A stretch of DNA of 55,124 nucleotides, taken from a virus. The translations under genes and the position numbers were made by a program. Every line of letters starts with the position of its first letter. Positions within the stretch are counted from its first letter, which is position 1. The stretch covers positions 1 through 55,124 of IMG/VR virus record IMGVR_UViG_3300021957_000047; one strand, 5' to 3'. The notes under the pieces were generated by a model. That model did no database searches. It was not told the DNA's origin and was given only the letters and a program-made list of their open reading frames with translations. Shown here in pieces: positions 1-55,124 of the stretch.

Positions 1-642
1 TGATCCAGAACCAGAGAAGCAGTCTAATACAGTCTCATCTTGCGGACAGTATGCATTGATCATTCTCTGTAATATGAATTGAGGCTTGACTGTAGGATGA
101 AAGTTAGATTCTTGTGCCTCTTTAGATACGGTGGTCAAATTACCTTCCCATACAGTTGTGGGTATCGTACCATTCGTGTAGTCTTTACCAGTACGCAAGT
201 TACGTTTCATCTTACGTTCTACTTCTACCTTAGTGCGATCAAAGAAGAACTCTTTACCCTTGCTGTAGCACCACGCTGTCTCAAACTTATGTGCGAAGTT
301 GTTACGGGGTCTACCACCCCAGTTATATGACCAATGAATAGCTGGCTGTGCAACTAGTCCATCAATCTGATTTAGTACCTCTAACTTGAGACGAAAGAAC
401 AGGTCAGTCTTTTGTGTACCCCAAACGCACATCATACGTCCATCTTTCAGTACACGGGCGCACTCAGTAATCCACTGTCTGCACCATTCTAGATAAGCAT
501 CTTCTGTGGGAAATGTATCCCAGCCAGCACCACCATCATACCCGATGTTATATGGAGGATCATTGTTGATATGACCAACAGAGTTGTCGGGCAATGACTT
601 TAGAAAGTCAAGGCAGTCTTGGTTGCTTATCTCAATTGTCAT
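1..642 (-). CDS. DNA adenine/cytosine amino-methyltransferase, 3' end cut by window
   Basis: Reading from the ATG at 642, 214 codons remain open to the window edge. The protein has the DPPY catalytic motif at residues 28-31, followed by NIGYDGG. The SAM-binding motif I lies near the C-terminal end (DCFSGSGS, about residues 207-214). That order (motif IV before motif I) is typical of beta-class N6-adenine or N4-cytosine DNA methyltransferases. The target sequence cannot be told. It lies downstream of a PD-(D/E)XK-like protein (810-1409) and overlaps the small gene 632-823, so it may be the modification half of a restriction-modification-like unit or simply protect phage DNA. Confidence 0.9.
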   Translation of the reverse strand, partial: MTIEISNQDCLDFLKSLPDNSVGHINNDPPYNIGYDGGAGWDTFPTEDAYLEWCRQWITECARVLKDGRMMCVWGTQKTDLFFRLKLEVLNQIDGLVAQPAIHWSYNWGGRPRNNFAHKFETAWCYSKGKEFFFDRTKVEVERKMKRNLRTGKDYTNGTIPTTVWEGNLTTVSKEAQESNFHPTVKPQFILQRMINAYCPQDETVLDCFSGSGS

Positions 643-823
643 AGCTACCGACCTTGACAAACTTACGTCTCGACTTTGAGAACTGCTTCATAGGCGTACT
701 GAATACTTTCAACTCAGCATCAGGCGCTTGATAAGCCACTAGATGGCCATTTTGATCTACATGATAATTACCCTTAGGCATATCCCAATCAGTCACTTCT
801 TTCAATATACTAATCAAATTCAT
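632..823 (-). CDS. Conserved small phage protein, unknown function
   Basis: A 63-residue basic protein. The ATG at 823 is chosen because GGAG sits about 8 bases upstream, whereas a longer frame start at 877 has no ribosome site. The C-terminal half contains a FSKSRRKF basic stretch. It overlaps the end of the PD-(D/E)XK-like gene by 14 bases and the start of the methyltransferase by 11, so the three are translationally linked. I do not recognise a fold. It could be a small accessory of the methyltransferase, but only the position suggests this. Confidence 0.7.
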   Translation of the reverse strand: MNLISILKEVTDWDMPKGNYHVDQNGHLVAYQAPDAELKVFSTPMKQFSKSRRKFVKVGSYDN

Positions 824-1409
824 TATACTCCGGATTTTTATATACTGTAGTATACATGGTTTTATCAGCCAAGTCAATCTTTACCGTATTGAGGTTAGTT
901 GTCTGTCCTGGCTTTCGCTTTGCATTGTTCTCTGTAAGTTGACGAATCACCTCATCAGTCTTGGGTCGAATGATCATCATGCAGGTTTCTTTGTAGAACA
1001 CCCCATAGTAGTGATCGACCTCTGCATAAGCATCAAGGGCAGATTGCTTATAAGCACCGTTGTATACACCCTCAACTTTCAGAGATGAGAATAGCTTGCC
1101 AGTTTTAGGATAGCGAACTCGCTGAAACAGGTTGTTCAGTTGCTTGTCTTCGATTGCTTTGGATTTGTATTCGGCAAACTTACCATTAGCTTCGTCCCAA
1201 GCATCAGAGCCGTACTCATCAGAGCCTGCACCCGCTGATATCTTGGTGTGTGCCTTGTGACCTAGCTTCTCTGCCATCACGGGCTCACGCCATTTGGTCT
1301 TGTCTGTGACTTTGTGAAAGCCGTCTATCTCACCCTTGACGTACAAGGCTGCCGCTAGTTCTTCATAAGTTAGTTGATCGGCTAAACTCTTTACTGCTTC
1401 CAAATTCAT
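810..1409 (-). CDS. Putative PD-(D/E)XK nuclease-like protein
   Basis: A 199-residue protein starting at the ATG at 1409 (GGAG about 10 bases upstream; ATGA overlap with the SprT-like gene). Residues about 67-85 read GSDAWDE, then about six residues, then EYKSK. This Asp...Glu-x-Lys spacing is that of PD-(D/E)XK restriction-type nucleases. The rest is not recognised. Location two genes upstream of a DNA methyltransferase would suit a restriction enzyme or a nuclease that reads the modification state. What I see is only the motif and context; the nuclease call is an inference and another fold is possible. Confidence 0.5.
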   Translation of the reverse strand: MNLEAVKSLADQLTYEELAAALYVKGEIDGFHKVTDKTKWREPVMAEKLGHKAHTKISAGAGSDEYGSDAWDEANGKFAEYKSKAIEDKQLNNLFQRVRYPKTGKLFSSLKVEGVYNGAYKQSALDAYAEVDHYYGVFYKETCMMIIRPKTDEVIRQLTENNAKRKPGQTTNLNTVKIDLADKTMYTTVYKNPEYNEFD

Positions 1410-1831
1410 AATGTAAACTCCAGTTGCTCTATGCATTCTAACGCATATTTACGCTCAAGTCTATAGGCTTCTTTTTCCCATGGAGCATCGATGTAAGATA
1501 CGTTATTATAACTTTTCTTTTTCCACATTGTGTTGCCGTGGGCAACTCGTAACTCACGCCTTGCATACTGCTTTACGTGAATCATTTCGTGGATGATCGT
1601 TCCGACCAATTCAAATATAGGTAAAGATTTGCGAATAGTAACGGTGAACTCACGATTGGTATCTTCTTCCATACAGTAACCGTATGCATCGTCACCATTC
1701 ATTGAACTGAGTTCAACAGCGATATCGAGTGTTCGCATTTTGGGCATCAACTTCGTGATACTCCAGTTGACAACCATCTCAGCTAATTCACGTTGCTTTT
1801 TGGTACCGCCTGTGACACAAACTTCATTCAT
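1406..1831 (-). CDS. SprT-like zinc metalloprotease
   Basis: A 141-residue protein with the zinc-protease motif HEMIH followed by VKQY at about residues 82-90, and a downstream Glu-rich helix (EKEAYRLE) as in the SprT/Spartan family. Family members cleave DNA-bound proteins or are uncharacterised peptidases. The start is the ATG at 1831, with GAGG about 7 bases upstream; a TTG at 1837 is possible. It is the first gene after the sigma70-type promoter at 1862-1890 and overlaps the next gene by ATGA. A role in removing host proteins from DNA is speculative. Confidence 0.75.
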   Translation of the reverse strand: MNEVCVTGGTKKQRELAEMVVNWSITKLMPKMRTLDIAVELSSMNGDDAYGYCMEEDTNREFTVTIRKSLPIFELVGTIIHEMIHVKQYARRELRVAHGNTMWKKKSYNNVSYIDAPWEKEAYRLERKYALECIEQLEFTL

Positions 1832-1861
1832 AATCAAACCTCATCTCAACGAAACAAGTAT

Positions 1862-1890
1862 AGTATCTCACATATCTATGAGCGTGTCAA
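1862..1890 (-). promoter_or_regulatory. Sigma70-type promoter for the SprT/nuclease/methyltransferase operon
   Basis: Minus-strand TTGACA (1890-1885), 17-base spacer, GATACT (1867-1862), about 30 bases before the ATG at 1831. The spacing matches the other promoters of this phage. Confidence 0.7.
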
Positions 1891-1921
1891 CACTTTTTTT
1901 AAAAAAAGATTTGCTTATAGA

Positions 1922-2212
1922 TCAAGCACTTAGGTCATAAAAGGTATATTTGCATAAAATTTCTTCACCTGGCCAGATATCTTTGGTAGCTACCATGAAG
2001 AATCTACTGTCTTTTTGCTCTTTGGCGATGTTTGCGTTGTCTTCATCGTGGTTATAGAAAGCGCCAAGGGGTGTCCTCATAAGGTGTTCACCCCAATAGA
2101 AATGAGACATCCCTATCTCTTCGCCCTTTTCTATCTTCTCTATACACCACAGACCTAGTCCGTGTATGCTCGACTTCTTGATTGTTACACAAGATGGTAG
2201 TGGTGTGTACAT
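1922..2212 (-). CDS. SET-domain protein (putative lysine methyltransferase)
   Basis: This 96-residue protein is a minimal SET domain. It has IHGLGLW (residues 16-22, SAM-binding GxG region), KGEEIG (29-34), the signature NHDEDNAN (54-61, matching NHxxxPN), and a C-terminal PGEEI...YTFYD (81-92) holding the expected tyrosine. SET proteins transfer methyl groups from SAM to lysines of proteins. The ATG at 2212 has AAGGA 6 bases upstream. There is no substrate-recognition domain, so the target (host or phage protein) is unknown. Small SET proteins also occur in other marine T4-like phages. Confidence 0.75.
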   Translation of the reverse strand: MYTPLPSCVTIKKSSIHGLGLWCIEKIEKGEEIGMSHFYWGEHLMRTPLGAFYNHDEDNANIAKEQKDSRFFMVATKDIWPGEEILCKYTFYDLSA

Positions 2213-2224
2213 TGTATATCCTTT

Positions 2225-2683
2225 CTAGCGTTTGATGCCTTTGACGATACGAACTATCTTGCTCATAAGCATCTTGATTACAGTGAAGTGAAATAGACCA
2301 TGACCGTATAGCCAATGGAATGTGTGGTTATTTTCTATCTGATCTTTACTACCGAACTTACGAGTCCAGTTGTCTACGTACTCGCCTTTGTATCTTAGTA
2401 CAGCGTGTGATATTTTAGACTTCGATGGTCCTACACAACAAATACCTGCTTGTCTTGTGAGTAGCATCCACCACATTTTTATATCGCTCTCTCCACAAAG
2501 TCGCCATAATAGCGACAAAGCGTAGTCTTCGCAATCCCCTTCGAACTTACCTTCTTCACTTTCGTTACGAATGATGCACCAAGCATCTGCCATTCCGTAT
2601 TGTTCTTTGTCATACCTATACTTCCATTTGGCAGTAAAGGCTGAAGTAACGGCGTCTCTATCCCGTATCTCCTCTCTCTTCAT
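2225..2683 (-). CDS. Transglutaminase-like cysteine peptidase-fold protein
   Basis: A 152-residue protein with GDCEDYAL (Cys at about residue 50) followed by ISHAVLRYKGEYVDN (His about 92, Asp about 101), the Cys-His-Asp arrangement of bacterial transglutaminase-like cysteine proteinases. The motif and its spacing are visible; the activity (protease, amidase or inactive) is inferred. It has GGAG upstream of the ATG at 2683 and overlaps the GIY-YIG-like gene by 26 bases. The C terminus is basic and hydrophobic. Confidence 0.6.
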   Translation of the reverse strand: MKREEIRDRDAVTSAFTAKWKYRYDKEQYGMADAWCIIRNESEEGKFEGDCEDYALSLLWRLCGESDIKMWWMLLTRQAGICCVGPSKSKISHAVLRYKGEYVDNWTRKFGSKDQIENNHTFHWLYGHGLFHFTVIKMLMSKIVRIVKGIKR

Positions 2684-3089
2684 CTCTCAGACTCCTTACA
2701 TGTGTCTTATGTATCTTACAATTGATTATGCCATTGTAGTAATCATCAGACAATAACACTTCTCTATCGAATTGTTCCTTTGCTTCAAGGTAACTCATTA
2801 CCCCTTTAGAACTACATAAATGTAAAATCTCTCTGCGAAACGAATCAGCACCGTGTTCTTCAACAAGTGCTTTGACTTCATCAGAAGAGCCAAAGTATGT
2901 TTTCCAATCACTCTCAATGACTTTTTTTCTTTTTCTAGTTTTACCCTTTAGCGGCGGTAATCTCCGTGTGGACTGAAACAGCTTCTTGCCTACATAAGAC
3001 TTCTCATTCTGATCAGTTATTATGTACACAAAGCCCACATATTCTTCTATCATATCACTGGTAAATTCTTTACCTTGGTAATGCCACAT
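2658..3089 (-). CDS. GIY-YIG-like endonuclease (SegE-type)
   Basis: A 143-residue protein. Near residue 18 it reads GFVYIITDQ, then KSYVGKK, matching the GIY...YIG core strands, followed by a basic loop (residues about 45-60) and later Glu residues that could bind metal (YLEAKEQFDRE). Related free-standing nucleases (T4 SegE-type) are common in T4-like phages and act as homing or DNA-processing enzymes. No group I intron context is visible here. It overlaps the next gene. Confidence 0.7.
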   Translation of the reverse strand: MWHYQGKEFTSDMIEEYVGFVYIITDQNEKSYVGKKLFQSTRRLPPLKGKTRKRKKVIESDWKTYFGSSDEVKALVEEHGADSFRREILHLCSSKGVMSYLEAKEQFDREVLLSDDYYNGIINCKIHKTHVRSLRDEERGDTG

Positions 3090-3092
3090 GTT

Positions 3093-3281
3093 CTATAATC
3101 CTATAAGTTTCCATCCATGATTAGCTATTGCATTCAATATAATTGCTAGGCAACATATAATATGTAGTAAAACCCAAAACGTGCGTATTACAGCAACTTT
3201 GTCAGCCTTTCGATCTTCTTCGTATTCCTTTGCTCCAATAGCCTTGCACCAATATTCCCAGATACGTCTGATCTTATTCAT
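3093..3281 (-). CDS. Small membrane protein
   Basis: A 62-residue protein with a charged N-terminal half and one hydrophobic segment (VLLHIICCLAIILNAIA, about residues 36-53), giving a single predicted membrane helix. The ATG at 3281 is preferred because GAGG lies just upstream; a GTG at 3314 would extend it. The start overlaps the stop of the zinc-ribbon gene. Function unknown. Confidence 0.7.
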   Translation of the reverse strand: MNKIRRIWEYWCKAIGAKEYEEDRKADKVAVIRTFWVLLHIICCLAIILNAIANHGWKLIGL

Positions 3282-3444
3282 ATTCCTCTTCGTCTTCTCC
3301 ACTCCATGGTTCACGCTCTAACTCTGGGTCAGGCAGTTCCTCACCACAGGAAGGACAAAATATTAGTTCGTCATCTTCCATCTCAAACTCTATCATAAAT
3401 TGTGTATCACAGTAAGGACATTTTTCCTCAACTCTATTGATCAT
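3274..3444 (-). CDS. Zinc-ribbon mini-protein
   Basis: A 56-residue acidic protein. CPYC (residues 9-12) and CPSC (30-33) form a four-cysteine zinc ribbon, followed by an acidic tail ending in EDEEEYE. It overlaps the dCMP deaminase end upstream and the membrane-protein start downstream (8 bases). Such ribbons often bind nucleic acid or proteins; the acidic tail suggests a protein partner. Function unknown. Confidence 0.75.
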   Translation of the reverse strand: MINRVEEKCPYCDTQFMIEFEMEDDELIFCPSCGEELPDPELEREPWSGEDEEEYE

Positions 3445-3910
3445 ATGCTTGCTCTACCTCTATGCTACATTTACGAAGAAATTCTACTCCGTCCTCGTTT
3501 CGGTATTTATTTTTGTAATAGACAGACGTGATTCCACTGGTATATATAAGTTTCGCACAGTCTAAACATGGCGCATGGGTTATATACATCGTACTGTTTT
3601 CGCCACTTTCATTCGATCTTGCTAACTTAGCGATAGCATTTGCTTCGGCATGAATCACTTCTGGCTTAGTCTTAGTGTCAGTGTATATATCAATGTCATT
3701 TGGGTGCACCTTGAAGTGTGGCTCGTTGATGACATCTTCACACTCATTAGACCAACCAGAAGGCATACCGTTATAGCCAATAGAAATGATCCGATTGTCT
3801 TTTACAACAATCGAACCAACCTGTAATCTCTTGGCTGAAGACAGAGAAGCGAACCTCTCTGCCGTATCCATATAAGCGTGTTGCCACTTATCCAAAGTTA
3901 TATGCCTCAT
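3434..3910 (-). CDS. cd: Deoxycytidylate (dCMP) deaminase
   Basis: Converts dCMP to dUMP, feeding thymidylate synthesis by ThyX in the same operon. The 158-residue protein has the zinc-site HAEANAI (His and catalytic Glu) and PCLDC further on, plus YNGMPSG of the dCMP deaminase family. The ATG at 3910 is chosen because AAAGG precedes it and the first 10 residues of a longer frame are unlike the family. It overlaps the nrdB end by 23 bases. Confidence 0.93.
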   Translation of the reverse strand: MRHITLDKWQHAYMDTAERFASLSSAKRLQVGSIVVKDNRIISIGYNGMPSGWSNECEDVINEPHFKVHPNDIDIYTDTKTKPEVIHAEANAIAKLARSNESGENSTMYITHAPCLDCAKLIYTSGITSVYYKNKYRNEDGVEFLRKCSIEVEQAYDQ

Positions 3911-5093
3911 TCCAATCGCCTTTGAGACCTGCAACTTCATATTCTGTTACACGGTTTTCAAAGAAGTTGGTATGATCTGCACCATTTAGAATCCATTCTA
4001 ACCACGGTAGTGGGTTGTCTTTTACTTTGAAGTTAGGTTTCATGCCTAGCTGAATCAAACGTCTGTCGCTAATATATCGTACATACTGCTTGACTTCGTT
4101 AGACTCTAGACCTTCGATCTCACCCATATCGTATGCTAGATCAACAAACTTGTCTTCTAGCTTTACTGCGTTGCGTGACATCTCGTAGATATCTTTCTTG
4201 AAGCTATCGTCTACAATGCGTGGATGCTCCTTACAGAATGTCTTGAATAACTTAGCGATACCCTCGACATGCATTGACTCATCACGAATCGACCACTCGA
4301 CAACTTTACCCATACCCTTCATCTTACCGTAACGCTGAAAGTTCAGTAGCATTACGAATGATGCAAACAATGCAACACCTTCGTTCATTACTGACTTAGC
4401 AAGGGCAAGACCTAGACCACGCATTGTATTGACATCTGAGTCCATGATAAAATCAATCTTATCAGCCATCTCTTGATACTCAAGGAATGCGTGATACTCA
4501 GAGTCAGGTAATCCTAGCGTTTCATTCAATAGTGCATATGCTCTCTGGTGAATACCTTCACGTGTAGCGAATGAGCCTAGCATGTTACGAACTTCGTTGT
4601 TCTTGAATTTAGGAATGAACTGGTCAAAGTAGTTCTGTCCAACAGCAACGTCTGACTGTGTGAAGAGGCGAAGAATGTTTGTCACATATTCTTTTTCAAC
4701 CTCTGTCATCTTGCCACCTTTCCAATCAGTGACATCTTCTCCCAGATCAATCTCATCTTCGATCCAGTGTGCTTTCTCATGGCGTGTAGTCATCTCTACT
4801 GCCCATGGATAATGAAAGGGCTTATATGTTTCAGAAAACTCTAGCAGACCACCGCCAGCTTTCTTTAGTAAAGTACTAGCCTGTGACATCAAATCATTAT
4901 ACGTACCGATCAGTTTGTCGTTGATAAAGATTTGGGGTACAGACCTAGCATTAGGCATCTTCTGATAGAATGCCATGCGCTCTTCTTCACTGTCTAGTTT
5001 GATCTCAGTGTAAGTTAGGCTATGTGTCGTAAACCACGCTTTCGCTTTCTCGCAGAAAGGGCAGTTCGACTTCGAATAAATTAGTACGTCCAT
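3888..5093 (-). CDS. nrdB: Glutaredoxin-ribonucleotide reductase beta subunit fusion
   Basis: A 401-residue class I RNR small subunit with an N-terminal glutaredoxin domain (residues 1-80, CPFC at 11-14). The di-iron ligands can be placed at D148, E179, H182, E238, E272 and H275, and the radical tyrosine at Y186 in EGIHQRAY. It makes the tyrosyl radical for NrdA; the fused glutaredoxin probably re-reduces NrdA. The ATG at 5093 has a GGGAG site 6 bases away; the longer frame to 5165 overlaps the oxidase gene. It lies after the alternative oxidase gene. Confidence 0.95.
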   Translation of the reverse strand: MDVLIYSKSNCPFCEKAKAWFTTHSLTYTEIKLDSEEERMAFYQKMPNARSVPQIFINDKLIGTYNDLMSQASTLLKKAGGGLLEFSETYKPFHYPWAVEMTTRHEKAHWIEDEIDLGEDVTDWKGGKMTEVEKEYVTNILRLFTQSDVAVGQNYFDQFIPKFKNNEVRNMLGSFATREGIHQRAYALLNETLGLPDSEYHAFLEYQEMADKIDFIMDSDVNTMRGLGLALAKSVMNEGVALFASFVMLLNFQRYGKMKGMGKVVEWSIRDESMHVEGIAKLFKTFCKEHPRIVDDSFKKDIYEMSRNAVKLEDKFVDLAYDMGEIEGLESNEVKQYVRYISDRRLIQLGMKPNFKVKDNPLPWLEWILNGADHTNFFENRVTEYEVAGLKGDWNEAYNFG

Positions 5094-5121
5094 TTTTTCT
5101 CCCAATGTATCATTCCTCTTT

Positions 5122-5706
5122 TTAGATTGACATTTGTAAATTTGCATCAGCATGACGTTGTTCATCTTCCCGAACTTTTATAATCATGTCTGACAGTTTA
5201 GCATCATCTGGTAGACTGTAATACTCTTTTGCCATTTTTGGACAAGGAGCATTATATATCTTACCTGATTGTATTCTATTCAAATACTGCGAATAGCTTA
5301 TCACCGCTTCTTGTTCGAAGTAGTGAATCATTCTGTGGCACGTCTTCGGAAAGAAGATATACAACAGAAGGTAATAGTGCCAGAATAAGAACTGAGCGAT
5401 AAAGATCAATAGTCTCTCTACCCAGTTTGGATTAGCAATCTCAATGAAGAACATCAAATGCATTCTCTCATTTTCTGCTTCTGCTAGTAACTCACGGATA
5501 TCTGGACCGTATCCTTTCTTAGCTTTACGTAGTGACTTTAGATGTATCCACATTCCTGCTACCATGCCTGGCACACCAGCAATTGTTTCTAATACAACTG
5601 CTCGGTGACCATAACGTTTAGCAAAGAATGTGTCCGCAAAGAAGCGAAACATCATTGTCATACCTTTAGCAAAGTAATCACTTATTATCCCTGACATGCA
5701 ACACAT
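5122..5706 (-). CDS. Alternative oxidase (AOX/PTOX family)
   Basis: A 194-residue di-iron quinol oxidase. The family ligands are present: E40 (VVLETIAGVPG), E80 and H83 (ENERMH), E131 or E133 (FEQEA), E182 and H185 (REDEQRH). Hydrophobic stretches at about 42-56 and 98-120 suit a monotopic membrane protein. The family oxidises quinol and reduces oxygen to water without pumping protons. The start overlaps the nrdA end; the ATG at 5697 is an alternative to 5706. It sits between nrdA and nrdB, 28 bases before nrdB. Cyanophages carry the related PTOX, but here the context is nucleotide metabolism. Confidence 0.9.
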   Translation of the reverse strand: MCCMSGIISDYFAKGMTMMFRFFADTFFAKRYGHRAVVLETIAGVPGMVAGMWIHLKSLRKAKKGYGPDIRELLAEAENERMHLMFFIEIANPNWVERLLIFIAQFLFWHYYLLLYIFFPKTCHRMIHYFEQEAVISYSQYLNRIQSGKIYNAPCPKMAKEYYSLPDDAKLSDMIIKVREDEQRHADANLQMSI

Positions 5707-7493
5707 TCGTCCTGTTGTTCTTCACTACCATTGATGAAGTTCATTTTGCTTGCGTCCATGTTTACCACATTATCTAGTGTCTCACGTTCAACTTTCTCAG
5801 CAACGTTCTCTGCTCTGTTAGTGGCTTCTGTTCTGAGATAATATAGACCCTTACATCCATTTGCCCACGCCGCATAGTGTACTTTACTTAGATAAGATTT
5901 TTCTGCGCCTGCGGGAAAGAAGATGTTCAATGACTGACCTTGACACAGGTATCTCTGTCTCTGACCAGCGAGTTCTACAATCCGCATTTGATCTAACTCA
6001 ATAGCAGTTGCGAATACTTTCTTCTCATGATCTACTAAGAAGTCTAGGTGCTCAACTGATCCACCATTGGTGATAATAGATGACCATATAGCTTCTGTGT
6101 TTTTGCCACGCTCTTCTAAGAGTGCCTCTAGATACTTGTTCTTGTTCAGGTGTGAACCCACACGTGTACGTGAAGTAAATGCATTTGCTTTCCATGGTTC
6201 AATAGATGGCGATGTGCCAGCGATCATCGAACTATTAGCATTAGGTGCAATGGCAAGCATGTGTGCATTTCTACGACCAGTACCCTTCATGTCAGGTGCT
6301 TCTCCTAGTGTCTTGCCAAGTCGTAAAGTCTCTTCTACTGCATTGTCGTAGATATCACAGAAGATATCTTCGTTGGCTTTTACTGCCTCTTCACTATCAA
6401 ATGCAATCATATGTTTCTGAAAATAAGAGTGGAGACCCATAGCACCGAGTCCAAGAGACCGCTCCTGCTGTGCTGAGTATCTAGCACGACTAATCTCATC
6501 ACCAGCGTTGTCTATAAAGAATTGTAGTACGTTGTCTAAGAATCTAACTAGATCAGCGATCATAGTAGTGTCTTTCCAATCGTCATACATCTCTAAGTTG
6601 ACAGACGATAGACAGCACACAGCGGTGCGATCTTCGCTAGTTGCTAAGTGAATTTCGTTACATAGATTAGACCCACGAATCTTCAGACCCAAGTCTTTCT
6701 GAGATTGAGGCATAGCACGATTAGCAGTATCGATAAAGTTGAGATACGGCTCACCAGTTCTGTAACGAGTTTCAAGAATTACTTCCCATAACTTACGTGC
6801 AGGCATAGTGTCACGTATTTCATTAGAATTAGGATCACGTAGATGCCATTCGCTGTCATCACGTACCGCTTCCATAAACTCATCAGTGATGTTTACTGCG
6901 TGGTGTAGATTCAAGTTCTTACGATTTACGTCACCAGTTGGCACTCGCATATTCAAGAACTCAATAATGTCTGGATGAGATGCTTCGATGTAAGCCGCAT
7001 ATGAACCTTTGCGTGTACGTCCTTGACGATAGGCAACCATGTCTGCGTCTACTGTATGTAGAAACGGCATAGGTCCTGGGGCTTTCTTAGATACTGCACG
7101 AACATCTGACCAGTGACCACCAACGCCACCACCTTTTACTGATAACCATCGTAGTTCTGCCGTATGATCGATAAGACCCTCAAGTGTGTCGGGTACATAT
7201 GTAAGAAAACAAGAGATAGGTAATGCCTTGGGTTTCTCATCTGGTAACGGCGCATTCGATAGTACAGGCGAGGCATACATAAACCAGCCCTTCGATACGT
7301 AGTCATAAATTCGTTGTGATAATTCTAAATCGCCATATGAATAGGCGACAGCCGCACGTGCAAAAGATTCTTGAGGCGTCTTCTCAGTATCATTGCAGTA
7401 GTAATCTGTTAGTAATTTTAGAGACTGTTCTGATAACAGACGGTCTCTAGAGGCATCAATTTTGATGCCGAGGTGTGTTCTTGTTCTCGACAC
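5685..7493 (-). CDS. nrdA: Ribonucleotide reductase alpha subunit, class I
   Basis: This 602-residue protein reduces ribonucleoside diphosphates. It shows ISCFLT (C95), NLCNE (N276, catalytic C278, E280), CCLSS (C293/C294) and a C-terminal CVACQG redox pair for glutaredoxin. It lacks an N-terminal ATP-cone, so overall-activity inhibition by dATP is probably absent, which suits a phage needing dNTPs. Its start lies 21 bases after thyX and its end overlaps the alternative oxidase gene by 22 bases. Confidence 0.96.
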   Translation of the reverse strand: MSRTRTHLGIKIDASRDRLLSEQSLKLLTDYYCNDTEKTPQESFARAAVAYSYGDLELSQRIYDYVSKGWFMYASPVLSNAPLPDEKPKALPISCFLTYVPDTLEGLIDHTAELRWLSVKGGGVGGHWSDVRAVSKKAPGPMPFLHTVDADMVAYRQGRTRKGSYAAYIEASHPDIIEFLNMRVPTGDVNRKNLNLHHAVNITDEFMEAVRDDSEWHLRDPNSNEIRDTMPARKLWEVILETRYRTGEPYLNFIDTANRAMPQSQKDLGLKIRGSNLCNEIHLATSEDRTAVCCLSSVNLEMYDDWKDTTMIADLVRFLDNVLQFFIDNAGDEISRARYSAQQERSLGLGAMGLHSYFQKHMIAFDSEEAVKANEDIFCDIYDNAVEETLRLGKTLGEAPDMKGTGRRNAHMLAIAPNANSSMIAGTSPSIEPWKANAFTSRTRVGSHLNKNKYLEALLEERGKNTEAIWSSIITNGGSVEHLDFLVDHEKKVFATAIELDQMRIVELAGQRQRYLCQGQSLNIFFPAGAEKSYLSKVHYAAWANGCKGLYYLRTEATNRAENVAEKVERETLDNVVNMDASKMNFINGSEEQQDECVACQG

Positions 7494-7513
7494 TTCTTAT
7501 CTCCTTGGTTTTC

Positions 7514-8191
7514 TTATAAATTTATAAAGTCTTCAGTCATCGGAAAGATTTTAGCAATTGCCTTTCCTATCTCACGTGCGAGTATAATATGCTCTTTCTG
7601 TGTACCGTTAGCGGAACGTAATTCTATGTAGTGAATCCAAGAGCGAATAGTACCATTTGCATAAAGAGTAGATACTGTGTTCCCTTCTGGGAGCACCGCA
7701 CGTGCCTGCTCTTTAGCAATGCCATTGTCAATTGCCCAGTTGTACGCAATTTTAGCTTCTTCTATAAGTCGCTCTTGTACTTGGTACCAACGATCCTGAA
7801 GACCACCTTCGTATTCATCAGACATGTCTAGTTCTATACTGTTTTGACGGTTCTTTGGATCTTGTAACCGTGCCTCTCTGAGTACAAAATTATTATCTTG
7901 GTCTTTAGGGTTAGCATATCTCTGTGAGAACTCTTGGAAAGAGAACGAGCGATGCCGTAGGAATTGACGTGCAATATCACGGGTCGTTTCTACTTCTAGT
8001 GTAGCAGATGCCATTTCGAATGGCGACCAATGTTTGTGTTTCATCAAATACTTTAGAAGACGTTCAGATGTTTCACTGTTGATCTGATTAGTTGGGTTTG
8101 ATACCCTTGCACAATACGCAATCAAATCTTGCACATTATCTAATCCAATGATATCGCACGGTTGCGTGTATCCTATAAGTCTCGCCTTCAT
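7514..8191 (-). CDS. thyX: Flavin-dependent thymidylate synthase
   Basis: Makes dTMP from dUMP using FAD and methylene-tetrahydrofolate. The 225-residue protein has the ThyX signature RHRSFSFQEFSQRY. The ATG at 8191 forms a TAATG overlap with the primase stop and has GGAG 9 bases upstream; the ATG at 8197 is too close to that site. With dCMP deaminase and dUTPase it forms a dUMP-to-dTMP route. T4 itself uses ThyA-type td, so this is a replacement seen in marine relatives. Confidence 0.95.
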   Translation of the reverse strand: MKARLIGYTQPCDIIGLDNVQDLIAYCARVSNPTNQINSETSERLLKYLMKHKHWSPFEMASATLEVETTRDIARQFLRHRSFSFQEFSQRYANPKDQDNNFVLREARLQDPKNRQNSIELDMSDEYEGGLQDRWYQVQERLIEEAKIAYNWAIDNGIAKEQARAVLPEGNTVSTLYANGTIRSWIHYIELRSANGTQKEHIILAREIGKAIAKIFPMTEDFINL

Positions 8192-9225
8192 TAGCATTTT
8201 CTCCAATAACTAAGTTGTAATTTGGCTTGTAAGCCATCATGTGTGTTCTGGTCTATGATCAGATGTAAATCCGCAGATGATATACCAGATAATATCATAT
8301 CGTTGATGTCTTTGTCAAGTATATTCGTGGGCCATATGCAAACTTTCTCCCCTCTCTCAATACACTTTTCCATACGTCTAACAATCTCTAAATTTCTAGG
8401 TTCGTTATCAAAGACAAACGTAGCATTATCTATACTCTCCAGACCAGCACCATTTCCATCTGCACCTGCCATAGCAACAGCGTTATCTAAGAAGAGACTA
8501 TCTATTGGTCCCTCTACTACATAGTAACGCTTCGTAAAGTTCACAGTGTTCAGACCAAAAATTTTGGGCATAGAATCCTCTAGCATAATCGTGATGTAAC
8601 GTATGCTTTCAGAGTCAAATGCTCTTCCTTGATATCCGAATACTGTCCCGTTCTGATCTATGAACGGTAGCACCAATCGAGGCTTGACTTGCTTCTCTGA
8701 CAACTTATCAGGCATCAGCGAATTTGTCCACGTCTCAAATTTTGGAGCGTAATATAATTTATATTGTTGAGATGCTGGGATCCTTCTTTTTTCAACATAT
8801 TTCTTGACTGGATGAGAAAAATTTAGACTAGACACTTTTTTAATTTGGAGTAGAGGACTACCCTTCTTAGTAAACTTTGGTCTACTAGTAGTAAGAGTAT
8901 CAAGAGGACTAACAATATCTTGCTTTGGTGGTTTTGTGCGATAGCCCTTCTCTAGAGCCATGTCTACTACATACTCATTGTGGAGGTTAGGGTCGATTGC
9001 TTTCAGGAAGTTACGCATGCCATGAGAGGCATTGCAATTGTGACAATAGAAGATAGCCGAGTTGTCCTTCTCAAGGATCCAACCACGTGCTTTCATCTTT
9101 GACTTTTGGGAATCACCACATATAGGACAACGAAAGTTCGCTCTGTATGGTGTTTGTGATTTGATTGTGAATCGTTCTAGCCTTGTTGACAAGATACCAG
9201 AATACTTCACGTCTACGAGATTCAT
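8191..9225 (-). CDS. gp61: DNA primase
   Basis: The 344-residue T4 gp61-like primase makes RNA primers with the gp41 helicase. It has an N-terminal zinc finger (CPICGD about residue 35, CHNC about 61) and a TOPRIM segment (VVEGPIDSLF, then the acidic VFDNEPRN). It is the first gene after a perfect consensus promoter and heads the thyX-nrdA-oxidase-nrdB-deaminase operon. Confidence 0.93.
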   Translation of the reverse strand: MNLVDVKYSGILSTRLERFTIKSQTPYRANFRCPICGDSQKSKMKARGWILEKDNSAIFYCHNCNASHGMRNFLKAIDPNLHNEYVVDMALEKGYRTKPPKQDIVSPLDTLTTSRPKFTKKGSPLLQIKKVSSLNFSHPVKKYVEKRRIPASQQYKLYYAPKFETWTNSLMPDKLSEKQVKPRLVLPFIDQNGTVFGYQGRAFDSESIRYITIMLEDSMPKIFGLNTVNFTKRYYVVEGPIDSLFLDNAVAMAGADGNGAGLESIDNATFVFDNEPRNLEIVRRMEKCIERGEKVCIWPTNILDKDINDMILSGISSADLHLIIDQNTHDGLQAKLQLSYWRKC

Positions 9226-9259
9226 ACTCTACTCCATAATATATTCAAACTGTATAGAG

Positions 9260-9288
9260 ATTATACTCTAAACAGGTACGGCTGTCAA
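9260..9288 (-). promoter_or_regulatory. Perfect sigma70 consensus promoter for the primase/RNR operon
   Basis: Minus-strand TTGACA (9288-9283), 17-base spacer, TATAAT (9265-9260), 35 bases before the gp61 ATG. All twelve positions match the sigma70 consensus, so host polymerase should read it without phage factors. Confidence 0.85.
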
Positions 9289-9291
9289 GTA

Positions 9292-9759
9292 CTAATTAGC
9301 AAGAACTTTTAGAATACCGCCCATCTGAAGTACTGTCGCAATGATAAATCCGACGACCCATGAGCCTCCCATGATCCACCATTTCCAGCGTTCTAGTATT
9401 GTAACACGACCAGATAGATTTTTCAACTCACTGCCTACTTCTTCATCCATCTTGTCAAGCTTTGCCATGATCTCATCATGATTACGGCGATGATTTTCTG
9501 CACTCTCATCTTTCATGTCAGTGATTCTTCTGTGCAGTAGTTCAGTTTCTTTCTCAGCAAGGCGCTTGCGCTCTGAGATATCTTCGGCAAGAGTTCCTAT
9601 ATTTTGCTCATGCACTGCCAAGATTTGAGATATACCACCTGAAGCATCTGCGATTTTATCAATAGCAGTGTCCAGACGACCAAGTAATCCTTGAATACTT
9701 GACACATCTCTTTTTAGTATTTCTACATCAGTTTTCACTGAACTTAGTCCATCAGTCAT
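9292..9759 (-). CDS. Coiled-coil membrane-anchored protein
   Basis: A 155-residue protein with long heptad-rich helices (about residues 5-120) and one C-terminal hydrophobic segment (WWIMGGSWVVGFIIATVL, about 126-146). It looks like a C-tail-anchored coiled coil. It is the last gene of the late cluster. A holin, spanin-like or tail-associated role is possible, but a single helix and absent lipobox do not decide. Confidence 0.65.
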   Translation of the reverse strand: MTDGLSSVKTDVEILKRDVSSIQGLLGRLDTAIDKIADASGGISQILAVHEQNIGTLAEDISERKRLAEKETELLHRRITDMKDESAENHRRNHDEIMAKLDKMDEEVGSELKNLSGRVTILERWKWWIMGGSWVVGFIIATVLQMGGILKVLAN

Positions 9760-9764
9760 AGTAC

Positions 9765-10295
9765 CTATTTACCTATAGTGTCCTTGAACCTCTTCAAAGG
9801 CTGCTGGTTATCTTTTTTATACTTTCGCATAGCCTTTTTTGTAAAACCTGGTTCTCCATCGGGTCCTACTCCAATACCTGCGATGTCTCCACCGCCTGCG
9901 CTGTTTGCGATTGCATCCTCAAACATATCATCGTAGTTCCGAGTTTCTTGAACTATAGACATATAGTCGATTAGTTTATCTTCTAACTGTTCTTCAGATA
10001 GAAAGTCTCCGTGCTTCTCAATCGCTTCATTCTCTTTGATGAGATATAGAGCGGCGGCATAAGAGGCAATTCTTGAACTGCCACCAGGTACCTTACCAAG
10101 AAGTCTCTTTAGTTTAGTAATCATCAAATCGAACTTGCCCCAAGCCTTACGCTCCTCTACAGTGCGTAACTCTCTAGCTTTCTTGAGTATATTCCCGTCT
10201 TCATCAATAATACCTAGCTTGTACGCATCCCACTCTTTGAATGGGGTTGCGAGTCTACGTATAAATTGATATACGAGAAATAAGTCAACAATCAT
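9765..10295 (-). CDS. Conserved T4-like marine phage protein, unknown function
   Basis: A 176-residue basic protein. The N-terminal half (FLVYQFIRRLATPFKEW) is hydrophobic-basic, followed by a KVPGGSS-containing helical region and a Gly-rich linker (SAGGGDIAGIGVGP, about residues 130-145) before a basic tail. Linkers of this kind recur in virion proteins of marine T4-like phages. It overlaps the preceding gene as ATGA. Probably virion-associated; the function is unknown. Confidence 0.65.
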   Translation of the reverse strand: MIVDLFLVYQFIRRLATPFKEWDAYKLGIIDEDGNILKKARELRTVEERKAWGKFDLMITKLKRLLGKVPGGSSRIASYAAALYLIKENEAIEKHGDFLSEEQLEDKLIDYMSIVQETRNYDDMFEDAIANSAGGGDIAGIGVGPDGEPGFTKKAMRKYKKDNQQPLKRFKDTIGK

Positions 10296-10666
10296 AGTTC
10301 TCTCAGTTCTTTTACTATATTAGCATCAAGCGGAATGCTCGATGTCTCTATTCTTTTTTCACCGTACTCTACAACATCTGGTAAGTAACCTTGGAATACC
10401 AGAAACGGTTTCAAGTACTTGTGATACTCTTCTAGTCTCAAAAACAACATAGGTGTTCCTGCAAGCCCAAAACAGTTATATATTACTATCATATGATTTA
10501 GAATCAGACGTACCTTCAATTCATCAAATTCCTCATATCTTCGAAACAATCTTTTCAGATATTGAAATCTTTTGAGATCATCATAAAATTCTTCCGTAGA
10601 AGCCGCCTTCTTCATATCATAATGCTTAGCCGCATATAACATAAATGTACTTTCATCTAACACCAT
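10292..10666 (-). CDS. Conserved small phage protein, unknown function
   Basis: 124 residues from the ATG at 10666. The first 18 residues of the longer frame overlap a hairpin and were dropped. It is helical, rich in Arg, Tyr and Phe (LKRFQYLKRLFRRYEEF), with no recognised motif. It is coupled to the next gene by ATGA overlap. Late by position. Confidence 0.6.
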   Translation of the reverse strand: MVLDESTFMLYAAKHYDMKKAASTEEFYDDLKRFQYLKRLFRRYEEFDELKVRLILNHMIVIYNCFGLAGTPMLFLRLEEYHKYLKPFLVFQGYLPDVVEYGEKRIETSSIPLDANIVKELREL

Positions 10667-10695
10667 ACTTTGTTCACCATTATTATTATAAATTT

Positions 10696-10721
10696 GATGA
10701 GGGCATGTTTCAGCCCTCATC
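10696..10721. terminator. Bidirectional hairpin between small structural genes
   Basis: A perfect 9-bp stem (10696-10704 with 10713-10721) and 8-base loop. On the plus strand a T-rich run follows; on the minus strand only AAATTTAT follows, so termination of the minus-strand genes is uncertain. Confidence 0.5.
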
Positions 10722-10723
10722 TT

Positions 10724-10731
10724 TATTTATT
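10724..10731 (-). promoter_or_regulatory. Weak late promoter box
   Basis: AATAAATA, one mismatch to the T4 late box TATAAATA, about 58 bases before the ATG at 10666 and overlapping the stop of the preceding gene. Confidence 0.3.
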
Positions 10732-11011
10732 AGCTGTCTGCAACGACTGCATCTTCATCACTAGCTGTACCAGTAGTACCAGTATCACCTGCTTGTGCAA
10801 CAGTTCTAGTCATAGCGACTAGTGTTTCAACACGCTTACGTCCAGAACCATACTCTTCGTATAAATTCCAACCGGTCGTCTTCAAACCTTTTGCTCTGTT
10901 AGCAGTAACACCAGCTTCTGTGGTATCGATGAAATAGCACTTTGCGTTGTCGCCAGCTGTCAAGTACTTCGGGATTGAAGCATCAACATCTGTATCTCCC
11001 CATAAAGCCAT
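10730..11011 (-). CDS. Small virion-type structural protein
   Basis: A 93-residue protein beginning MALWGDTDVD, a start shared by small conserved virion proteins of marine T4-like phages as I recall them. It includes PKYLTAGDNAKCYFIDT and a low-complexity Thr/Ala/Asp tail. Placement in the late cluster supports a structural role. No enzyme motif is visible. Confidence 0.6.
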   Translation of the reverse strand: MALWGDTDVDASIPKYLTAGDNAKCYFIDTTEAGVTANRAKGLKTTGWNLYEEYGSGRKRVETLVAMTRTVAQAGDTGTTGTASDEDAVVADS

Positions 11012-11012
11012 A

Positions 11013-11306
11013 TCAGTTCTCCTTGTTGTGTTTTTCGATTTCTTGCATCATAAACTCTTTAGTTCTTCTACGATCTAATTTCAAACCTATTTTACGTCCG
11101 TAAATGTCTAGCTCTGTTTTAGTCATTGCACTAAGGTCGGGAGTTTTCGACTTCTTCTTCGCCGGCTTCTTTGCCACTGTAGCTTTCGCTTTTTGGGGCT
11201 TGGAAGGGGCTTGGCGCTTTACTGGAGCAGGCTCCACAGCTTTCGTCTCAACAGTTGATACATTCGCTTCACTCATTCCAAACAATTTTTTAATCCAACC
11301 AATCAT
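11013..11306 (-). CDS. Lys/Ala-rich protein with a SAP-like C terminus
   Basis: 97 residues. Residues about 20-58 are a Lys-Ala-Pro-rich, disordered, histone-like linker. The C terminus (MTKTELDIYGRKIGLKLD then RRTKEFMMQEIEK) resembles SAP-type helix-turn-helix DNA-binding motifs. A basic virion protein that touches packaged DNA is plausible. The ribosome site AGGAGG lies just before the start. Confidence 0.6.
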   Translation of the reverse strand: MIGWIKKLFGMSEANVSTVETKAVEPAPVKRQAPSKPQKAKATVAKKPAKKKSKTPDLSAMTKTELDIYGRKIGLKLDRRRTKEFMMQEIEKHNKEN

Positions 11307-11315
11307 AATTTCCTC

Positions 11316-13154
11316 CTAAGAAATATACATATTTAATTCATAACGACCTTGGTCATAGTAAACTTGCATTTGCAATTTCTGCCTTACATCTTTACCATTC
11401 TTAGACAAGTTGATTGAGTAAGAGTTGGTCTTACCTTTACTTGGCTTACGAGGTCCCATTGCAACCTTACGGTCCCAGTCATCTTCATCAACTGCATAGC
11501 CACGCTTCTTAGCGACAGCGATTGCATGTTGAACCGCAGATGAAAACGTTTTGTGATATATAGTGTAATCTGAATTCTTTGCTTCGTTCAGTTTCGCTTC
11601 AGTCAGGTCTGCAACTGATTCTTCGCCTAACATCTTAGATGCTTGCTTCATACCTACAGTTTGAAACCTTCCAGATTCGTCTGTGATGCGAAACGAGAAC
11701 TTACCATTATCAAAGCCCACCATTACATCAAATTTCTTGTTACCTTTGCCACGTATACCAGTAGCAGAGATAGTGCCTTTAGCTTTGCCCTTCTGAATCT
11801 GTGGCGGTCTAGCCTCGTCAAGTTCCACTTCTTCACGAACAAATTGGCGTTTATCTAATTCAATACCACCAGATTTAACACCTCTTTGAATTACTGGAAT
11901 ACTTATTTTACTTGCATCCCCACGAGTTCCAATTTTAATTTTTCCAACAAATTTGTTTTGTCTTGAGGGAACTTCTGTATCAGTAATAAGACCGCCTAAT
12001 CTTTTGACAGCACCTCTGATTGCTTGAACGTGCAATTTAAAATCGTTTTTAATATCAGCAACTTCAGATGGTTTTGCATCAGATGGAGCGTCAGCAGTAA
12101 TTTTAATTGTATGAACATGTTGCAGTGCTTCGTCTAATTCAGTTTCTTCGTTCTGTCTCTTTAGAACAGCAGAAACTTGTGGATGATCAGATAGACCTTT
12201 CTTTAGCTTATCGATTGCTTTGACTGCACCAGTCATATTGCCACCAGCATATCTTTTGTCTGATGCAATACCGATTGCCATTTTGATTTCTCTTGGTGAG
12301 AATCTTTCATTTAGCCCCTCTAGTTCGGCAGATTCGTCTACAGAGGCATTAGGCTTTTTTACAGATTCGTCTTTTGACAACGCTTTAGAAATCGCTTTAC
12401 GGCGCTTGTGCAGATATTCATCTGACTCATCTTCGTCACCGTCATTATCGATATCTTTGTCTTTACGATCATCGAACTTCTTCTTGACCGCTTTAGGATT
12501 TACTGGATCGATTTCTTCTTTCTTAGCTTTAGGCTTGTATGAAGATGATACTGTGCTACAGGTACTTTCGTATGCTTCACTCAGACTCTTTTCAACGTCT
12601 GCGATAGTCTTACACGATTTATCACATCCGAGACTTTTCTTAGCGTAAGCAATAAGTTTAGCGTCCGGACCAGTCATTTCAACATCATCTCCACCAAACG
12701 AAGATGAACCGATCTTTTTCATCTTGATACCCGCTGGTGCTTTACCGGTGAATGACTTTACAGTAATAGTAGCTTCGTCTAACTCAGCTTCTTCCTTGAC
12801 TTCTTTCCAGCCCATCTGAAGATATGTCTTCAACTCTTGCTTGTTGACCATCTTCTCATCTTTACCGTCTTTGGCGATCTTGATGTTACGCACTTCTTCT
12901 AACGCTTCAATCTCTTCTTTGACAGAAGCCATAGCTTCGCCTTGAGATTTGTCGCCCTTACGTGCAGGTGCTTTCTTATCGGCAGTTACTTTTTCTTCTT
13001 CGCCAGAAATATCTTGTGGCTTAGTATCACCATCAGAACGATCTGACTTACGAGAAGCAGGTGCTTCTTGCATGTGTTGCAATTTGTTGATTGTCCTGCT
13101 AATAGCATCAGCGAAACCTTCTGGTAATGGTGCTATCTCTTTCTTATAGTTCAT
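11316..13154 (-). CDS. Predicted virion cargo polyprotein with repeated LDE/A sites
   Basis: A 612-residue, highly charged protein. Sites of the prohead-protease type (hydrophobic-x-Glu followed by Ala) occur after E30, E127, E193, E342, E447, E519 and E524, with ELDEA three times. They separate blocks: a DxDNDGDE calcium-loop-like stretch (about 234-245), a FSPREIKMA block (285-338), a 343-447 block and two C-terminal blocks. I infer that gp21-like protease cuts it during head maturation to leave small internal proteins. No catalytic domain is recognised. It follows the small DUF6321-like gene. Confidence 0.65.
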   Translation of the reverse strand: MNYKKEIAPLPEGFADAISRTINKLQHMQEAPASRKSDRSDGDTKPQDISGEEEKVTADKKAPARKGDKSQGEAMASVKEEIEALEEVRNIKIAKDGKDEKMVNKQELKTYLQMGWKEVKEEAELDEATITVKSFTGKAPAGIKMKKIGSSSFGGDDVEMTGPDAKLIAYAKKSLGCDKSCKTIADVEKSLSEAYESTCSTVSSSYKPKAKKEEIDPVNPKAVKKKFDDRKDKDIDNDGDEDESDEYLHKRRKAISKALSKDESVKKPNASVDESAELEGLNERFSPREIKMAIGIASDKRYAGGNMTGAVKAIDKLKKGLSDHPQVSAVLKRQNEETELDEALQHVHTIKITADAPSDAKPSEVADIKNDFKLHVQAIRGAVKRLGGLITDTEVPSRQNKFVGKIKIGTRGDASKISIPVIQRGVKSGGIELDKRQFVREEVELDEARPPQIQKGKAKGTISATGIRGKGNKKFDVMVGFDNGKFSFRITDESGRFQTVGMKQASKMLGEESVADLTEAKLNEAKNSDYTIYHKTFSSAVQHAIAVAKKRGYAVDEDDWDRKVAMGPRKPSKGKTNSYSINLSKNGKDVRQKLQMQVYYDQGRYELNMYIS

Positions 13155-13179
13155 TGATTATCTCCCGAATATCTGTTAT

Positions 13180-13187
13180 TATTTATT
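13180..13187 (-). promoter_or_regulatory. Weak late promoter box
   Basis: AATAAATA, one mismatch to the late box TATAAATA, 26 bases before the ATG at 13154. Confidence 0.35.
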
Positions 13188-13542
13188 AGTTGTCTACTTT
13201 AGCACCAGCCCGCCATTGATAGCAAGACCAATATTTTGCTTTCCACTTAGGACCTGGATTATCACAGCCATGTCTTGCACGAAAACTTTTTCTTCTAGCA
13301 GGGTCGTCACGCTTGATCTCCATGTTAGGATCACCAAATGTTACTTTGACAACATTGCCTTTCTCGTTCTTTACGTATACGCCGAACTTACTCTTAGAGC
13401 CTGATGGCATTCTGAATGGGTCGTTTAGCGAAACTTTACGTCCCTGATACTCAGATGCTTCTGTAACTAAGTCATCATATATGTTGCATTCTTCACAGAA
13501 TGTATCTATATGTGTTGCTCTATGTGTTCTAAAAGTTTTCAT
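13186..13542 (-). CDS. DUF6321-like phage protein with protease-type site
   Basis: 118 residues. The N terminus MKTFRTH resembles the capsid-targeting leaders of nearby genes, and a prohead-protease-like site, LVTE/A, falls at about residues 25-29. The mature part is a basic domain (GRKVSLNDPFR, VYVKNEKGNVVKVTFG, RARHGCDNPGP, WSCYQW) that I recall as a widespread phage domain of unknown function. Two cysteines lie in the last 30 residues. It overlaps the next upstream gene by one base. Confidence 0.65.
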   Translation of the reverse strand: MKTFRTHRATHIDTFCEECNIYDDLVTEASEYQGRKVSLNDPFRMPSGSKSKFGVYVKNEKGNVVKVTFGDPNMEIKRDDPARRKSFRARHGCDNPGPKWKAKYWSCYQWRAGAKVDN

Positions 13543-13766
13543 TATTGCGTTCTCGCTTCGTAATATGATTTGTCTAACTCGCCAACCGCAGTCGGATTAT
13601 TGATCTTTCTGCACTTGATAAAAGTAGTGCGTAGTCTGCCATCTGGCATAGTATATGTCCTAACACCAGCGGCGACATTTCCAGGTGTGCGTGGATAGGT
13701 ATCTGATATCGTTGCTGTGTTATCAAATTCCCATGAAGGATTATTCGGTACTGCAATCCAAGCCAT
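13542..13766 (-). CDS. Small virion-type protein
   Basis: A 74-residue protein beginning MAWIAVPNNPSWEFDN, rich in Thr, Asn and Tyr, probably beta-structured. It shares a base with both neighbours (TAATG-type overlaps). Found in the late cargo cluster; function unknown. Confidence 0.65.
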   Translation of the reverse strand: MAWIAVPNNPSWEFDNTATISDTYPRTPGNVAAGVRTYTMPDGRLRTTFIKCRKINNPTAVGELDKSYYEARTQ

Positions 13767-13999
13767 TACTCTTCTCCGTCTTTGTTCATCATGTAACGAT
13801 GTGCAGAGTTTAGATAGTCGGCAGCCTTAGTGATCTTGTTCTGTACCCACTCTGGCAGATTGTCATCGTCACCAAACATCTTGATCATATGATCTGCATC
13901 AGCAATAACACCACGTAGTTGGGTCTTAGCCATACCACCTTCGTTATCGTATTCGCCTGGGTCTTTTGCTTCTGCAATATGTTCTACAAAACTTTTCAT
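13766..13999 (-). CDS. Internal head protein with capsid-targeting leader
   Basis: A 77-residue protein whose first 11 residues, MKSFVEHIAEA, closely follow the T4 internal-protein capsid-targeting sequence MKTYQEFIAEA, with the expected cut between E10 and A11. The mature part contains EYDNEGGMAKTQLR and DDDNLPEWVQNKITKA, a helical domain recurrent in marine phages. I infer it is packaged in the head and injected with the DNA. Confidence 0.7.
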   Translation of the reverse strand: MKSFVEHIAEAKDPGEYDNEGGMAKTQLRGVIADADHMIKMFGDDDNLPEWVQNKITKAADYLNSAHRYMMNKDGEE

Positions 14000-14004
14000 G
14001 TTAC

Positions 14005-14325
14005 CTATCTCTTCTTAGCCATTGTTATCTTACGTTTGTAAGGACTCTTCTTCATCTCTTCTTCAGCGTCTTTGATTGCTTGTAGCTTTGCGACTACAGC
14101 ACCAGCTCCCGACTTGTCTAAGAGTAGACTGTATGCGATATCAAAATCATTTCTACTCGCACGTTTACCTACATCGGTCAACTGTCTCGCAACACTATTT
14201 CTTAGTTGAGATAGAAGCATAGAACCAAACCCCGGCACCATTACTTCTGGATCTTCGGGATTATCTATAGTATTCTGACTCTTCATCATAATACTTTCAG
14301 ACATATGTTCTACAAACGATTTCAT
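14005..14325 (-). CDS. Internal head protein with capsid-targeting leader
   Basis: 106 residues. The leader MKSFVEHMSES is nearly the same as that of the downstream neighbour, with a predicted cut after E10. The mature part is helical, ends in a very basic tail (KRKITMAKKR) and has no recognised catalytic motif. The near-identical leaders of two adjacent genes suggest duplication or exchange of the signal. Confidence 0.65.
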   Translation of the reverse strand: MKSFVEHMSESIMMKSQNTIDNPEDPEVMVPGFGSMLLSQLRNSVARQLTDVGKRASRNDFDIAYSLLLDKSGAGAVVAKLQAIKDAEEEMKKSPYKRKITMAKKR

Positions 14326-14334
14326 CTTAGCCTC

Positions 14335-15207
14335 TTATCCAAACATCTTTCTTAGTGTAGTTGGTCCAGCAACGCCGTCTGCTAACAAACCGTTAGAAGC
14401 TTGAAACTGCTTCACTGCACGTTTTGTACCTGGGCCATAAATACCATCGTCACCTAATCCTAGGTGTTGCTGAATTGCCTTTACTGTTTCTCCACGTGAA
14501 CCTATTGAGCAAACTTCATCTAAGTTTACATCTGATTTAGGCGCAGGTACAGATAGTTCTACTTCACCGCCCATGATAGCAATAGCTTTCTCATAGCGTG
14601 ATGTTCTATCTTCTAGACCAATAGTACCGCCATTGATCTTCTTAGTCATTGCAACAATATCGCCTTTATCAGCAATCTTGTTCAACTTCGCTGTATCCCA
14701 GAACCAACATGCTGACTCAACAGCACCCTTTTCTGTTGCTACGTATTCTACTGCTTCTTCGGCAGTCAGGTCTACAGTCTTACCAAATGCTGTGTAGTTA
14801 TTACGACCAGTAAGTTGCTTCAAGCCACGACCACGAAATAACCATCCGTCACCGTCATTTACGTTGCCCATTGCACCACGCTTAGTACGATACTCATCTT
14901 GATAAACGTAGTTCGCAATCATCTCTGGATTACGAGCATACTCAGATGCATCACGCTTCTTTTTACCTGTACCAAAGTAACGACCAAACACTGCATTCAG
15001 TGCTTTCTCGCTGTAGTTCAAGTTCTCTTCAAGTCTCTTGAAGTCTGCGCTTTCGTGGGCGCACTGTGCAATAAATCCAGCGATACGCTCAGGAGTATCG
15101 ATTTCATATTTTGGCATGATCTCTTCAAGTGCCTCAAACCATTCATCGGCTTTTGGATTGTTGTTGATCATTGCACTTAGCATTTCTTTAGTCAGTGGAA
15201 AACTCAT
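14335..15207 (-). CDS. Endolysin: GH19 chitinase-like domain plus peptidoglycan-binding domain
   Basis: A 290-residue lysis enzyme. Residues 1-210 form a GH19-type muramidase/chitinase fold with AQCAHES (catalytic Glu of the first motif), GRGLKQLTGRNNY and a Trp-rich WFW segment. Residues about 225-290 form a peptidoglycan-binding domain (IQQHLGLGDDGIYGPGT, then GVAGPTTLRKMFG). There is no signal peptide, so a holin would be needed. A late box lies 22 bases upstream of its start. T4 uses a different lysozyme (gpE). Confidence 0.9.
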   Translation of the reverse strand: MSFPLTKEMLSAMINNNPKADEWFEALEEIMPKYEIDTPERIAGFIAQCAHESADFKRLEENLNYSEKALNAVFGRYFGTGKKKRDASEYARNPEMIANYVYQDEYRTKRGAMGNVNDGDGWLFRGRGLKQLTGRNNYTAFGKTVDLTAEEAVEYVATEKGAVESACWFWDTAKLNKIADKGDIVAMTKKINGGTIGLEDRTSRYEKAIAIMGGEVELSVPAPKSDVNLDEVCSIGSRGETVKAIQQHLGLGDDGIYGPGTKRAVKQFQASNGLLADGVAGPTTLRKMFG

Positions 15208-15228
15208 AATTTTATCTCCTATATTCTA

Positions 15229-15236
15229 TATTTATC
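15229..15236 (-). promoter_or_regulatory. Late promoter box for endolysin
   Basis: GATAAATA, one mismatch to TATAAATA, 22 bases before the endolysin ATG at 15207. Confidence 0.5.
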
Positions 15237-15246
15237 TGCTCACTGG

Positions 15247-18200
15247 TTAGTATTTTACGATCTTATTAGGCGTCTTGAAATCTTTCTTACGCATGATCGT
15301 TTTGTTTACTACTTCAAATTCATTCTTTGCTTTGTCGTAGTTGATGACTACAGGCAAGTTCAAGTCTGCTTGAATATCTTTTAGCACTGCTTCAGAGTCA
15401 CCTAGTTGTTTGATATCTTTCGCCTTGTTCTTAGCAACCTTCTTGAAGAAACGCTGTAACTCAGGAATAGAAATCTTAGGGTTGTTTCTATCATCGTTCA
15501 TACGATCAGCAAAGTGACGTGTAAATTCTACGTCTACGCCAAACTTGTCTAGCAGTCTATCAGCAAACTTTTCGAGGTCACTGATTTGCTTCTGTGATAC
15601 ATCTTCGTTGAATTGCTTGAAGCCTTCACGTTCACTGATTACAGATTCGAACATATCATCTAACTCAAGTTCTTCACGCTTGCCCGCATACTGTCTTAGT
15701 CTTCTCTCACGATCTGCTTCTCTACGCTTACGATCATCATCAGTCTGCTTTTGACCAATCTTCATCTTACGTATGTTACGCTCACGCTCAACGTTCTGCT
15801 TGTGTCTCAGATCCTCTTTCTGCTTATCAGTCATCTTAGACATTGGCTTAGGCACTGGTCCTTCGCTCTCTGATACGCTTTCACCAGGAGTATCTTTCTT
15901 GTAACGCTTAGTTAGTTTATCTGTGCCTCTATCGCCAGCACCACCCTCTTCAAAGACATACTCTTCGCCTAGCATTTTGTGTAGTACTTTACCGTCTACA
16001 TCTTTATACGTTCTAGCAATCTGTGCGGCATAGTATTCAGAACTATGTCTCATGCCAGTCTTCTTGGCTTTTGCCTCTTTCTTCTTGCGATCAATAACAC
16101 TCTTCAGTGTATTCAATGCATGGTCATACATCTTTTTGTTGACTGACACAGACTTGATTTTATTAGACATGTATCCTTCGAACATATCTTCAAACTCTTC
16201 GTCTAACTTTTCTTTCTTCTTCTTAGCAATCGCAATAGCGGCTTGCTGTGCTGGAGATACTGCTTCGTTCTTAGGCACACAGTTAGGTACTAGCTTGCCA
16301 CCTTTCTTTTTCATGCCACGCTTTTCGTGTGTATCCCAACATGGATCATCTTCAGTGATAATCTTTGTCTTCTTATATGACAGTGACCCATCTTTCTTCT
16401 TATCGATAGGTGACTCTACTTCTTCTTTCTTAGAACTGCCACGTACTTTAGCGGCAAGGTCTGCGTCTGCTTTACCCCATGTTCCAGATGATTTAGTAAC
16501 AAATGAATTTACACGTGCAAAACCCCATTGCTGTGGAGTAGTACCTGGTCTATGTCCAGTTCTCCATGCGGCAACGCCTCTGTTGTACACTTGACGTAAA
16601 ATGCCAAGTGGCATACCAGACTTCTCTGCTTTTGCTTTCAGACCTGCATCGCCCTTTGCTTCACTCAGTTCTACTGAATCAGCGATATCACTTGTCACTT
16701 CTTCGATGAATGCTAGTAATGCTTCATCAGTATCAAACTCTTCTTTCTGTAGATCACGAATCTGCCTACGTAAACCACGTGACTTTACTGCGTCTAGTTC
16801 TTTATCGTGTTCACGCTTCATGTTCTCACGTTCAGACTTGTGCTGTGATCTCAAACGCTCTTCTGCTTTGTTCTCATCAATAACTTTATTCTTGATCTCT
16901 GCTTTATCTGGTGTATCACCAGCTTCAGCATTCTTCTTTCTGAAAATCTTGAATCGACCATCAGTCTTCACACTGCCGTCTTTCTTCTGTGCAGAGTGAA
17001 ACTTAGATAATGGTATAAGTTCTTCACCATACATATCTTTGAATTTCTTTGTGTGCTTAGATGGCTTAGTCTCAGCAGTTGCGTCACCAGGTGCTGGCTT
17101 GTATGCCGCTGGATTATCATCGTCCATCTTTGTACCCTTCTTGAAGTGGGCATCACGCTTATCTTTTGTTGACTTAGATAGACCTTTGTAGTAGACAGCT
17201 GGCTGTGTGCCTTTCTTGTCTTTGATATCTGGGTCTTGACCTACAGTTGGCTCTTCGATGAATAGATCGAAATGCTCATCTAAGTTATACTCTTCGCTTA
17301 CCTTTTTGCCTTGTACTCTAGCAATATCAGCACGGCGAACTTTAGGTAGAAGTTTCTTAGCGATACGATCAATAACTGCTTTACGCTTTGCTACTTTCTG
17401 ATCGATCATCATCTTCTCGGCAGTAGAGAGTTCGCTATAACGCTTACCCTTATCTCCTGCAACTTTGCCACGAATGATTGCGATTGCCTTCTTACGTGCT
17501 TTCTTCTGTAATCTATCTTTGGTAGCAACTCGCTTCGACATTCTCTTACGGGCAGCGGCAATCTTAGACTTATACTTACGCATAGTCATGGCACGTTGTC
17601 TACGTTGTGCGAATGATAGAATTGCTTCGTCTAGTTCTAACTCTTCTGAAATCTTCATGCCACCACGTACCATGTCGTATACGTCTTTAGCGTTTGCTTT
17701 CAGTTTCTTAGGTAGACCTTTAGAAAATGACTCCATGTCACCATCTTTTGCCAATGCCCTCATTTTAGAGGCTGACATACCTGTCACATCATCGGCATCT
17801 GGGTCTCGGTCACCAGCAGAAACAACCTTGATACTATCAAAGCTGTAATCTTTTCCGTTATATTTGTTTAGTAGATCATCAAAAGTTTTTACACGATCTG
17901 AGCCAACTACAAGAACAATGTTCTTATACTTTTTCTGTAGTTCTTGTGCGGCTTGAATAATCGTCTTTGATCTAGACTTACGAACTATCTTGCCAAACGC
18001 TTTCGTTGCAAGCATGTATTTGTCATCGTAAGTAAGGGGATTCTTTTTTGCGTCTTGCGAATGCGTCAGAAATAGAATAGGATCTCCACCTTCTGAACGT
18101 GCGACTGAGTTGATTTTGTTGACTAGTTTTTCATGGCCAACAGTGATGGGATTCATACGACCCCAACCAATCACCGCTGTTTTCCCAGGAGCTTCTTCTA

Positions 18201-18357
18201 GCTTGGGCTTGAGTTCAATCGTATTTTTGACGAGAATTTCATCAGCATCCTCACCCTTCTTTGCCTTCTTTGGCTCGGGCTTCTTTTTCTTCGGTTGCTC
18301 TTTTTCAACTGATTTTTCGTTTTCGGCCTCTACAGCCTTATCTTCTTCTTTATCCAT
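15247..18357 (-). CDS. Giant virion polyprotein with nucleotidyltransferase domain
   Basis: A 1036-residue, very basic and charged protein. Residues 56-235 form a HxGH-superfamily nucleotidyltransferase domain (GRMNPITVGHEKL with T72-x-G-H75, and GMSASKMR at 193-200). Sites of the prohead-protease type flank it: KLEE/A (55/56) and ELDE/A (244/245). Further candidates are NLDE/H (361) and ELSE/A (566/567). A following block (MPLGILRQVYNRG...WGFARVNSFV, 582-620) is a recurrent phage domain, DUF5824-like, and PCWDTHEKRGMKKKGG (672-687) is another. The C-terminal 130 residues form a separate globular block. I infer a packaged polyprotein cut by gp21. Confidence 0.7.
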   Translation of the reverse strand: MDKEEDKAVEAENEKSVEKEQPKKKKPEPKKAKKGEDADEILVKNTIELKPKLEEAPGKTAVIGWGRMNPITVGHEKLVNKINSVARSEGGDPILFLTHSQDAKKNPLTYDDKYMLATKAFGKIVRKSRSKTIIQAAQELQKKYKNIVLVVGSDRVKTFDDLLNKYNGKDYSFDSIKVVSAGDRDPDADDVTGMSASKMRALAKDGDMESFSKGLPKKLKANAKDVYDMVRGGMKISEELELDEAILSFAQRRQRAMTMRKYKSKIAAARKRMSKRVATKDRLQKKARKKAIAIIRGKVAGDKGKRYSELSTAEKMMIDQKVAKRKAVIDRIAKKLLPKVRRADIARVQGKKVSEEYNLDEHFDLFIEEPTVGQDPDIKDKKGTQPAVYYKGLSKSTKDKRDAHFKKGTKMDDDNPAAYKPAPGDATAETKPSKHTKKFKDMYGEELIPLSKFHSAQKKDGSVKTDGRFKIFRKKNAEAGDTPDKAEIKNKVIDENKAEERLRSQHKSERENMKREHDKELDAVKSRGLRRQIRDLQKEEFDTDEALLAFIEEVTSDIADSVELSEAKGDAGLKAKAEKSGMPLGILRQVYNRGVAAWRTGHRPGTTPQQWGFARVNSFVTKSSGTWGKADADLAAKVRGSSKKEEVESPIDKKKDGSLSYKKTKIITEDDPCWDTHEKRGMKKKGGKLVPNCVPKNEAVSPAQQAAIAIAKKKKEKLDEEFEDMFEGYMSNKIKSVSVNKKMYDHALNTLKSVIDRKKKEAKAKKTGMRHSSEYYAAQIARTYKDVDGKVLHKMLGEEYVFEEGGAGDRGTDKLTKRYKKDTPGESVSESEGPVPKPMSKMTDKQKEDLRHKQNVERERNIRKMKIGQKQTDDDRKRREADRERRLRQYAGKREELELDDMFESVISEREGFKQFNEDVSQKQISDLEKFADRLLDKFGVDVEFTRHFADRMNDDRNNPKISIPELQRFFKKVAKNKAKDIKQLGDSEAVLKDIQADLNLPVVINYDKAKNEFEVVNKTIMRKKDFKTPNKIVKY

Positions 18358-18405
18358 TTTATCCTCTTGGTAGGTTTTCCGTAGACTTACTACAAGTATG
18401 TGTTG

Positions 18406-18413
18406 TATTTATA
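18406..18413 (-). promoter_or_regulatory. Late promoter for the giant polyprotein
   Basis: Exact TATAAATA on the minus strand, 49 bases before the ATG at 18357. Confidence 0.7.
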
Positions 18414-18415
18414 GA

Positions 18416-19117
18416 TTAGTTATCTTCATCGAATAGCGCCTCAAAGTCGCTGTTGATGATAAATGATCTCAGAAATGTAAAGTTCTGTAGATCGGCATCC
18501 CCATCCCATATTGTCGATTCTCTTATCCAGCCCATAGCAGATATTGGATCACAGATGCTAATAGGTACCTTTGATACTAACTCTGGATAGTTTCTCATAA
18601 AATATCTATTGTCAACAGCTTCTTCTGCGCCTTTCTCATATAACTCTTTGAGTAGCATATGAGCGGTTACATATGTGATAGCATACGCATGGGCTCCTCC
18701 ATGCATTCCAATTGGTATAAGTCGAACAGATGGTCCTGCTCTTTCGTGATCATATGCAGTGATGTTTGGATACTTATAGCCTAAACAGACTATTTCATTA
18801 TCTGGTATATCTATTTCTAGTTTGTGTAACATGACTGCATCGTGTTCTAATATAATAGCACACTCTTTATTCTCTGCTATTCTTTGCCACACTAAGGCGT
18901 GTGTTGCAGAGGCACATGCGGCTTTATCATCCATTTCAGCACGAATGATTATACCTTCTTTTACGTGCGCCCATGCTTGTACTAAATCTAAGTCTTGCAA
19001 TCCTTGTATAATTTGATACTCAATACCTAAGTCGTTACAACTCTTCACTGCGTGTGCGGCATATTCAATTGAAAGAGGATCATTGATTACAATAATATAT
19101 GCTTTCTCGGGTTTCAT
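18416..19117 (-). CDS. Glycosyltransferase family 25-like protein
   Basis: 233 residues from the ATG at 19117 (GAGG 7 bases upstream). It opens with a beta-strand (KAYIIVIND) and has CAIILEHDAVM (about 86-96), matching the acidic metal motif region of GT25 LPS-type galactosyltransferases, then GGAHAYAIT (about 139). Donor and acceptor are unknown. It may modify virion proteins, phage DNA or host surface sugars. It is co-transcribed with a methyltransferase-glycosyltransferase fusion. Confidence 0.6.
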   Translation of the reverse strand: MKPEKAYIIVINDPLSIEYAAHAVKSCNDLGIEYQIIQGLQDLDLVQAWAHVKEGIIIRAEMDDKAACASATHALVWQRIAENKECAIILEHDAVMLHKLEIDIPDNEIVCLGYKYPNITAYDHERAGPSVRLIPIGMHGGAHAYAITYVTAHMLLKELYEKGAEEAVDNRYFMRNYPELVSKVPISICDPISAMGWIRESTIWDGDADLQNFTFLRSFIINSDFEALFDEDN

Positions 19118-19125
19118 TTTACACC

Positions 19126-20262
19126 TCAATATCTAGATGGCTTCACTCTCTTGTAAGGTAGTCTTGTGTCTGGATCAGTTGATAGATTCACGACCTCACA
19201 GTTATGCTCTTGAGCAACGTCTTCAAGTCTTCGATAGATATTAGTGAGATAGTTAGGATCACCGTCTCCATACATCTTAGCCATTCTATCTGGATCTGGT
19301 ATACCGTTCTGTTTGATATCATTACCCACACCATAGATAGAAGTAGCTCCGTCATTAGTAGGCGTGTAGTTCATATCACAGCCTAGGAAAGCAATAACAC
19401 TGGGTGCTAGTTCTGACAATGCCCAATATCCTGCATTCAGAGTAATAGAGAAACCACACGCTTTCTGACCGCCATACTTGTTCAGTGCAGGACCATATGC
19501 TTTCACAATTGTTTGATGCTCTTTAGCTACTGCTTGCTCACCTTCAAAATCTGGTGGTCTGACCCAGTAGTCCCAATCACAAACTCTATATCCATTGTTG
19601 ATAGCAACGACAGTCCAACCTTCTTGCTTATATGGATAATCGTTGATCTGCTTAGATGATAATCCGCTTGCTACTAGTAACACTTTACTTTGTTTGATTT
19701 GACCAGTGCGTCTGAAAAACAATCCTCTGCTACGTACAAAGTCACGTTTCATGGTAGATGCTTGACGAATTTGATGTGTACTAGCTTCGTCAAACTCAAA
19801 GCCATACTTACCGAATACTTTGATCCAGTAGTCTTCTTCTTTTAGATTTACGTGATGTGTACCGTTAGTACCAGGAGGTGCGTATGTAATGAATGCATAC
19901 TTACACTTAGCGAATGATTGCATGTAGTTATCGATATACTTTTCTTCTACATGCTCTACAAATTCTGTTGACCAAGCTAGGTCATAGTCTTTCTCTGTGT
20001 ACGTTGTTTCTGCAAAGTCACAGGGAATAATATTGATATCTGGATTTTCTGGAATGACCCGAACATCACCATCAATACCTTCTGCATCAATACCAACTTC
20101 TTTTGCAACCCTAATGTTACCACCAGGACCACATCCTATATCTAGCATTGTGCCTATTTTGAATTTTTGTTTGATTAGTTCTAGCGAACCTTTATCGGTA
20201 TGTGATACCCAATTATGTCCGCCTAGATGTTTTTTATATACTGTAGGATCACCGTATGCCAT
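19126..20262 (-). CDS. SAM methyltransferase fused to sialyltransferase/DUF115-like domain
   Basis: 378 residues, two domains. Residues 1-170 are a class I methyltransferase (MLDIGCGPGGNIRVAK at about 39-54; DLAWSTEFVEHVEE at about 93-106). Residues about 195-378 form a Rossmann-like domain (KVLLVASGLSSKQI, VVAINNGYRVCDWDYW, later FLGCDMNYTP) resembling DUF115 or GT42-type transferases that use nucleotide sugars. The pair may build and methylate a sugar. The fold of the second half is inferred from pattern only. Confidence 0.55.
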   Translation of the reverse strand: MAYGDPTVYKKHLGGHNWVSHTDKGSLELIKQKFKIGTMLDIGCGPGGNIRVAKEVGIDAEGIDGDVRVIPENPDINIIPCDFAETTYTEKDYDLAWSTEFVEHVEEKYIDNYMQSFAKCKYAFITYAPPGTNGTHHVNLKEEDYWIKVFGKYGFEFDEASTHQIRQASTMKRDFVRSRGLFFRRTGQIKQSKVLLVASGLSSKQINDYPYKQEGWTVVAINNGYRVCDWDYWVRPPDFEGEQAVAKEHQTIVKAYGPALNKYGGQKACGFSITLNAGYWALSELAPSVIAFLGCDMNYTPTNDGATSIYGVGNDIKQNGIPDPDRMAKMYGDGDPNYLTNIYRRLEDVAQEHNCEVVNLSTDPDTRLPYKRVKPSRY

Positions 20263-20295
20263 TTTCTATCCTCATCAATTGTTATAATAAATAAA

Positions 20296-20315
20296 AAAGG
20301 AGCCGAAGCCCCTTT
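20296..20315 (-). terminator. Intrinsic terminator with UUCG loop
   Basis: On the minus strand an 8-bp stem (one G-U pair) with TTCG loop followed by T6. It ends transcription from the DUF1127 genes before the methyltransferase-glycosyltransferase gene. Confidence 0.8.
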
Positions 20316-20338
20316 CAAGTCCTCAAGTGTATTTAGTG

Positions 20339-20524
20339 TTACCTATTTTGTAACTTCGTAATCTCTAACATACACTGTTTCGATTCCTCGTGGTAACCCT
20401 GCCTTGCGAGTTCCGCCGCTGCCCGTGAGTACCCCACTATCTGCGAATAACGATCTACTGATGACCAGAATCCCGACAACGGTGAAAATACATAGTTTGC
20501 TACTAAAGCTGTCATTAGACCCAC
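20339..20524 (-). CDS. Small DUF1127-associated protein
   Basis: A 61-residue protein with a hydrophobic N terminus and a helical segment, YSRAAAELARQGYHEESK (about residues 32-49). I recall similar RAAAELA segments in small proteins of alphaproteobacteria that accompany DUF1127 proteins. It overlaps the DUF1127 gene by 10 bases. Function unknown; the likely ancestor is host-derived. Confidence 0.55.
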   Translation of the reverse strand: MGLMTALVANYVFSPLSGFWSSVDRYSQIVGYSRAAAELARQGYHEESKQCMLEITKLQNR

Positions 20525-20757
20525 CCCCGTAAATTTGGATTATCTGATCTATCTGGAGAATATGCGCCGATTGATACTGAGTGGATTAGTCCTCTGTGCA
20601 AACCGATGTCTGCTAGTTCTTTGTCTGTAAGTTTTGATAGTTGATTATATGTTTCTCTATAAGTCTTGCGGTCTTCGAAGTATCTCACCACTTTATAGAT
20701 GTAAGCTGATAAGAATGAGAAGTCTAGAAATCGTACTGCGGCTAATACGTGTGCCAT
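20515..20757 (-). CDS. DUF1127-type small protein
   Basis: An 80-residue protein. The core (YNQLSKLTDKELADIGLHRG, residues about 38-57) matches the DUF1127 pattern of LSxLxDxELxDIGxxR. In alphaproteobacteria such proteins are small, Arg-rich regulators tied to small RNAs, phosphate and stress responses. A late promoter box lies 54 bases upstream. This is a host-type gene carried by a phage and is the best hint at an alphaproteobacterial host. Confidence 0.7.
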   Translation of the reverse strand: MAHVLAAVRFLDFSFLSAYIYKVVRYFEDRKTYRETYNQLSKLTDKELADIGLHRGLIHSVSIGAYSPDRSDNPNLRGWV

Positions 20758-20810
20758 TATGAAACCTTTCGTATGTGATAAATGTATTATGTCAATCTTG
20801 TTGACGCAAA

Positions 20811-20818
20811 TATTTATA
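20811..20818 (-). promoter_or_regulatory. Late promoter for DUF1127 pair
   Basis: Exact TATAAATA on the minus strand, 54 bases before the ATG at 20757. An inverted repeat GTCAA-N5-TTGAC follows within 15 bases. Confidence 0.6.
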
Positions 20819-20901
20819 CAAGAAAAGTTGATTTTTACTCTAAATTACGATGACATTTCCGAATACCCGTAATGCTGGTATTGCATCTGTGACAACCTGA
20901 C

Positions 20902-22131
20902 TTACTTCTGCCAGCCTTTGATTATTTCTGGAGAAAAGTTAGCATTACTAAACTGTAGTCTGTCTACTAGTTTGACTGCATTTTTACCCATACGATCAAT
21001 AGCGACAAAGCCTTCTTGCTCTGTTACTTTGAATCCATCTGCGGTCTTTAGAAACGTACCGATGCTCTTAGTCTTATCTAGTTTACGTATTAGCATAAGC
21101 TTGGCTTCAACGATTAGATTATAGAGTTCGAACAATGCCACAATCTGAGACTTAGGTACGTTAGCGAAGTACGACAGAATGTCTTTGCGCTTCTCTACTC
21201 TACCAGCTTTACTCTTCGCAGTCTTTAGCTTGTCGATCTCTTTTTGGTAGTAGTCATGAATATAGTCCATGAGTTCTGTGACAAACCTATTAGGGTTTTT
21301 GATTTGCTCACCCTGTCTTACTTTAGAGTTGATGAATGTCTTCACTCTCAACAATCTATCGGGATGATTCGTAATACCGTCAAACGTACCACGCTTGATA
21401 GTATTGAATTTCTTACCAGCGGCAGATAATACCTTAGTGATATCTGCGGTCTCTTTCTTGGTCATGCTTGCATTACCAGAGACATCTTTATACACTGCGT
21501 CTACTGACCAGACTTGTTTGCTTTCTTTGAGTTTGCTCGCAATCTCTTCTCCAAAACTTGCTGACATTTCCTCAAAGCTATTTCCTCTGTAAGTAGTGTG
21601 CCATACCACACCGATGCTGGATCGCATGATTCTCTTAGCAAGGTCGCTTTTCGTTGGTATCGCATAAACAATGGTGTTAGGATGGAAAGTAATATACGAT
21701 GTTCCATCAATAGTTTCTTTTCTAATATCTTCTTTCGCATATAGGAAATCACCTTGGACAACTCCTTCAATTCCTAGAGATGGAAAGTGCTCCAACGCTA
21801 GTTTCAATTTTGTATTCAAATCACCAGATGTGTCTGCATCTATGTCTGCATCACTCTTATACACTTTGGGATTCTTGTTGAAGATACCTTTCTTGGCAAC
21901 AAAAAACTTGCCGTCAGAGGGATCTTTACCTGCAAAGATAGCGGGAGCTCCGTCCCATTTGACAGTTAGATTGACTGGTGCCTTTGCATCACCTGCCATC
22001 ATGTCACGCAATGAACGTAAGTAGTTTATACTTTGTCTTGCGCCAGTTACACCAGCATTGAGGACATTATCCTCTAAATGCTCCATGTGTACATTCTTTT
22101 CTTCAGTAAGATAGTTCGTTAGTCTCATCAT
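20902..22131 (-). CDS. Packaged KxDG nucleotidyltransferase (DUF6267-like, ligase-like)
   Basis: 409 residues. The N terminus (M)MRLTNYLTE/E looks like a capsid-targeting leader. KWDGAPAIFAG (K58, D60, G61) fits motif I of covalent nucleotidyltransferases (DNA/RNA ligases and capping enzymes), followed by FFVAKKGIF, GIEGVVQGDFLY and a possible motif V LRVKTF. I recall such proteins as DUF6267. It overlaps the upstream nuclease-like gene as ATGA. The ligase activity is inferred; a role in sealing or capping nucleic acid after injection is speculative. Confidence 0.6.
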   Translation of the reverse strand: MMRLTNYLTEEKNVHMEHLEDNVLNAGVTGARQSINYLRSLRDMMAGDAKAPVNLTVKWDGAPAIFAGKDPSDGKFFVAKKGIFNKNPKVYKSDADIDADTSGDLNTKLKLALEHFPSLGIEGVVQGDFLYAKEDIRKETIDGTSYITFHPNTIVYAIPTKSDLAKRIMRSSIGVVWHTTYRGNSFEEMSASFGEEIASKLKESKQVWSVDAVYKDVSGNASMTKKETADITKVLSAAGKKFNTIKRGTFDGITNHPDRLLRVKTFINSKVRQGEQIKNPNRFVTELMDYIHDYYQKEIDKLKTAKSKAGRVEKRKDILSYFANVPKSQIVALFELYNLIVEAKLMLIRKLDKTKSIGTFLKTADGFKVTEQEGFVAIDRMGKNAVKLVDRLQFSNANFSPEIIKGWQK

Positions 22132-23204
22132 AGCTTTATCTTCAATCCTACACGTGTTGATCCACCCGATGCGCCACCGTATGTAGCAAGCACAAATGAT
22201 TTGAATACTGGAAGTTCTGGCATTTTCAGTACGTTGCCAGCATCACCGCCACCTACGTAGTATATCTCAAACTTATCGCCAGAACGATTGTGTACTACAA
22301 AGTAGTCATCACCACCTTCACCGAAGTGATCGATAATAACACTACGCATCTTCGATAAGATTGTTCTATCGGTGATGGCAAACTCAGCGGGTAACTTACC
22401 AGACTTCACTACGCCTGTATCACCTGCTAGTCCTATTGTAGAATTGCGAGAGTTGAAGTAGTCGATCAATCCAATAAACGTTGGAGGCAACTTCATCTTT
22501 CTCATCTCAGCATCTACTTTCTTGCCATCGACTCTCAGAGTGGTTCTGTATACATCTGCAATCTCTTCAATTATCTCTGGCTTACGACCACCACGCTTGA
22601 CTGATTTGTCAAAGAACGTAATCGGTGCTGTACGATTACTTGTACCTTTGATCTCAAACTGAGTAGTCTTCTTGTCAATAGTCATTACTAGATCGGGAAT
22701 AGTTGACCCTGGTCTAGCTGTCTTGAATTCTGTCTCTACTTCGATACCATTCTTGAACGCATGGTCTTTCACATATAGTGCAACCATATCTTGCGTTTTA
22801 GATCCAGCGCCTACACGTCCTTGTGCGCCCCCACCTGGCTTCACTATTGCACTAATAGCAACATAGCCATCTGGTCGCTGATCAAATCCTTTGAGTGAAA
22901 CTGGTGCGAGAGTTGTACGTCTCGTAATGCCAAACTCTGTTGATCTATGTAATGTAGCAGGAATGGTAAAGTGTACTGTTTCGCCCTTCTTCAATTGCTT
23001 TACAACAGTACCGTCTTCTGAATACAAAGGTGCAGGCTTCTCCATAGGAAAGCCCTCTTTGAATTTGTAATCGGTCAGAACCTCTGGCGCATAGGTCGTT
23101 CTTTCACCAGCACCAGTAAAATCTCTGTTCTTACCTACATCTGACGGAAAGTTTTTAGGACTGAATGTCGCCACTTCTGCTAGGTATCCTCTAAAAGTCT
23201 TCAT
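22128..23204 (-). CDS. Packaged PD-(D/E)XK nuclease-like protein
   Basis: 358 residues from the ATG at 23204. The first 11 residues, MKTFRGYLAEV, resemble the T4 internal-protein leader with a cut after E10. The core has IPDLVMTIDKKTTQFEIKGT, giving D171, E184 and K186, the PD-(D/E)XK triad. A Gly-rich loop (KPGGGAQGRVGAG, 122-134) precedes it. The start choice rests on the leader; the upstream ATG at 23219 is possible. It is the first gene after a late promoter and is coupled to the ligase-like gene. Confidence 0.6.
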   Translation of the reverse strand: MKTFRGYLAEVATFSPKNFPSDVGKNRDFTGAGERTTYAPEVLTDYKFKEGFPMEKPAPLYSEDGTVVKQLKKGETVHFTIPATLHRSTEFGITRRTTLAPVSLKGFDQRPDGYVAISAIVKPGGGAQGRVGAGSKTQDMVALYVKDHAFKNGIEVETEFKTARPGSTIPDLVMTIDKKTTQFEIKGTSNRTAPITFFDKSVKRGGRKPEIIEEIADVYRTTLRVDGKKVDAEMRKMKLPPTFIGLIDYFNSRNSTIGLAGDTGVVKSGKLPAEFAITDRTILSKMRSVIIDHFGEGGDDYFVVHNRSGDKFEIYYVGGGDAGNVLKMPELPVFKSFVLATYGGASGGSTRVGLKIKL

Positions 23205-23239
23205 ATCTCTTCTATTCATTTCTGTTGACTAGACAGTGT

Positions 23240-23247
23240 TATTTATA
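23240..23247 (-). promoter_or_regulatory. Late promoter for the packaged nuclease/ligase pair
   Basis: Exact TATAAATA, 36 bases before the ATG at 23204, immediately after a terminator. Confidence 0.75.
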
Positions 23248-23252
23248 ATAAA

Positions 23253-23278
23253 GGGAGACAGCGTTGCCACTATCTCCC
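23253..23278 (-). terminator. Intrinsic terminator ending the early small-gene run
   Basis: On the minus strand a GGGAGA/TCTCCC stem, extended by two pairs past a mismatch, closes a short loop and is followed by TTTATTAT. Confidence 0.65.
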
Positions 23279-23307
23279 CACCCCTCTACTATCAGTTCCT
23301 TCTGATC

Positions 23308-23799
23308 TTAGGCTGCCTTGAGATACGACTCAAGTTGCTTATAAGGGATAACACTGTTGTCTTCCATGACAAACTGAGATGTGTAGTTATCCCTATCATT
23401 CTCAGGAAGAACAGTCCAAGTCTCAATCTTAGTTTTGATCTCAGACCTCATATAACCAAACTCACCATTCTCAGTTGTTTTGGTCGCAACGAACCCATCA
23501 TCTTGAGCAGTGAGATAGATTGGCGCTTCCCACTCCTGAATATGGTCCTCAAGTTTGAAGTCACACTCATCAATAACTTCCATGCCAAGGATATACTCCT
23601 GAGCCATATCGTTAGAGTATTCGATGTGTGCCTCTAGATTGCTCCAGAATGTAGACGCCTGAGCCTGCTCAACCGTAGCATCAACGATGTACGTATCACC
23701 GCCCTTGTACTTCCAGTACGCATCTGTACCAGTACCGAGGGAACCATCTTCGTTCCAAGCGTAGTTTTCCATAAACTGAGTCTGAATAACAATCTTCAT
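23308..23799 (-). CDS. Conserved acidic phage protein, unknown function
   Basis: A 163-residue acidic protein starting with a beta-strand (MKIVIQTQFMENYAW), rich in Glu, Asp and Trp. No catalytic motif is visible. GGAG lies 8 bases before its ATG. It is last in the early run before a terminator. Confidence 0.7.
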   Translation of the reverse strand: MKIVIQTQFMENYAWNEDGSLGTGTDAYWKYKGGDTYIVDATVEQAQASTFWSNLEAHIEYSNDMAQEYILGMEVIDECDFKLEDHIQEWEAPIYLTAQDDGFVATKTTENGEFGYMRSEIKTKIETWTVLPENDRDNYTSQFVMEDNSVIPYKQLESYLKAA

Positions 23800-23802
23800 A
23801 AT

Positions 23803-24015
23803 CTATCTCTCCAAGATAACTAAGTCACCGAAGTAACTATCAAACGTTAGTAAAAGGTCTTCGTAATCACCCGCAGTCATTTCAGAACATACGGTCTGCC
23901 AATCGTTACCAGTCTTATGAGATAACTGTCTGGCTAGTTGTAACAGGTAATACGAATTACCATCTGGGCCCGATAAGTCGATAATCAATTCCTTATCAGT
24001 CTTCTCCCTGATCAC
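23803..24015 (-). CDS. Conserved small phage protein (GTG start)
   Basis: 70 residues with SGPDGNSYYLLQLARQL and a C-terminal FDSYFGDLVILER. The GTG at 24015 overlaps the TGA of the upstream 47-residue gene, so translation is coupled. I recall this family as widespread in T4-like phages and unknown in function. Confidence 0.7.
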   Translation of the reverse strand: MIREKTDKELIIDLSGPDGNSYYLLQLARQLSHKTGNDWQTVCSEMTAGDYEDLLLTFDSYFGDLVILER

Positions 24016-24155
24016 GACATTTGACCAGATTGAACCATTGCAACTCCCTGTTGACTGTACATAGAGTGAACAGCACGTGACTGCTCTTCAGTCAAATACT
24101 CGTAACGCTCTTTTTCGCCAGTCTCGACACTAATCAAAGCTTCTACAAACCACAT
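24012..24155 (-). CDS. 47-residue early peptide
   Basis: From the ATG at 24155, with AAAGGA 9 bases upstream. It is a mostly polar, helical peptide (KERYEYLTEEQSRAVHSMY). A strong sigma70-type promoter (24187-24215) lies right before it, and it shares four bases with the following GTG-started gene. Function unknown. Confidence 0.65.
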   Translation of the reverse strand: MWFVEALISVETGEKERYEYLTEEQSRAVHSMYSQQGVAMVQSGQMS

Positions 24156-24186
24156 AATATATTTCCTTTCATGAACTTACTATACT

Positions 24187-24215
24187 AATATAGTACATCT
24201 GTACCAGATTGTCAA
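24187..24215 (-). promoter_or_regulatory. Early sigma70 promoter, third cassette
   Basis: Minus-strand TTGACA (24215-24210), 17-base spacer, TATATT (24192-24187). GGGG directly precedes the -35, and the preceding gene's stop codon TAG abuts it. Confidence 0.8.
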
Positions 24216-24218
24216 CCC

Positions 24219-24410
24219 CTAAAACAAATAATTTTGAATTTCTTCGTAAACGAAATCCGCATTCTCATTTATGGCGTCAAGTTGTTCTTCAGTAGCTGGC
24301 TCACCATCTACTAAGGCTTCTTCGATATAAGCATCGCAGAAGTCTGGATAGTCTTTCATATCCAAATCACCAATGTATTGTACATCAACTTTTGTAAAAT
24401 CAATATTCAT
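24219..24410 (-). CDS. Small acidic early protein
   Basis: 63 residues from the ATG at 24410; a longer frame to 24470 would run through the promoter. Very acidic (DMKDYPDFCDAYIEEALVDG), rich in Asp, Glu and Tyr. Acidic early proteins of this size often mimic DNA or bind host proteins, but no partner can be named. Confidence 0.65.
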   Translation of the reverse strand: MNIDFTKVDVQYIGDLDMKDYPDFCDAYIEEALVDGEPATEEQLDAINENADFVYEEIQNYLF

Positions 24411-24441
24411 AATATAACTCACTTTCTTTATGTTATACTGT

Positions 24442-24470
24442 ACTGTACAACACATTTTCGGAAATGTCAA
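24442..24470 (-). promoter_or_regulatory. Early sigma70-type promoter, second cassette
   Basis: TTGACA (24470-24465), 17-base spacer, TACAGT (24447-24442). GGGG precedes the -35, as in the neighbouring cassettes. Confidence 0.65.
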
Positions 24471-24473
24471 CCC

Positions 24474-24704
24474 CTAAAATGCACTATTTTCAAAAAAATT
24501 ATCAACTACTTTATCCATTTCTCCGAATGGACCAATAGAGTTCTCCTCTTCTTGGGCATCTTGGATATCCATTAGATCAACTTTCAGTTCAGCTAACAGC
24601 ACCTTAGTTTCTTGAGGTATCGCACCTGGACGAATACTTTCTATAGTAGCGAAGGCATTCTGAGCGGCACTAATCGCCTGCATCTTCTGTTGAACGTTTT
24701 TCAT
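24474..24704 (-). CDS. Small helical early protein
   Basis: 76 residues from the ATG at 24704, which has GGAG 6 bases upstream; ATGs at 24710 and 24716 lie on or before that site. Helical and acidic (AELKVDLMDIQDAQEEE). Its TAG is directly followed by the GGGG and -35 of the next promoter. Function unknown. Confidence 0.65.
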   Translation of the reverse strand: MKNVQQKMQAISAAQNAFATIESIRPGAIPQETKVLLAELKVDLMDIQDAQEEENSIGPFGEMDKVVDNFFENSAF

Positions 24705-24732
24705 TTTCATCTCCATTTCAATTTACTATGCT

Positions 24733-24760
24733 ATGATAACAGGTTTGGCAGAAATGTCAA
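24733..24760 (-). promoter_or_regulatory. Early sigma70-type promoter, first cassette
   Basis: TTGACA (24760-24755), 16-base spacer, TATCAT (24738-24733). The stop codon TGA of the preceding gene lies inside the -35 box. Confidence 0.6.
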
Positions 24761-24945
24761 CCCCTTTTTGAAAATATTTCACACATAAATTGATCTATTT
24801 CTTCAGTTGTCATGGTAGTACCAGATAACCTCTGGGCCGTAACTAACATCCTTTCTTTAGAGTACTCTTCCATTGCACACTCGAGGATACGTGCTTCTTC
24901 GATTGCCTCAATGATCTGGTCTACTAATTTTTCGCTCTTTGCCAT
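24757..24945 (-). CDS. Small acidic early protein
   Basis: A 62-residue helical protein (KLVDQIIEAIEEARILECAM) with GGAG 8 bases upstream of its ATG. It overlaps the preceding gene by 38 bases. Its stop codon forms part of the next -35 element. No recognised family. Confidence 0.65.
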   Translation of the reverse strand: MAKSEKLVDQIIEAIEEARILECAMEEYSKERMLVTAQRLSGTTMTTEEIDQFMCEIFSKRG

Positions 24946-25240
24946 AATATGACTCCCATAATACTTTTACACTTGAGAATGTGTGTGTCGGGTAATCCTC
25001 TAACCTATTACCTTCACGCACATCTTCTAACGAGATAAAGCTTTTGTATCTATGCTCTATCTTATCCCAATATTGTATCATACGATTGCGTAGCTTGTCA
25101 AGTACTTTCTCATCTAAGAGAGTTTCGCCTAATTCATCTTTTGCGTACATTGCCATAATGTACCAAGGTATTATTAGATTCATATCATCATCAACTATCT
25201 GTAGACAAGCATAACTAAGATTGTCTTTTGGATCGTCCAT
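24908..25240 (-). CDS. Conserved T4-like phage protein, unknown function
   Basis: 110 residues with DNLSYACLQIVDDDMNLI and PWYIMAMYA near the N terminus. I recall this block as conserved among T4-like marine phages. Helical, no metal or nucleotide motif. AAGGA lies 7 bases upstream of its ATG. Confidence 0.7.
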   Translation of the reverse strand: MDDPKDNLSYACLQIVDDDMNLIIPWYIMAMYAKDELGETLLDEKVLDKLRNRMIQYWDKIEHRYKSFISLEDVREGNRLEDYPTHTFSSVKVLWESYYGKERKISRPDH

Positions 25241-25290
25241 GTAGTTCCTTCTCTGAATTTCGTGTTTGTATAAATAAGATCGGGTGCGTG

Positions 25291-25389
25291 TTAGTACGTG
25301 TAAACAACGTAAGAGGCAAGTGTTTGAGAAATCATACCAGGAATAGCAGACGTAACATCAAGAATGTCCGTGGGGTTCGGGTCTGCCAC
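25291..25389 (-). CDS. Possible 32-residue hydrophobic peptide (GTG start)
   Basis: In the 173-base stretch between 25240 and 25414 one frame reads a GTG-started peptide with protein-like composition (ADPNPTDILDVTSAIPGM, then a Tyr/Val-rich end). The ribosome site is weak (GGA about 9 bases upstream). The rest of the stretch shows no other gene. Confidence 0.35.
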   Translation of the reverse strand: MADPNPTDILDVTSAIPGMISQTLASYVVYTY

Positions 25390-25413
25390 GTATCAGTCCA
25401 GTAAAGAGGGTGA

Positions 25414-25626
25414 TTATTCTAGCGAGTAGTCGCCTTTTTTATTGGGCTGATAAAAAACTCCCAACCCCATAAAACTAGGGCTCCAGCCCCCGAAACCATT
25501 ACCAAGATTTAGCTGAGTGCATAACTCCCTTGCTTGTGTTTTATTACTAAACTTCTGCATAATCAGACTACTTCTTTTCTCCACTACCATGTGGATACTA
25601 TTATCACTCTTGATAACATACGACAT
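25414..25626 (-). CDS. Small protein downstream of gp41
   Basis: 70 residues, with a central Gly/Trp/Phe-rich segment (GNGFGGWSPSFMGLGVFY). It starts in a TAATG overlap with the helicase stop, so it is translated with gp41. Unknown function. Confidence 0.65.
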   Translation of the reverse strand: MSYVIKSDNSIHMVVEKRSSLIMQKFSNKTQARELCTQLNLGNGFGGWSPSFMGLGVFYQPNKKGDYSLE

Positions 25627-27044
25627 TACTTGAATCCCTCAAACTTAGGCTTAGACTTACCCTTGAAACTGAGGACAGTATCGCCATCATTTTCACTGCT
25701 CATTCTTTGACCAACGGGTGTCTTGTTCATCACTGGACTGTCATCCATAAGACCTTGTTGGGCACTCTCTTCAGCATCAAATAAACGCATCTTCGATCTG
25801 TCGATACCGACAACGAAACGCTTGTGAGCATTGGTATCGCCCCAACGATTTTTGAGTTGCTTGATCATCAACTGACCAAGGGATTCTAATTCTTCTGTAG
25901 AGATCAAACCAAACATAAAGTCAGCCGTTGCGGGTAGACCAAATGATTCTGAGGTGTCTTCTAAGTTCAAGTCAGAACTACTGAACCCAGTTCGATTAGT
26001 CTGAGTAGCAGACATGATAGGCACATTGAACTCAACAGCAAGACCACGTAACTCTTCTGCGATTGCTTTGATTAGTGTGTAAGAGTTTACACTACCACCC
26101 ATGCGAATACGAGAAGACATACAGATGTTCAGATAATCGATGTAGATCATATCTGGCTTGAAGTTACGTTTTAGTTTCAATTCGTTTAGCAGATGTCGGA
26201 AGTGATTAGAACCAGCACTAGCAGTTGGATATTCTTTTACGATCAACTTACCAGTAGACTTATTCTTCACACGACCGAGTCTTTTCTCGTAGACATCACG
26301 TGGTACTTCACGCAACTGGTCTACAGTCAAGTCTAATAGATTGGCATCGATACGCTCTGCAATACGTTCTTCTGCCATTTCCATTGTGATATAGAGTACA
26401 TTCAATCCGGCAGTCAGATTGGCTGCCGCACAGTGGGTCATGAACAATGTCTTACCAACACCTGTACCTGCAAGCGCAACGCTGAGTGATTTACGTGACA
26501 CACCACCTTTAGTGATAACGTTCATCAAATCCAGATCGAATGGAATCTTATCTTCTTTAGTGTGGTAGAAATTGTAACGTTCATCAGAATCATCTAAGTA
26601 ATCGTGACCCACACTGTTATCAAAGGATACACCCAGAGCCTTCTCAAGAAGTTCTGGGATAGCACCCTTATCTAATTGTTTGTGATTACCATCTAGCACT
26701 AGAATGGACTCACGAACAGCATTATAGATGGCTTTGTCTTGACAGAACTTTTCAGTCTTGTCAACCAGCCAGTCGAGGTCAGTCTTATCGTCATACGATA
26801 AAGAATCAATCATATCATTGATTTGCTTGTATTGCTCCTCATTGATATTAGATTTCTCATCGATAGACACCTTCAATGCACCCTTGGTAGGGATACTATT
26901 GTAACTGTCTACGTACTGAGCGACCTCGACAAATACAGTCTGGTGTGACTGCTGGTCGAAATAATCATTTTGGAGAAACGGCAGAACCTTTCGTGCATAT
27001 TCATCATTACTAATAAGTCCCGCTAAGATTGTTTCTTCGATCAT
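25626..27044 (-). CDS. gp41: Replicative DNA helicase
   Basis: A 472-residue DnaB-family helicase that unwinds the fork and works with the gp61 primase. Walker A is AGTGVGKT (about 193-200), Walker B is DMIYIDYLNI (about 289-298), followed by SATQTNRTG. An N-terminal helical collar domain precedes the RecA fold. It overlaps a 40-residue gene by ATGA upstream. Confidence 0.95.
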   Translation of the reverse strand: MIEETILAGLISNDEYARKVLPFLQNDYFDQQSHQTVFVEVAQYVDSYNSIPTKGALKVSIDEKSNINEEQYKQINDMIDSLSYDDKTDLDWLVDKTEKFCQDKAIYNAVRESILVLDGNHKQLDKGAIPELLEKALGVSFDNSVGHDYLDDSDERYNFYHTKEDKIPFDLDLMNVITKGGVSRKSLSVALAGTGVGKTLFMTHCAAANLTAGLNVLYITMEMAEERIAERIDANLLDLTVDQLREVPRDVYEKRLGRVKNKSTGKLIVKEYPTASAGSNHFRHLLNELKLKRNFKPDMIYIDYLNICMSSRIRMGGSVNSYTLIKAIAEELRGLAVEFNVPIMSATQTNRTGFSSSDLNLEDTSESFGLPATADFMFGLISTEELESLGQLMIKQLKNRWGDTNAHKRFVVGIDRSKMRLFDAEESAQQGLMDDSPVMNKTPVGQRMSSENDGDTVLSFKGKSKPKFEGFK

Positions 27045-27163
27045 TCCTCTTTTAGCTCCTCTAACAATTGCTGTATTTCGATTAGTTTTTCAACTAGTGC
27101 TTTGGTGTAATCAATGTCTTGGACACTAGCTGTGTCCAATTCAATTTCAAGCTTCAGTTTCAC
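27041..27163 (-). CDS. 40-residue helical peptide between uvsX and gp41
   Basis: A GTG at 27163, with GAGG about 9 bases upstream, opens a frame coding for a charged helical peptide (DIDYTKALVEKLIEIQQLLE). It overlaps the uvsX end by 17 bases and gp41 by an ATGA. A small gene occurs in this position in other marine T4-like phages as far as I recall. Function unknown. Confidence 0.6.
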   Translation of the reverse strand: MKLKLEIELDTASVQDIDYTKALVEKLIEIQQLLEELKEE

Positions 27164-28214
27164 TTTCAACTTCCTCAATCTCATCGGAGATCAACGCACC
27201 GTTAGCCATACTGTATCGTTTACGAATAGCATCAGCTAAATCGGTTTTAGTCAACATCATCTTCCAGAAGTCACCGTTGACAGCAAACTCTTTCGCTCTC
27301 ATAAGTTTATCTGAAAGTACCTCACCAGTACTTGGATTTACAGCCTCGTACCAGCCCACTTTAGGTTTATTGATATAACCTAACTTCTCACTAATATCAA
27401 GTAGTCCAGACCACTTACTTATGCCACCCTCAAAGGTAACTGTAATCGGGATCTTAGACTTCTCACGCACATGACGTGATTTCTCGATATTGATGACAAA
27501 GTGATAACCTGCAATCTCGGTGCCTTCTTTCTCTTGTTGGCGACCAATGATCCAGATAGCATCTGAACTGTAGTAAGAACCAGTACCGCCAGACACGATG
27601 TCTTTAGGGAACATACCGATCTCTTTGTACGTGTGGTTGACACATACTAACGGGATGTCTTTTAGGTTCAAGTGTGGCGTGACGATACGGAACAAAGACT
27701 TCAATTGCTTTGCACGTGACATATCTGCCACTGACTTACCATCCAGTGCATCATCTACTTCTTTCTTCGAAGCAAGGTTACCGATAGAGTCGATAATGAT
27801 AACGACTTTCTCACCCTTGTCAATTTGGTTCAATTGAGTTGTAATATCAAACTTGAGTTGCTCTACGTCAGTAATAGGCGTATGCAACACTCTGTCAAGA
27901 TCAATACCAAAACTCTCAAAGTATGACTGTGGAGTACCAAACTCCGAGTCATAAAACAGTACGACAGCATCATCGTATTTTTTCTGATATGCGGCAGCCA
28001 TCATCAGCGCAAAGGCTGACTTGAAGTGTTTCGATGGTCCAGCAAGCATCAGAAGCCCAGGAACAAGGCCACCATCAATGCGACCAGATAGTGCTACGTT
28101 TACCATAGGTACTGGTGTAGTAGCCATCTCTTTTTTGCCATAGACTTTAGAGTCCATAATTGGCGCAGTCTGCTTGATAGAACTGTTCTTCATTAGTTTT
28201 TCAATTAGCGACAT
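27147..28214 (-). CDS. uvsX: RecA-like recombinase
   Basis: A 355-residue strand-exchange protein acting with UvsY. Walker A is GPSKHFKS (about 59-66), the catalytic-strand region is YDSEFGTP (about 90), Walker B is VVIIIDSIGN. The C terminus is acidic. It has its own sigma70-type promoter. A 30-base segment coding for YDSEFGTPQ recurs exactly in the dUTPase gene. Confidence 0.95.
   Translation of the reverse strand: MSLIEKLMKNSSIKQTAPIMDSKVYGKKEMATTPVPMVNVALSGRIDGGLVPGLLMLAGPSKHFKSAFALMMAAAYQKKYDDAVVLFYDSEFGTPQSYFESFGIDLDRVLHTPITDVEQLKFDITTQLNQIDKGEKVVIIIDSIGNLASKKEVDDALDGKSVADMSRAKQLKSLFRIVTPHLNLKDIPLVCVNHTYKEIGMFPKDIVSGGTGSYYSSDAIWIIGRQQEKEGTEIAGYHFVINIEKSRHVREKSKIPITVTFEGGISKWSGLLDISEKLGYINKPKVGWYEAVNPSTGEVLSDKLMRAKEFAVNGDFWKMMLTKTDLADAIRKRYSMANGALISDEIEEVESETEA
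27926..27955. repeat. 30-base exact repeat, copy in uvsX
   Basis: Identical over 30 bases to 34618-34647 in the dUTPase gene, same strand and same reading frame. Confidence 0.95.
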
Positions 28215-28246
28215 AATATCTCCTATATTGTGTATTCAATTTATTC

Positions 28247-28275
28247 ATAGTAACAGGAAAGGGCTTGCTTGTCAA
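28247..28275 (-). promoter_or_regulatory. Sigma70-type promoter for uvsX
   Basis: TTGACA (28275-28270), 17-base spacer, TACTAT (28252-28247), 33 bases before the ATG at 28214. Confidence 0.75.
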
Positions 28276-28276
28276 G

Positions 28277-28540
28277 TCAACTATTATAGATTTCGAACAG
28301 CTTGGCTTCGAATTCTTCGATCTTCGCTGTTCTGTTTGGCCAGAGAATGTACTCTTTCTCTGGGTTCTTTTTCAGATTAGCCAGCAACGGTGCAATAGCA
28401 TTGTACAACTTGTCTAATGTTTCTTGCGTTGCTTCTGCCGTGCTTGATGCGGCGGCTACCTTTTCTTCGACAGCCTTGACTGCCTGTAATTCGTCTTCGT
28501 CTACGGCTGTAAAGCCGAAATCAAATATATCATCGCTCAT
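28277..28540 (-). CDS. Conserved acidic protein downstream of DNA polymerase
   Basis: An 87-residue protein starting MSDDIFDFGFTAVDEDEL, then a helical hairpin (residues 20-60) and PEKEYILWPNR near the end. It overlaps the polymerase stop by ATGA. I recall it as conserved in this position in marine T4-like phages; its function is not known to me. Confidence 0.75.
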   Translation of the reverse strand: MSDDIFDFGFTAVDEDELQAVKAVEEKVAAASSTAEATQETLDKLYNAIAPLLANLKKNPEKEYILWPNRTAKIEEFEAKLFEIYNS

Positions 28541-31050
28541 GAGAAAAAATCCTCCAATGTGTTAGTCTCTTCTAAGTTCCAGTTGATAGCATCACTGACC
28601 AGCTTTAGTGGCTCTTTGAATGTCTTATCGAACTGAGTTTGATAATCTATGTATGTGTCTAGATCGAACTCTTTAGGCAAGAACTGAGGAAACGAGATGA
28701 CGTTCTCTCTCAGTGGATTAGGAGTTTTGAGATAGCAGAACTTTACTTTGCTACCATCTTTGATACCCTCCATTACTCTATCAAGTCCAGTCTCTTTCAT
28801 TTTGTGGTTGAACATAATCGCACCACGCACATGTATAGGTGTGCCTTTCTTGTACATAGTGGTCGTATCTTTCCACTTTGTTAGATCGGATACGCCACGT
28901 GGAAACGAGACGCTTTCGGCAGGTAGGCTAGTAAACTCTTCATAGAAGTCAGACACGAACTTCTGTAACTCACTCTCACTACCACTCAAAATAATCTGGT
29001 ACGCTTGCTTGAACTTATCACGCACTACTTGAGGTGTCGATGACTTGACTGCCTCAATGCCCATGATCTTTAGTTTAGGCACTGCGTACTGCACACCTTC
29101 ATTATTATGTACGTTCAGAATGTACCGCTTCTTAGCAGTCCAAACACCACGATCAGCAATAGCTTCACGTGCCATCTCCATACGATTTTCGTATGCATTC
29201 ATTCGGTCAAACAACACAGCATAAGAACGCTCTAGAACTGGCTCAAACTTTTCTTGGCAGGCTTTGTCAATAAACTTCACTGGATCAGAAGGGTTTACCA
29301 TCTTGACCAGTGGTGCCATGTCAACATAAAGAGAGTCAGTATCGATAGCAATTACATAATCTTCTTCATCGGTCTTGAGTAGTTTGTTCATGTATTTGTT
29401 CATGGCTTTCTCAGCCCATCGAACAGATAGTTGACCAGATAATGTAATGCCTTCAGCAATGGACATTTCGAAGTAACGGAAGTATTGATTGCCGAGTGCG
29501 CCATAAAGCGAGTTGAGCAAAATCTTGACCGCTTGCTGTGTGTTGTTTAGTCTATTTATCTCTCGCTTCAAGTCGTGGGAGCCATCAGACTGAGATTCTT
29601 GCTGTAACTCAAGCATCTTGTTCTTAGTCTCACGGCGTTCATTGTACAGATCAATAATGATCTCAGGCATGAAACCACGTTTGTCTTTACGATATGTAGA
29701 TCCATTTGCGGCGATAGCGACACCGTGATTCAACTGTGCATCGGATACAGGAGTATCATTTGCGAGATAAGTATCAACACCCATGGGATACATATCAGCC
29801 GGGGTGCGTATCAACGTCTCGGGCGACATGTTGTACTGTACAATTAGGTTAGGGTACAGACTGTTCAAGTCAAACGAGGTAATCCATTCACTCATGCCAA
29901 CACGTGGGTCTTTCACATAGCCACCAGGATATGGATTCTTGTGCTTATCTTTGTTTGGTGGTACAGCAATCTTACGTTCAGACAAGTAGCGATAGATGAT
30001 AGAATCCCATATGCCCGTAGTACCGAACACATCTGGGTAATTCACACCACCTTTGTATGCGATTACGAGAGCCAAGTCCATAAGACCAGTCTCTTTGTCA
30101 ATGCGGTCAACTAGATCAACGTCTCGTATGTTATAGTCGATGAACTTCTGGTGATTCTCTTTGTATAGATTGTGTAGAGTACCGAACTCTTCATAAGATA
30201 TCTTCTTCTCACCGAGAACTGTATGAGCAATATGGTTGAGTGCATAACTCTCTTGATTACCATACGTGTAGCCAAACTTCTGAAACAGATCGTAGTAGTC
30301 AACTTGGGCAATGCCGTAAAGTTCATATGCATCCATCGACTTACCCTTGATGCCGATCTGACGGTGCTTGTATATCTTCCATGGTGAATAGAGTTTGGTA
30401 GTCTCTTCGCCACATACTTTGAGTGTACGATTGATCATGTACGGGATATCGAACAAGCGAATGTTCCAACCAGTGATGATGTCAGGCGTGTTATTCTGCC
30501 AGAAGACCAGAAACTTTTCGATCAGGTCTTTCTCATTGTCACAGTGACGATACTGTATCAACTCAATACTATCTAGTTCGCTCTTGGTAGAGTCATAATG
30601 ACCTAGACCCCATACATGATAGACTTTGCTTTTGCTGTCTTTGTATGCGATAGAGATGATAGGATGATCAGCTTGCTCTGGGTGAGGAAAGCCATCGTCT
30701 GATGCAACCTCGATATCGATATTACCAACACAGATATGTCGCAACTTATAATCGATCTCACCAGGGAACGCCTTCTCAATGAACTGTGCCACGAAGTTGT
30801 TGTTGCCGTGAACTTTGAAGTTGTCTACGTCTGCGTAACTCTTAGAGAATTCTTGCGCTTCAGACATACTATCGAACTGCATAGGTTCAACCGCACTACC
30901 GTCTAGTGCTTTCCACTCAGACGATTTGTTAGATGGGACGAATAGTGTTGGCTTGAATGGCACTCTCTTGTGAATGCGTTGACCGTCGGCTGTGTAGCCA
31001 CGGAATAGCATCTTGTTGCCATATCTATGTACGGAAGTGTAAAAACTCAT
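28537..31050 (-). CDS. gp43: Family B DNA polymerase
   Basis: The 837-residue replicative polymerase. The 3'-5' exonuclease domain shows IDIEVAS (about 113), GWNIRLFDIPYM and NIRDVDLV. Polymerase motif A is SFDLNSLYPNLI, motif B includes KILLNSLYGALGNQYFRY, motif C is IDTDSLYVD. It works with clamp gp45. A sigma70-type promoter and an RNA hairpin lie in its leader. Confidence 0.97.
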   Translation of the reverse strand: MSFYTSVHRYGNKMLFRGYTADGQRIHKRVPFKPTLFVPSNKSSEWKALDGSAVEPMQFDSMSEAQEFSKSYADVDNFKVHGNNNFVAQFIEKAFPGEIDYKLRHICVGNIDIEVASDDGFPHPEQADHPIISIAYKDSKSKVYHVWGLGHYDSTKSELDSIELIQYRHCDNEKDLIEKFLVFWQNNTPDIITGWNIRLFDIPYMINRTLKVCGEETTKLYSPWKIYKHRQIGIKGKSMDAYELYGIAQVDYYDLFQKFGYTYGNQESYALNHIAHTVLGEKKISYEEFGTLHNLYKENHQKFIDYNIRDVDLVDRIDKETGLMDLALVIAYKGGVNYPDVFGTTGIWDSIIYRYLSERKIAVPPNKDKHKNPYPGGYVKDPRVGMSEWITSFDLNSLYPNLIVQYNMSPETLIRTPADMYPMGVDTYLANDTPVSDAQLNHGVAIAANGSTYRKDKRGFMPEIIIDLYNERRETKNKMLELQQESQSDGSHDLKREINRLNNTQQAVKILLNSLYGALGNQYFRYFEMSIAEGITLSGQLSVRWAEKAMNKYMNKLLKTDEEDYVIAIDTDSLYVDMAPLVKMVNPSDPVKFIDKACQEKFEPVLERSYAVLFDRMNAYENRMEMAREAIADRGVWTAKKRYILNVHNNEGVQYAVPKLKIMGIEAVKSSTPQVVRDKFKQAYQIILSGSESELQKFVSDFYEEFTSLPAESVSFPRGVSDLTKWKDTTTMYKKGTPIHVRGAIMFNHKMKETGLDRVMEGIKDGSKVKFCYLKTPNPLRENVISFPQFLPKEFDLDTYIDYQTQFDKTFKEPLKLVSDAINWNLEETNTLEDFFS

Positions 31051-31079
31051 AAGACCTCAATCTGTTTCATATAATTTAC

Positions 31080-31101
31080 AATGTATCGGATATGATACAT
31101 T
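31080..31101 (-). promoter_or_regulatory. Hairpin in gp43 leader, possible autoregulatory operator
   Basis: AATGTATC and GATACATT pair as an 8-bp stem with a 6-base loop, about 30 bases before the polymerase start. T4 and RB69 gp43 bind a hairpin in their own leader to repress translation; the same role here is inferred from position only. Confidence 0.45.
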
Positions 31102-31119
31102 TTGTCGAATATAACGTGT

Positions 31120-31148
31120 ATTCTATCACATCCGATATCACTTGTCAA
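31120..31148 (-). promoter_or_regulatory. Sigma70-type promoter for gp43
   Basis: TTGACA (31148-31143), 17-base spacer, TAGAAT (31125-31120). Confidence 0.75.
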
Positions 31149-31350
31149 TGCTAGTGTACTGACCGAACACGCTAGGAGCAAGTCTCTGTGCTTCTTCCAT
31201 GTAGTATTCACCGGGGTAATGCTTCAAGCATCGGTACGCTTCTTTACGTATAGCACTTGGTACTCTAGGAGTTTTCTTAGGATCCATAAGGTCTACCAAA
31301 AACAATCTAGTGTTATCGATAGCCCATTTTCGTTCATTAGGCATCGTCAT
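31138..31350 (-). CDS. Conserved small protein between ligase and polymerase
   Basis: A 70-residue protein with RKEAYRCLKHYPGEYYMEEAQ, which I recall from other T4-like phages. The start forms a TAATG overlap with the ligase stop. Its last codons overlap the -35 of the gp43 promoter. Unknown function. Confidence 0.7.
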   Translation of the reverse strand: MTMPNERKWAIDNTRLFLVDLMDPKKTPRVPSAIRKEAYRCLKHYPGEYYMEEAQRLAPSVFGQYTSIDK

Positions 31351-32480
31351 TAGTCTTCCCTCTGTCCAAAACCATAATCAATAACTACAGGAAATCTTGG
31401 CACACCATCAGGTGTAAGACCAAAGTATCTCAGTGTAGCCCATGTTGGTGTATCACCAACTTCCCACAACTCTTTCAGAACTTCTTGCTTGCCTCTAACT
31501 CCAGCACCACAGGTCTCACCACTTGGCAAAGTAAGAGCGAAGTGTTTCACATGACCTGCCCAGTTGCCTTGACCTTCTAGCATAGACACCACTGTAAACT
31601 CTTCAGTGATGAACTCTTTACGCTTGAGTAAGCCATTCGATCTCTTGTTCTCATAAGGAGTATCTTTACGTACCATCTGACCCTCATAGCCATCTGTCAT
31701 ATATTTAGAATACAACTCATCAAGTTCTTCTTGATTGACACACAGTTCTGTAGGCACTTTCTTGAGGAACAGACACTTATCGTTGACTAGACTGTCAATC
31801 ATGGTGCTACGTAACGAGAACGACAATTCAGGTGATAGTGAATCTTGTGCATCATAGATGTGATATTGCACCAACTCTTTCGCTTCTTTCATGTCTGCTT
31901 CTGTAGACTTTAGCTTTCTAACTAGTGAGGTGATCTTGTTGAAATCATCTTTGAGTTCGTGGTTATACAACTCACCATCTAATGTTAGTGTAGGGTTTGC
32001 TACTAGTATTGGCTTGACTGCATTCCAGATATGTGGACAACTTGTGATTGGTTTACCCGCTCTTGTCCATAGTCCAGTAGAGTTAGCGACACATCTAATA
32101 CCGTCTAGCTTAGGCTGACTAAAGCCAGAGTCAAGTTGAACTCTTTGCTTAGTGTAGTCACCCGCAAGCATAGGCTTGAACTTCTCGTATGTATCGATTA
32201 GTTTGATATCAGCGAAGTACTCTTTCTCGCTCTTCTTATCCCAACTTGCTTGGGCTTCAGCGATAGCTTGAGTGATATTGGTCGTTGCGTTTACCTTACC
32301 AACGTTTTTTGGTAAGCATAGTTTCCATCCAGAGGTCACTAGTTGACCGTCTTGAATACCCGCAATCGATCTTGTGCCTGCAGTGGATTCATCATCATAA
32401 CCATACTCAATGGTCAGTACCCTCACTTTGCCTTTAGTGTCACGCTTATACAGCGTGGGTAATGCTGTTACGTTTTTCAT
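31350..32480 (-). CDS. ATP-dependent DNA ligase
   Basis: A 376-residue ligase sealing nicks at the fork. Motif I is KLDGIR (Lys about 124), followed by LDGELY (motif III region), EGQMVRKD (motif IV) and LLKRK (motif V), then an OB-fold tail. The first 90 residues form an extra N-terminal domain also seen in related phage ligases. A good sigma70 promoter lies just upstream. Confidence 0.93.
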   Translation of the reverse strand: MKNVTALPTLYKRDTKGKVRVLTIEYGYDDESTAGTRSIAGIQDGQLVTSGWKLCLPKNVGKVNATTNITQAIAEAQASWDKKSEKEYFADIKLIDTYEKFKPMLAGDYTKQRVQLDSGFSQPKLDGIRCVANSTGLWTRAGKPITSCPHIWNAVKPILVANPTLTLDGELYNHELKDDFNKITSLVRKLKSTEADMKEAKELVQYHIYDAQDSLSPELSFSLRSTMIDSLVNDKCLFLKKVPTELCVNQEELDELYSKYMTDGYEGQMVRKDTPYENKRSNGLLKRKEFITEEFTVVSMLEGQGNWAGHVKHFALTLPSGETCGAGVRGKQEVLKELWEVGDTPTWATLRYFGLTPDGVPRFPVVIDYGFGQRED

Positions 32481-32505
32481 ATTATATTCTCCGTGTTAGA
32501 CGTGT

Positions 32506-32535
32506 ATTATAACACGAATGTCAAGCGGATGTCAA
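32506..32535 (-). promoter_or_regulatory. Sigma70-type promoter for DNA ligase
   Basis: TTGACA (32535-32530), 18-base spacer, TATAAT (32511-32506), 26 bases before the ligase ATG. A second TTGACA lies between the two boxes. Confidence 0.75.
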
Positions 32536-32555
32536 CAACTAATTTGAAGAAAAAA

Positions 32556-32578
32556 GAATAGCAGAATGACTGCTATTC
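32556..32578 (-). terminator. Intrinsic terminator before the ligase promoter
   Basis: On the minus strand a perfect 9-bp stem (32578-32570 with 32564-32556), 5-base loop, then TTTTTT. Confidence 0.88.
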
Positions 32579-32604
32579 CTAGATGTGTTCCTGTTACTTT
32601 CAAG

Positions 32605-32715
32605 CTATTGCCAGATACCCATCGTCAGTAAGGGTATACCAACGATAATAAAAACGATAACAAGAAATGCAGGAAAGAGCCCCTTTGTGGTGCAGTAGTT
32701 TTGATGTTCATTCAT
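32605..32715 (-). CDS. 36-residue single-helix membrane peptide
   Basis: ATG at 32715. A polar N terminus is followed by a hydrophobic helix (LFPAFLVIVFIIVGIPLL). A terminator follows 27 bases after its stop. No SD-like site is obvious, so coupling to the gene 4 bases upstream is likely. Unknown function. Confidence 0.55.
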   Translation of the reverse strand: MNEHQNYCTTKGLFPAFLVIVFIIVGIPLLTMGIWQ

Positions 32716-32718
32716 CTA

Positions 32719-32886
32719 TTACCAACCTTTCATTGCTCGGTTGTCAAAGTGATATTGCTTGCATTCTTTCATAGTCTCAGATACTCCTTCTTGAAGTTCT
32801 TTTTTACATAGTGCGTTCAACTTAGCGTTACCGCTTGTTGCGCTGATTGTACCCACGACTACTATAACCCAAAATACTATGCTCAT
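32719..32886 (-). CDS. 55-residue peptide with N-terminal hydrophobic signal
   Basis: ATG at 32886, with GGAG 7 bases upstream. Residues 2-19 are hydrophobic (IVFWVIVVVGTISA) and resemble a signal or membrane anchor, followed by a polar part with two cysteines. Possibly exported or inner-membrane; unknown function. Confidence 0.6.
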   Translation of the reverse strand: MSIVFWVIVVVGTISATSGNAKLNALCKKELQEGVSETMKECKQYHFDNRAMKGW

Positions 32887-32909
32887 ACTTTACTCCTTTT
32901 TTAAATAAA

Positions 32910-32941
32910 AAAATGCGAAAGCCTATTGACCTTCGCATTTT
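32910..32941 (-). terminator. Intrinsic terminator
   Basis: On the minus strand a 10-bp stem (AAAATGCGAA with TTCGCATTTT), 12-base loop and T run, directly after the 77-residue gene. Confidence 0.75.
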
Positions 32942-32954
32942 ACCGACGTGTTGT

Positions 32955-33188
32955 TTATTTCTTTTCAGCTACGAAAGAATATAACTCCTTTGCTTTTTCC
33001 ATCAACTCTTCCATTGAGTACATTTTATAGGCATCTTTGACTTGCGCCTCAATGTCTTTGCGGGCTTTTTCACCCTCTCCGATCATGTTCTCATAGAACT
33101 GGATGTTCATATGATACTGTTGATCCATGTATTCTTTTGCAAGTTGAAGCATTTCTGCTCTGATTTCAAACGGGTTTTTATTAGACAT
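32955..33188 (-). CDS. Small helical phage protein
   Basis: 77 residues from the ATG at 33188, with AGGAG 7 bases upstream; a longer frame to 33221 lacks a ribosome site. Entirely helical (EIRAEMLQLAKEYMDQQYHM, then an acidic-basic helix). Probably a small coiled-coil protein; unknown function. Confidence 0.65.
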   Translation of the reverse strand: MSNKNPFEIRAEMLQLAKEYMDQQYHMNIQFYENMIGEGEKARKDIEAQVKDAYKMYSMEELMEKAKELYSFVAEKK

Positions 33189-33223
33189 ACTTTTCTCCTG
33201 TGTTGTGTGTGTTGTCTTCATTC

Positions 33224-33346
33224 TTAGGATATGCTACTTAGACATGTAGCTATTACAAAGACACATAATCCACTCAATGCAACTTGTGCAACTGCATCGC
33301 AGAATGTGCCATCGCAACTCTTCAGAAAAGAGATTGCTCTATTCAT
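33224..33346 (-). CDS. 40-residue membrane peptide
   Basis: ATG at 33346 with AGGAG about 12 bases and GAGG about 2 bases upstream. A C-terminal hydrophobic stretch (VALSGLCVFVIATCL) predicts one membrane helix, and there are four cysteines. It lies between the hsp20 hairpin and the next small gene. Unknown function. Confidence 0.5.
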   Translation of the reverse strand: MNRAISFLKSCDGTFCDAVAQVALSGLCVFVIATCLSSIS

Positions 33347-33381
33347 CGCCTCTTTTACTCCTATTGGTGCGTGGATGATAA

Positions 33382-33403
33382 GGGAGGGATTTGCACCCCT
33401 CCC
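33382..33403 (-). terminator. Hairpin after hsp20
   Basis: A 7-bp GGGAGGG/CCCTCCC stem with an 8-base loop, 8 bases after the hsp20 stop. Only TTATC follows on the minus strand, so it may be a weak terminator. Confidence 0.5.
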
Positions 33404-33410
33404 CAGGTTC

Positions 33411-33863
33411 TTATTTGTCTTCTGTTAGAAAGACTTCCTCTCCGGATCCAATATCGATCTTTCGAGGCTTTTTCTCTTCTGGAATTACGTTCTCTAGGTC
33501 AATCTTTAGGATACCATTTACAAGGTCTGCCCCTCGTACTTCAACGGTATCTGCAAGAGTGAATGTGCGTGTAAAGTCACGTGCGGCGATGCCTTTGTGA
33601 AGATACTCTGCACTGTCATCTAGTTTCTTCGTACCAGATACTTTCAACTCTCCATCTTCAACAGTAATATTGATTTCGTCCTGAATGAATCCAGCGACGG
33701 CAATTTCGATCACGTAATGATCGTCCTCAGTCTTTACGATGTTGTAGGGAGGATAGTTACTTTGTTTTTGTTGAATGCCATTCAACATGTGCATACGATC
33801 AAAGATTCGGTCGAAACCAACTAAGTCGTTGCGTAGGCTATTGTTTACTTGCGTAAATGTCAT
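33411..33863 (-). CDS. hsp20: Hsp20-family small heat-shock chaperone
   Basis: A 150-residue protein with an alpha-crystallin domain (residues about 38-130), including YVIEIAVAGF, ELKVSGTKK and the LVNGILKIDLE end strand. Holds unfolded proteins; marine T4-like phages often carry it and may use it in capsid assembly. It has its own late promoter, so it acts late. Confidence 0.93.
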   Translation of the reverse strand: MTFTQVNNSLRNDLVGFDRIFDRMHMLNGIQQKQSNYPPYNIVKTEDDHYVIEIAVAGFIQDEINITVEDGELKVSGTKKLDDSAEYLHKGIAARDFTRTFTLADTVEVRGADLVNGILKIDLENVIPEEKKPRKIDIGSGEEVFLTEDK

Positions 33864-33924
33864 ATCATTTCTCCTTTATAAAAGCAAGATTAATTATGTA
33901 AGCCCTCAAGGGCGCTTACGTCTT

Positions 33925-33932
33925 TATTTATA
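33925..33932 (-). promoter_or_regulatory. Late promoter for hsp20
   Basis: Exact TATAAATA on the minus strand, 62 bases before the hsp20 ATG. A GC-rich hairpin (33900-33921) lies in the leader. Confidence 0.7.
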
Positions 33933-33969
33933 CATGAAGAATGGTAATGCTACAAAAAATCTTCATGTA
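33931..33969. repeat. 10-bp inverted repeat between dut and hsp20
   Basis: TACATGAAGA (33931-33940) and its exact complement (33960-33969) around a 19-base A-rich loop. It may stop dut transcription or stabilise its 3' end; no T run follows the outer arm on the minus strand. Confidence 0.6.
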
Positions 33970-33997
33970 TTTTAGTAATGACTAGGATGTTACTGAG

Positions 33998-34663
33998 TTA
34001 TACTCCAGTACTACCAAAGCCACCGCTTCTGTCAGTCTTCAAACCAGGCTCTTCGTCTACAACTTCAAACGTGACTTGTTCCATTGGAACTACCTCGCCT
34101 TGTGCAATACGATCACCGTCTCTAATATGAAACGGCTCATGTGAGATGTTGTGAAGCATGACAAAAGTTTGGTTCACATAATCAGAATCTACAATGCCTT
34201 CGCAGTTAGCAACTACGATACCATTCTTCAATGCAAGTCCTGATCTAGGGTGAATTCGTAAACTTTTGTTTGCGTCTAAGTCGAACACTAGTCCCGTAGG
34301 CACTAGAATGCGCTCATCTGAGTATAGTGTCAATGCACCATATTCATCGACTGTACGTTTACCTTTTTTACTAACGTTACCGTATACAGTTACTTCGTCA
34401 AAGGCACGTAGACTTGCTTTTAGATCAAAGCAGGCAGCCCATTGGCTACCGTATTCAGGCAACCACGCATCTTCCCAAAGTTTGTACACTCGTAGTGTTG
34501 TGGGCCAAACATGGTCCCATGACACCTTTACGTTGGATGGAATTGAATACTCACTCGTAATAGGGTAATCCACTGTAAAGGATGTACTCACGCCGAGTGT
34601 GTCTGGAAAAAGGTCTAACTGTGGAGTACCAAACTCCGAGTCATAAAGTTGCTTCTCTGTCAT
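33998..34663 (-). CDS. dut: Trimeric dUTPase
   Basis: A 221-residue enzyme hydrolysing dUTP to dUMP. Family motifs in order are ACFDLKAS (about 82), RIHPRSGLALKNG (about 138-150), the CEGIVDSDY metal/substrate motif, DRIAQGEV and the C-terminal DRSGGFGSTG. The first 75 residues are an unusual extension; residues 7-15 (YDSEFGTPQ) repeat a uvsX segment exactly at DNA level. The start overlaps a 36-residue gene by ATGA. Confidence 0.93.
   Translation of the reverse strand: MTEKQLYDSEFGTPQLDLFPDTLGVSTSFTVDYPITSEYSIPSNVKVSWDHVWPTTLRVYKLWEDAWLPEYGSQWAACFDLKASLRAFDEVTVYGNVSKKGKRTVDEYGALTLYSDERILVPTGLVFDLDANKSLRIHPRSGLALKNGIVVANCEGIVDSDYVNQTFVMLHNISHEPFHIRDGDRIAQGEVVPMEQVTFEVVDEEPGLKTDRSGGFGSTGV
34618..34647. 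repeat. 30-base exact repeat, copy in dut
   Basis: Identical to 27926-27955 in uvsX; both encode YDSEFGTPQ in frame. Confidence 0.95.
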
Positions 34664-34770
34664 TGTCTAAGGTCCTCATACATTTCACTATAAAGTCGAT
34701 GTTTGCTCAAGTCGCCTTGAGGCTTTGGGTCGTTCAGAAGTTTCCACCAACGCTTGATGCGTTCTATCAT
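34660..34770 (-). CDS. 36-residue basic peptide upstream of dut
   Basis: ATG at 34770 with AGGAG 8 bases upstream and an ATGA overlap with dut. Composition is basic and Trp-containing (IERIKRWWKLLNDPKPQG). No family recognised. Confidence 0.6.
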   Translation of the reverse strand: MIERIKRWWKLLNDPKPQGDLSKHRLYSEMYEDLRQ

Positions 34771-34785
34771 AACAAATTCTCCTGT

Positions 34786-35181
34786 TTACTTTTTCTTGCC
34801 GATACTGTACTTCGCTACCAGTTCCCACTGGTCCTTCTCTTTGTATGGCAATATTTTGATTTGCGACAAGGGTGCCGCTGGCTCATCTGCTATTGATGCA
34901 GACATAGTTTTGATCAGTCCCCATTCTTCAAGAAGTTTCACAATGGTATTTCTACGTGCTTTATCTTCATCAGAGAAGTTGTTTATCTTGCCGTCAAGCA
35001 TAAACAGTTCTTTGAAGTGTACGATATAGTACTTACCTTGTTTGTGAAGAATGTGACAGGATTGATATAATTTCTTGTCTTTTCTCGAAGCGATTCCAAT
35101 ACGAGTCAATGTCTCTTTGATTTTTAGAAAACTTTCTTCGCTTGGTAGTTCGACTTCGACAAGTCTCTCTACGATATTCAT
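34786..35181 (-). CDS. regA: RegA translational repressor
   Basis: A 131-residue protein that in T4 binds early mRNAs near start codons and represses their translation. It matches the family in length, N terminus (VEVELPSEESFLKIKETLTRIGI), the YYIVHFKELFMLDG segment and position next to gp62. It overlaps gp62 by four bases. Confidence 0.92.
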   Translation of the reverse strand: MNIVERLVEVELPSEESFLKIKETLTRIGIASRKDKKLYQSCHILHKQGKYYIVHFKELFMLDGKINNFSDEDKARRNTIVKLLEEWGLIKTMSASIADEPAAPLSQIKILPYKEKDQWELVAKYSIGKKK

Positions 35182-35573
35182 TTTTTATTTCCACCTGTTT
35201 CTAGTTGTTGTTCCATAAAATTTAGCTGTTCACTGGACAACAAAGGTAGATATTCTCTTGCGATATTGCGGTTACATTTATAAGTAGCGCATATCATATC
35301 CAATTCCTTATCACCAGCATCTTTTACCCACCTCGCAAATCGCTTTTGAGGTCTTACACTATTTAGTAAAAACTCGTACTGAGGACGATGGTCTAGACTG
35401 TGGAATTGGTTTACTAGATTGGCGTGGAGAATAGTGTCTGGGAAGTAAGACAGTGCTTTGTTCACTAGAAACGGACTGTACTGCTTCTCAGCCAAAGCAT
35501 CATTCTCGCTGTCACGCATCATATTCTTTTTGCTTTGGTTTATGGTATTTACATAATCAAACGGATTGCTCAT
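35178..35573 (-). CDS. gp62: Clamp loader small subunit
   Basis: 131 residues from the ATG at 35573. With gp44 it loads the gp45 clamp. It has the small-subunit pattern NPFDYVNTINQSKKN at the N terminus, and lies between gp44 and regA as in T4-like genomes. The sequence has no Walker motif, as expected. Confidence 0.88.
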   Translation of the reverse strand: MSNPFDYVNTINQSKKNMMRDSENDALAEKQYSPFLVNKALSYFPDTILHANLVNQFHSLDHRPQYEFLLNSVRPQKRFARWVKDAGDKELDMICATYKCNRNIAREYLPLLSSEQLNFMEQQLETGGNKK

Positions 35574-35733
35574 AGTCTTCACTCACATAAGTTAGGTCGT
35601 GCTTTTCGGAGCACTTTTCACATACATACACTTCACCTATTCTTTCATCTTCATATCGATACTTGATGGTTGAGTATGTTTTGCCGCATTTCTTACGACA
35701 GATTAGGCACTTCTTAGTATTCAGGAGTTTCAT
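35557..35733 (-). CDS. Zinc-ribbon mini-protein between clamp loader genes
   Basis: A 58-residue protein with CLICRKKC (residues 10-17) and CEKC (about 38-41) as likely zinc ligands. The ATG at 35733 overlaps the gp44 stop (ATGA) and its end overlaps gp62. It is inserted between two genes whose products form one complex. Unknown function; it could bind single-stranded DNA or a clamp-loader partner. Confidence 0.7.
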   Translation of the reverse strand: MKLLNTKKCLICRKKCGKTYSTIKYRYEDERIGEVYVCEKCSEKHDLTYVSEDYEQSV

Positions 35734-36671
35734 TTCCAATCGATCTCTGCCATGAGAGTAGCGAGTGCGGCTACACGGTTGATCTCAGAGTTAGCAACGA
35801 ATGCTTCTTTGTACTGATATTCAGCCAGAATGATGATAGCATCTGCCACGCTTTGTGTACTATTTACTTTACTTGGCAGTATATCATACAACTGGCGATA
35901 CAAGACCGCACTGTCTATATCAGTGTTCTCTGCAACCCACTTACGCATGTTAGTGAAGTCACGCTCTTTCATCATAGTGATGAGTGTACTAATGTTGTCA
36001 CTAGACTTATTGGCTAAGATACCAGAGTCGATGCGACCAGTAGAAGAGTAACGCTGTAGTTCGTTGAGGACTCTACGCCAATCAGGGAAATAAGTCTTGA
36101 CCAACTCAGCAACAGCATTACTATCGTATTCGATATTTTCGTCATTGAGAATGCCTTTTACACGTTTGAAAAATTGACCAGCAATTGCTTGCTTTTCATC
36201 TTTAGGGATACTGAACTCAACAACACTACACCGTGAGTGCAAGGGTTCAATGATACGGTTCTTGAAGTTACAAGTTAGAATGAAACCGCAGTTCTTACTG
36301 AACTCTTCCATAAAGTTCCGCAATGCAGGTTGCGTAGAGTTGGGGTTCAAGTAGTCTGCTTCATCTAATATAACATACTTACGACCACCACTGAATGATA
36401 CAGTAGAAGCGAAGTTGGCAATTTCAACACGTAGCGTATCGATGTTACCATTCATAGAGCCGTTGATAACTATATAGTCTGCATTGATTTCATCAAGCAT
36501 TGCTTTAGCGATAGTTGTCTTACCGACACCAGCACGACCAGTTAGTAATAAATTAGGAACGTTGTCTTGATCGACAAACTGTTGGAATGTAGTCTTTAGA
36601 GACTCAGGTAGTACAGCATCTTGCACAGTGTGCGGGCGATACTTCTCTACCCATAGAAAGTCTTCTGTCAT
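35730..36671 (-). CDS. gp44: Clamp loader ATPase large subunit
   Basis: A 313-residue AAA+ protein. Walker A is GRAGVGKT (about 44-51), Walker B ILDEADYL, sensor CNFKNRI and the arginine-finger region HSRCSVVEF. It opens the gp45 clamp with gp62. Its promoter has the -35 box inside the upstream terminator. Confidence 0.95.
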   Translation of the reverse strand: MTEDFLWVEKYRPHTVQDAVLPESLKTTFQQFVDQDNVPNLLLTGRAGVGKTTIAKAMLDEINADYIVINGSMNGNIDTLRVEIANFASTVSFSGGRKYVILDEADYLNPNSTQPALRNFMEEFSKNCGFILTCNFKNRIIEPLHSRCSVVEFSIPKDEKQAIAGQFFKRVKGILNDENIEYDSNAVAELVKTYFPDWRRVLNELQRYSSTGRIDSGILANKSSDNISTLITMMKERDFTNMRKWVAENTDIDSAVLYRQLYDILPSKVNSTQSVADAIIILAEYQYKEAFVANSEINRVAALATLMAEIDWK

Positions 36672-36702
36672 AGGTCACCTCATAATAAAAATATATCAAC
36701 AT

Positions 36703-36731
36703 AGTATAGAGTAAAAAGGGGGCTATGTCAA
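36703..36731 (-). promoter_or_regulatory. Sigma70-type promoter for gp44 with -35 inside terminator loop
   Basis: TTGACA (36731-36726), 17-base spacer, TATACT (36708-36703). The -35 lies in the loop and inner stem of the terminator 36714-36741. Confidence 0.8.
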
Positions 36732-36741
36732 GCCCCCTTTT
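36714..36741 (-). terminator. Strong intrinsic terminator after the gp45 operon
   Basis: 11-bp stem (AAAAGGGGGCT with AGCCCCCTTTT), 6-base loop and T5 on the minus strand. Confidence 0.9.
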
Positions 36742-36748
36742 CGTGGAA

Positions 36749-37033
36749 TTAGCTAGATGCTTCTTCCGTTGCTTGCTCAGGTGCAGGCGCTGGTGATTCT
36801 GGCATCGGGTCGCCAGGAACACGGTCGATCTGACCTTGCTCTTTGGCATGATTCAAGAACGCCATGAAACGCTCACGAACTGTCCCGACAGGAACCAGCT
36901 CCTCGCCTCTGATAGCACCTCTCGCAGTAACGGCATCGATAATCTGCACAGTGGCGGCGATGTCGTTTAGTGAAAGACCAGGACCCTGGTCTGGTGCTTG
37001 CTCAGTTGCCTGAGTGTCTGTTGCTTCAGTCAT
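36749..37033 (-). CDS. Conserved small protein downstream of clamp
   Basis: 94 residues from the ATG at 37033, with AGGAG upstream. Disordered Pro/Glu/Ala/Gln-rich ends flank a core (LSLNDIAATVQIIDAVTARG, then EELVPVGTVRERF) that I recall as conserved in marine T4-like phages. Unknown function; may be virion-associated. Confidence 0.7.
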   Translation of the reverse strand: MTEATDTQATEQAPDQGPGLSLNDIAATVQIIDAVTARGAIRGEELVPVGTVRERFMAFLNHAKEQGQIDRVPGDPMPESPAPAPEQATEEASS

Positions 37034-37043
37034 AATATTACTC

Positions 37044-37694
37044 CTATTTACTGTTGATTGCAATCCAGTATTGTACCTTGTCAGATTTGAAATGTGCCAT
37101 ACCTTTAGAAGACAAGGCGACTTCATAGTCGTATGGCATTAGCTTGAGATTGTCAACTTTGATTGTCATAGTGAAATGACCAAAGTCTCCGTTCTCACCA
37201 ACAACAACGTCATAATTGTCAGATGTTGGATTTTTGCTGTCAACGGCAGCCAATGAAAGAGTGCTACCTTCGCCTTTGAAAGCGATCTCAGGTAGTCCTA
37301 GTACACCAGCGGCACGAATGACACTATCGATATCATCCCAAGTCACTTTGACAACTGCTTCAGGATCTGGAACAGTAATGTCTTTGTTCGGTGGAACGAC
37401 AATCATATTTTCAGCAGTGTAAGTATAGTTCAAAGAACTGCGCTTACCTTTGATGTTGAATCGACCATCGCCAAATGCAACATCTGCATCTTCAAATAAA
37501 CCAAGCGTGGCAAGGAATCGACCTAAGTCGTATACACCAGCTTGACTATCAAAATTCTCACTCACAGTTGCGGCAGCCATAACTGTCTTCTGTGGAGAGA
37601 TTGTTCTAATCATATCACCAGGTCTGAACAACAGACTTGGGTTGATCTGAGAGAAGTTTTTCAAAACGCTCATTGTTTCGTCACTAAATTTCAT
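37044..37694 (-). CDS. gp45: Sliding clamp
   Basis: A 216-residue trimeric clamp holding gp43 on DNA and activating late promoters with gp55. N-terminal pattern FSDETMSVLKNFSQINPSLLF and the overall length match T4 gp45. The upstream promoter carries both a sigma70 and a late-type -10, fitting its need throughout infection. Confidence 0.93.
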   Translation of the reverse strand: MKFSDETMSVLKNFSQINPSLLFRPGDMIRTISPQKTVMAAATVSENFDSQAGVYDLGRFLATLGLFEDADVAFGDGRFNIKGKRSSLNYTYTAENMIVVPPNKDITVPDPEAVVKVTWDDIDSVIRAAGVLGLPEIAFKGEGSTLSLAAVDSKNPTSDNYDVVVGENGDFGHFTMTIKVDNLKLMPYDYEVALSSKGMAHFKSDKVQYWIAINSK

Positions 37695-37697
37695 AAT

Positions 37698-38615
37698 CTA
37701 TTTCCTCTTCTTTCTACGGTTAGTAGGTTTATTTATACTCGATTTTGCCGTCTTTGTCAAGTCTTTTTCATTATTATCATAATGTTTTTTACTTGACTCT
37801 TTACTCGCTGTAGGTGATGCATCGATCATAGCGATATGACCTAAGCTACCTCCAAAAGTATAAGACCCCACATGTTTGATCTGCATCCATGGACACATCC
37901 ATATGCTTAGACCAATCTTACGAGCATAGTTACTAAACATGTAGTCTTCTGACAAATACCTTTTTGACACTGGTTCAATCATCGTATCAAAGAATGCTGT
38001 GATCTCATGCGAACCATCAAAGTTCTCAGTTCGTACATGATCAGGCTTGTAGCGTAACTCAGGATACTTATCAGCATACTTGATAAACGCTTTCTTATCT
38101 ACGCACATGAAACCTGTGCCGCCCTCTTTGATTTCGGTTACCTCTTTTATCTGAAACGACTTCATGCCGTCTATAGTATTGAAGACGTAATCTCCACCAA
38201 AATCTTCTAGATCGAATGGGTTCTTGTCACCGTATCCAAGATCAGATGCTTTCTTGATCTTCTCCCAAGCTATTGTCTTTTTAGGATACGGTCCACACAC
38301 AACGTCTTTACCTGCGTCACTATCTGTAAGAAACAGTAGTGTCAAGGCATCACGATAGTCGAACCCAATGTCACTATCAATAAAGAGTAAGTGGGTAGCA
38401 TCAGAACGTAGAAACTCATCTACGCAATAATTTCTAGCCCTAGTAATTAGAGACTCATTGAACATGTAGTAATGTCTAAGACTAATCCCATGCTTTGTGC
38501 ATATAGACGTTAGATCGTTTACTGACTTAGTGTATAAGCCTGCACATTGTCCACCGTACATAGGCGTTGCAACAAATAGCCGCTTGCCTCTTAGTACTTC
38601 AAGATCAAGATTCAT
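37698..38615 (-). CDS. GT-A fold glycosyltransferase-like protein
   Basis: 305 residues from the ATG at 38615, with GAGG 7 bases upstream. It opens LFVATPMYGGQ, has the DxD-type metal motif region THLLFIDSDIGF (about 74-85) and later GTGFMCV and SEDYMFS (acidic catalytic loop). Similar proteins occur in many marine phages. The substrate is unknown; DNA base, lipopolysaccharide or protein are all possible. Confidence 0.7.
   Translation of the reverse strand: MNLDLEVLRGKRLFVATPMYGGQCAGLYTKSVNDLTSICTKHGISLRHYYMFNESLITRARNYCVDEFLRSDATHLLFIDSDIGFDYRDALTLLFLTDSDAGKDVVCGPYPKKTIAWEKIKKASDLGYGDKNPFDLEDFGGDYVFNTIDGMKSFQIKEVTEIKEGGTGFMCVDKKAFIKYADKYPELRYKPDHVRTENFDGSHEITAFFDTMIEPVSKRYLSEDYMFSNYARKIGLSIWMCPWMQIKHVGSYTFGGSLGHIAMIDASPTASKESSKKHYDNNEKDLTKTAKSSINKPTNRRKKRK
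37730..37760 (-). promoter_or_regulatory. Overlapping early and late promoter for gp45
   Basis: TTGACA (37760-37755), 17-base spacer, TATAAA (37737-37732); the same bases form an exact late box TATAAATA (37737-37730). It lies within the 3' end of the upstream gene. Confidence 0.7.
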
Positions 38616-39132
38616 TATATTCCTCACGCTTTCTTTTGAATTCTTCAGCGAGATTCAATTGCTCTTGAATCCACTTTGCAGATTGTTTAGATGTAAATGC
38701 GCCACCATCTACGCTAGGCATACGATCATCTGTGCCGATGCCTCTAATAACAGATGAAGATAACATCAACGCACCAGCCATAATCATACAGACGTGATGC
38801 ATACCAGATCCATCTGAGCCATTGTCATAATCACGACCACGCTCAAAATCATCGATGTGTCTCTTTAGACTATCAATCATCTGTTGCCATGGAAGACCTT
38901 TCTCCCAGTTACGATCAGCGTACTTCTGCGCTCCATATTCTAAGGCTGCCGCACCGGCGGCTAGCCCCTCTAGAGGTAATTGTTTCATGTAAGGCACACC
39001 AAGTGCTTCTCGCTCTGCACCACTCTCTGATGCCGCAAACTTACCAATACTCTCTAGGTCTATCTTAGGACCGCATTTACTTTCTTTCACATTATGCAAT
39101 TGTGCTTGTAAGCCACTTGCTCCAATTTTCAT
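38605..39132 (-). CDS. DUF5664-type dATP/dGTP diphosphohydrolase-like protein
   Basis: 175 residues. The core (GAAALEYGAQKYADRNWEKG, then SLKRHIDDFERG, then HHVCMIMAGALML) matches the DUF5664 family, annotated as dATP/dGTP diphosphohydrolase N-terminal domain. It may tune the purine dNTP pool. Overlaps the GT-A gene by 11 bases. Confidence 0.72.
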   Translation of the reverse strand: MKIGASGLQAQLHNVKESKCGPKIDLESIGKFAASESGAEREALGVPYMKQLPLEGLAAGAAALEYGAQKYADRNWEKGLPWQQMIDSLKRHIDDFERGRDYDNGSDGSGMHHVCMIMAGALMLSSSVIRGIGTDDRMPSVDGGAFTSKQSAKWIQEQLNLAEEFKRKREEYNES

Positions 39133-39135
39133 TAT

Positions 39136-39774
39136 CTACCTCTCAGTTTGGTCATGTCCATTTTCAGCACGATGGATCATTTGTAGTCTAAGAATATCTG
39201 CCGCTACATCATGGGTGCTATCATGTGCAACGAAAGTTTTATGCCAGTAATCTTCATCTGCTACTGGGATGAACCCATTGTGCTTGATGCCGAAGTTGAA
39301 TTTGGCATCGATGAAGGTACGTATATCACGAACTTTGTAGTACTTTAGATACTCGCTAAACAAGTGTCCGTTACCACTCTCGTTCATAATTCTCCATATG
39401 ATAATGGGATCAAAGGTGTTACTTCTTGACCACCAGTAATCCACATTTCTCTGTTCTCTTAGATATGCTAGTATAATATCACAAAAGGGCTGTACTGTCA
39501 AGTCATTTTCTGTTGGCTTGAGTTTATCTCTTGCGGCTTTAGGCAATCTCTGCCAGAACTTGAGGTCTTCTTGTTCGAAGCCACATTTCCAGTTCTCGAC
39601 TTGATCTCTTACATCTAGCTTGACCGTTTGAATGTTGGACGCTAACTCCTCAAACGAGTAAGGGTTCTCTACAAACCTATCCCACTCAAATGCGTAGTAC
39701 GCCATATCAACTATTGGACAGATGTGAACGTTGGCACCAACTGTCTCTAAATCAAATATAAAATCTTTTTTCAT
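39136..39774 (-). CDS. DnaQ-like 3'-5' exonuclease (DexA-type)
   Basis: 212 residues. FDLETVG holds the first acidic pair (DxE), NTFDPIIIW the next Asp, and HDSTHDVAADILRLQ the HxxxxD end motif. That is the DEDDh exonuclease set. T4 DexA degrades host DNA 3' ends. The ATG at 39774 is preferred; a GTG at 39780 overlaps the previous stop. Confidence 0.82.
   Translation of the reverse strand: MKKDFIFDLETVGANVHICPIVDMAYYAFEWDRFVENPYSFEELASNIQTVKLDVRDQVENWKCGFEQEDLKFWQRLPKAARDKLKPTENDLTVQPFCDIILAYLREQRNVDYWWSRSNTFDPIIIWRIMNESGNGHLFSEYLKYYKVRDIRTFIDAKFNFGIKHNGFIPVADEDYWHKTFVAHDSTHDVAADILRLQMIHRAENGHDQTER
39473..39501 (-). promoter_or_regulatory. Intragenic sigma70-type promoter
   Basis: TTGACA (39501-39496), 17-base spacer, TATTAT (39478-39473), inside the exonuclease gene and directed at the DUF5664 gene. 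Confidence 0.5.
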
Positions 39775-39776
39775 TC

Positions 39777-41303
39777 TCACTCTTGAAAGTTCGTTTCAAG
39801 CCTCATACCATATTCATTGTTATCAGATGATATTATAACATCTTTCTTCAACTTTAGCAAGTTCTTTTTGAAAGGAGTGTAATCTACAAAGTGGTGCCAT
39901 CTACCATATCTCCAGACAAGTCTTGCTACGTCTGGGTGCATGTCAACTAGCATCTGTGACTTATTCACAGTACCCTCTGTGTTGTATCCAGTCTCTTTGA
40001 ACCCCTCACTTTCTACATTCTCTGCGTGATAAAACTCAGCAGTATTACCACCTGCAACTGTTTGAGTAGCCGCTTTGCCCTGTAAGAAAGCATTGAACTG
40101 TACACATACATCACCGTCTTTCATTACTCGTAGGCAGATGTCAGTATCTTCGTTATATCTACCACGCCATCTATGCTTACAATCATTCCTGATAAGAAGA
40201 CTAGAATATATACGGGTGTTGGCAACGTAAGGAGGATACTTCTGATCTGGCGCAATAAAGAATCTATACTGTGGACCAGCGATGTAAACATTGTCATATC
40301 TTCCTACAAAATCTTCCATGGCTCTAAAGCCAGCTCCGCTCTCAAAGCGAATGCGTTTGTTCTCGTTTAGGCGATAGAAGTCAGAGATGTTATCATCAAA
40401 CACCCAGTGACTTGTAGCCCCTAAACTTATAGAGTGGTCCCATGCCCAGTTTCTTGCCCTACCTGGACCATCACCATGATTTGAAAAAGGGGCAACTAGG
40501 AGCGTCACGTAATCACGTATGCTGAAGTTGTCTAACGCCTTATCATAGTCATCAAAGTCTTGTGGTTCTATCACGATGTAATGCGGAATCTTCATGCGGG
40601 CAAGTGACCTTGACGTATGCATGGATTCGTGACGACCCTTTGACACGATGTACATGGGAAACTGTGGGAGTGTCTGCGACTCATCTACCCAACGTAGTAG
40701 TCTATTAGCAGTTATCTCCAATTTGGGATGCCAGATAGACTTAGATTTTTCACTAAGATGCTTCTGACCAATTCTTTTTGCGAAGTCTTTGTAATGCTCT
40801 TCTGTTCTGAACATGACGTGAACTGTGCGATATGGTGGACAGTCTTCTTGTATGAACTCTGGCATACCTTGCCAATGTTCTGACCACTTAGCGTTCTTAT
40901 CGCCATCTTCTGCAAGTTCGACATCAAGAGTAGTATCGACTTTCGCTTTTCTGTTTGCCCTCTTAGGCTTTACCAGTTGTTTGTCAACTTCAATATTAGT
41001 TGCTTGCTCTTCTGGGAATAATGACTCAGCAGGATCGTTCAGAGGAAAGAATACTGCTTTATCGTTTGAGTGTATGATCTGTCCTATCTTAGAACAGAAA
41101 TCAGCAACGTCATCCAAACTACGGAAGTGTACGTATAATACTTTATACACGTCATCGTACTGGCTCTTAGCTTTAGTCTGATCATACAGAACTGGCTGTA
41201 CAGGCTCATCCATAAACCTATCTAAACTAATACCGTACTCATCCTTATCACGCTTGTCTGCGTCTAAGAAGTTATCGTAATTTGCACTTTCTTTTACACT
41301 CAT
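39777..41303 (-). CDS. TET-associated-type glycosyltransferase with duplicated N-terminal domain
   Basis: 508 residues. Two related blocks open it (about 55-90, LYVHFRSLDDVADFCSKIGQ; about 165-200, VHVMFRTEEHYKDFAKRIGQ). The C-terminal half (from about 218) has MYIVSKGRHES, HYIVIEPQDFDDY, GPGRARNWAWD and HWVFDDNISDF, the pattern I know from TAGT-family glycosyltransferases that act on modified DNA bases. No TET/JBP oxygenase is in this window. DNA base glycosylation is an inference. A perfect consensus promoter lies just upstream. Confidence 0.65.
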   Translation of the reverse strand: MSVKESANYDNFLDADKRDKDEYGISLDRFMDEPVQPVLYDQTKAKSQYDDVYKVLYVHFRSLDDVADFCSKIGQIIHSNDKAVFFPLNDPAESLFPEEQATNIEVDKQLVKPKRANRKAKVDTTLDVELAEDGDKNAKWSEHWQGMPEFIQEDCPPYRTVHVMFRTEEHYKDFAKRIGQKHLSEKSKSIWHPKLEITANRLLRWVDESQTLPQFPMYIVSKGRHESMHTSRSLARMKIPHYIVIEPQDFDDYDKALDNFSIRDYVTLLVAPFSNHGDGPGRARNWAWDHSISLGATSHWVFDDNISDFYRLNENKRIRFESGAGFRAMEDFVGRYDNVYIAGPQYRFFIAPDQKYPPYVANTRIYSSLLIRNDCKHRWRGRYNEDTDICLRVMKDGDVCVQFNAFLQGKAATQTVAGGNTAEFYHAENVESEGFKETGYNTEGTVNKSQMLVDMHPDVARLVWRYGRWHHFVDYTPFKKNLLKLKKDVIISSDNNEYGMRLETNFQE

Positions 41304-42397
41304 AAAAACCTCGTTAAATCTGAAAAAGATTTATTGTGGTCATTATAACGTATATCGATCACCTTGTCAAGTCTTATTTTCCAATTTGATAGACTATGCT
41401 TCTCTTTTGTCATCTCCGCTATCTCTCTACGAAATGGTGACATAGCCTTAGTGTGCTTCAATATAGCAGACTCAAAGTCGCTACTGCTACACTTACGTCT
41501 GATCATATAGGTGTGTCTTGGATCAGCGGCGATGCCTTCGCTTGAGTGAGTGATAGTATCGTCACACATTAGCAAAGTTGGTACACCACAGCCTAATGCT
41601 TCCATTGCTGTGATACCCCAGGACTCTTTAGGCCAAGTTGAACAGAAACTAAGAGACTTAGCAATGTTCTTCATTACGTCATCATGAGCCAAACCACGCA
41701 TAGTAAAGCGTGGATCTTTCCAGTGTTGATTGTTCAGCACATAGTCGTTGACTGTGCTACTCTTATATACACCATCGTTAGTCATCACTAGGCTGTTTAG
41801 CTTAGATCGCTCTAACTTACTATGTACGAGAAATGGTGCCTTCTCGTTGTCACATCTGCCTACTGTAGAGACATCGTAACATATATCTTCATTGTTCCAC
41901 GTGTTCTCAAACGGAGTATCTTTTGGCAGATATGAAGGGTTGATATATCCCTTGATCTCACCGAAGTCTACGTTACGTATTCTCAATGCCATTTCTTTGT
42001 GGTACTCATATTGTTTAGGACTCACAAAGTAGATATGGCATCCACTCTCGTTCAAATCTCTCAATATTGTGCCGAGTTCTACCATACGTATATCACGCAC
42101 AAGTGGTTCATGCATAATACAAATTAGTGGTACGTTGAAAGACATCATCATATTTCCCCACCAAGGATTGTTGAACAAGATCATATCTGGATCATGCTCC
42201 GCAATAGCGTCAGTGATTACTTTACGTGTACGTCTCTTCTCTTTATCTTCTTTAGTGACTGCAACTGGTATGATGCCATCAATATTATTCTCTAAGTCCT
42301 GGCAGAACTTCTCAATACCACCAGTGATCACTTTACCGTTAGTTTCAGCGTTCTCTACTAATTCGAAATGTGTGGAGTATGGTAAGAGTATCTTCAT
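41300..42397 (-). CDS. GT4-like glycosyltransferase
   Basis: 365 residues from the ATG at 42397 (ATGA overlap with the cytidylyltransferase). The start LLPYSTHFELVENAETNG and GGIEKFCQDL resembles GT-B glycosyltransferase N termini. The C-terminal half has WGITAMEALGCGVPTL (about residues 265-280), the typical E-x7-E donor-binding region. It may use the sugar made available by the adjacent cytidylyltransferase. Confidence 0.75.
   Translation of the reverse strand: MKILLPYSTHFELVENAETNGKVITGGIEKFCQDLENNIDGIIPVAVTKEDKEKRRTRKVITDAIAEHDPDMILFNNPWWGNMMMSFNVPLICIMHEPLVRDIRMVELGTILRDLNESGCHIYFVSPKQYEYHKEMALRIRNVDFGEIKGYINPSYLPKDTPFENTWNNEDICYDVSTVGRCDNEKAPFLVHSKLERSKLNSLVMTNDGVYKSSTVNDYVLNNQHWKDPRFTMRGLAHDDVMKNIAKSLSFCSTWPKESWGITAMEALGCGVPTLLMCDDTITHSSEGIAADPRHTYMIRRKCSSSDFESAILKHTKAMSPFRREIAEMTKEKHSLSNWKIRLDKVIDIRYNDHNKSFSDLTRFL
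41342..41370 (-). promoter_or_regulatory. Perfect sigma70 consensus promoter for the TAGT-like gene
   Basis: TTGACA (41370-41365), 17-base spacer, TATAAT (41347-41342), inside the end of the GT4-like gene and 39 bases before the ATG at 41303. Confidence 0.8.
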
Positions 42398-42843
42398 TTT
42401 TTCTTGTTCACAAAATCTGACTCGCCCCATACTACGTTTGTACGTAGACTGCTAGACGAAAATCTATGGTCTCTATTGTTGAAGTAAAGTTCTATGTTTC
42501 GCTTATCACAAACATCTCTACCAGTGAATTCTTTGTCTTTATATTCTGGACCTAAGATACGAACATCAATGAGATATAGTTCGAGGATATCTTTCAAGTC
42601 GTTTTCAGTGGCATACACAATAACTTCATCAACGTACTTCACAGCCGACAGTTGTGTATAACGCTCAACAATGGATTGAATGGGAGAGTTCTTCTCTGGT
42701 CGATCCAGAGCAGGATCGATTTGAAGACCACATATCAAGTGATCACATTGCTCTTTTGCTTCACGTAGCATCATAACATGTCCTGCGTGTAACAGGTCAA
42801 ACGTACTACATGTAAATCCTACACGCTTCGATTTCTTCATCAT
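42394..42843 (-). CDS. Glycerol-3-phosphate cytidylyltransferase-like protein
   Basis: 149 residues from the ATG at 42843, with AAGGTG upstream; the longer frame overlaps the DUF465-like gene. FDLLHAGHVMM carries the HxGH motif, and SSSLRTNVV the downstream S-x-x-x-R motif of the TagD/cytidylyltransferase superfamily. It would activate a small alcohol or sugar phosphate with CTP. It pairs with the GT4-like gene by overlap. Confidence 0.8.
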   Translation of the reverse strand: MMKKSKRVGFTCSTFDLLHAGHVMMLREAKEQCDHLICGLQIDPALDRPEKNSPIQSIVERYTQLSAVKYVDEVIVYATENDLKDILELYLIDVRILGPEYKDKEFTGRDVCDKRNIELYFNNRDHRFSSSSLRTNVVWGESDFVNKKK

Positions 42844-42853
42844 ATAATTCACC

Positions 42854-43030
42854 TTATGAGTTAGCGGCAATCTTCCTTTCGATGGATACCATTTCATCTT
42901 TCATTCTCAATTTCTCTTTCTTGAGAGGTGTCACATACTTAGACTGACACTTCTCTGCTTCAAGAACCTCTATGCGAGTGTGAAGTTCGTGATGCTTTCG
43001 TTTCAGTGATGATAGTCTGTCTTCTAACAT
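42854..43030 (-). CDS. DUF465-like coiled-coil peptide
   Basis: 58 residues, ATG at 43030. The sequence (LSSLKRKHHELHTRIEVLE, then PLKKEKLRMKDEM) follows the DUF465/YdcH helical hairpin pattern. AGGAG lies about 8 bases upstream. It is 11 bases after gp46. Function unknown. Confidence 0.7.
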   Translation of the reverse strand: MLEDRLSSLKRKHHELHTRIEVLEAEKCQSKYVTPLKKEKLRMKDEMVSIERKIAANS

Positions 43031-43040
43031 TAGTCATCTC

Positions 43041-44750
43041 CTATGAAGCCATTCTACTAAAGTTCTTCACCTTTTCGAATCTGATTACGTTGTCAAACTT
43101 CTCATAGAGTTGATCGCCTTTGTGACTTATTATAAAGATATTTGAGTCGGCTGTCAACTCATTTATTATTTTTAGGAACTCATCTGTACCTGCGTTGTCG
43201 AGTGATGAGTCCATGATCTCATCCATCAATAGCAAATTGGTAGACACTGAGTTACGCAATTTAGATACAGCCCGCCACGTGAACAGAAGGGCTAGATCAA
43301 TTCTTAGTTTCTCACCCTCAGAGAAAGAGGAGTAAGAGAATACGTCACGGAATCTGGACTTGATAGTTTCGTTGAATCCCTCATCCAGTTCAAACTGAAC
43401 GAAGAAGTCCATCGCCGCTAGGTATTTATTGATTAGTTTATTCATGACTGGAACGTACTGCTTGATGATACGAGTCTTGATACCACCATCTTTCAGCATA
43501 GACGATACAATGCCCATCATCTCTTTGTCATCGAACAACTGGTTCTGTCTATTGTGATACGTCAACAGATCGCCCTGTAACTTCTCAATAGCAGATGTGT
43601 CGATTGCTTCTACAGACTTCTCTGCTTCTGTTAGTTCATTCTTGATGGACTTACATACACCCATAGCAACACGGTGTGTGGCATTGTGTTCGCTCATCTG
43701 CATGTTCTTATCAGATATAACGGACTCTACCTCATCAATCTCAGTAAGTCGTTCATTGACCTTAGTGAATCTACCATCAAGTTCAACTGTCGCTTCTTCG
43801 ATCTTGTTGATCTTATCGCTAGAGCCTTGTATGGTCTCCTCTTTGAAATGATGGTCGATACCTTGCTTACAAGTGGGACAGTCATCGTTGTGCTGGTAGA
43901 AAGCAATATCTTTACGTAGCTTCTTCAACTTATCTGATAACTGACCCTCAACTTTTTCTAGTTCTTGTAACTTCTTCTTGACTGTAGCCTTGTCAGCAAT
44001 AGTCTCACCCATCTCTTTGATCTCTTCTATAAGAGTATCTACTGCCGATTGCTCGGCTTCAATGAGTTCGATTTGTTCTTTCAACTTGTCTTTGAGTTTA
44101 GTTACCTCTGTCTCTTTCAGTTGTCGAATAGATTCATTATGCTCTGTAGCACTTTCAATCTTATTAGATAGTAGATCGATCTGGTACTTTATCTCTTGAA
44201 TCTCTTCTTTGTTCTCTGAGACACGTTCTTTGAGGAGCGTGTTCATCACAGTAAAGATTTGAATGTCAAGCAGGTCTTCTATGACCTCACGTCGGTCTTT
44301 AGCAGATAGTTGCATAAATGGTACAAACGTACTAGAACCCAGTACAACTACTTGACCAAAAGACTTGTAGTTCATCTTTAGAATAGTCTCTTCTAGGTAC
44401 GCTTGGTAGTCACGCACAGATGCATCTTGGTTGAGTAGTTGATCGTTCTTCCATATCTCAAAGATGTTTGGCTTGATACCACGCTTGATAGTATACTTGT
44501 TGCCTGAGATGTTGAAGTCCAGTTCTACCATCAGTTCTTTCTGATTGATAGAGTTCAATAGCTGTGGCTTTTTGATATTACGGAATGCTTTGCCATACAG
44601 AGCAAAGGCGATAGCGTCTAACATAGTAGACTTACCAGCACCGTTGTCGCCAACAATTAGAGTAGACTTACTCTTATCTAAGATAATTTCTGTCCACGAA
44701 TTGCCTGTTGATAATATATTTTTATATCTTACCGCCTTGAATAAGATCAT
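43041..44750 (-). CDS. gp46: Recombination endonuclease subunit, Rad50/SbcC-like
   Basis: A 569-residue SMC-type ATPase. Walker A is VGDNGAGKST (about 33-42), the hook CPTC (about 295) is flanked by long coiled coils, and the C-terminal signature FSEGEKLRIDLAL with Walker B LLLMDEIMDSSLD closes the ATPase. With gp47 it resects DNA ends and degrades host DNA. It overlaps gp47 by ATGA. Confidence 0.96.
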   Translation of the reverse strand: MILFKAVRYKNILSTGNSWTEIILDKSKSTLIVGDNGAGKSTMLDAIAFALYGKAFRNIKKPQLLNSINQKELMVELDFNISGNKYTIKRGIKPNIFEIWKNDQLLNQDASVRDYQAYLEETILKMNYKSFGQVVVLGSSTFVPFMQLSAKDRREVIEDLLDIQIFTVMNTLLKERVSENKEEIQEIKYQIDLLSNKIESATEHNESIRQLKETEVTKLKDKLKEQIELIEAEQSAVDTLIEEIKEMGETIADKATVKKKLQELEKVEGQLSDKLKKLRKDIAFYQHNDDCPTCKQGIDHHFKEETIQGSSDKINKIEEATVELDGRFTKVNERLTEIDEVESVISDKNMQMSEHNATHRVAMGVCKSIKNELTEAEKSVEAIDTSAIEKLQGDLLTYHNRQNQLFDDKEMMGIVSSMLKDGGIKTRIIKQYVPVMNKLINKYLAAMDFFVQFELDEGFNETIKSRFRDVFSYSSFSEGEKLRIDLALLFTWRAVSKLRNSVSTNLLLMDEIMDSSLDNAGTDEFLKIINELTADSNIFIISHKGDQLYEKFDNVIRFEKVKNFSRMAS

Positions 44751-45814
44751 AGATTGATAGCCTCACTATATAAATCACCTAGAAATTTCTCTAGTTTCAT
44801 CTTGTCACCCTTCACTTCCAAATTCTCAAGATACTGACGCAATATGGTCATCGTGTCCTGAGCCTCATCAATCAGTTCTGATTCGTCTACAAGGTCTAAG
44901 TTCTGATGATCATCAACAACTTTGATGTCGGCAGGGTTAGCAGATTGTAGCCTATCAAGGAACAAATCGAAGATGTATGGATTCTCCTTATTAGATACTA
45001 TAACTTTTATGAAGGTGTTTGTCAAGAGCGAAGTGTCTAAATTTGCAACATCTTCTATAGTCATGTCAGCATCATTGTACATAATCTTATGGAATAGACT
45101 GTACGGGTTGCGTACATGCTCCATAGTGCGTGTCTCAGTATCGAATACACTAAAGCCACGTTTCTGTTCGTGATCAGACCAAGTCATCTCATATTGAGCG
45201 CCTAGATAAGTGATGTTACCTAGCTTAGATGGCTGATGAAAGTGACCAGAGTATACTGAGTCAAACTTTTGGAAGATGTTACGATCTAGTCCAGTCTCAC
45301 ATATATGACCTTTATCCATCTCATAACCTACGATCTCAAAGTGACCCATGAGTACTTGCGCTTTAGTATCAGCAAAAGCCTTCATGCTCTTATCGTAGTT
45401 ATCTGCACACATCCATGGTGCTAACATAACCTTACACCCGTCCATGTCGAGTTCTACTGGCTCTTCCCAGTATAGATGTAAGTTCTCGTAGTTAGACGTG
45501 CCATACAATTGTCGTAGGCTGTTCACTGAGTTAGTATTCTTGAAGTATGTGTCATGATTACCAGCAACGATATAAAGCTGGATATCTTCTTCTGCACACA
45601 CCTTCATGAAGTTTTCTTCTAAGTTCTTCGCTGTAACAAAATTGATATACTTACGTCTATCTGTCAAATCTCCTAAGTGAAAGATCGTCTTGATACCGTT
45701 TTCACGTAGATAGGGGAAGAATACCTCACGATAGAACATATGCATATGCTCTGCAATGGCGGCGTTGTCGTTACGAGCGCCCCAGTGTGTGTCGTTGAGT
45801 ATCGCTATCTTCAT
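44747..45814 (-). CDS. gp47: Recombination endonuclease subunit, Mre11/SbcD-like
   Basis: A 355-residue calcineurin-like nuclease. LNDTHWG, HLGDLTDRR, VAGNHD and MGHFEIVGY then GHFHQP give the metal-binding phosphoesterase motifs. It partners with gp46. Overlaps gp55 and gp46 by ATGA. Confidence 0.96.
   Translation of the reverse strand: MKIAILNDTHWGARNDNAAIAEHMHMFYREVFFPYLRENGIKTIFHLGDLTDRRKYINFVTAKNLEENFMKVCAEEDIQLYIVAGNHDTYFKNTNSVNSLRQLYGTSNYENLHLYWEEPVELDMDGCKVMLAPWMCADNYDKSMKAFADTKAQVLMGHFEIVGYEMDKGHICETGLDRNIFQKFDSVYSGHFHQPSKLGNITYLGAQYEMTWSDHEQKRGFSVFDTETRTMEHVRNPYSLFHKIMYNDADMTIEDVANLDTSLLTNTFIKVIVSNKENPYIFDLFLDRLQSANPADIKVVDDHQNLDLVDESELIDEAQDTMTILRQYLENLEVKGDKMKLEKFLGDLYSEAINL
44997..45025 (-). 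promoter_or_regulatory. Possible intragenic promoter for gp46
   Basis: TTGACA (45025-45020), 17-base spacer, TATAGT (45002-44997), inside gp47. Confidence 0.45.
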
Positions 45815-46383
45815 TCTTTTTCCTCTTTTTTATCCTCATCGATAAACTTCTCAAGACCCTTTCGTGCCTTGGTAGTCTGCTTCTTCTTAGACTCCATGCG
45901 CTTCTCATAGTTAGCAACGAAGTCAGTCATGTAGTCATTGTTCAGGTCGACATAGTTAGCATCGCCCTCAGCATCACCATCTTTGTCTACTAGTGTGCCT
46001 GTGAGCATAGAGTTTTCTGTCACCTTATGTCTAATATACACTTGTTTCTTCTCTTTGTCAATACGTCTGAGAAAGGCATACCAGATTATTTGTGTGAAAT
46101 ATGCAAAGGGGTTCTTAGATTTTGTTGGATCAAAGTTGCCTAGTGCTTGGATAGCGTTCTCTAGGCCATCACTTACCATCTCTTCTCTGTAGGTGTAACC
46201 TGAGAAGTTTGGCTTAGTAGATAATCTGTTCGAAATCTGATAGATACACTCACCGATGTAGTTCGGTATCTGAGGATTTGGATCACCTGAAGCCTCTGCT
46301 TCTTCGCATAGCTTCTTGTAGTTGATAATCGCTTCCAGAAACTCTGCGTTGTTTACGTAATTTTTAGAGGCTCTTTTTTTCAT
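45811..46383 (-). CDS. gp55: Late-transcription sigma factor
   Basis: A 190-residue minimal sigma. The segment GYTYREEMVSDGLENAIQALGNFDPTK and NPFAYFTQIIWYAFLRRI form the region 2 helices that bind core polymerase and melt DNA. In T4, gp55 directs RNA polymerase to TATAAATA with help from gp33 and gp45. GGAG lies 8 bases before its ATG. Confidence 0.93.
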   Translation of the reverse strand: MKKRASKNYVNNAEFLEAIINYKKLCEEAEASGDPNPQIPNYIGECIYQISNRLSTKPNFSGYTYREEMVSDGLENAIQALGNFDPTKSKNPFAYFTQIIWYAFLRRIDKEKKQVYIRHKVTENSMLTGTLVDKDGDAEGDANYVDLNNDYMTDFVANYEKRMESKKKQTTKARKGLEKFIDEDKKEEKE

Positions 46384-46422
46384 TTATAGTTCTCCGTATA
46401 ATAAAGTTATACAATAGTCTAT

Positions 46423-46451
46423 ATAATATCACAAACACGACTGCCTGTCAA
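46423..46451 (-). promoter_or_regulatory. Sigma70-type promoter for gp55-gp47-gp46
   Basis: TTGACA (46451-46446), 17-base spacer, TATTAT (46428-46423), 40 bases before the gp55 ATG. Confidence 0.8.
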
Positions 46452-46475
46452 GTAAAAGTTTTTTTCATTTATGTA

Positions 46476-46504
46476 TTGACAAACGGTGAGACCATGTGTA
46501 TAAT
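46476..46504 (+). promoter_or_regulatory. Perfect sigma70 consensus promoter on the plus strand
   Basis: TTGACA (46476-46481), 17-base spacer, TATAAT (46499-46504), facing away from gp55 and into the antisense strand of the Sm-like gene and uvsW. No plus-strand gene follows, so an antisense or small RNA is likely if it is active. Confidence 0.7.
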
Positions 46505-46528
46505 CTCTTTAACGCCTTTGAGATAAGA

Positions 46529-46906
46529 CTAATGTTTTATAGATGACTTAGCTTCAAGCATGGTTGTAAACATATCTTCGAGGTCATCATTGTCATCATC
46601 TGACATAGAGTAGTCAGCATCTTCAGTCTGGTATCCGGTAGTTATTCTCACAACAAAATCATCATAGTATTGAGTGGCTTTCGTACTGGCTTTAGACATG
46701 TGTATGATATCTTTTTTAGCGAAGACGCACGAAGTCTCTTCGGAGAAGAGCAAGTAAGACTTAGCGTACAATCCTTGATGCGGATCTACTACAACTTGGA
46801 TGGGGTTATTTACTAGAACATTTTCGCCAGTTTCAACGTTGCCAGCCTCGACAACGCCAATGATATCCTGACCTGATGATAATTTTATCGTTACGTATTC
46901 AGTCAT
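46529..46906 (-). CDS. Sm-like small phage protein
   Basis: 125 residues. The N-terminal 80 residues look like an Sm/LSm beta-barrel: VTIKLSSGQDIIGVVE (Sm1-like), a VNNPIQV strand and FAKKDIIHMSKA late strand. The C-terminal tail is acidic (SDDDNDDLEDM). Sm proteins usually form rings and bind RNA. Similarity is by pattern only. AAGGG lies 7 bases before the ATG. Confidence 0.6.
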   Translation of the reverse strand: MTEYVTIKLSSGQDIIGVVEAGNVETGENVLVNNPIQVVVDPHQGLYAKSYLLFSEETSCVFAKKDIIHMSKASTKATQYYDDFVVRITTGYQTEDADYSMSDDDNDDLEDMFTTMLEAKSSIKH

Positions 46907-46909
46907 TTG

Positions 46910-48361
46910 TTATCCCTTTATGTCAACGTTGTAGATTCTGAATTCAAACTCTTCATCACTATAAATTTTCACACGTTCTTTGAAATGCTTCACAGCGAAG
47001 TTTTCTTTCTGCTTCCACTGTAAGTTGTCTACTATGTCGTATAGAGTTGCTTTATCTTTGCCGTTGCCTTTTCTCAGAACTCTACCTATCGATTGGAGAT
47101 TTCTGATTTTCGATTTACTCGGGCTTGCAAAGATAATGTTATCCAAACGCTTGATATTGACACCAGTACTAAAGGTACCATAACTAGCGAGAATAATATT
47201 GTCAGTCCCTGACTCAACCAAATGTCTAACTGCCTCACGTTCCTCCCCACTAATTGCTCCGTGGATAAAGTGTACGGCTTTATTCTCATTCTGTAACATT
47301 GGATGCAATATCTTACCATGCTTCTCAACAAACTGAAACAGTATGAGAGTGTTACCCTCAAGTGACCAAGCCAAATTTCTAATAAACTTATTACGTGCTT
47401 CACTCTTTACTATCCAATCAATTTCTTCTTGATATGACTTATTCTTATTTATCTGTCTTATTTCTTGCTGGTATTCCAATATGATTGCTTTGATGTTGAA
47501 GTCGGCTAGTGTCTGCTCCTCGATCAGTTTCTTAGTCTCTGTAACTTTATACACTTTACCGAACAGTCCTTCAAGTACCAGCTTATGAGTCTGTGAGTCA
47601 TCTAGTGTACCAGTGAAGCCAAATCTATACTTGACGTTCGGAGTTTTCTCTAGTATCTTAGTGAGAGACTTTGCTTTGAATAAGTGTGCTTCGTCACCCA
47701 TGACCACATCAAACTTGTCGAACCAGTCTTTACGCTGTTTGTAGATAGACTGCCAAGTTGTGACTGTATAGTCTGCTTCTACATTCTTATCGACACCACC
47801 AGTAATCTTGTGTATGTCTAGTTCTCTGTTCTTGTTATACTCTACAAAATCAGTAGACATCTGTAACACAAGAGATGTAGTCGGCACAATGATAAGAACT
47901 TTACGTCCTTGTTCTACGTGATATCTTGCTAGTGTATAGATGATATAAGACTTACCAGACGCTGTAGGTGAAAGAAACAATGCACGATTGTACTTTAGAC
48001 CACGAACGATAGCGTTGTTCTGATAGTCTCTTGGAGGAAAAGAACTGTCAAACTCTTTAGCAAGTTGATAGCCTGCGTCATCGTTTACTTCTTGCGCCTC
48101 GTACACATCATTGATATGTTCTACTGTGTAGCCTCTGTCGTAACAAAACTTCTCGACATATCTTGTAAGACCTGCGTATACCATACCAGTCATACTATTG
48201 AATAGTCTGATCTTACCGTCCCACATACGGTTACGATATGCTGGCATGAACTTATAACCAGGTACGTAGAATTCAAAATACTCACTCAACTCCATCTTAG
48301 TCGATGGTTCTGCGTGTATGCGTATGTTGATCTCATCGACCTTTTCAATCTGCACTGTCAT
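46910..48361 (-). CDS. uvsW: DNA/RNA helicase UvsW
   Basis: A 483-residue SF2 helicase. Motif I SPTASGKS (about 131-138), motif II GDEAHLF, motif III FTGTLDD and motif VI QSIGRVLRKG. In T4 it unwinds R-loops and branched DNA and shifts origin use to recombination. It overlaps the upstream membrane-protein gene by ATGA. Confidence 0.95.
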   Translation of the reverse strand: MTVQIEKVDEINIRIHAEPSTKMELSEYFEFYVPGYKFMPAYRNRMWDGKIRLFNSMTGMVYAGLTRYVEKFCYDRGYTVEHINDVYEAQEVNDDAGYQLAKEFDSSFPPRDYQNNAIVRGLKYNRALFLSPTASGKSYIIYTLARYHVEQGRKVLIIVPTTSLVLQMSTDFVEYNKNRELDIHKITGGVDKNVEADYTVTTWQSIYKQRKDWFDKFDVVMGDEAHLFKAKSLTKILEKTPNVKYRFGFTGTLDDSQTHKLVLEGLFGKVYKVTETKKLIEEQTLADFNIKAIILEYQQEIRQINKNKSYQEEIDWIVKSEARNKFIRNLAWSLEGNTLILFQFVEKHGKILHPMLQNENKAVHFIHGAISGEEREAVRHLVESGTDNIILASYGTFSTGVNIKRLDNIIFASPSKSKIRNLQSIGRVLRKGNGKDKATLYDIVDNLQWKQKENFAVKHFKERVKIYSDEEFEFRIYNVDIKG

Positions 48362-48678
48362 CTAAATAATTCCCAAAATCTGCCAATCAAAATCAAAATA
48401 CCTACTGCTATGAACCAAGTGAGTGCATCACCCAAATCTGATTCATACCACACAAGTATTGTACCTACTATCCATATAACTTTTGCTGTGTATGCTTTCC
48501 AGTTCCACATTACATACAACAGACCTTCCCAACTACGCATATTTTCAGGCTTATCAAAGCCAAAGTCTGTCTTCTCTTTCTGATGTTCAAACCAACCCAA
48601 GCGCCAAAAAATTAGAGCAGGTACTCCAATCACTAGAAATAATGCGAGTAAGCCCATGAGTGGATCTGATTGTTCCAT
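48358..48678 (-). CDS. Small multi-helix membrane protein
   Basis: 106 residues with hydrophobic segments at about 7-27, 66-80 and 83-101, predicting two or three membrane helices. It is inserted between uvsY and uvsW with TAATG and ATGA overlaps. Unknown function; a membrane attachment for replication complexes would be speculation. Confidence 0.7.
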   Translation of the reverse strand: MEQSDPLMGLLALFLVIGVPALIFWRLGWFEHQKEKTDFGFDKPENMRSWEGLLYVMWNWKAYTAKVIWIVGTILVWYESDLGDALTWFIAVGILILIGRFWELFR

Positions 48679-49115
48679 TACATAGCGCCTGTTCTAAATC
48701 TCTCCCAGTCAACAATAGTCTTCAACTGAAAGCCTCTGTTACTGATCATTTTTATGATAGACTCAAGATATGATACCTTCTCTTCAGCAAAGCCAATGCG
48801 TAGCGATAGATGTATAACATCTTTATCTGCTTCGACATATGCGGCAATGTCTTGTCTGAGTATCTTGAGAGGTTGTACTTCCCAGCCTAAAGAGTTCAGT
48901 TCAGTGATATCTAGTTCACCACGATAGTACTGACCCTTGAGTTTACATAACTCTTTATAGTCTGCTTTGAGTTTCTTCAAGCGTAGACCCTCGTCTACGT
49001 AGTGCTTGAAGTACTTGTTGTGTAGTTTAGGTATCTTTGCGCTTTCGTTAGATACGTTGGTCTGATCGATTTCACTATCTTCAGCCCACATTGTGTAGAT
49101 GTCTTCTATATTCAT
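48678..49115 (-). CDS. uvsY: Recombination mediator UvsY
   Basis: A 145-residue protein that loads UvsX on gp32-coated DNA. Helical, with the family pattern LKKLKADYKELCKLKGQYYRGELD and LESIIKMISNRGFQLKTIVDWERFRTG, and near T4 length (137). GAGG lies 7 bases before its ATG. It has its own promoter. Confidence 0.9.
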   Translation of the reverse strand: MNIEDIYTMWAEDSEIDQTNVSNESAKIPKLHNKYFKHYVDEGLRLKKLKADYKELCKLKGQYYRGELDITELNSLGWEVQPLKILRQDIAAYVEADKDVIHLSLRIGFAEEKVSYLESIIKMISNRGFQLKTIVDWERFRTGAM

Positions 49116-49150
49116 TCAATTCCTCACGGTCAAAAAATACATGCTTATAC

Positions 49151-49179
49151 ATTATAACTGGCTAGAAGCCAAAAGTCAA
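49151..49179 (-). promoter_or_regulatory. Sigma70-type promoter for uvsY
   Basis: TTGACT (49179-49174), 17-base spacer, TATAAT (49156-49151). Confidence 0.75.
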
Positions 49180-49670
49180 GATAGAACTTTGATGGTGTAC
49201 GATGAGTATCTAAAAGTAATATCTGTTGTTGGTACAGTAGGCACACTATTAGTTATATCAAGTGGCAAACCGCCAACGCTGGTCGGGAACATATCGATAA
49301 AGGTGAACTCTACGTTAGGGTTCTTACCGTTAGTTAGTAGTGTAAGTGTAGCATCAGAGTATACTCCGTCGCCACCATCGCCGATCAAATCTGCGTATTG
49401 TTCAAAGCCCTCAGGTTTTGTTAGACTGATCAGCCAGTTCCACGCATCTAAGTACGCACCAAGATTTTCATCTATAGCGATTTGCATCGTGAGATCACCA
49501 AACTGCACTTTATCGCCTGGACGATATACAGTCTTGAATGGTGTCATCTGTTCAGTTACGCCAGATGAAATGTCTGGTATAGTAACGTTCTGAACAAAGA
49601 ACTGTGTGTTGGGCATACGCTTTAGTTGAAAGCGAAACTCAACTGGATTTAGAAAATTTTGTAACTTCAT
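49176..49670 (-). CDS. Tail-tube-like virion protein in gp3 position
   Basis: A 164-residue protein with EFRFQLKRMPNTQFFVQNVT, LTMQIAIDENLGAYLDAWNW and FTFIDMFPTSVGGLPLD, a layout resembling tail-tube proteins such as gp19. In related genomes the gene between gp23 and uvsY is gp3, the tail completion protein, so it may be gp3 or another tube-fold protein. A late box lies 34 bases upstream. Confidence 0.65.
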   Translation of the reverse strand: MKLQNFLNPVEFRFQLKRMPNTQFFVQNVTIPDISSGVTEQMTPFKTVYRPGDKVQFGDLTMQIAIDENLGAYLDAWNWLISLTKPEGFEQYADLIGDGGDGVYSDATLTLLTNGKNPNVEFTFIDMFPTSVGGLPLDITNSVPTVPTTDITFRYSSYTIKVLS

Positions 49671-49703
49671 ATTACCCTCATAGAAGTAATTTGGCTCTGT
49701 TAC

Positions 49704-49711
49704 TATTTATA
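49704..49711 (-). promoter_or_regulatory. Late promoter for the tail-tube-like gene
   Basis: Exact TATAAATA, 34 bases before the ATG, directly after the gp23 terminator. Confidence 0.75.
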
Positions 49712-49722
49712 CGCACAAAAAA

Positions 49723-49742
49723 AGGGAGCCCGAAGGCTCCCT
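49723..49742 (-). terminator. Strong terminator after gp23
   Basis: 8-bp stem AGGGAGCC/GGCTCCCT with TTCG loop and a T7 run on the minus strand. Confidence 0.92.
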
Positions 49743-49786
49743 AATCTGTTCAGTCAACTAGCTTCCCGCTAGTCTCTGACTTCTTA

Positions 49787-51064
49787 TTATAGAAGGTTGG
49801 TTACTGCTGTACGTCTGTAGTAGACGTTAGTGTTAGCAGCCAGTGCGCCTTGGTTTGTTTGAGTTGCGCCACGTGCGAATGGGTTTGCAACCATTCCGTA
49901 ACGAGTCTTGAAACCAATTTTTGACTGGAAGCTGTTCTCACCAACTGCACGAACCATTTGCAATGGAACGTATGGGCAATAGAACAGACCGGCATCAAAT
50001 GCACTTGAGCCTTTGTAGCCAACAACCATGTAGTTTGCGCCTGCATATGGATCAACATATACACGGAAACGACCATTCAGAACACCGACGAAAGTGTTAC
50101 CAGTATCGTCAGGCTGTAGGTTGTTAGAGTTCAACGCTGGAGCGTAGTCTAGTACACCAGCCATTTGTAGAGCAGATGCTACATCTGATGAACAAAGGAT
50201 AATGTTACCTTTCCCTCTACGAGTAGCTTTCGCAATTGCGTTAGCTTCTGTTTCGATTTGGAACATAAGACCTTTGAACTTCTCTACTGACCAACGACCG
50301 TTAGCATCGACATCTAAGTCGAAAGTACCGGCAGAAGCAGTACCCGCAGAACCTGCAACAGCGTTGCTGTATACAGTACGGATCACTTCACGGTTGATCT
50401 CAGCTAGAAGCTCGGCAGACAACATGTTAGCCAACTCAGTTTCAGCATCCAAACCATGGATAGCTTTTAGATCCTGAGCGAGTTCAGTTGTGTACTCTGC
50501 TTTCAAGGCACGTGACTTAGCTTCAACAGAAACTTTGTCGATTTGGAATGACATCTCAGCGAAAGATCCAGCAGTAGTGCCTAGTTCTTCAGCGGCATTA
50601 GTAGTCATACCAGTACCTGATGTTTCTGATCCTGCACCCAATGCGTTAGCGTGAGTACCAGTACCAGAGAAGTCTGTGTCTGCTTCGTTATAGAACGCTT
50701 CAGATTTGACTTCGTTGTTTGCGCCATCTACGTAGTTGCTACGCATTGCAAAGATCAGACCAGTTGGTCCAGTCATAGGCTGTACGCCTGCAATATCGTA
50801 TGCTACCAAATTAGGCATCGCACGGCGTACTAAAGAAATTAGTACGGGATCATACTTGTCCATTTGGCCAACGTTGTTGACGGGTCCTAATTCAGCTTCA
50901 GAAAGAAGTGTATTAGGTGAATATGACTGACCCTCTTTCAAGGCAGTCTCTGTGTTTTCAAGCAAAGTGGCTGTAACAGCTTGACGATGCTTGTCTTGAA
51001 TGCCAGGAAGTGCTTCATGCTCAAGCACTGGGCCCCATTTTTGCATTAGTTCTTCGTTTCTCAT
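49787..51064 (-). CDS. gp23: Major capsid protein
   Basis: A 425-residue HK97-fold protein forming the head hexamers. ISLVRRAMPNLVAYDIAGVQPMTGPTG matches T4 gp23. The predicted maturation cut is LLSE/A at about residue 57, near T4's E65. It has its own late promoter and a strong terminator. Confidence 0.97.
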   Translation of the reverse strand: MRNEELMQKWGPVLEHEALPGIQDKHRQAVTATLLENTETALKEGQSYSPNTLLSEAELGPVNNVGQMDKYDPVLISLVRRAMPNLVAYDIAGVQPMTGPTGLIFAMRSNYVDGANNEVKSEAFYNEADTDFSGTGTHANALGAGSETSGTGMTTNAAEELGTTAGSFAEMSFQIDKVSVEAKSRALKAEYTTELAQDLKAIHGLDAETELANMLSAELLAEINREVIRTVYSNAVAGSAGTASAGTFDLDVDANGRWSVEKFKGLMFQIETEANAIAKATRRGKGNIILCSSDVASALQMAGVLDYAPALNSNNLQPDDTGNTFVGVLNGRFRVYVDPYAGANYMVVGYKGSSAFDAGLFYCPYVPLQMVRAVGENSFQSKIGFKTRYGMVANPFARGATQTNQGALAANTNVYYRRTAVTNLL

Positions 51065-51097
51065 TTGAAATTCTCCTTTTTGAGATTTATCTAATGT

Positions 51098-51105
51098 TAT
51101 TTATA
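51098..51105 (-). promoter_or_regulatory. Late promoter for gp23
   Basis: Exact TATAAATA, 34 bases before the gp23 ATG. Confidence 0.85.
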
Positions 51106-51112
51106 AATTTGT

Positions 51113-52039
51113 TTAGCTTGCTAAACGACCAAGGCTTGCGGCGTAGGCGGCGATCTGTGGATCGACTACTACTTTAGTTGCTTCCTCTTCCTCAGCGGCT
51201 TCTTCTAACAGTTCAGTAGCATCTTCTACTGGAGCAACTGTTTCGGCAAAGTAGCTGTCTTTGATTGCGGCAACTTTTGAAGCATATTCTTCAACTGATT
51301 CAAAGCTGATACCTTCGGACAGAGTAGCAAGTTTCTCAACTTGGGTGTCTGTGAGACCTTCAGTCACTTCTTTAAATTTAGCTTCAGTTTCAAGCTTCTG
51401 CTTTTCCTCTCTGATGGTCATCAACTCTTCTACAACTTCGTTGTACTTTGTCTTTGACTCTTCAAGTTTCTCTTCTGCCTGAGCAACATGATCAACTGAT
51501 TCTTGATCAACTTCCATGTTATGCTCTGATACAAGAGACTTGATTCCACCTAGTAGCGACTCTGCAACTTCAACTTTGATGTTGCTTTCAATCGATACTC
51601 TGTTTTCTTCCATCCAACCTTCGATAACGTAGTCTAGATAAGAATCAACTTTTTCTACTAGGTCTTCTACAGCAGATTCAACCTGCTCCTGAAGATCGTT
51701 TTCAAATTTCTCTTCTAGTGAAGCTTTCTCTGCTAGTACATTCTCATGTACAGCCGCTTCAAATACTGCTTCGACCTTAGTTTTGAAATCTTCGCTTAGG
51801 TCTTGGCCTTCGAAAAGACCTTGAAATGCTTCTTTCAAACCGGCATCGTTAGTACCTTGGGGAGTCTTTACAGAATCCTCAACGTTGTCCGCCTTAGGGT
51901 CAGCCGACTTCTTCAAGTCGCCCTTACGTTTCTTGACTGCTCCTCCTGCTGGAGTTACGGCATCCGCAGATTCCGAATCTTCACCAGTCGCCTTAGCTTC
52001 GTCAAGTTCTAGGTCTAGATTTTGTTCTAGTTCACTCAT
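51113..52039 (-). CDS. gp22: Prohead core scaffold protein
   Basis: 308 residues, almost all charged helix (Glu, Ala, Lys, Val), with the family N terminus and acidic segments. In T4, gp22 forms the scaffold inside the prohead and is degraded by gp21. It lies between gp21 and gp23 as in T4, with a late promoter. Confidence 0.9.
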   Translation of the reverse strand: MSELEQNLDLELDEAKATGEDSESADAVTPAGGAVKKRKGDLKKSADPKADNVEDSVKTPQGTNDAGLKEAFQGLFEGQDLSEDFKTKVEAVFEAAVHENVLAEKASLEEKFENDLQEQVESAVEDLVEKVDSYLDYVIEGWMEENRVSIESNIKVEVAESLLGGIKSLVSEHNMEVDQESVDHVAQAEEKLEESKTKYNEVVEELMTIREEKQKLETEAKFKEVTEGLTDTQVEKLATLSEGISFESVEEYASKVAAIKDSYFAETVAPVEDATELLEEAAEEEEATKVVVDPQIAAYAASLGRLAS

Positions 52040-52074
52040 TTGACTTCTCCTTTAACAAGTATTATTGTCTTGTG

Positions 52075-52082
52075 TATTTATA
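52075..52082 (-). promoter_or_regulatory. Late promoter for gp22
   Basis: Exact TATAAATA, 36 bases before the gp22 ATG. Confidence 0.82.
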
Positions 52083-52086
52083 AATT

Positions 52087-52785
52087 TCATTTCTTCGTCA
52101 GCGAATTTATAAACCGTTCAAAGATAACCGAAGCTTTAGCTTCTAATTCTTCAACAGAATATTTTGCGGTTTCTTTTATTTCTTCTTCAATTTGATCAAA
52201 AGCCTGAGCCGCAGTCCAAGATGAAGAAGCAACATCGTAAACCCATTCTACTCCTTCCATGACGCCTTTTACAAAAGCATCAGGAGCAGATGGATCTGCA
52301 ACGATATCACCAGCAGTAGCAAGCATAAAATCGTCTTGCACTTCCATGATTCCTTGACCATTCTTTTTCAATGATCCCATACCACGTGATGAAATACCTA
52401 AGTTAGCACCTTCATCGATAAGATTCTTTACGATCTTACCCATTGGTGTATCCATCACTTTAGCACGTCCGATAACATTCGGTCCGTCCTCTTTGAGTTC
52501 GGTAAACATATGTGATACACGGTCCAAATTGATTGTTGGACCAGCTGGATGTCCCAGTTCACCATATGCACGTTTCGCTTCAACGTAGTTTTTGTTATAT
52601 CTAGCCATCTCTTTCATTAGAGTAGATGCTGGATATACACGTCCGTTTCTATTTTTGATGTCACCTTGCATGATGACGCCTTCGATGAAGTAGTTCTTTT
52701 TACCCGTTGCTTCACCAGCTTCGTTTAGTACATCTTCTGAGATATACTGAACGTCTTCAACGATTTCTTTGATTAGTAATGACAT
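52087..52785 (-). CDS. gp21: Prohead protease
   Basis: A 232-residue S80-type serine protease. YGELGHP (His about 77) and LGISSRGMG (Ser about 132) supply the catalytic pair. It cuts scaffold, capsid and internal proteins after hydrophobic-x-Glu. TAATG overlap with the upstream gene. Confidence 0.95.
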   Translation of the reverse strand: MSLLIKEIVEDVQYISEDVLNEAGEATGKKNYFIEGVIMQGDIKNRNGRVYPASTLMKEMARYNKNYVEAKRAYGELGHPAGPTINLDRVSHMFTELKEDGPNVIGRAKVMDTPMGKIVKNLIDEGANLGISSRGMGSLKKNGQGIMEVQDDFMLATAGDIVADPSAPDAFVKGVMEGVEWVYDVASSSWTAAQAFDQIEEEIKETAKYSVEELEAKASVIFERFINSLTKK

Positions 52786-53507
52786 TATCTTTTCTTACCT
52801 CCGCTGAATGCAAAGTCTAGCATCTTCATGAACATATTTTCGTTCTTGTTGATAGCATCTGCAAACTTCTTGGCATTGCCTGAGTTCAGCTTATCGTGTA
52901 CTTGTACCATTGCACTTGCAGTAGTCATGTCAACTTTTAGCTTCTGCCCATCTTTAAACTTGACATCTTTGGCGCCTTTTGTCTTTACGATCTTACGTAG
53001 ATCATCAATGACTGCCTCAGATATCTCCTCTTCTGTTTCTTCTTTCATCGCCATTTTAGTTGCAGTGGCATGCATCACTTCGTCTGCTTTGTCACCGTAA
53101 CGATCTTTGAAGCCTTTGATGTTCTTCTTCATAGACTTGACGATTTCTTCTTTCTTCTTAGCCTGTGCATCAGTCATCTCTTCTTCAGACATAGGCTTCT
53201 TTTTCTTTTTGTAAGAAGAAGTCATGTAGCCTTCTTTATGCTCTTTAGCACAATCAGGGCACTCTTCTTCTTTAGGATACATACAGCCACAGTCTTCGCA
53301 TTCGATCTGTCTAGCTTCTTCGTAAACTGCCGCATCGTCCTCATGATCTGCTTTACGCTTTGCCTTTTTTGCTTTGGATACGAACTGGTCGTCCTTAGCA
53401 ACAGGGTGATCTTTCTTATCTACAATATGTTTGTCAACGAAATTCTTTTCGTCCTCACCCTTTGGAGGATTTACTGTCTCGCCGATCATTTCTTTGAACG
53501 ATTTCAT
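52785..53507 (-). CDS. Prohead core protein in gp68 position, with zinc ribbon
   Basis: 240 residues. The leader MKSFKEMIGET matches the capsid-targeting pattern. CEDCGCMY and CPDC (about 72-89) look like a zinc ribbon. A lysine-rich helix (KKKEEIVKSMKKNIKGFKDR) and a C-terminal helical block follow. Position between gp67 and gp21 suits T4 gp68, but it is larger and carries extra domains, so the assignment is tentative. Confidence 0.65.
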   Translation of the reverse strand: MKSFKEMIGETVNPPKGEDEKNFVDKHIVDKKDHPVAKDDQFVSKAKKAKRKADHEDDAAVYEEARQIECEDCGCMYPKEEECPDCAKEHKEGYMTSSYKKKKKPMSEEEMTDAQAKKKEEIVKSMKKNIKGFKDRYGDKADEVMHATATKMAMKEETEEEISEAVIDDLRKIVKTKGAKDVKFKDGQKLKVDMTTASAMVQVHDKLNSGNAKKFADAINKNENMFMKMLDFAFSGGKKR

Positions 53508-53515
53508 TTTAGCAC

Positions 53516-53755
53516 CTACTGTTCCTGTTCAGTTGTTTCTTCTACTGACTCTTCGACTTCAGCTTCTACTTCTACTTCCGTAGGTTCAAGATCCGCTTCT
53601 ACACTCTCTTCTGCTGGAGAGCCGTACATCGAATCGAACTTAGCACCTAAGCTTACTTCCATCTTGTCAGCCATAACTTGATTGAAAGCCGCTTCGAATC
53701 CAGAAGCGTCTTTGTTATATGCATGATTGATCATGTCCTTTACATTCTCACTCAT
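53516..53755 (-). CDS. gp67: Prohead core protein
   Basis: 79 residues. The first half (MINHAYNKDASGFEAAFNQVMADKM) is like T4-type gp67, the second half is acidic (Glu/Val/Ala repeats). Located between gp20 and the gp68-position gene. In T4 it shapes the prohead core and is cleaved into internal peptides. Confidence 0.85.
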   Translation of the reverse strand: MSENVKDMINHAYNKDASGFEAAFNQVMADKMEVSLGAKFDSMYGSPAEESVEADLEPTEVEVEAEVEESVEETTEQEQ

Positions 53756-53782
53756 AATATTTCTCCTTTATCTTATATACTG

Positions 53783-53790
53783 TATTTATC
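53783..53790 (-). promoter_or_regulatory. Late promoter box for gp67
   Basis: GATAAATA, one mismatch to TATAAATA, 28 bases before the gp67 ATG. Confidence 0.5.
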
Positions 53791-53795
53791 AAAAT

Positions 53796-55124
53796 TTAGA
53801 ATTGATCAGAATCACCTTCGTCATCTGGTTCATTCTGCTTCTCATCATCTATTTGCTTGTCAATGTCTTCGATTTCATCCTCATTCATAAAGAGAACTTT
53901 CTTACGAATCCAGTTTTTAGAGAAGTATTCACCCTTATACTCATCAATATCACGTAGAATTTGTAGTCTGTTCTGTAACATCTCAGACTCTTTCAATTCT
54001 TCAAAATGGTTATCAACCATATAATCATATCTAATCGCAGCCTGAATAGATGCCCACTCTTCTGGTGCAATAACACCTTTTAGAATGAGTTGCTTCTCAA
54101 GTATCTTATCGAATAAGATAGAGAAACGGGCTCTCAGTCTACGAATAAACTTACCAAACTTGATCTCATCACGGCTAATTTCTGAAGCACGACCAAGTGA
54201 AAATCCTGTATCACTTTCTAAACGAGAGATAGGCACGTTCAATGCCTTATATAATCTCTTCTGAAAGTATAGTACATCTTCCATCTCACCCAGGTTTTGT
54301 CCACCTGGTAGAGTAGTAATCTCTGTCCCTCTGCCACCTTCACGTCTAGGTAACCAGAAGTCATCTGTCATTGACATGTGGCGTCTATCGTCTCTAACAT
54401 CACCAGTAGTCATGTCATATGTAAGACGATTCTTATGCTTAGTCATCATGTCACGTAGGTATTGCTCTGCTTTCATCTTCGGCAAGTTACCTACATCAAT
54501 ATAAAAAATTCTTCTTTCAGGCGCACGTGAAATACGATAGATAACAACAGCATCTTCCATCATGCGTAACTGATTCAGTGGCTTCATTGCTTTGTGTAGA
54601 TGTGACAACACTAGCGTATTGTTCTCATTCAATACACCAGAATTACAGTTCACAATGCTATCTTTAGCAATGCGTAGCCCAGTTTGATTAGCGTTGTTTA
54701 GATCAAACCCTTGACTAATCTGACCAGAGTTCTTATGAAAACCCTTGTCGTTGTATATAAAGTATTCGTTCTTTACTCTCTTAGTAAAGCCGTTATTACC
54801 ATTTGTACCAGCTTTGTCTTTTGCATATTCACGTACTTTACGTAACTTGCGTGGATCAACAAACCTGAGTTCTTGAATGCCCTTCTTAGGTGCGCTATCA
54901 TCTATCATCACGTGATAGTTTACACGACCATCGACATACCATTTTTGTACTGTGTCGTAGCCTTGGTTAGAAAAGTCAAGAAGTTTGAGTACTGTATCAA
55001 ACTCTTCTCGTATTCTCTTTTTGATGTTATCTGGTAGGTCTAGATCATCTGTAACACACTCAATAGGCTTTTCAGATGATGATATATTTACCAGTTCATT
55101 TACGATATCATCAACAGCCTGTTG
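53796..55124 (-). CDS. gp20: Portal vertex protein, 5' end cut by window
   Basis: 442 codons are visible and the frame stays open to the right edge, well beyond the internal ATG at 54911 (upstream residues include QQAVDDIVNELV and WYVDGRVNYH). RIFYIDVGNLPKMKAEQYL and LPGGQNLGEMEDVLYFQKRLYKALNVP match T4 gp20. It forms the dodecameric portal through which DNA is packaged. Confidence 0.95.
   Translation of the reverse strand, partial: QQAVDDIVNELVNISSSEKPIECVTDDLDLPDNIKKRIREEFDTVLKLLDFSNQGYDTVQKWYVDGRVNYHVMIDDSAPKKGIQELRFVDPRKLRKVREYAKDKAGTNGNNGFTKRVKNEYFIYNDKGFHKNSGQISQGFDLNNANQTGLRIAKDSIVNCNSGVLNENNTLVLSHLHKAMKPLNQLRMMEDAVVIYRISRAPERRIFYIDVGNLPKMKAEQYLRDMMTKHKNRLTYDMTTGDVRDDRRHMSMTDDFWLPRREGGRGTEITTLPGGQNLGEMEDVLYFQKRLYKALNVPISRLESDTGFSLGRASEISRDEIKFGKFIRRLRARFSILFDKILEKQLILKGVIAPEEWASIQAAIRYDYMVDNHFEELKESEMLQNRLQILRDIDEYKGEYFSKNWIRKKVLFMNEDEIEDIDKQIDDEKQNEPDDEGDSDQF

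Follow-up and report, generated by a model that had tools for sequence, protein, structure and literature searches.

The DNA analysed here (hereafter the window) is the entire virus record IMGVR_UViG_3300021957_000047, 55,124 bases in length, which is probably itself a fragment. Its gene content, with a thymidylate synthase, a DnaB-like helicase, a DNA polymerase, an SbcC-like protein, a portal and the ribonucleotide-reductase-like open reading frames (ORFs) listed in Table 1, fits a T4-like phage, here taken to be a marine one. Three overlapping minus-strand ORFs lie at the very start of the window, in the arrangement that an earlier, sequence-only reading had described: the 63-aa ORF shares 14 nt with the nuclease ORF on one side and 11 nt with the start of the methyltransferase on the other, the methyltransferase itself being truncated at base 1 of the record. 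On the upstream side, the stop codon of an ORF with a SprT-like match (E 0.0024, below the model cut-off) and a match to phrog_10499 (E 7.8e-25) overlaps the nuclease ATG by 4 nt. The gene for a SET-domain protein is found two genes upstream of the putative restriction-modification (R-M) unit.

Table 1 Features at the start of the window
Feature	Position	Strand	Basis
DNA methyltransferase of the beta class, N6-adenine type; first 214 of its 253 aa	1–642	−	Family matches
63-aa ORF at the nuclease/methyltransferase junction	632–823	−	Independent small phage gene family
Predicted PvuII-fold PD-(D/E)XK endonuclease, 199 aa, ATG at 1409	810–1409	−	Model, fold matches, alignment
SprT-like metallopeptidase-like ORF upstream of the nuclease	1406–1837	−	Weak SprT-like match and phrog_10499
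96-aa SET-domain protein	1925–2212	−	PF00856, E 1.8e-9
SegE-like GIY-YIG homing endonuclease	2661–3089	−	PF19835, E 1.8e-39
Ribonucleotide-reductase-like ORFs	3888–7493		Read by eye

The methyltransferase matches PF01555 (E 1.8e-35), and since its motif IV (DPPY) stands before motif I (FSGSGS, of the form FxGSGS), it belongs to the beta class, as had been proposed from the letters of the sequence. PADLOC labels it a Type II MTase (E 1.1e-45), and complete copies of 253 aa are found in loci L003 and L005. Among the PDB neighbours of the family profile, MboIIA, RsrI and CcrM are nearest, with M.PvuII, an N4-cytosine enzyme, far down the list. A kinship with the GTWWAC enzymes (PDB 8urk/9c3u) was considered and dropped, as the literature search gave no confirmation of it.

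The 63-residue protein, which the sequence-only reading had counted as part of the unit, turned out not to belong to it. In the related locus L006 the ORF is absent, and the nuclease gene runs directly into the methyltransferase gene, with overlapping stop and start codons, at the very point where the 63-aa ORF of the window begins. Relatives of the small protein (53–100% identity) occur in 27 loci with many different gene contexts, four of which are near-identical R-M loci while the other 23 are without either gene in the fetched flank. In view of the absence from L006 and of these 23 loci we rejected a role as control or partner protein, and judged by this distribution the ORF is an independent small phage gene that has become inserted between the two others, outside the R-M core.

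Predicted fold and conservation of the nuclease

The motif GSDAWDE...EYKSK, which had drawn attention to the upstream ORF, covers residues 67–84 of its 199-aa product. Neither a restriction family nor any other sequence family was matched by this protein in Pfam, PHROGs, NCBIfam or PADLOC, sequence and profile searches of the PDB returned nothing useful (the profile search misses PvuII), and there was no match in the phage records searched. Scanning of bacterial genome contigs gave 12 pattern matches, none of which was confirmed as a relative. Two scans of IMG/VR yielded 32 distinct contigs (27 and 5) that encode the nuclease. In an alignment of 20 sequences, 28–64% identical to the window protein, 17 positions are invariant, including D36, E42, D69, E80 and K82; the invariant E42, D69, E80 and K82, together with strands at residues 70–72 and 77–86 of the structural model, give the arrangement that defines PD-(D/E)XK nucleases.

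That the ORF is not a chance reading follows from its presence in these 32 contigs and from the fact that close copies differ mainly at synonymous sites. Between the window and L005, the synonymous and non-synonymous differences number 25 and 3 in the nuclease, 39 and 0 in the methyltransferase and 5 and 0 in the 63-aa ORF; for L006 the values are 68.5 and 33.5 in the nuclease, and 51 and 13 in the methyltransferase. Counted per site, synonymous differences greatly exceed non-synonymous ones in these comparisons, and by this measure nuclease and methyltransferase are both under purifying selection.

Structure prediction had been named beforehand as one of several checks, with lack of the restriction-endonuclease fold as the refuting outcome, and the predicted structure did resemble PvuII and other restriction enzymes. 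An AlphaFold2 model built with a 17-row alignment (pLDDT 88.6, pTM 0.86) has PvuII as its top PDB match in Foldseek (1pvu, E 1e-5), followed by Eco15I, NhoI and DpnI. VIA gave a Z score of 10.6 against PvuII over 142 aligned residues at 4.2 Å, and scores of 10.1 for NhoI, 9.8 for Eco15I, 8.2 for DpnI and 7.0 for Hjc. By profile alignment, hhalign places D69, E80 and K82 on D58, E68 and K70, the catalytic residues of PvuII, with an E-value of 0.011 and a probability of only 3.9%. A fold search of BFVD returned weak matches only, the best at E 3.9e-3. We read the model as that of a PvuII-fold PD-(D/E)XK nuclease, and likely a relative of PvuII.

The PvuII match is tied to within 1 Z unit with NhoI and Eco15I, both solved with methylated targets, and one could thus also speculate that the enzyme is modification-dependent, like these two and DpnI, and would cut host- or rival-methylated DNA, with the neighbouring methyltransferase marking a different site. 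The genomic neighbourhood of the nuclease bears directly on this alternative.

Linkage of nuclease and methyltransferase genes

Linkage was counted from the nuclease. As 3 of the 32 contigs end inside the nuclease gene, 29 could be judged, and a methyltransferase lies within 1.4 kb in 26 of these, directly adjacent in 23, where it should be kept in mind that several of the 29 are near-identical phages and do not represent 29 independent events. The methyltransferase is on the same strand and directly downstream in 21 contigs, adjacent and convergent in two (L020 and L021), at a distance of 0.5–1.4 kb in three, and not found in the locus in the remaining three. The association thus persists in two orientations and, with the methyltransferase upstream in L042, in two gene orders. 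L018 has none in the locus but carries a methyltransferase about 13 kb away; in L022 the gene downstream overlaps and scores 25.1 bits for PF01555, short of the cut-off of 26.7; and on the 6.4-kb contig L016 there is no methyltransferase of the family. More distant members of the nuclease family also stand beside methyltransferases (L080, L081, L082/L083 and L121). In L053, a DruA-like gene at 4699–5892 (PF14236, E 1.5e-25) separates the methyltransferase from the PvuII-like nuclease.

Linked methyltransferase and endonuclease genes, such as those in the 26 contigs, are what is expected of a Type II R-M system, and the ORF maps of the window and the related loci contain no translocase or ATPase subunit, with methyltransferase and endonuclease on separate polypeptides. 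Neighbours without any joint function, an anti-restriction methyltransferase beside a repair- or resolvase-type nuclease, would be compatible with the match of Hjc resolvases to the predicted fold, and with the many methyltransferases of the family that stand alone: among the best 80 of 278 methyltransferase loci, 20 are without a same-strand ORF of at least 80 aa ending just upstream, two of these 20 being at a contig edge. The maintenance of the pair within 1.4 kb through several arrangements argues against such an accidental neighbourhood, as does the fact that a family resembling known restriction enzymes takes the same slot (see the following section), and we regard it as very improbable.

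Distant relatives of the nuclease also occur in two cultured cyanophages, P-TIM68 (KM359505; profile E 8.9e-6) and P-SSM2 (profile E 1.1e-7). The P-TIM68 relative is immediately preceded by a methylase gene, and in P-SSM2 no methylase is adjacent. The methyltransferase family itself is represented in the cultured phage S-BM3 (OQ319121). The P-SSM2 (NC_006883) gene, L139 2498–3004, is annotated as hypothetical protein PSSM2_100.1 and contains GADAFDEEGGCEYKS. Its family has 122 relatives in IMG/VR, and in the best 80 of these 122 loci a methyltransferase of the type found in the window was matched in the flank (up to 2.5 kb) in only 5. On this count we rejected the notion that pairing holds for all PvuII-like nucleases of phages, and some of the relatives may work alone.

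Probable exchange of nucleases at the methyltransferase locus

Viewed from the methyltransferase, the locus is more varied. Among the same best 80 of 278 loci, 25 have the PvuII-like nuclease (family A) in the locus and 18 have a second, different PD-(D/E)XK family (family B) just upstream; six carry a third group, with EVKTT/EHKD motifs, two a fourth, and 29 another upstream ORF or none. Family B has the invariant residues E46, D69, E78 and K80, and its structural model (pLDDT 92.4) matches I-Ssp6803I (E 5.8e-5), NhoI and EcoRV. One of its members, L079, matches the PADLOC family REase_II PDLC03515 with E 9.9e-16. When the profiles of A and B are compared by hhalign, the E-value is 0.17, so that they are not recognisably one family. 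The small proteins of the third and fourth groups (EVKTT/EHKD and EDKK..NQIHP) occupy the slot in L084, L087, L096, L097, L101, L103, L124 and L132, and are perhaps further nucleases. Several loci, among them ones of either nuclease type, contain a further PF01555 methyltransferase, with SPPY, after the first (L050 5336–6295, L052 5336–6295, L118, L129, L130 and L135), and its relative in P-TIM68 (L138 1482–2396) adjoins the distant PvuII-like gene.

To place these nuclease types on the history of the methyltransferase, a tree with 64 rows was made, drawn from 80 + 5 loci and leaving out copies alike in residues 31–220 with the same label, proteins shorter than 225 aa, and L070 and L104. On this tree, which was built by a quick method and has several long branches, the nuclease types A, B and C/D interleave, with at least 14 changes among them over 41 rows; in a count with five labels, the starred branches alone force six changes for A and six for B. 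The types are still more clustered on the tree than in shuffles. Methyltransferases linked to A and to B can be closely similar, with identities, for pairs named in the order A/B, of 88.6% (L050/L102), 84.4% (L095/L134) and 78.8% (L050/L129). For the last pair, with L050 of type A and L129 of type B, the DNA is 75% identical upstream and 79% identical from the methyltransferase on, with no alignment across the nuclease gene in between. Such a pattern is what one would expect if enzymes sharing a specificity had been exchanged as cassettes, and because both families adjoin methyltransferases that are 79–89% identical, we infer that A and B are isoschizomers swapped as cassettes.

The exchange also bears on the remaining alternatives. 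The nuclease could instead be a homing-type endonuclease, free-standing and responsible for spreading the locus, with the methyltransferase as cargo or protection. In keeping with this are the variable gene order and orientation noted above, the resemblance of family B to I-Ssp6803I, a PD-(D/E)XK homing endonuclease, and the presence of a SegE-like GIY-YIG endonuclease nearby in the window. At this locus, however, it is the nuclease that is swapped while the methyltransferase stays, and homing endonucleases do not usually come with a partner methyltransferase; we consider this explanation quite improbable. The modification-dependent alternative draws some support from the fact that most of the distant cyanophage relatives are without this methyltransferase type nearby. 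The tight linkage and the stop/start overlap with one methyltransferase family nevertheless fit a cognate pair better, as does the finding that, next to this methyltransferase, a family resembling the Type II REases of PADLOC can take the place of the nuclease, and we consider modification dependence unlikely, if somewhat less so than homing or a fortuitous neighbourhood.

The explanation that we favour, and hold with reasonable confidence, is that nuclease and methyltransferase together constitute a phage Type II-like R-M unit. The R-M-like character suggested by the sequence-only reading thus finds support in the conserved linkage, in the slot replacement by a Type II REase-like family and in the PvuII-like predicted fold. 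According to this proposal, the methyltransferase would mark adenines within a short, fixed site as the phage replicates its own DNA, and the PvuII-fold protein, probably as a Mg2+-dependent homodimer, would cut the same site wherever it is unmarked. The target would most likely be the host chromosome, feeding the nucleotide genes of the phage, or the DNA of rival phages; the cutting, the dimer, the shared site, the timing and the target are inferred. A more far-reaching version, to which we would give about even chances, is that the R-M module of marine T4-like phages is an offensive one, in which the methyltransferase is fixed and at least two unrelated PD-(D/E)XK isoschizomer families, one of them PvuII-like and absent from the searched libraries, are swapped at one locus, for use against host or rival DNA.

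Relation to known restriction-modification systems

R-M systems are generally presented as a means of defence in bacteria. A repeatedly conserved, endonuclease-swapping R-M system in marine T4-like phages would, if true, amount to an offensive use of R-M, and would add a restriction-enzyme family unmatched in Pfam, NCBIfam, PHROGs or PADLOC; our literature search, covering open-licence PMC full texts, found no report of this phage family. The proposal also makes the prediction that unrelated nucleases cut one site protected by one methyltransferase, and thereby provides a test of part exchange in R-M systems.

Among characterised systems, the unit most resembles the Type II R-M system PvuII, with R.PvuII as the best fold match, the D..E-x-K core aligned, and the nuclease gene beside the methyltransferase gene. 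It differs from it in being phage-borne, in an identity of only about 15% in the structural alignment, with no match to a Pfam restriction-enzyme family, and in its DPPY methyltransferase, which is nearest to MboIIA, RsrI and CcrM rather than to the N4-cytosine type of M.PvuII. The REase_II family of PADLOC, represented by family B, takes up the position that the PvuII-like family has in other loci, upstream of methyltransferases of one family, and by profile comparison the two are not recognisably one family. A viral precedent is provided by the chloroviruses, whose genomes contain adjacent methyltransferase and restriction endonuclease genes, and whose packaged restriction enzymes are held responsible for the early degradation of host DNA (PMC7019647). 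The two cases are alike in that a virus carries the adjacent pair of genes; the hosts of chloroviruses are eukaryotic algae, and the likeness noted here is one of gene arrangement.
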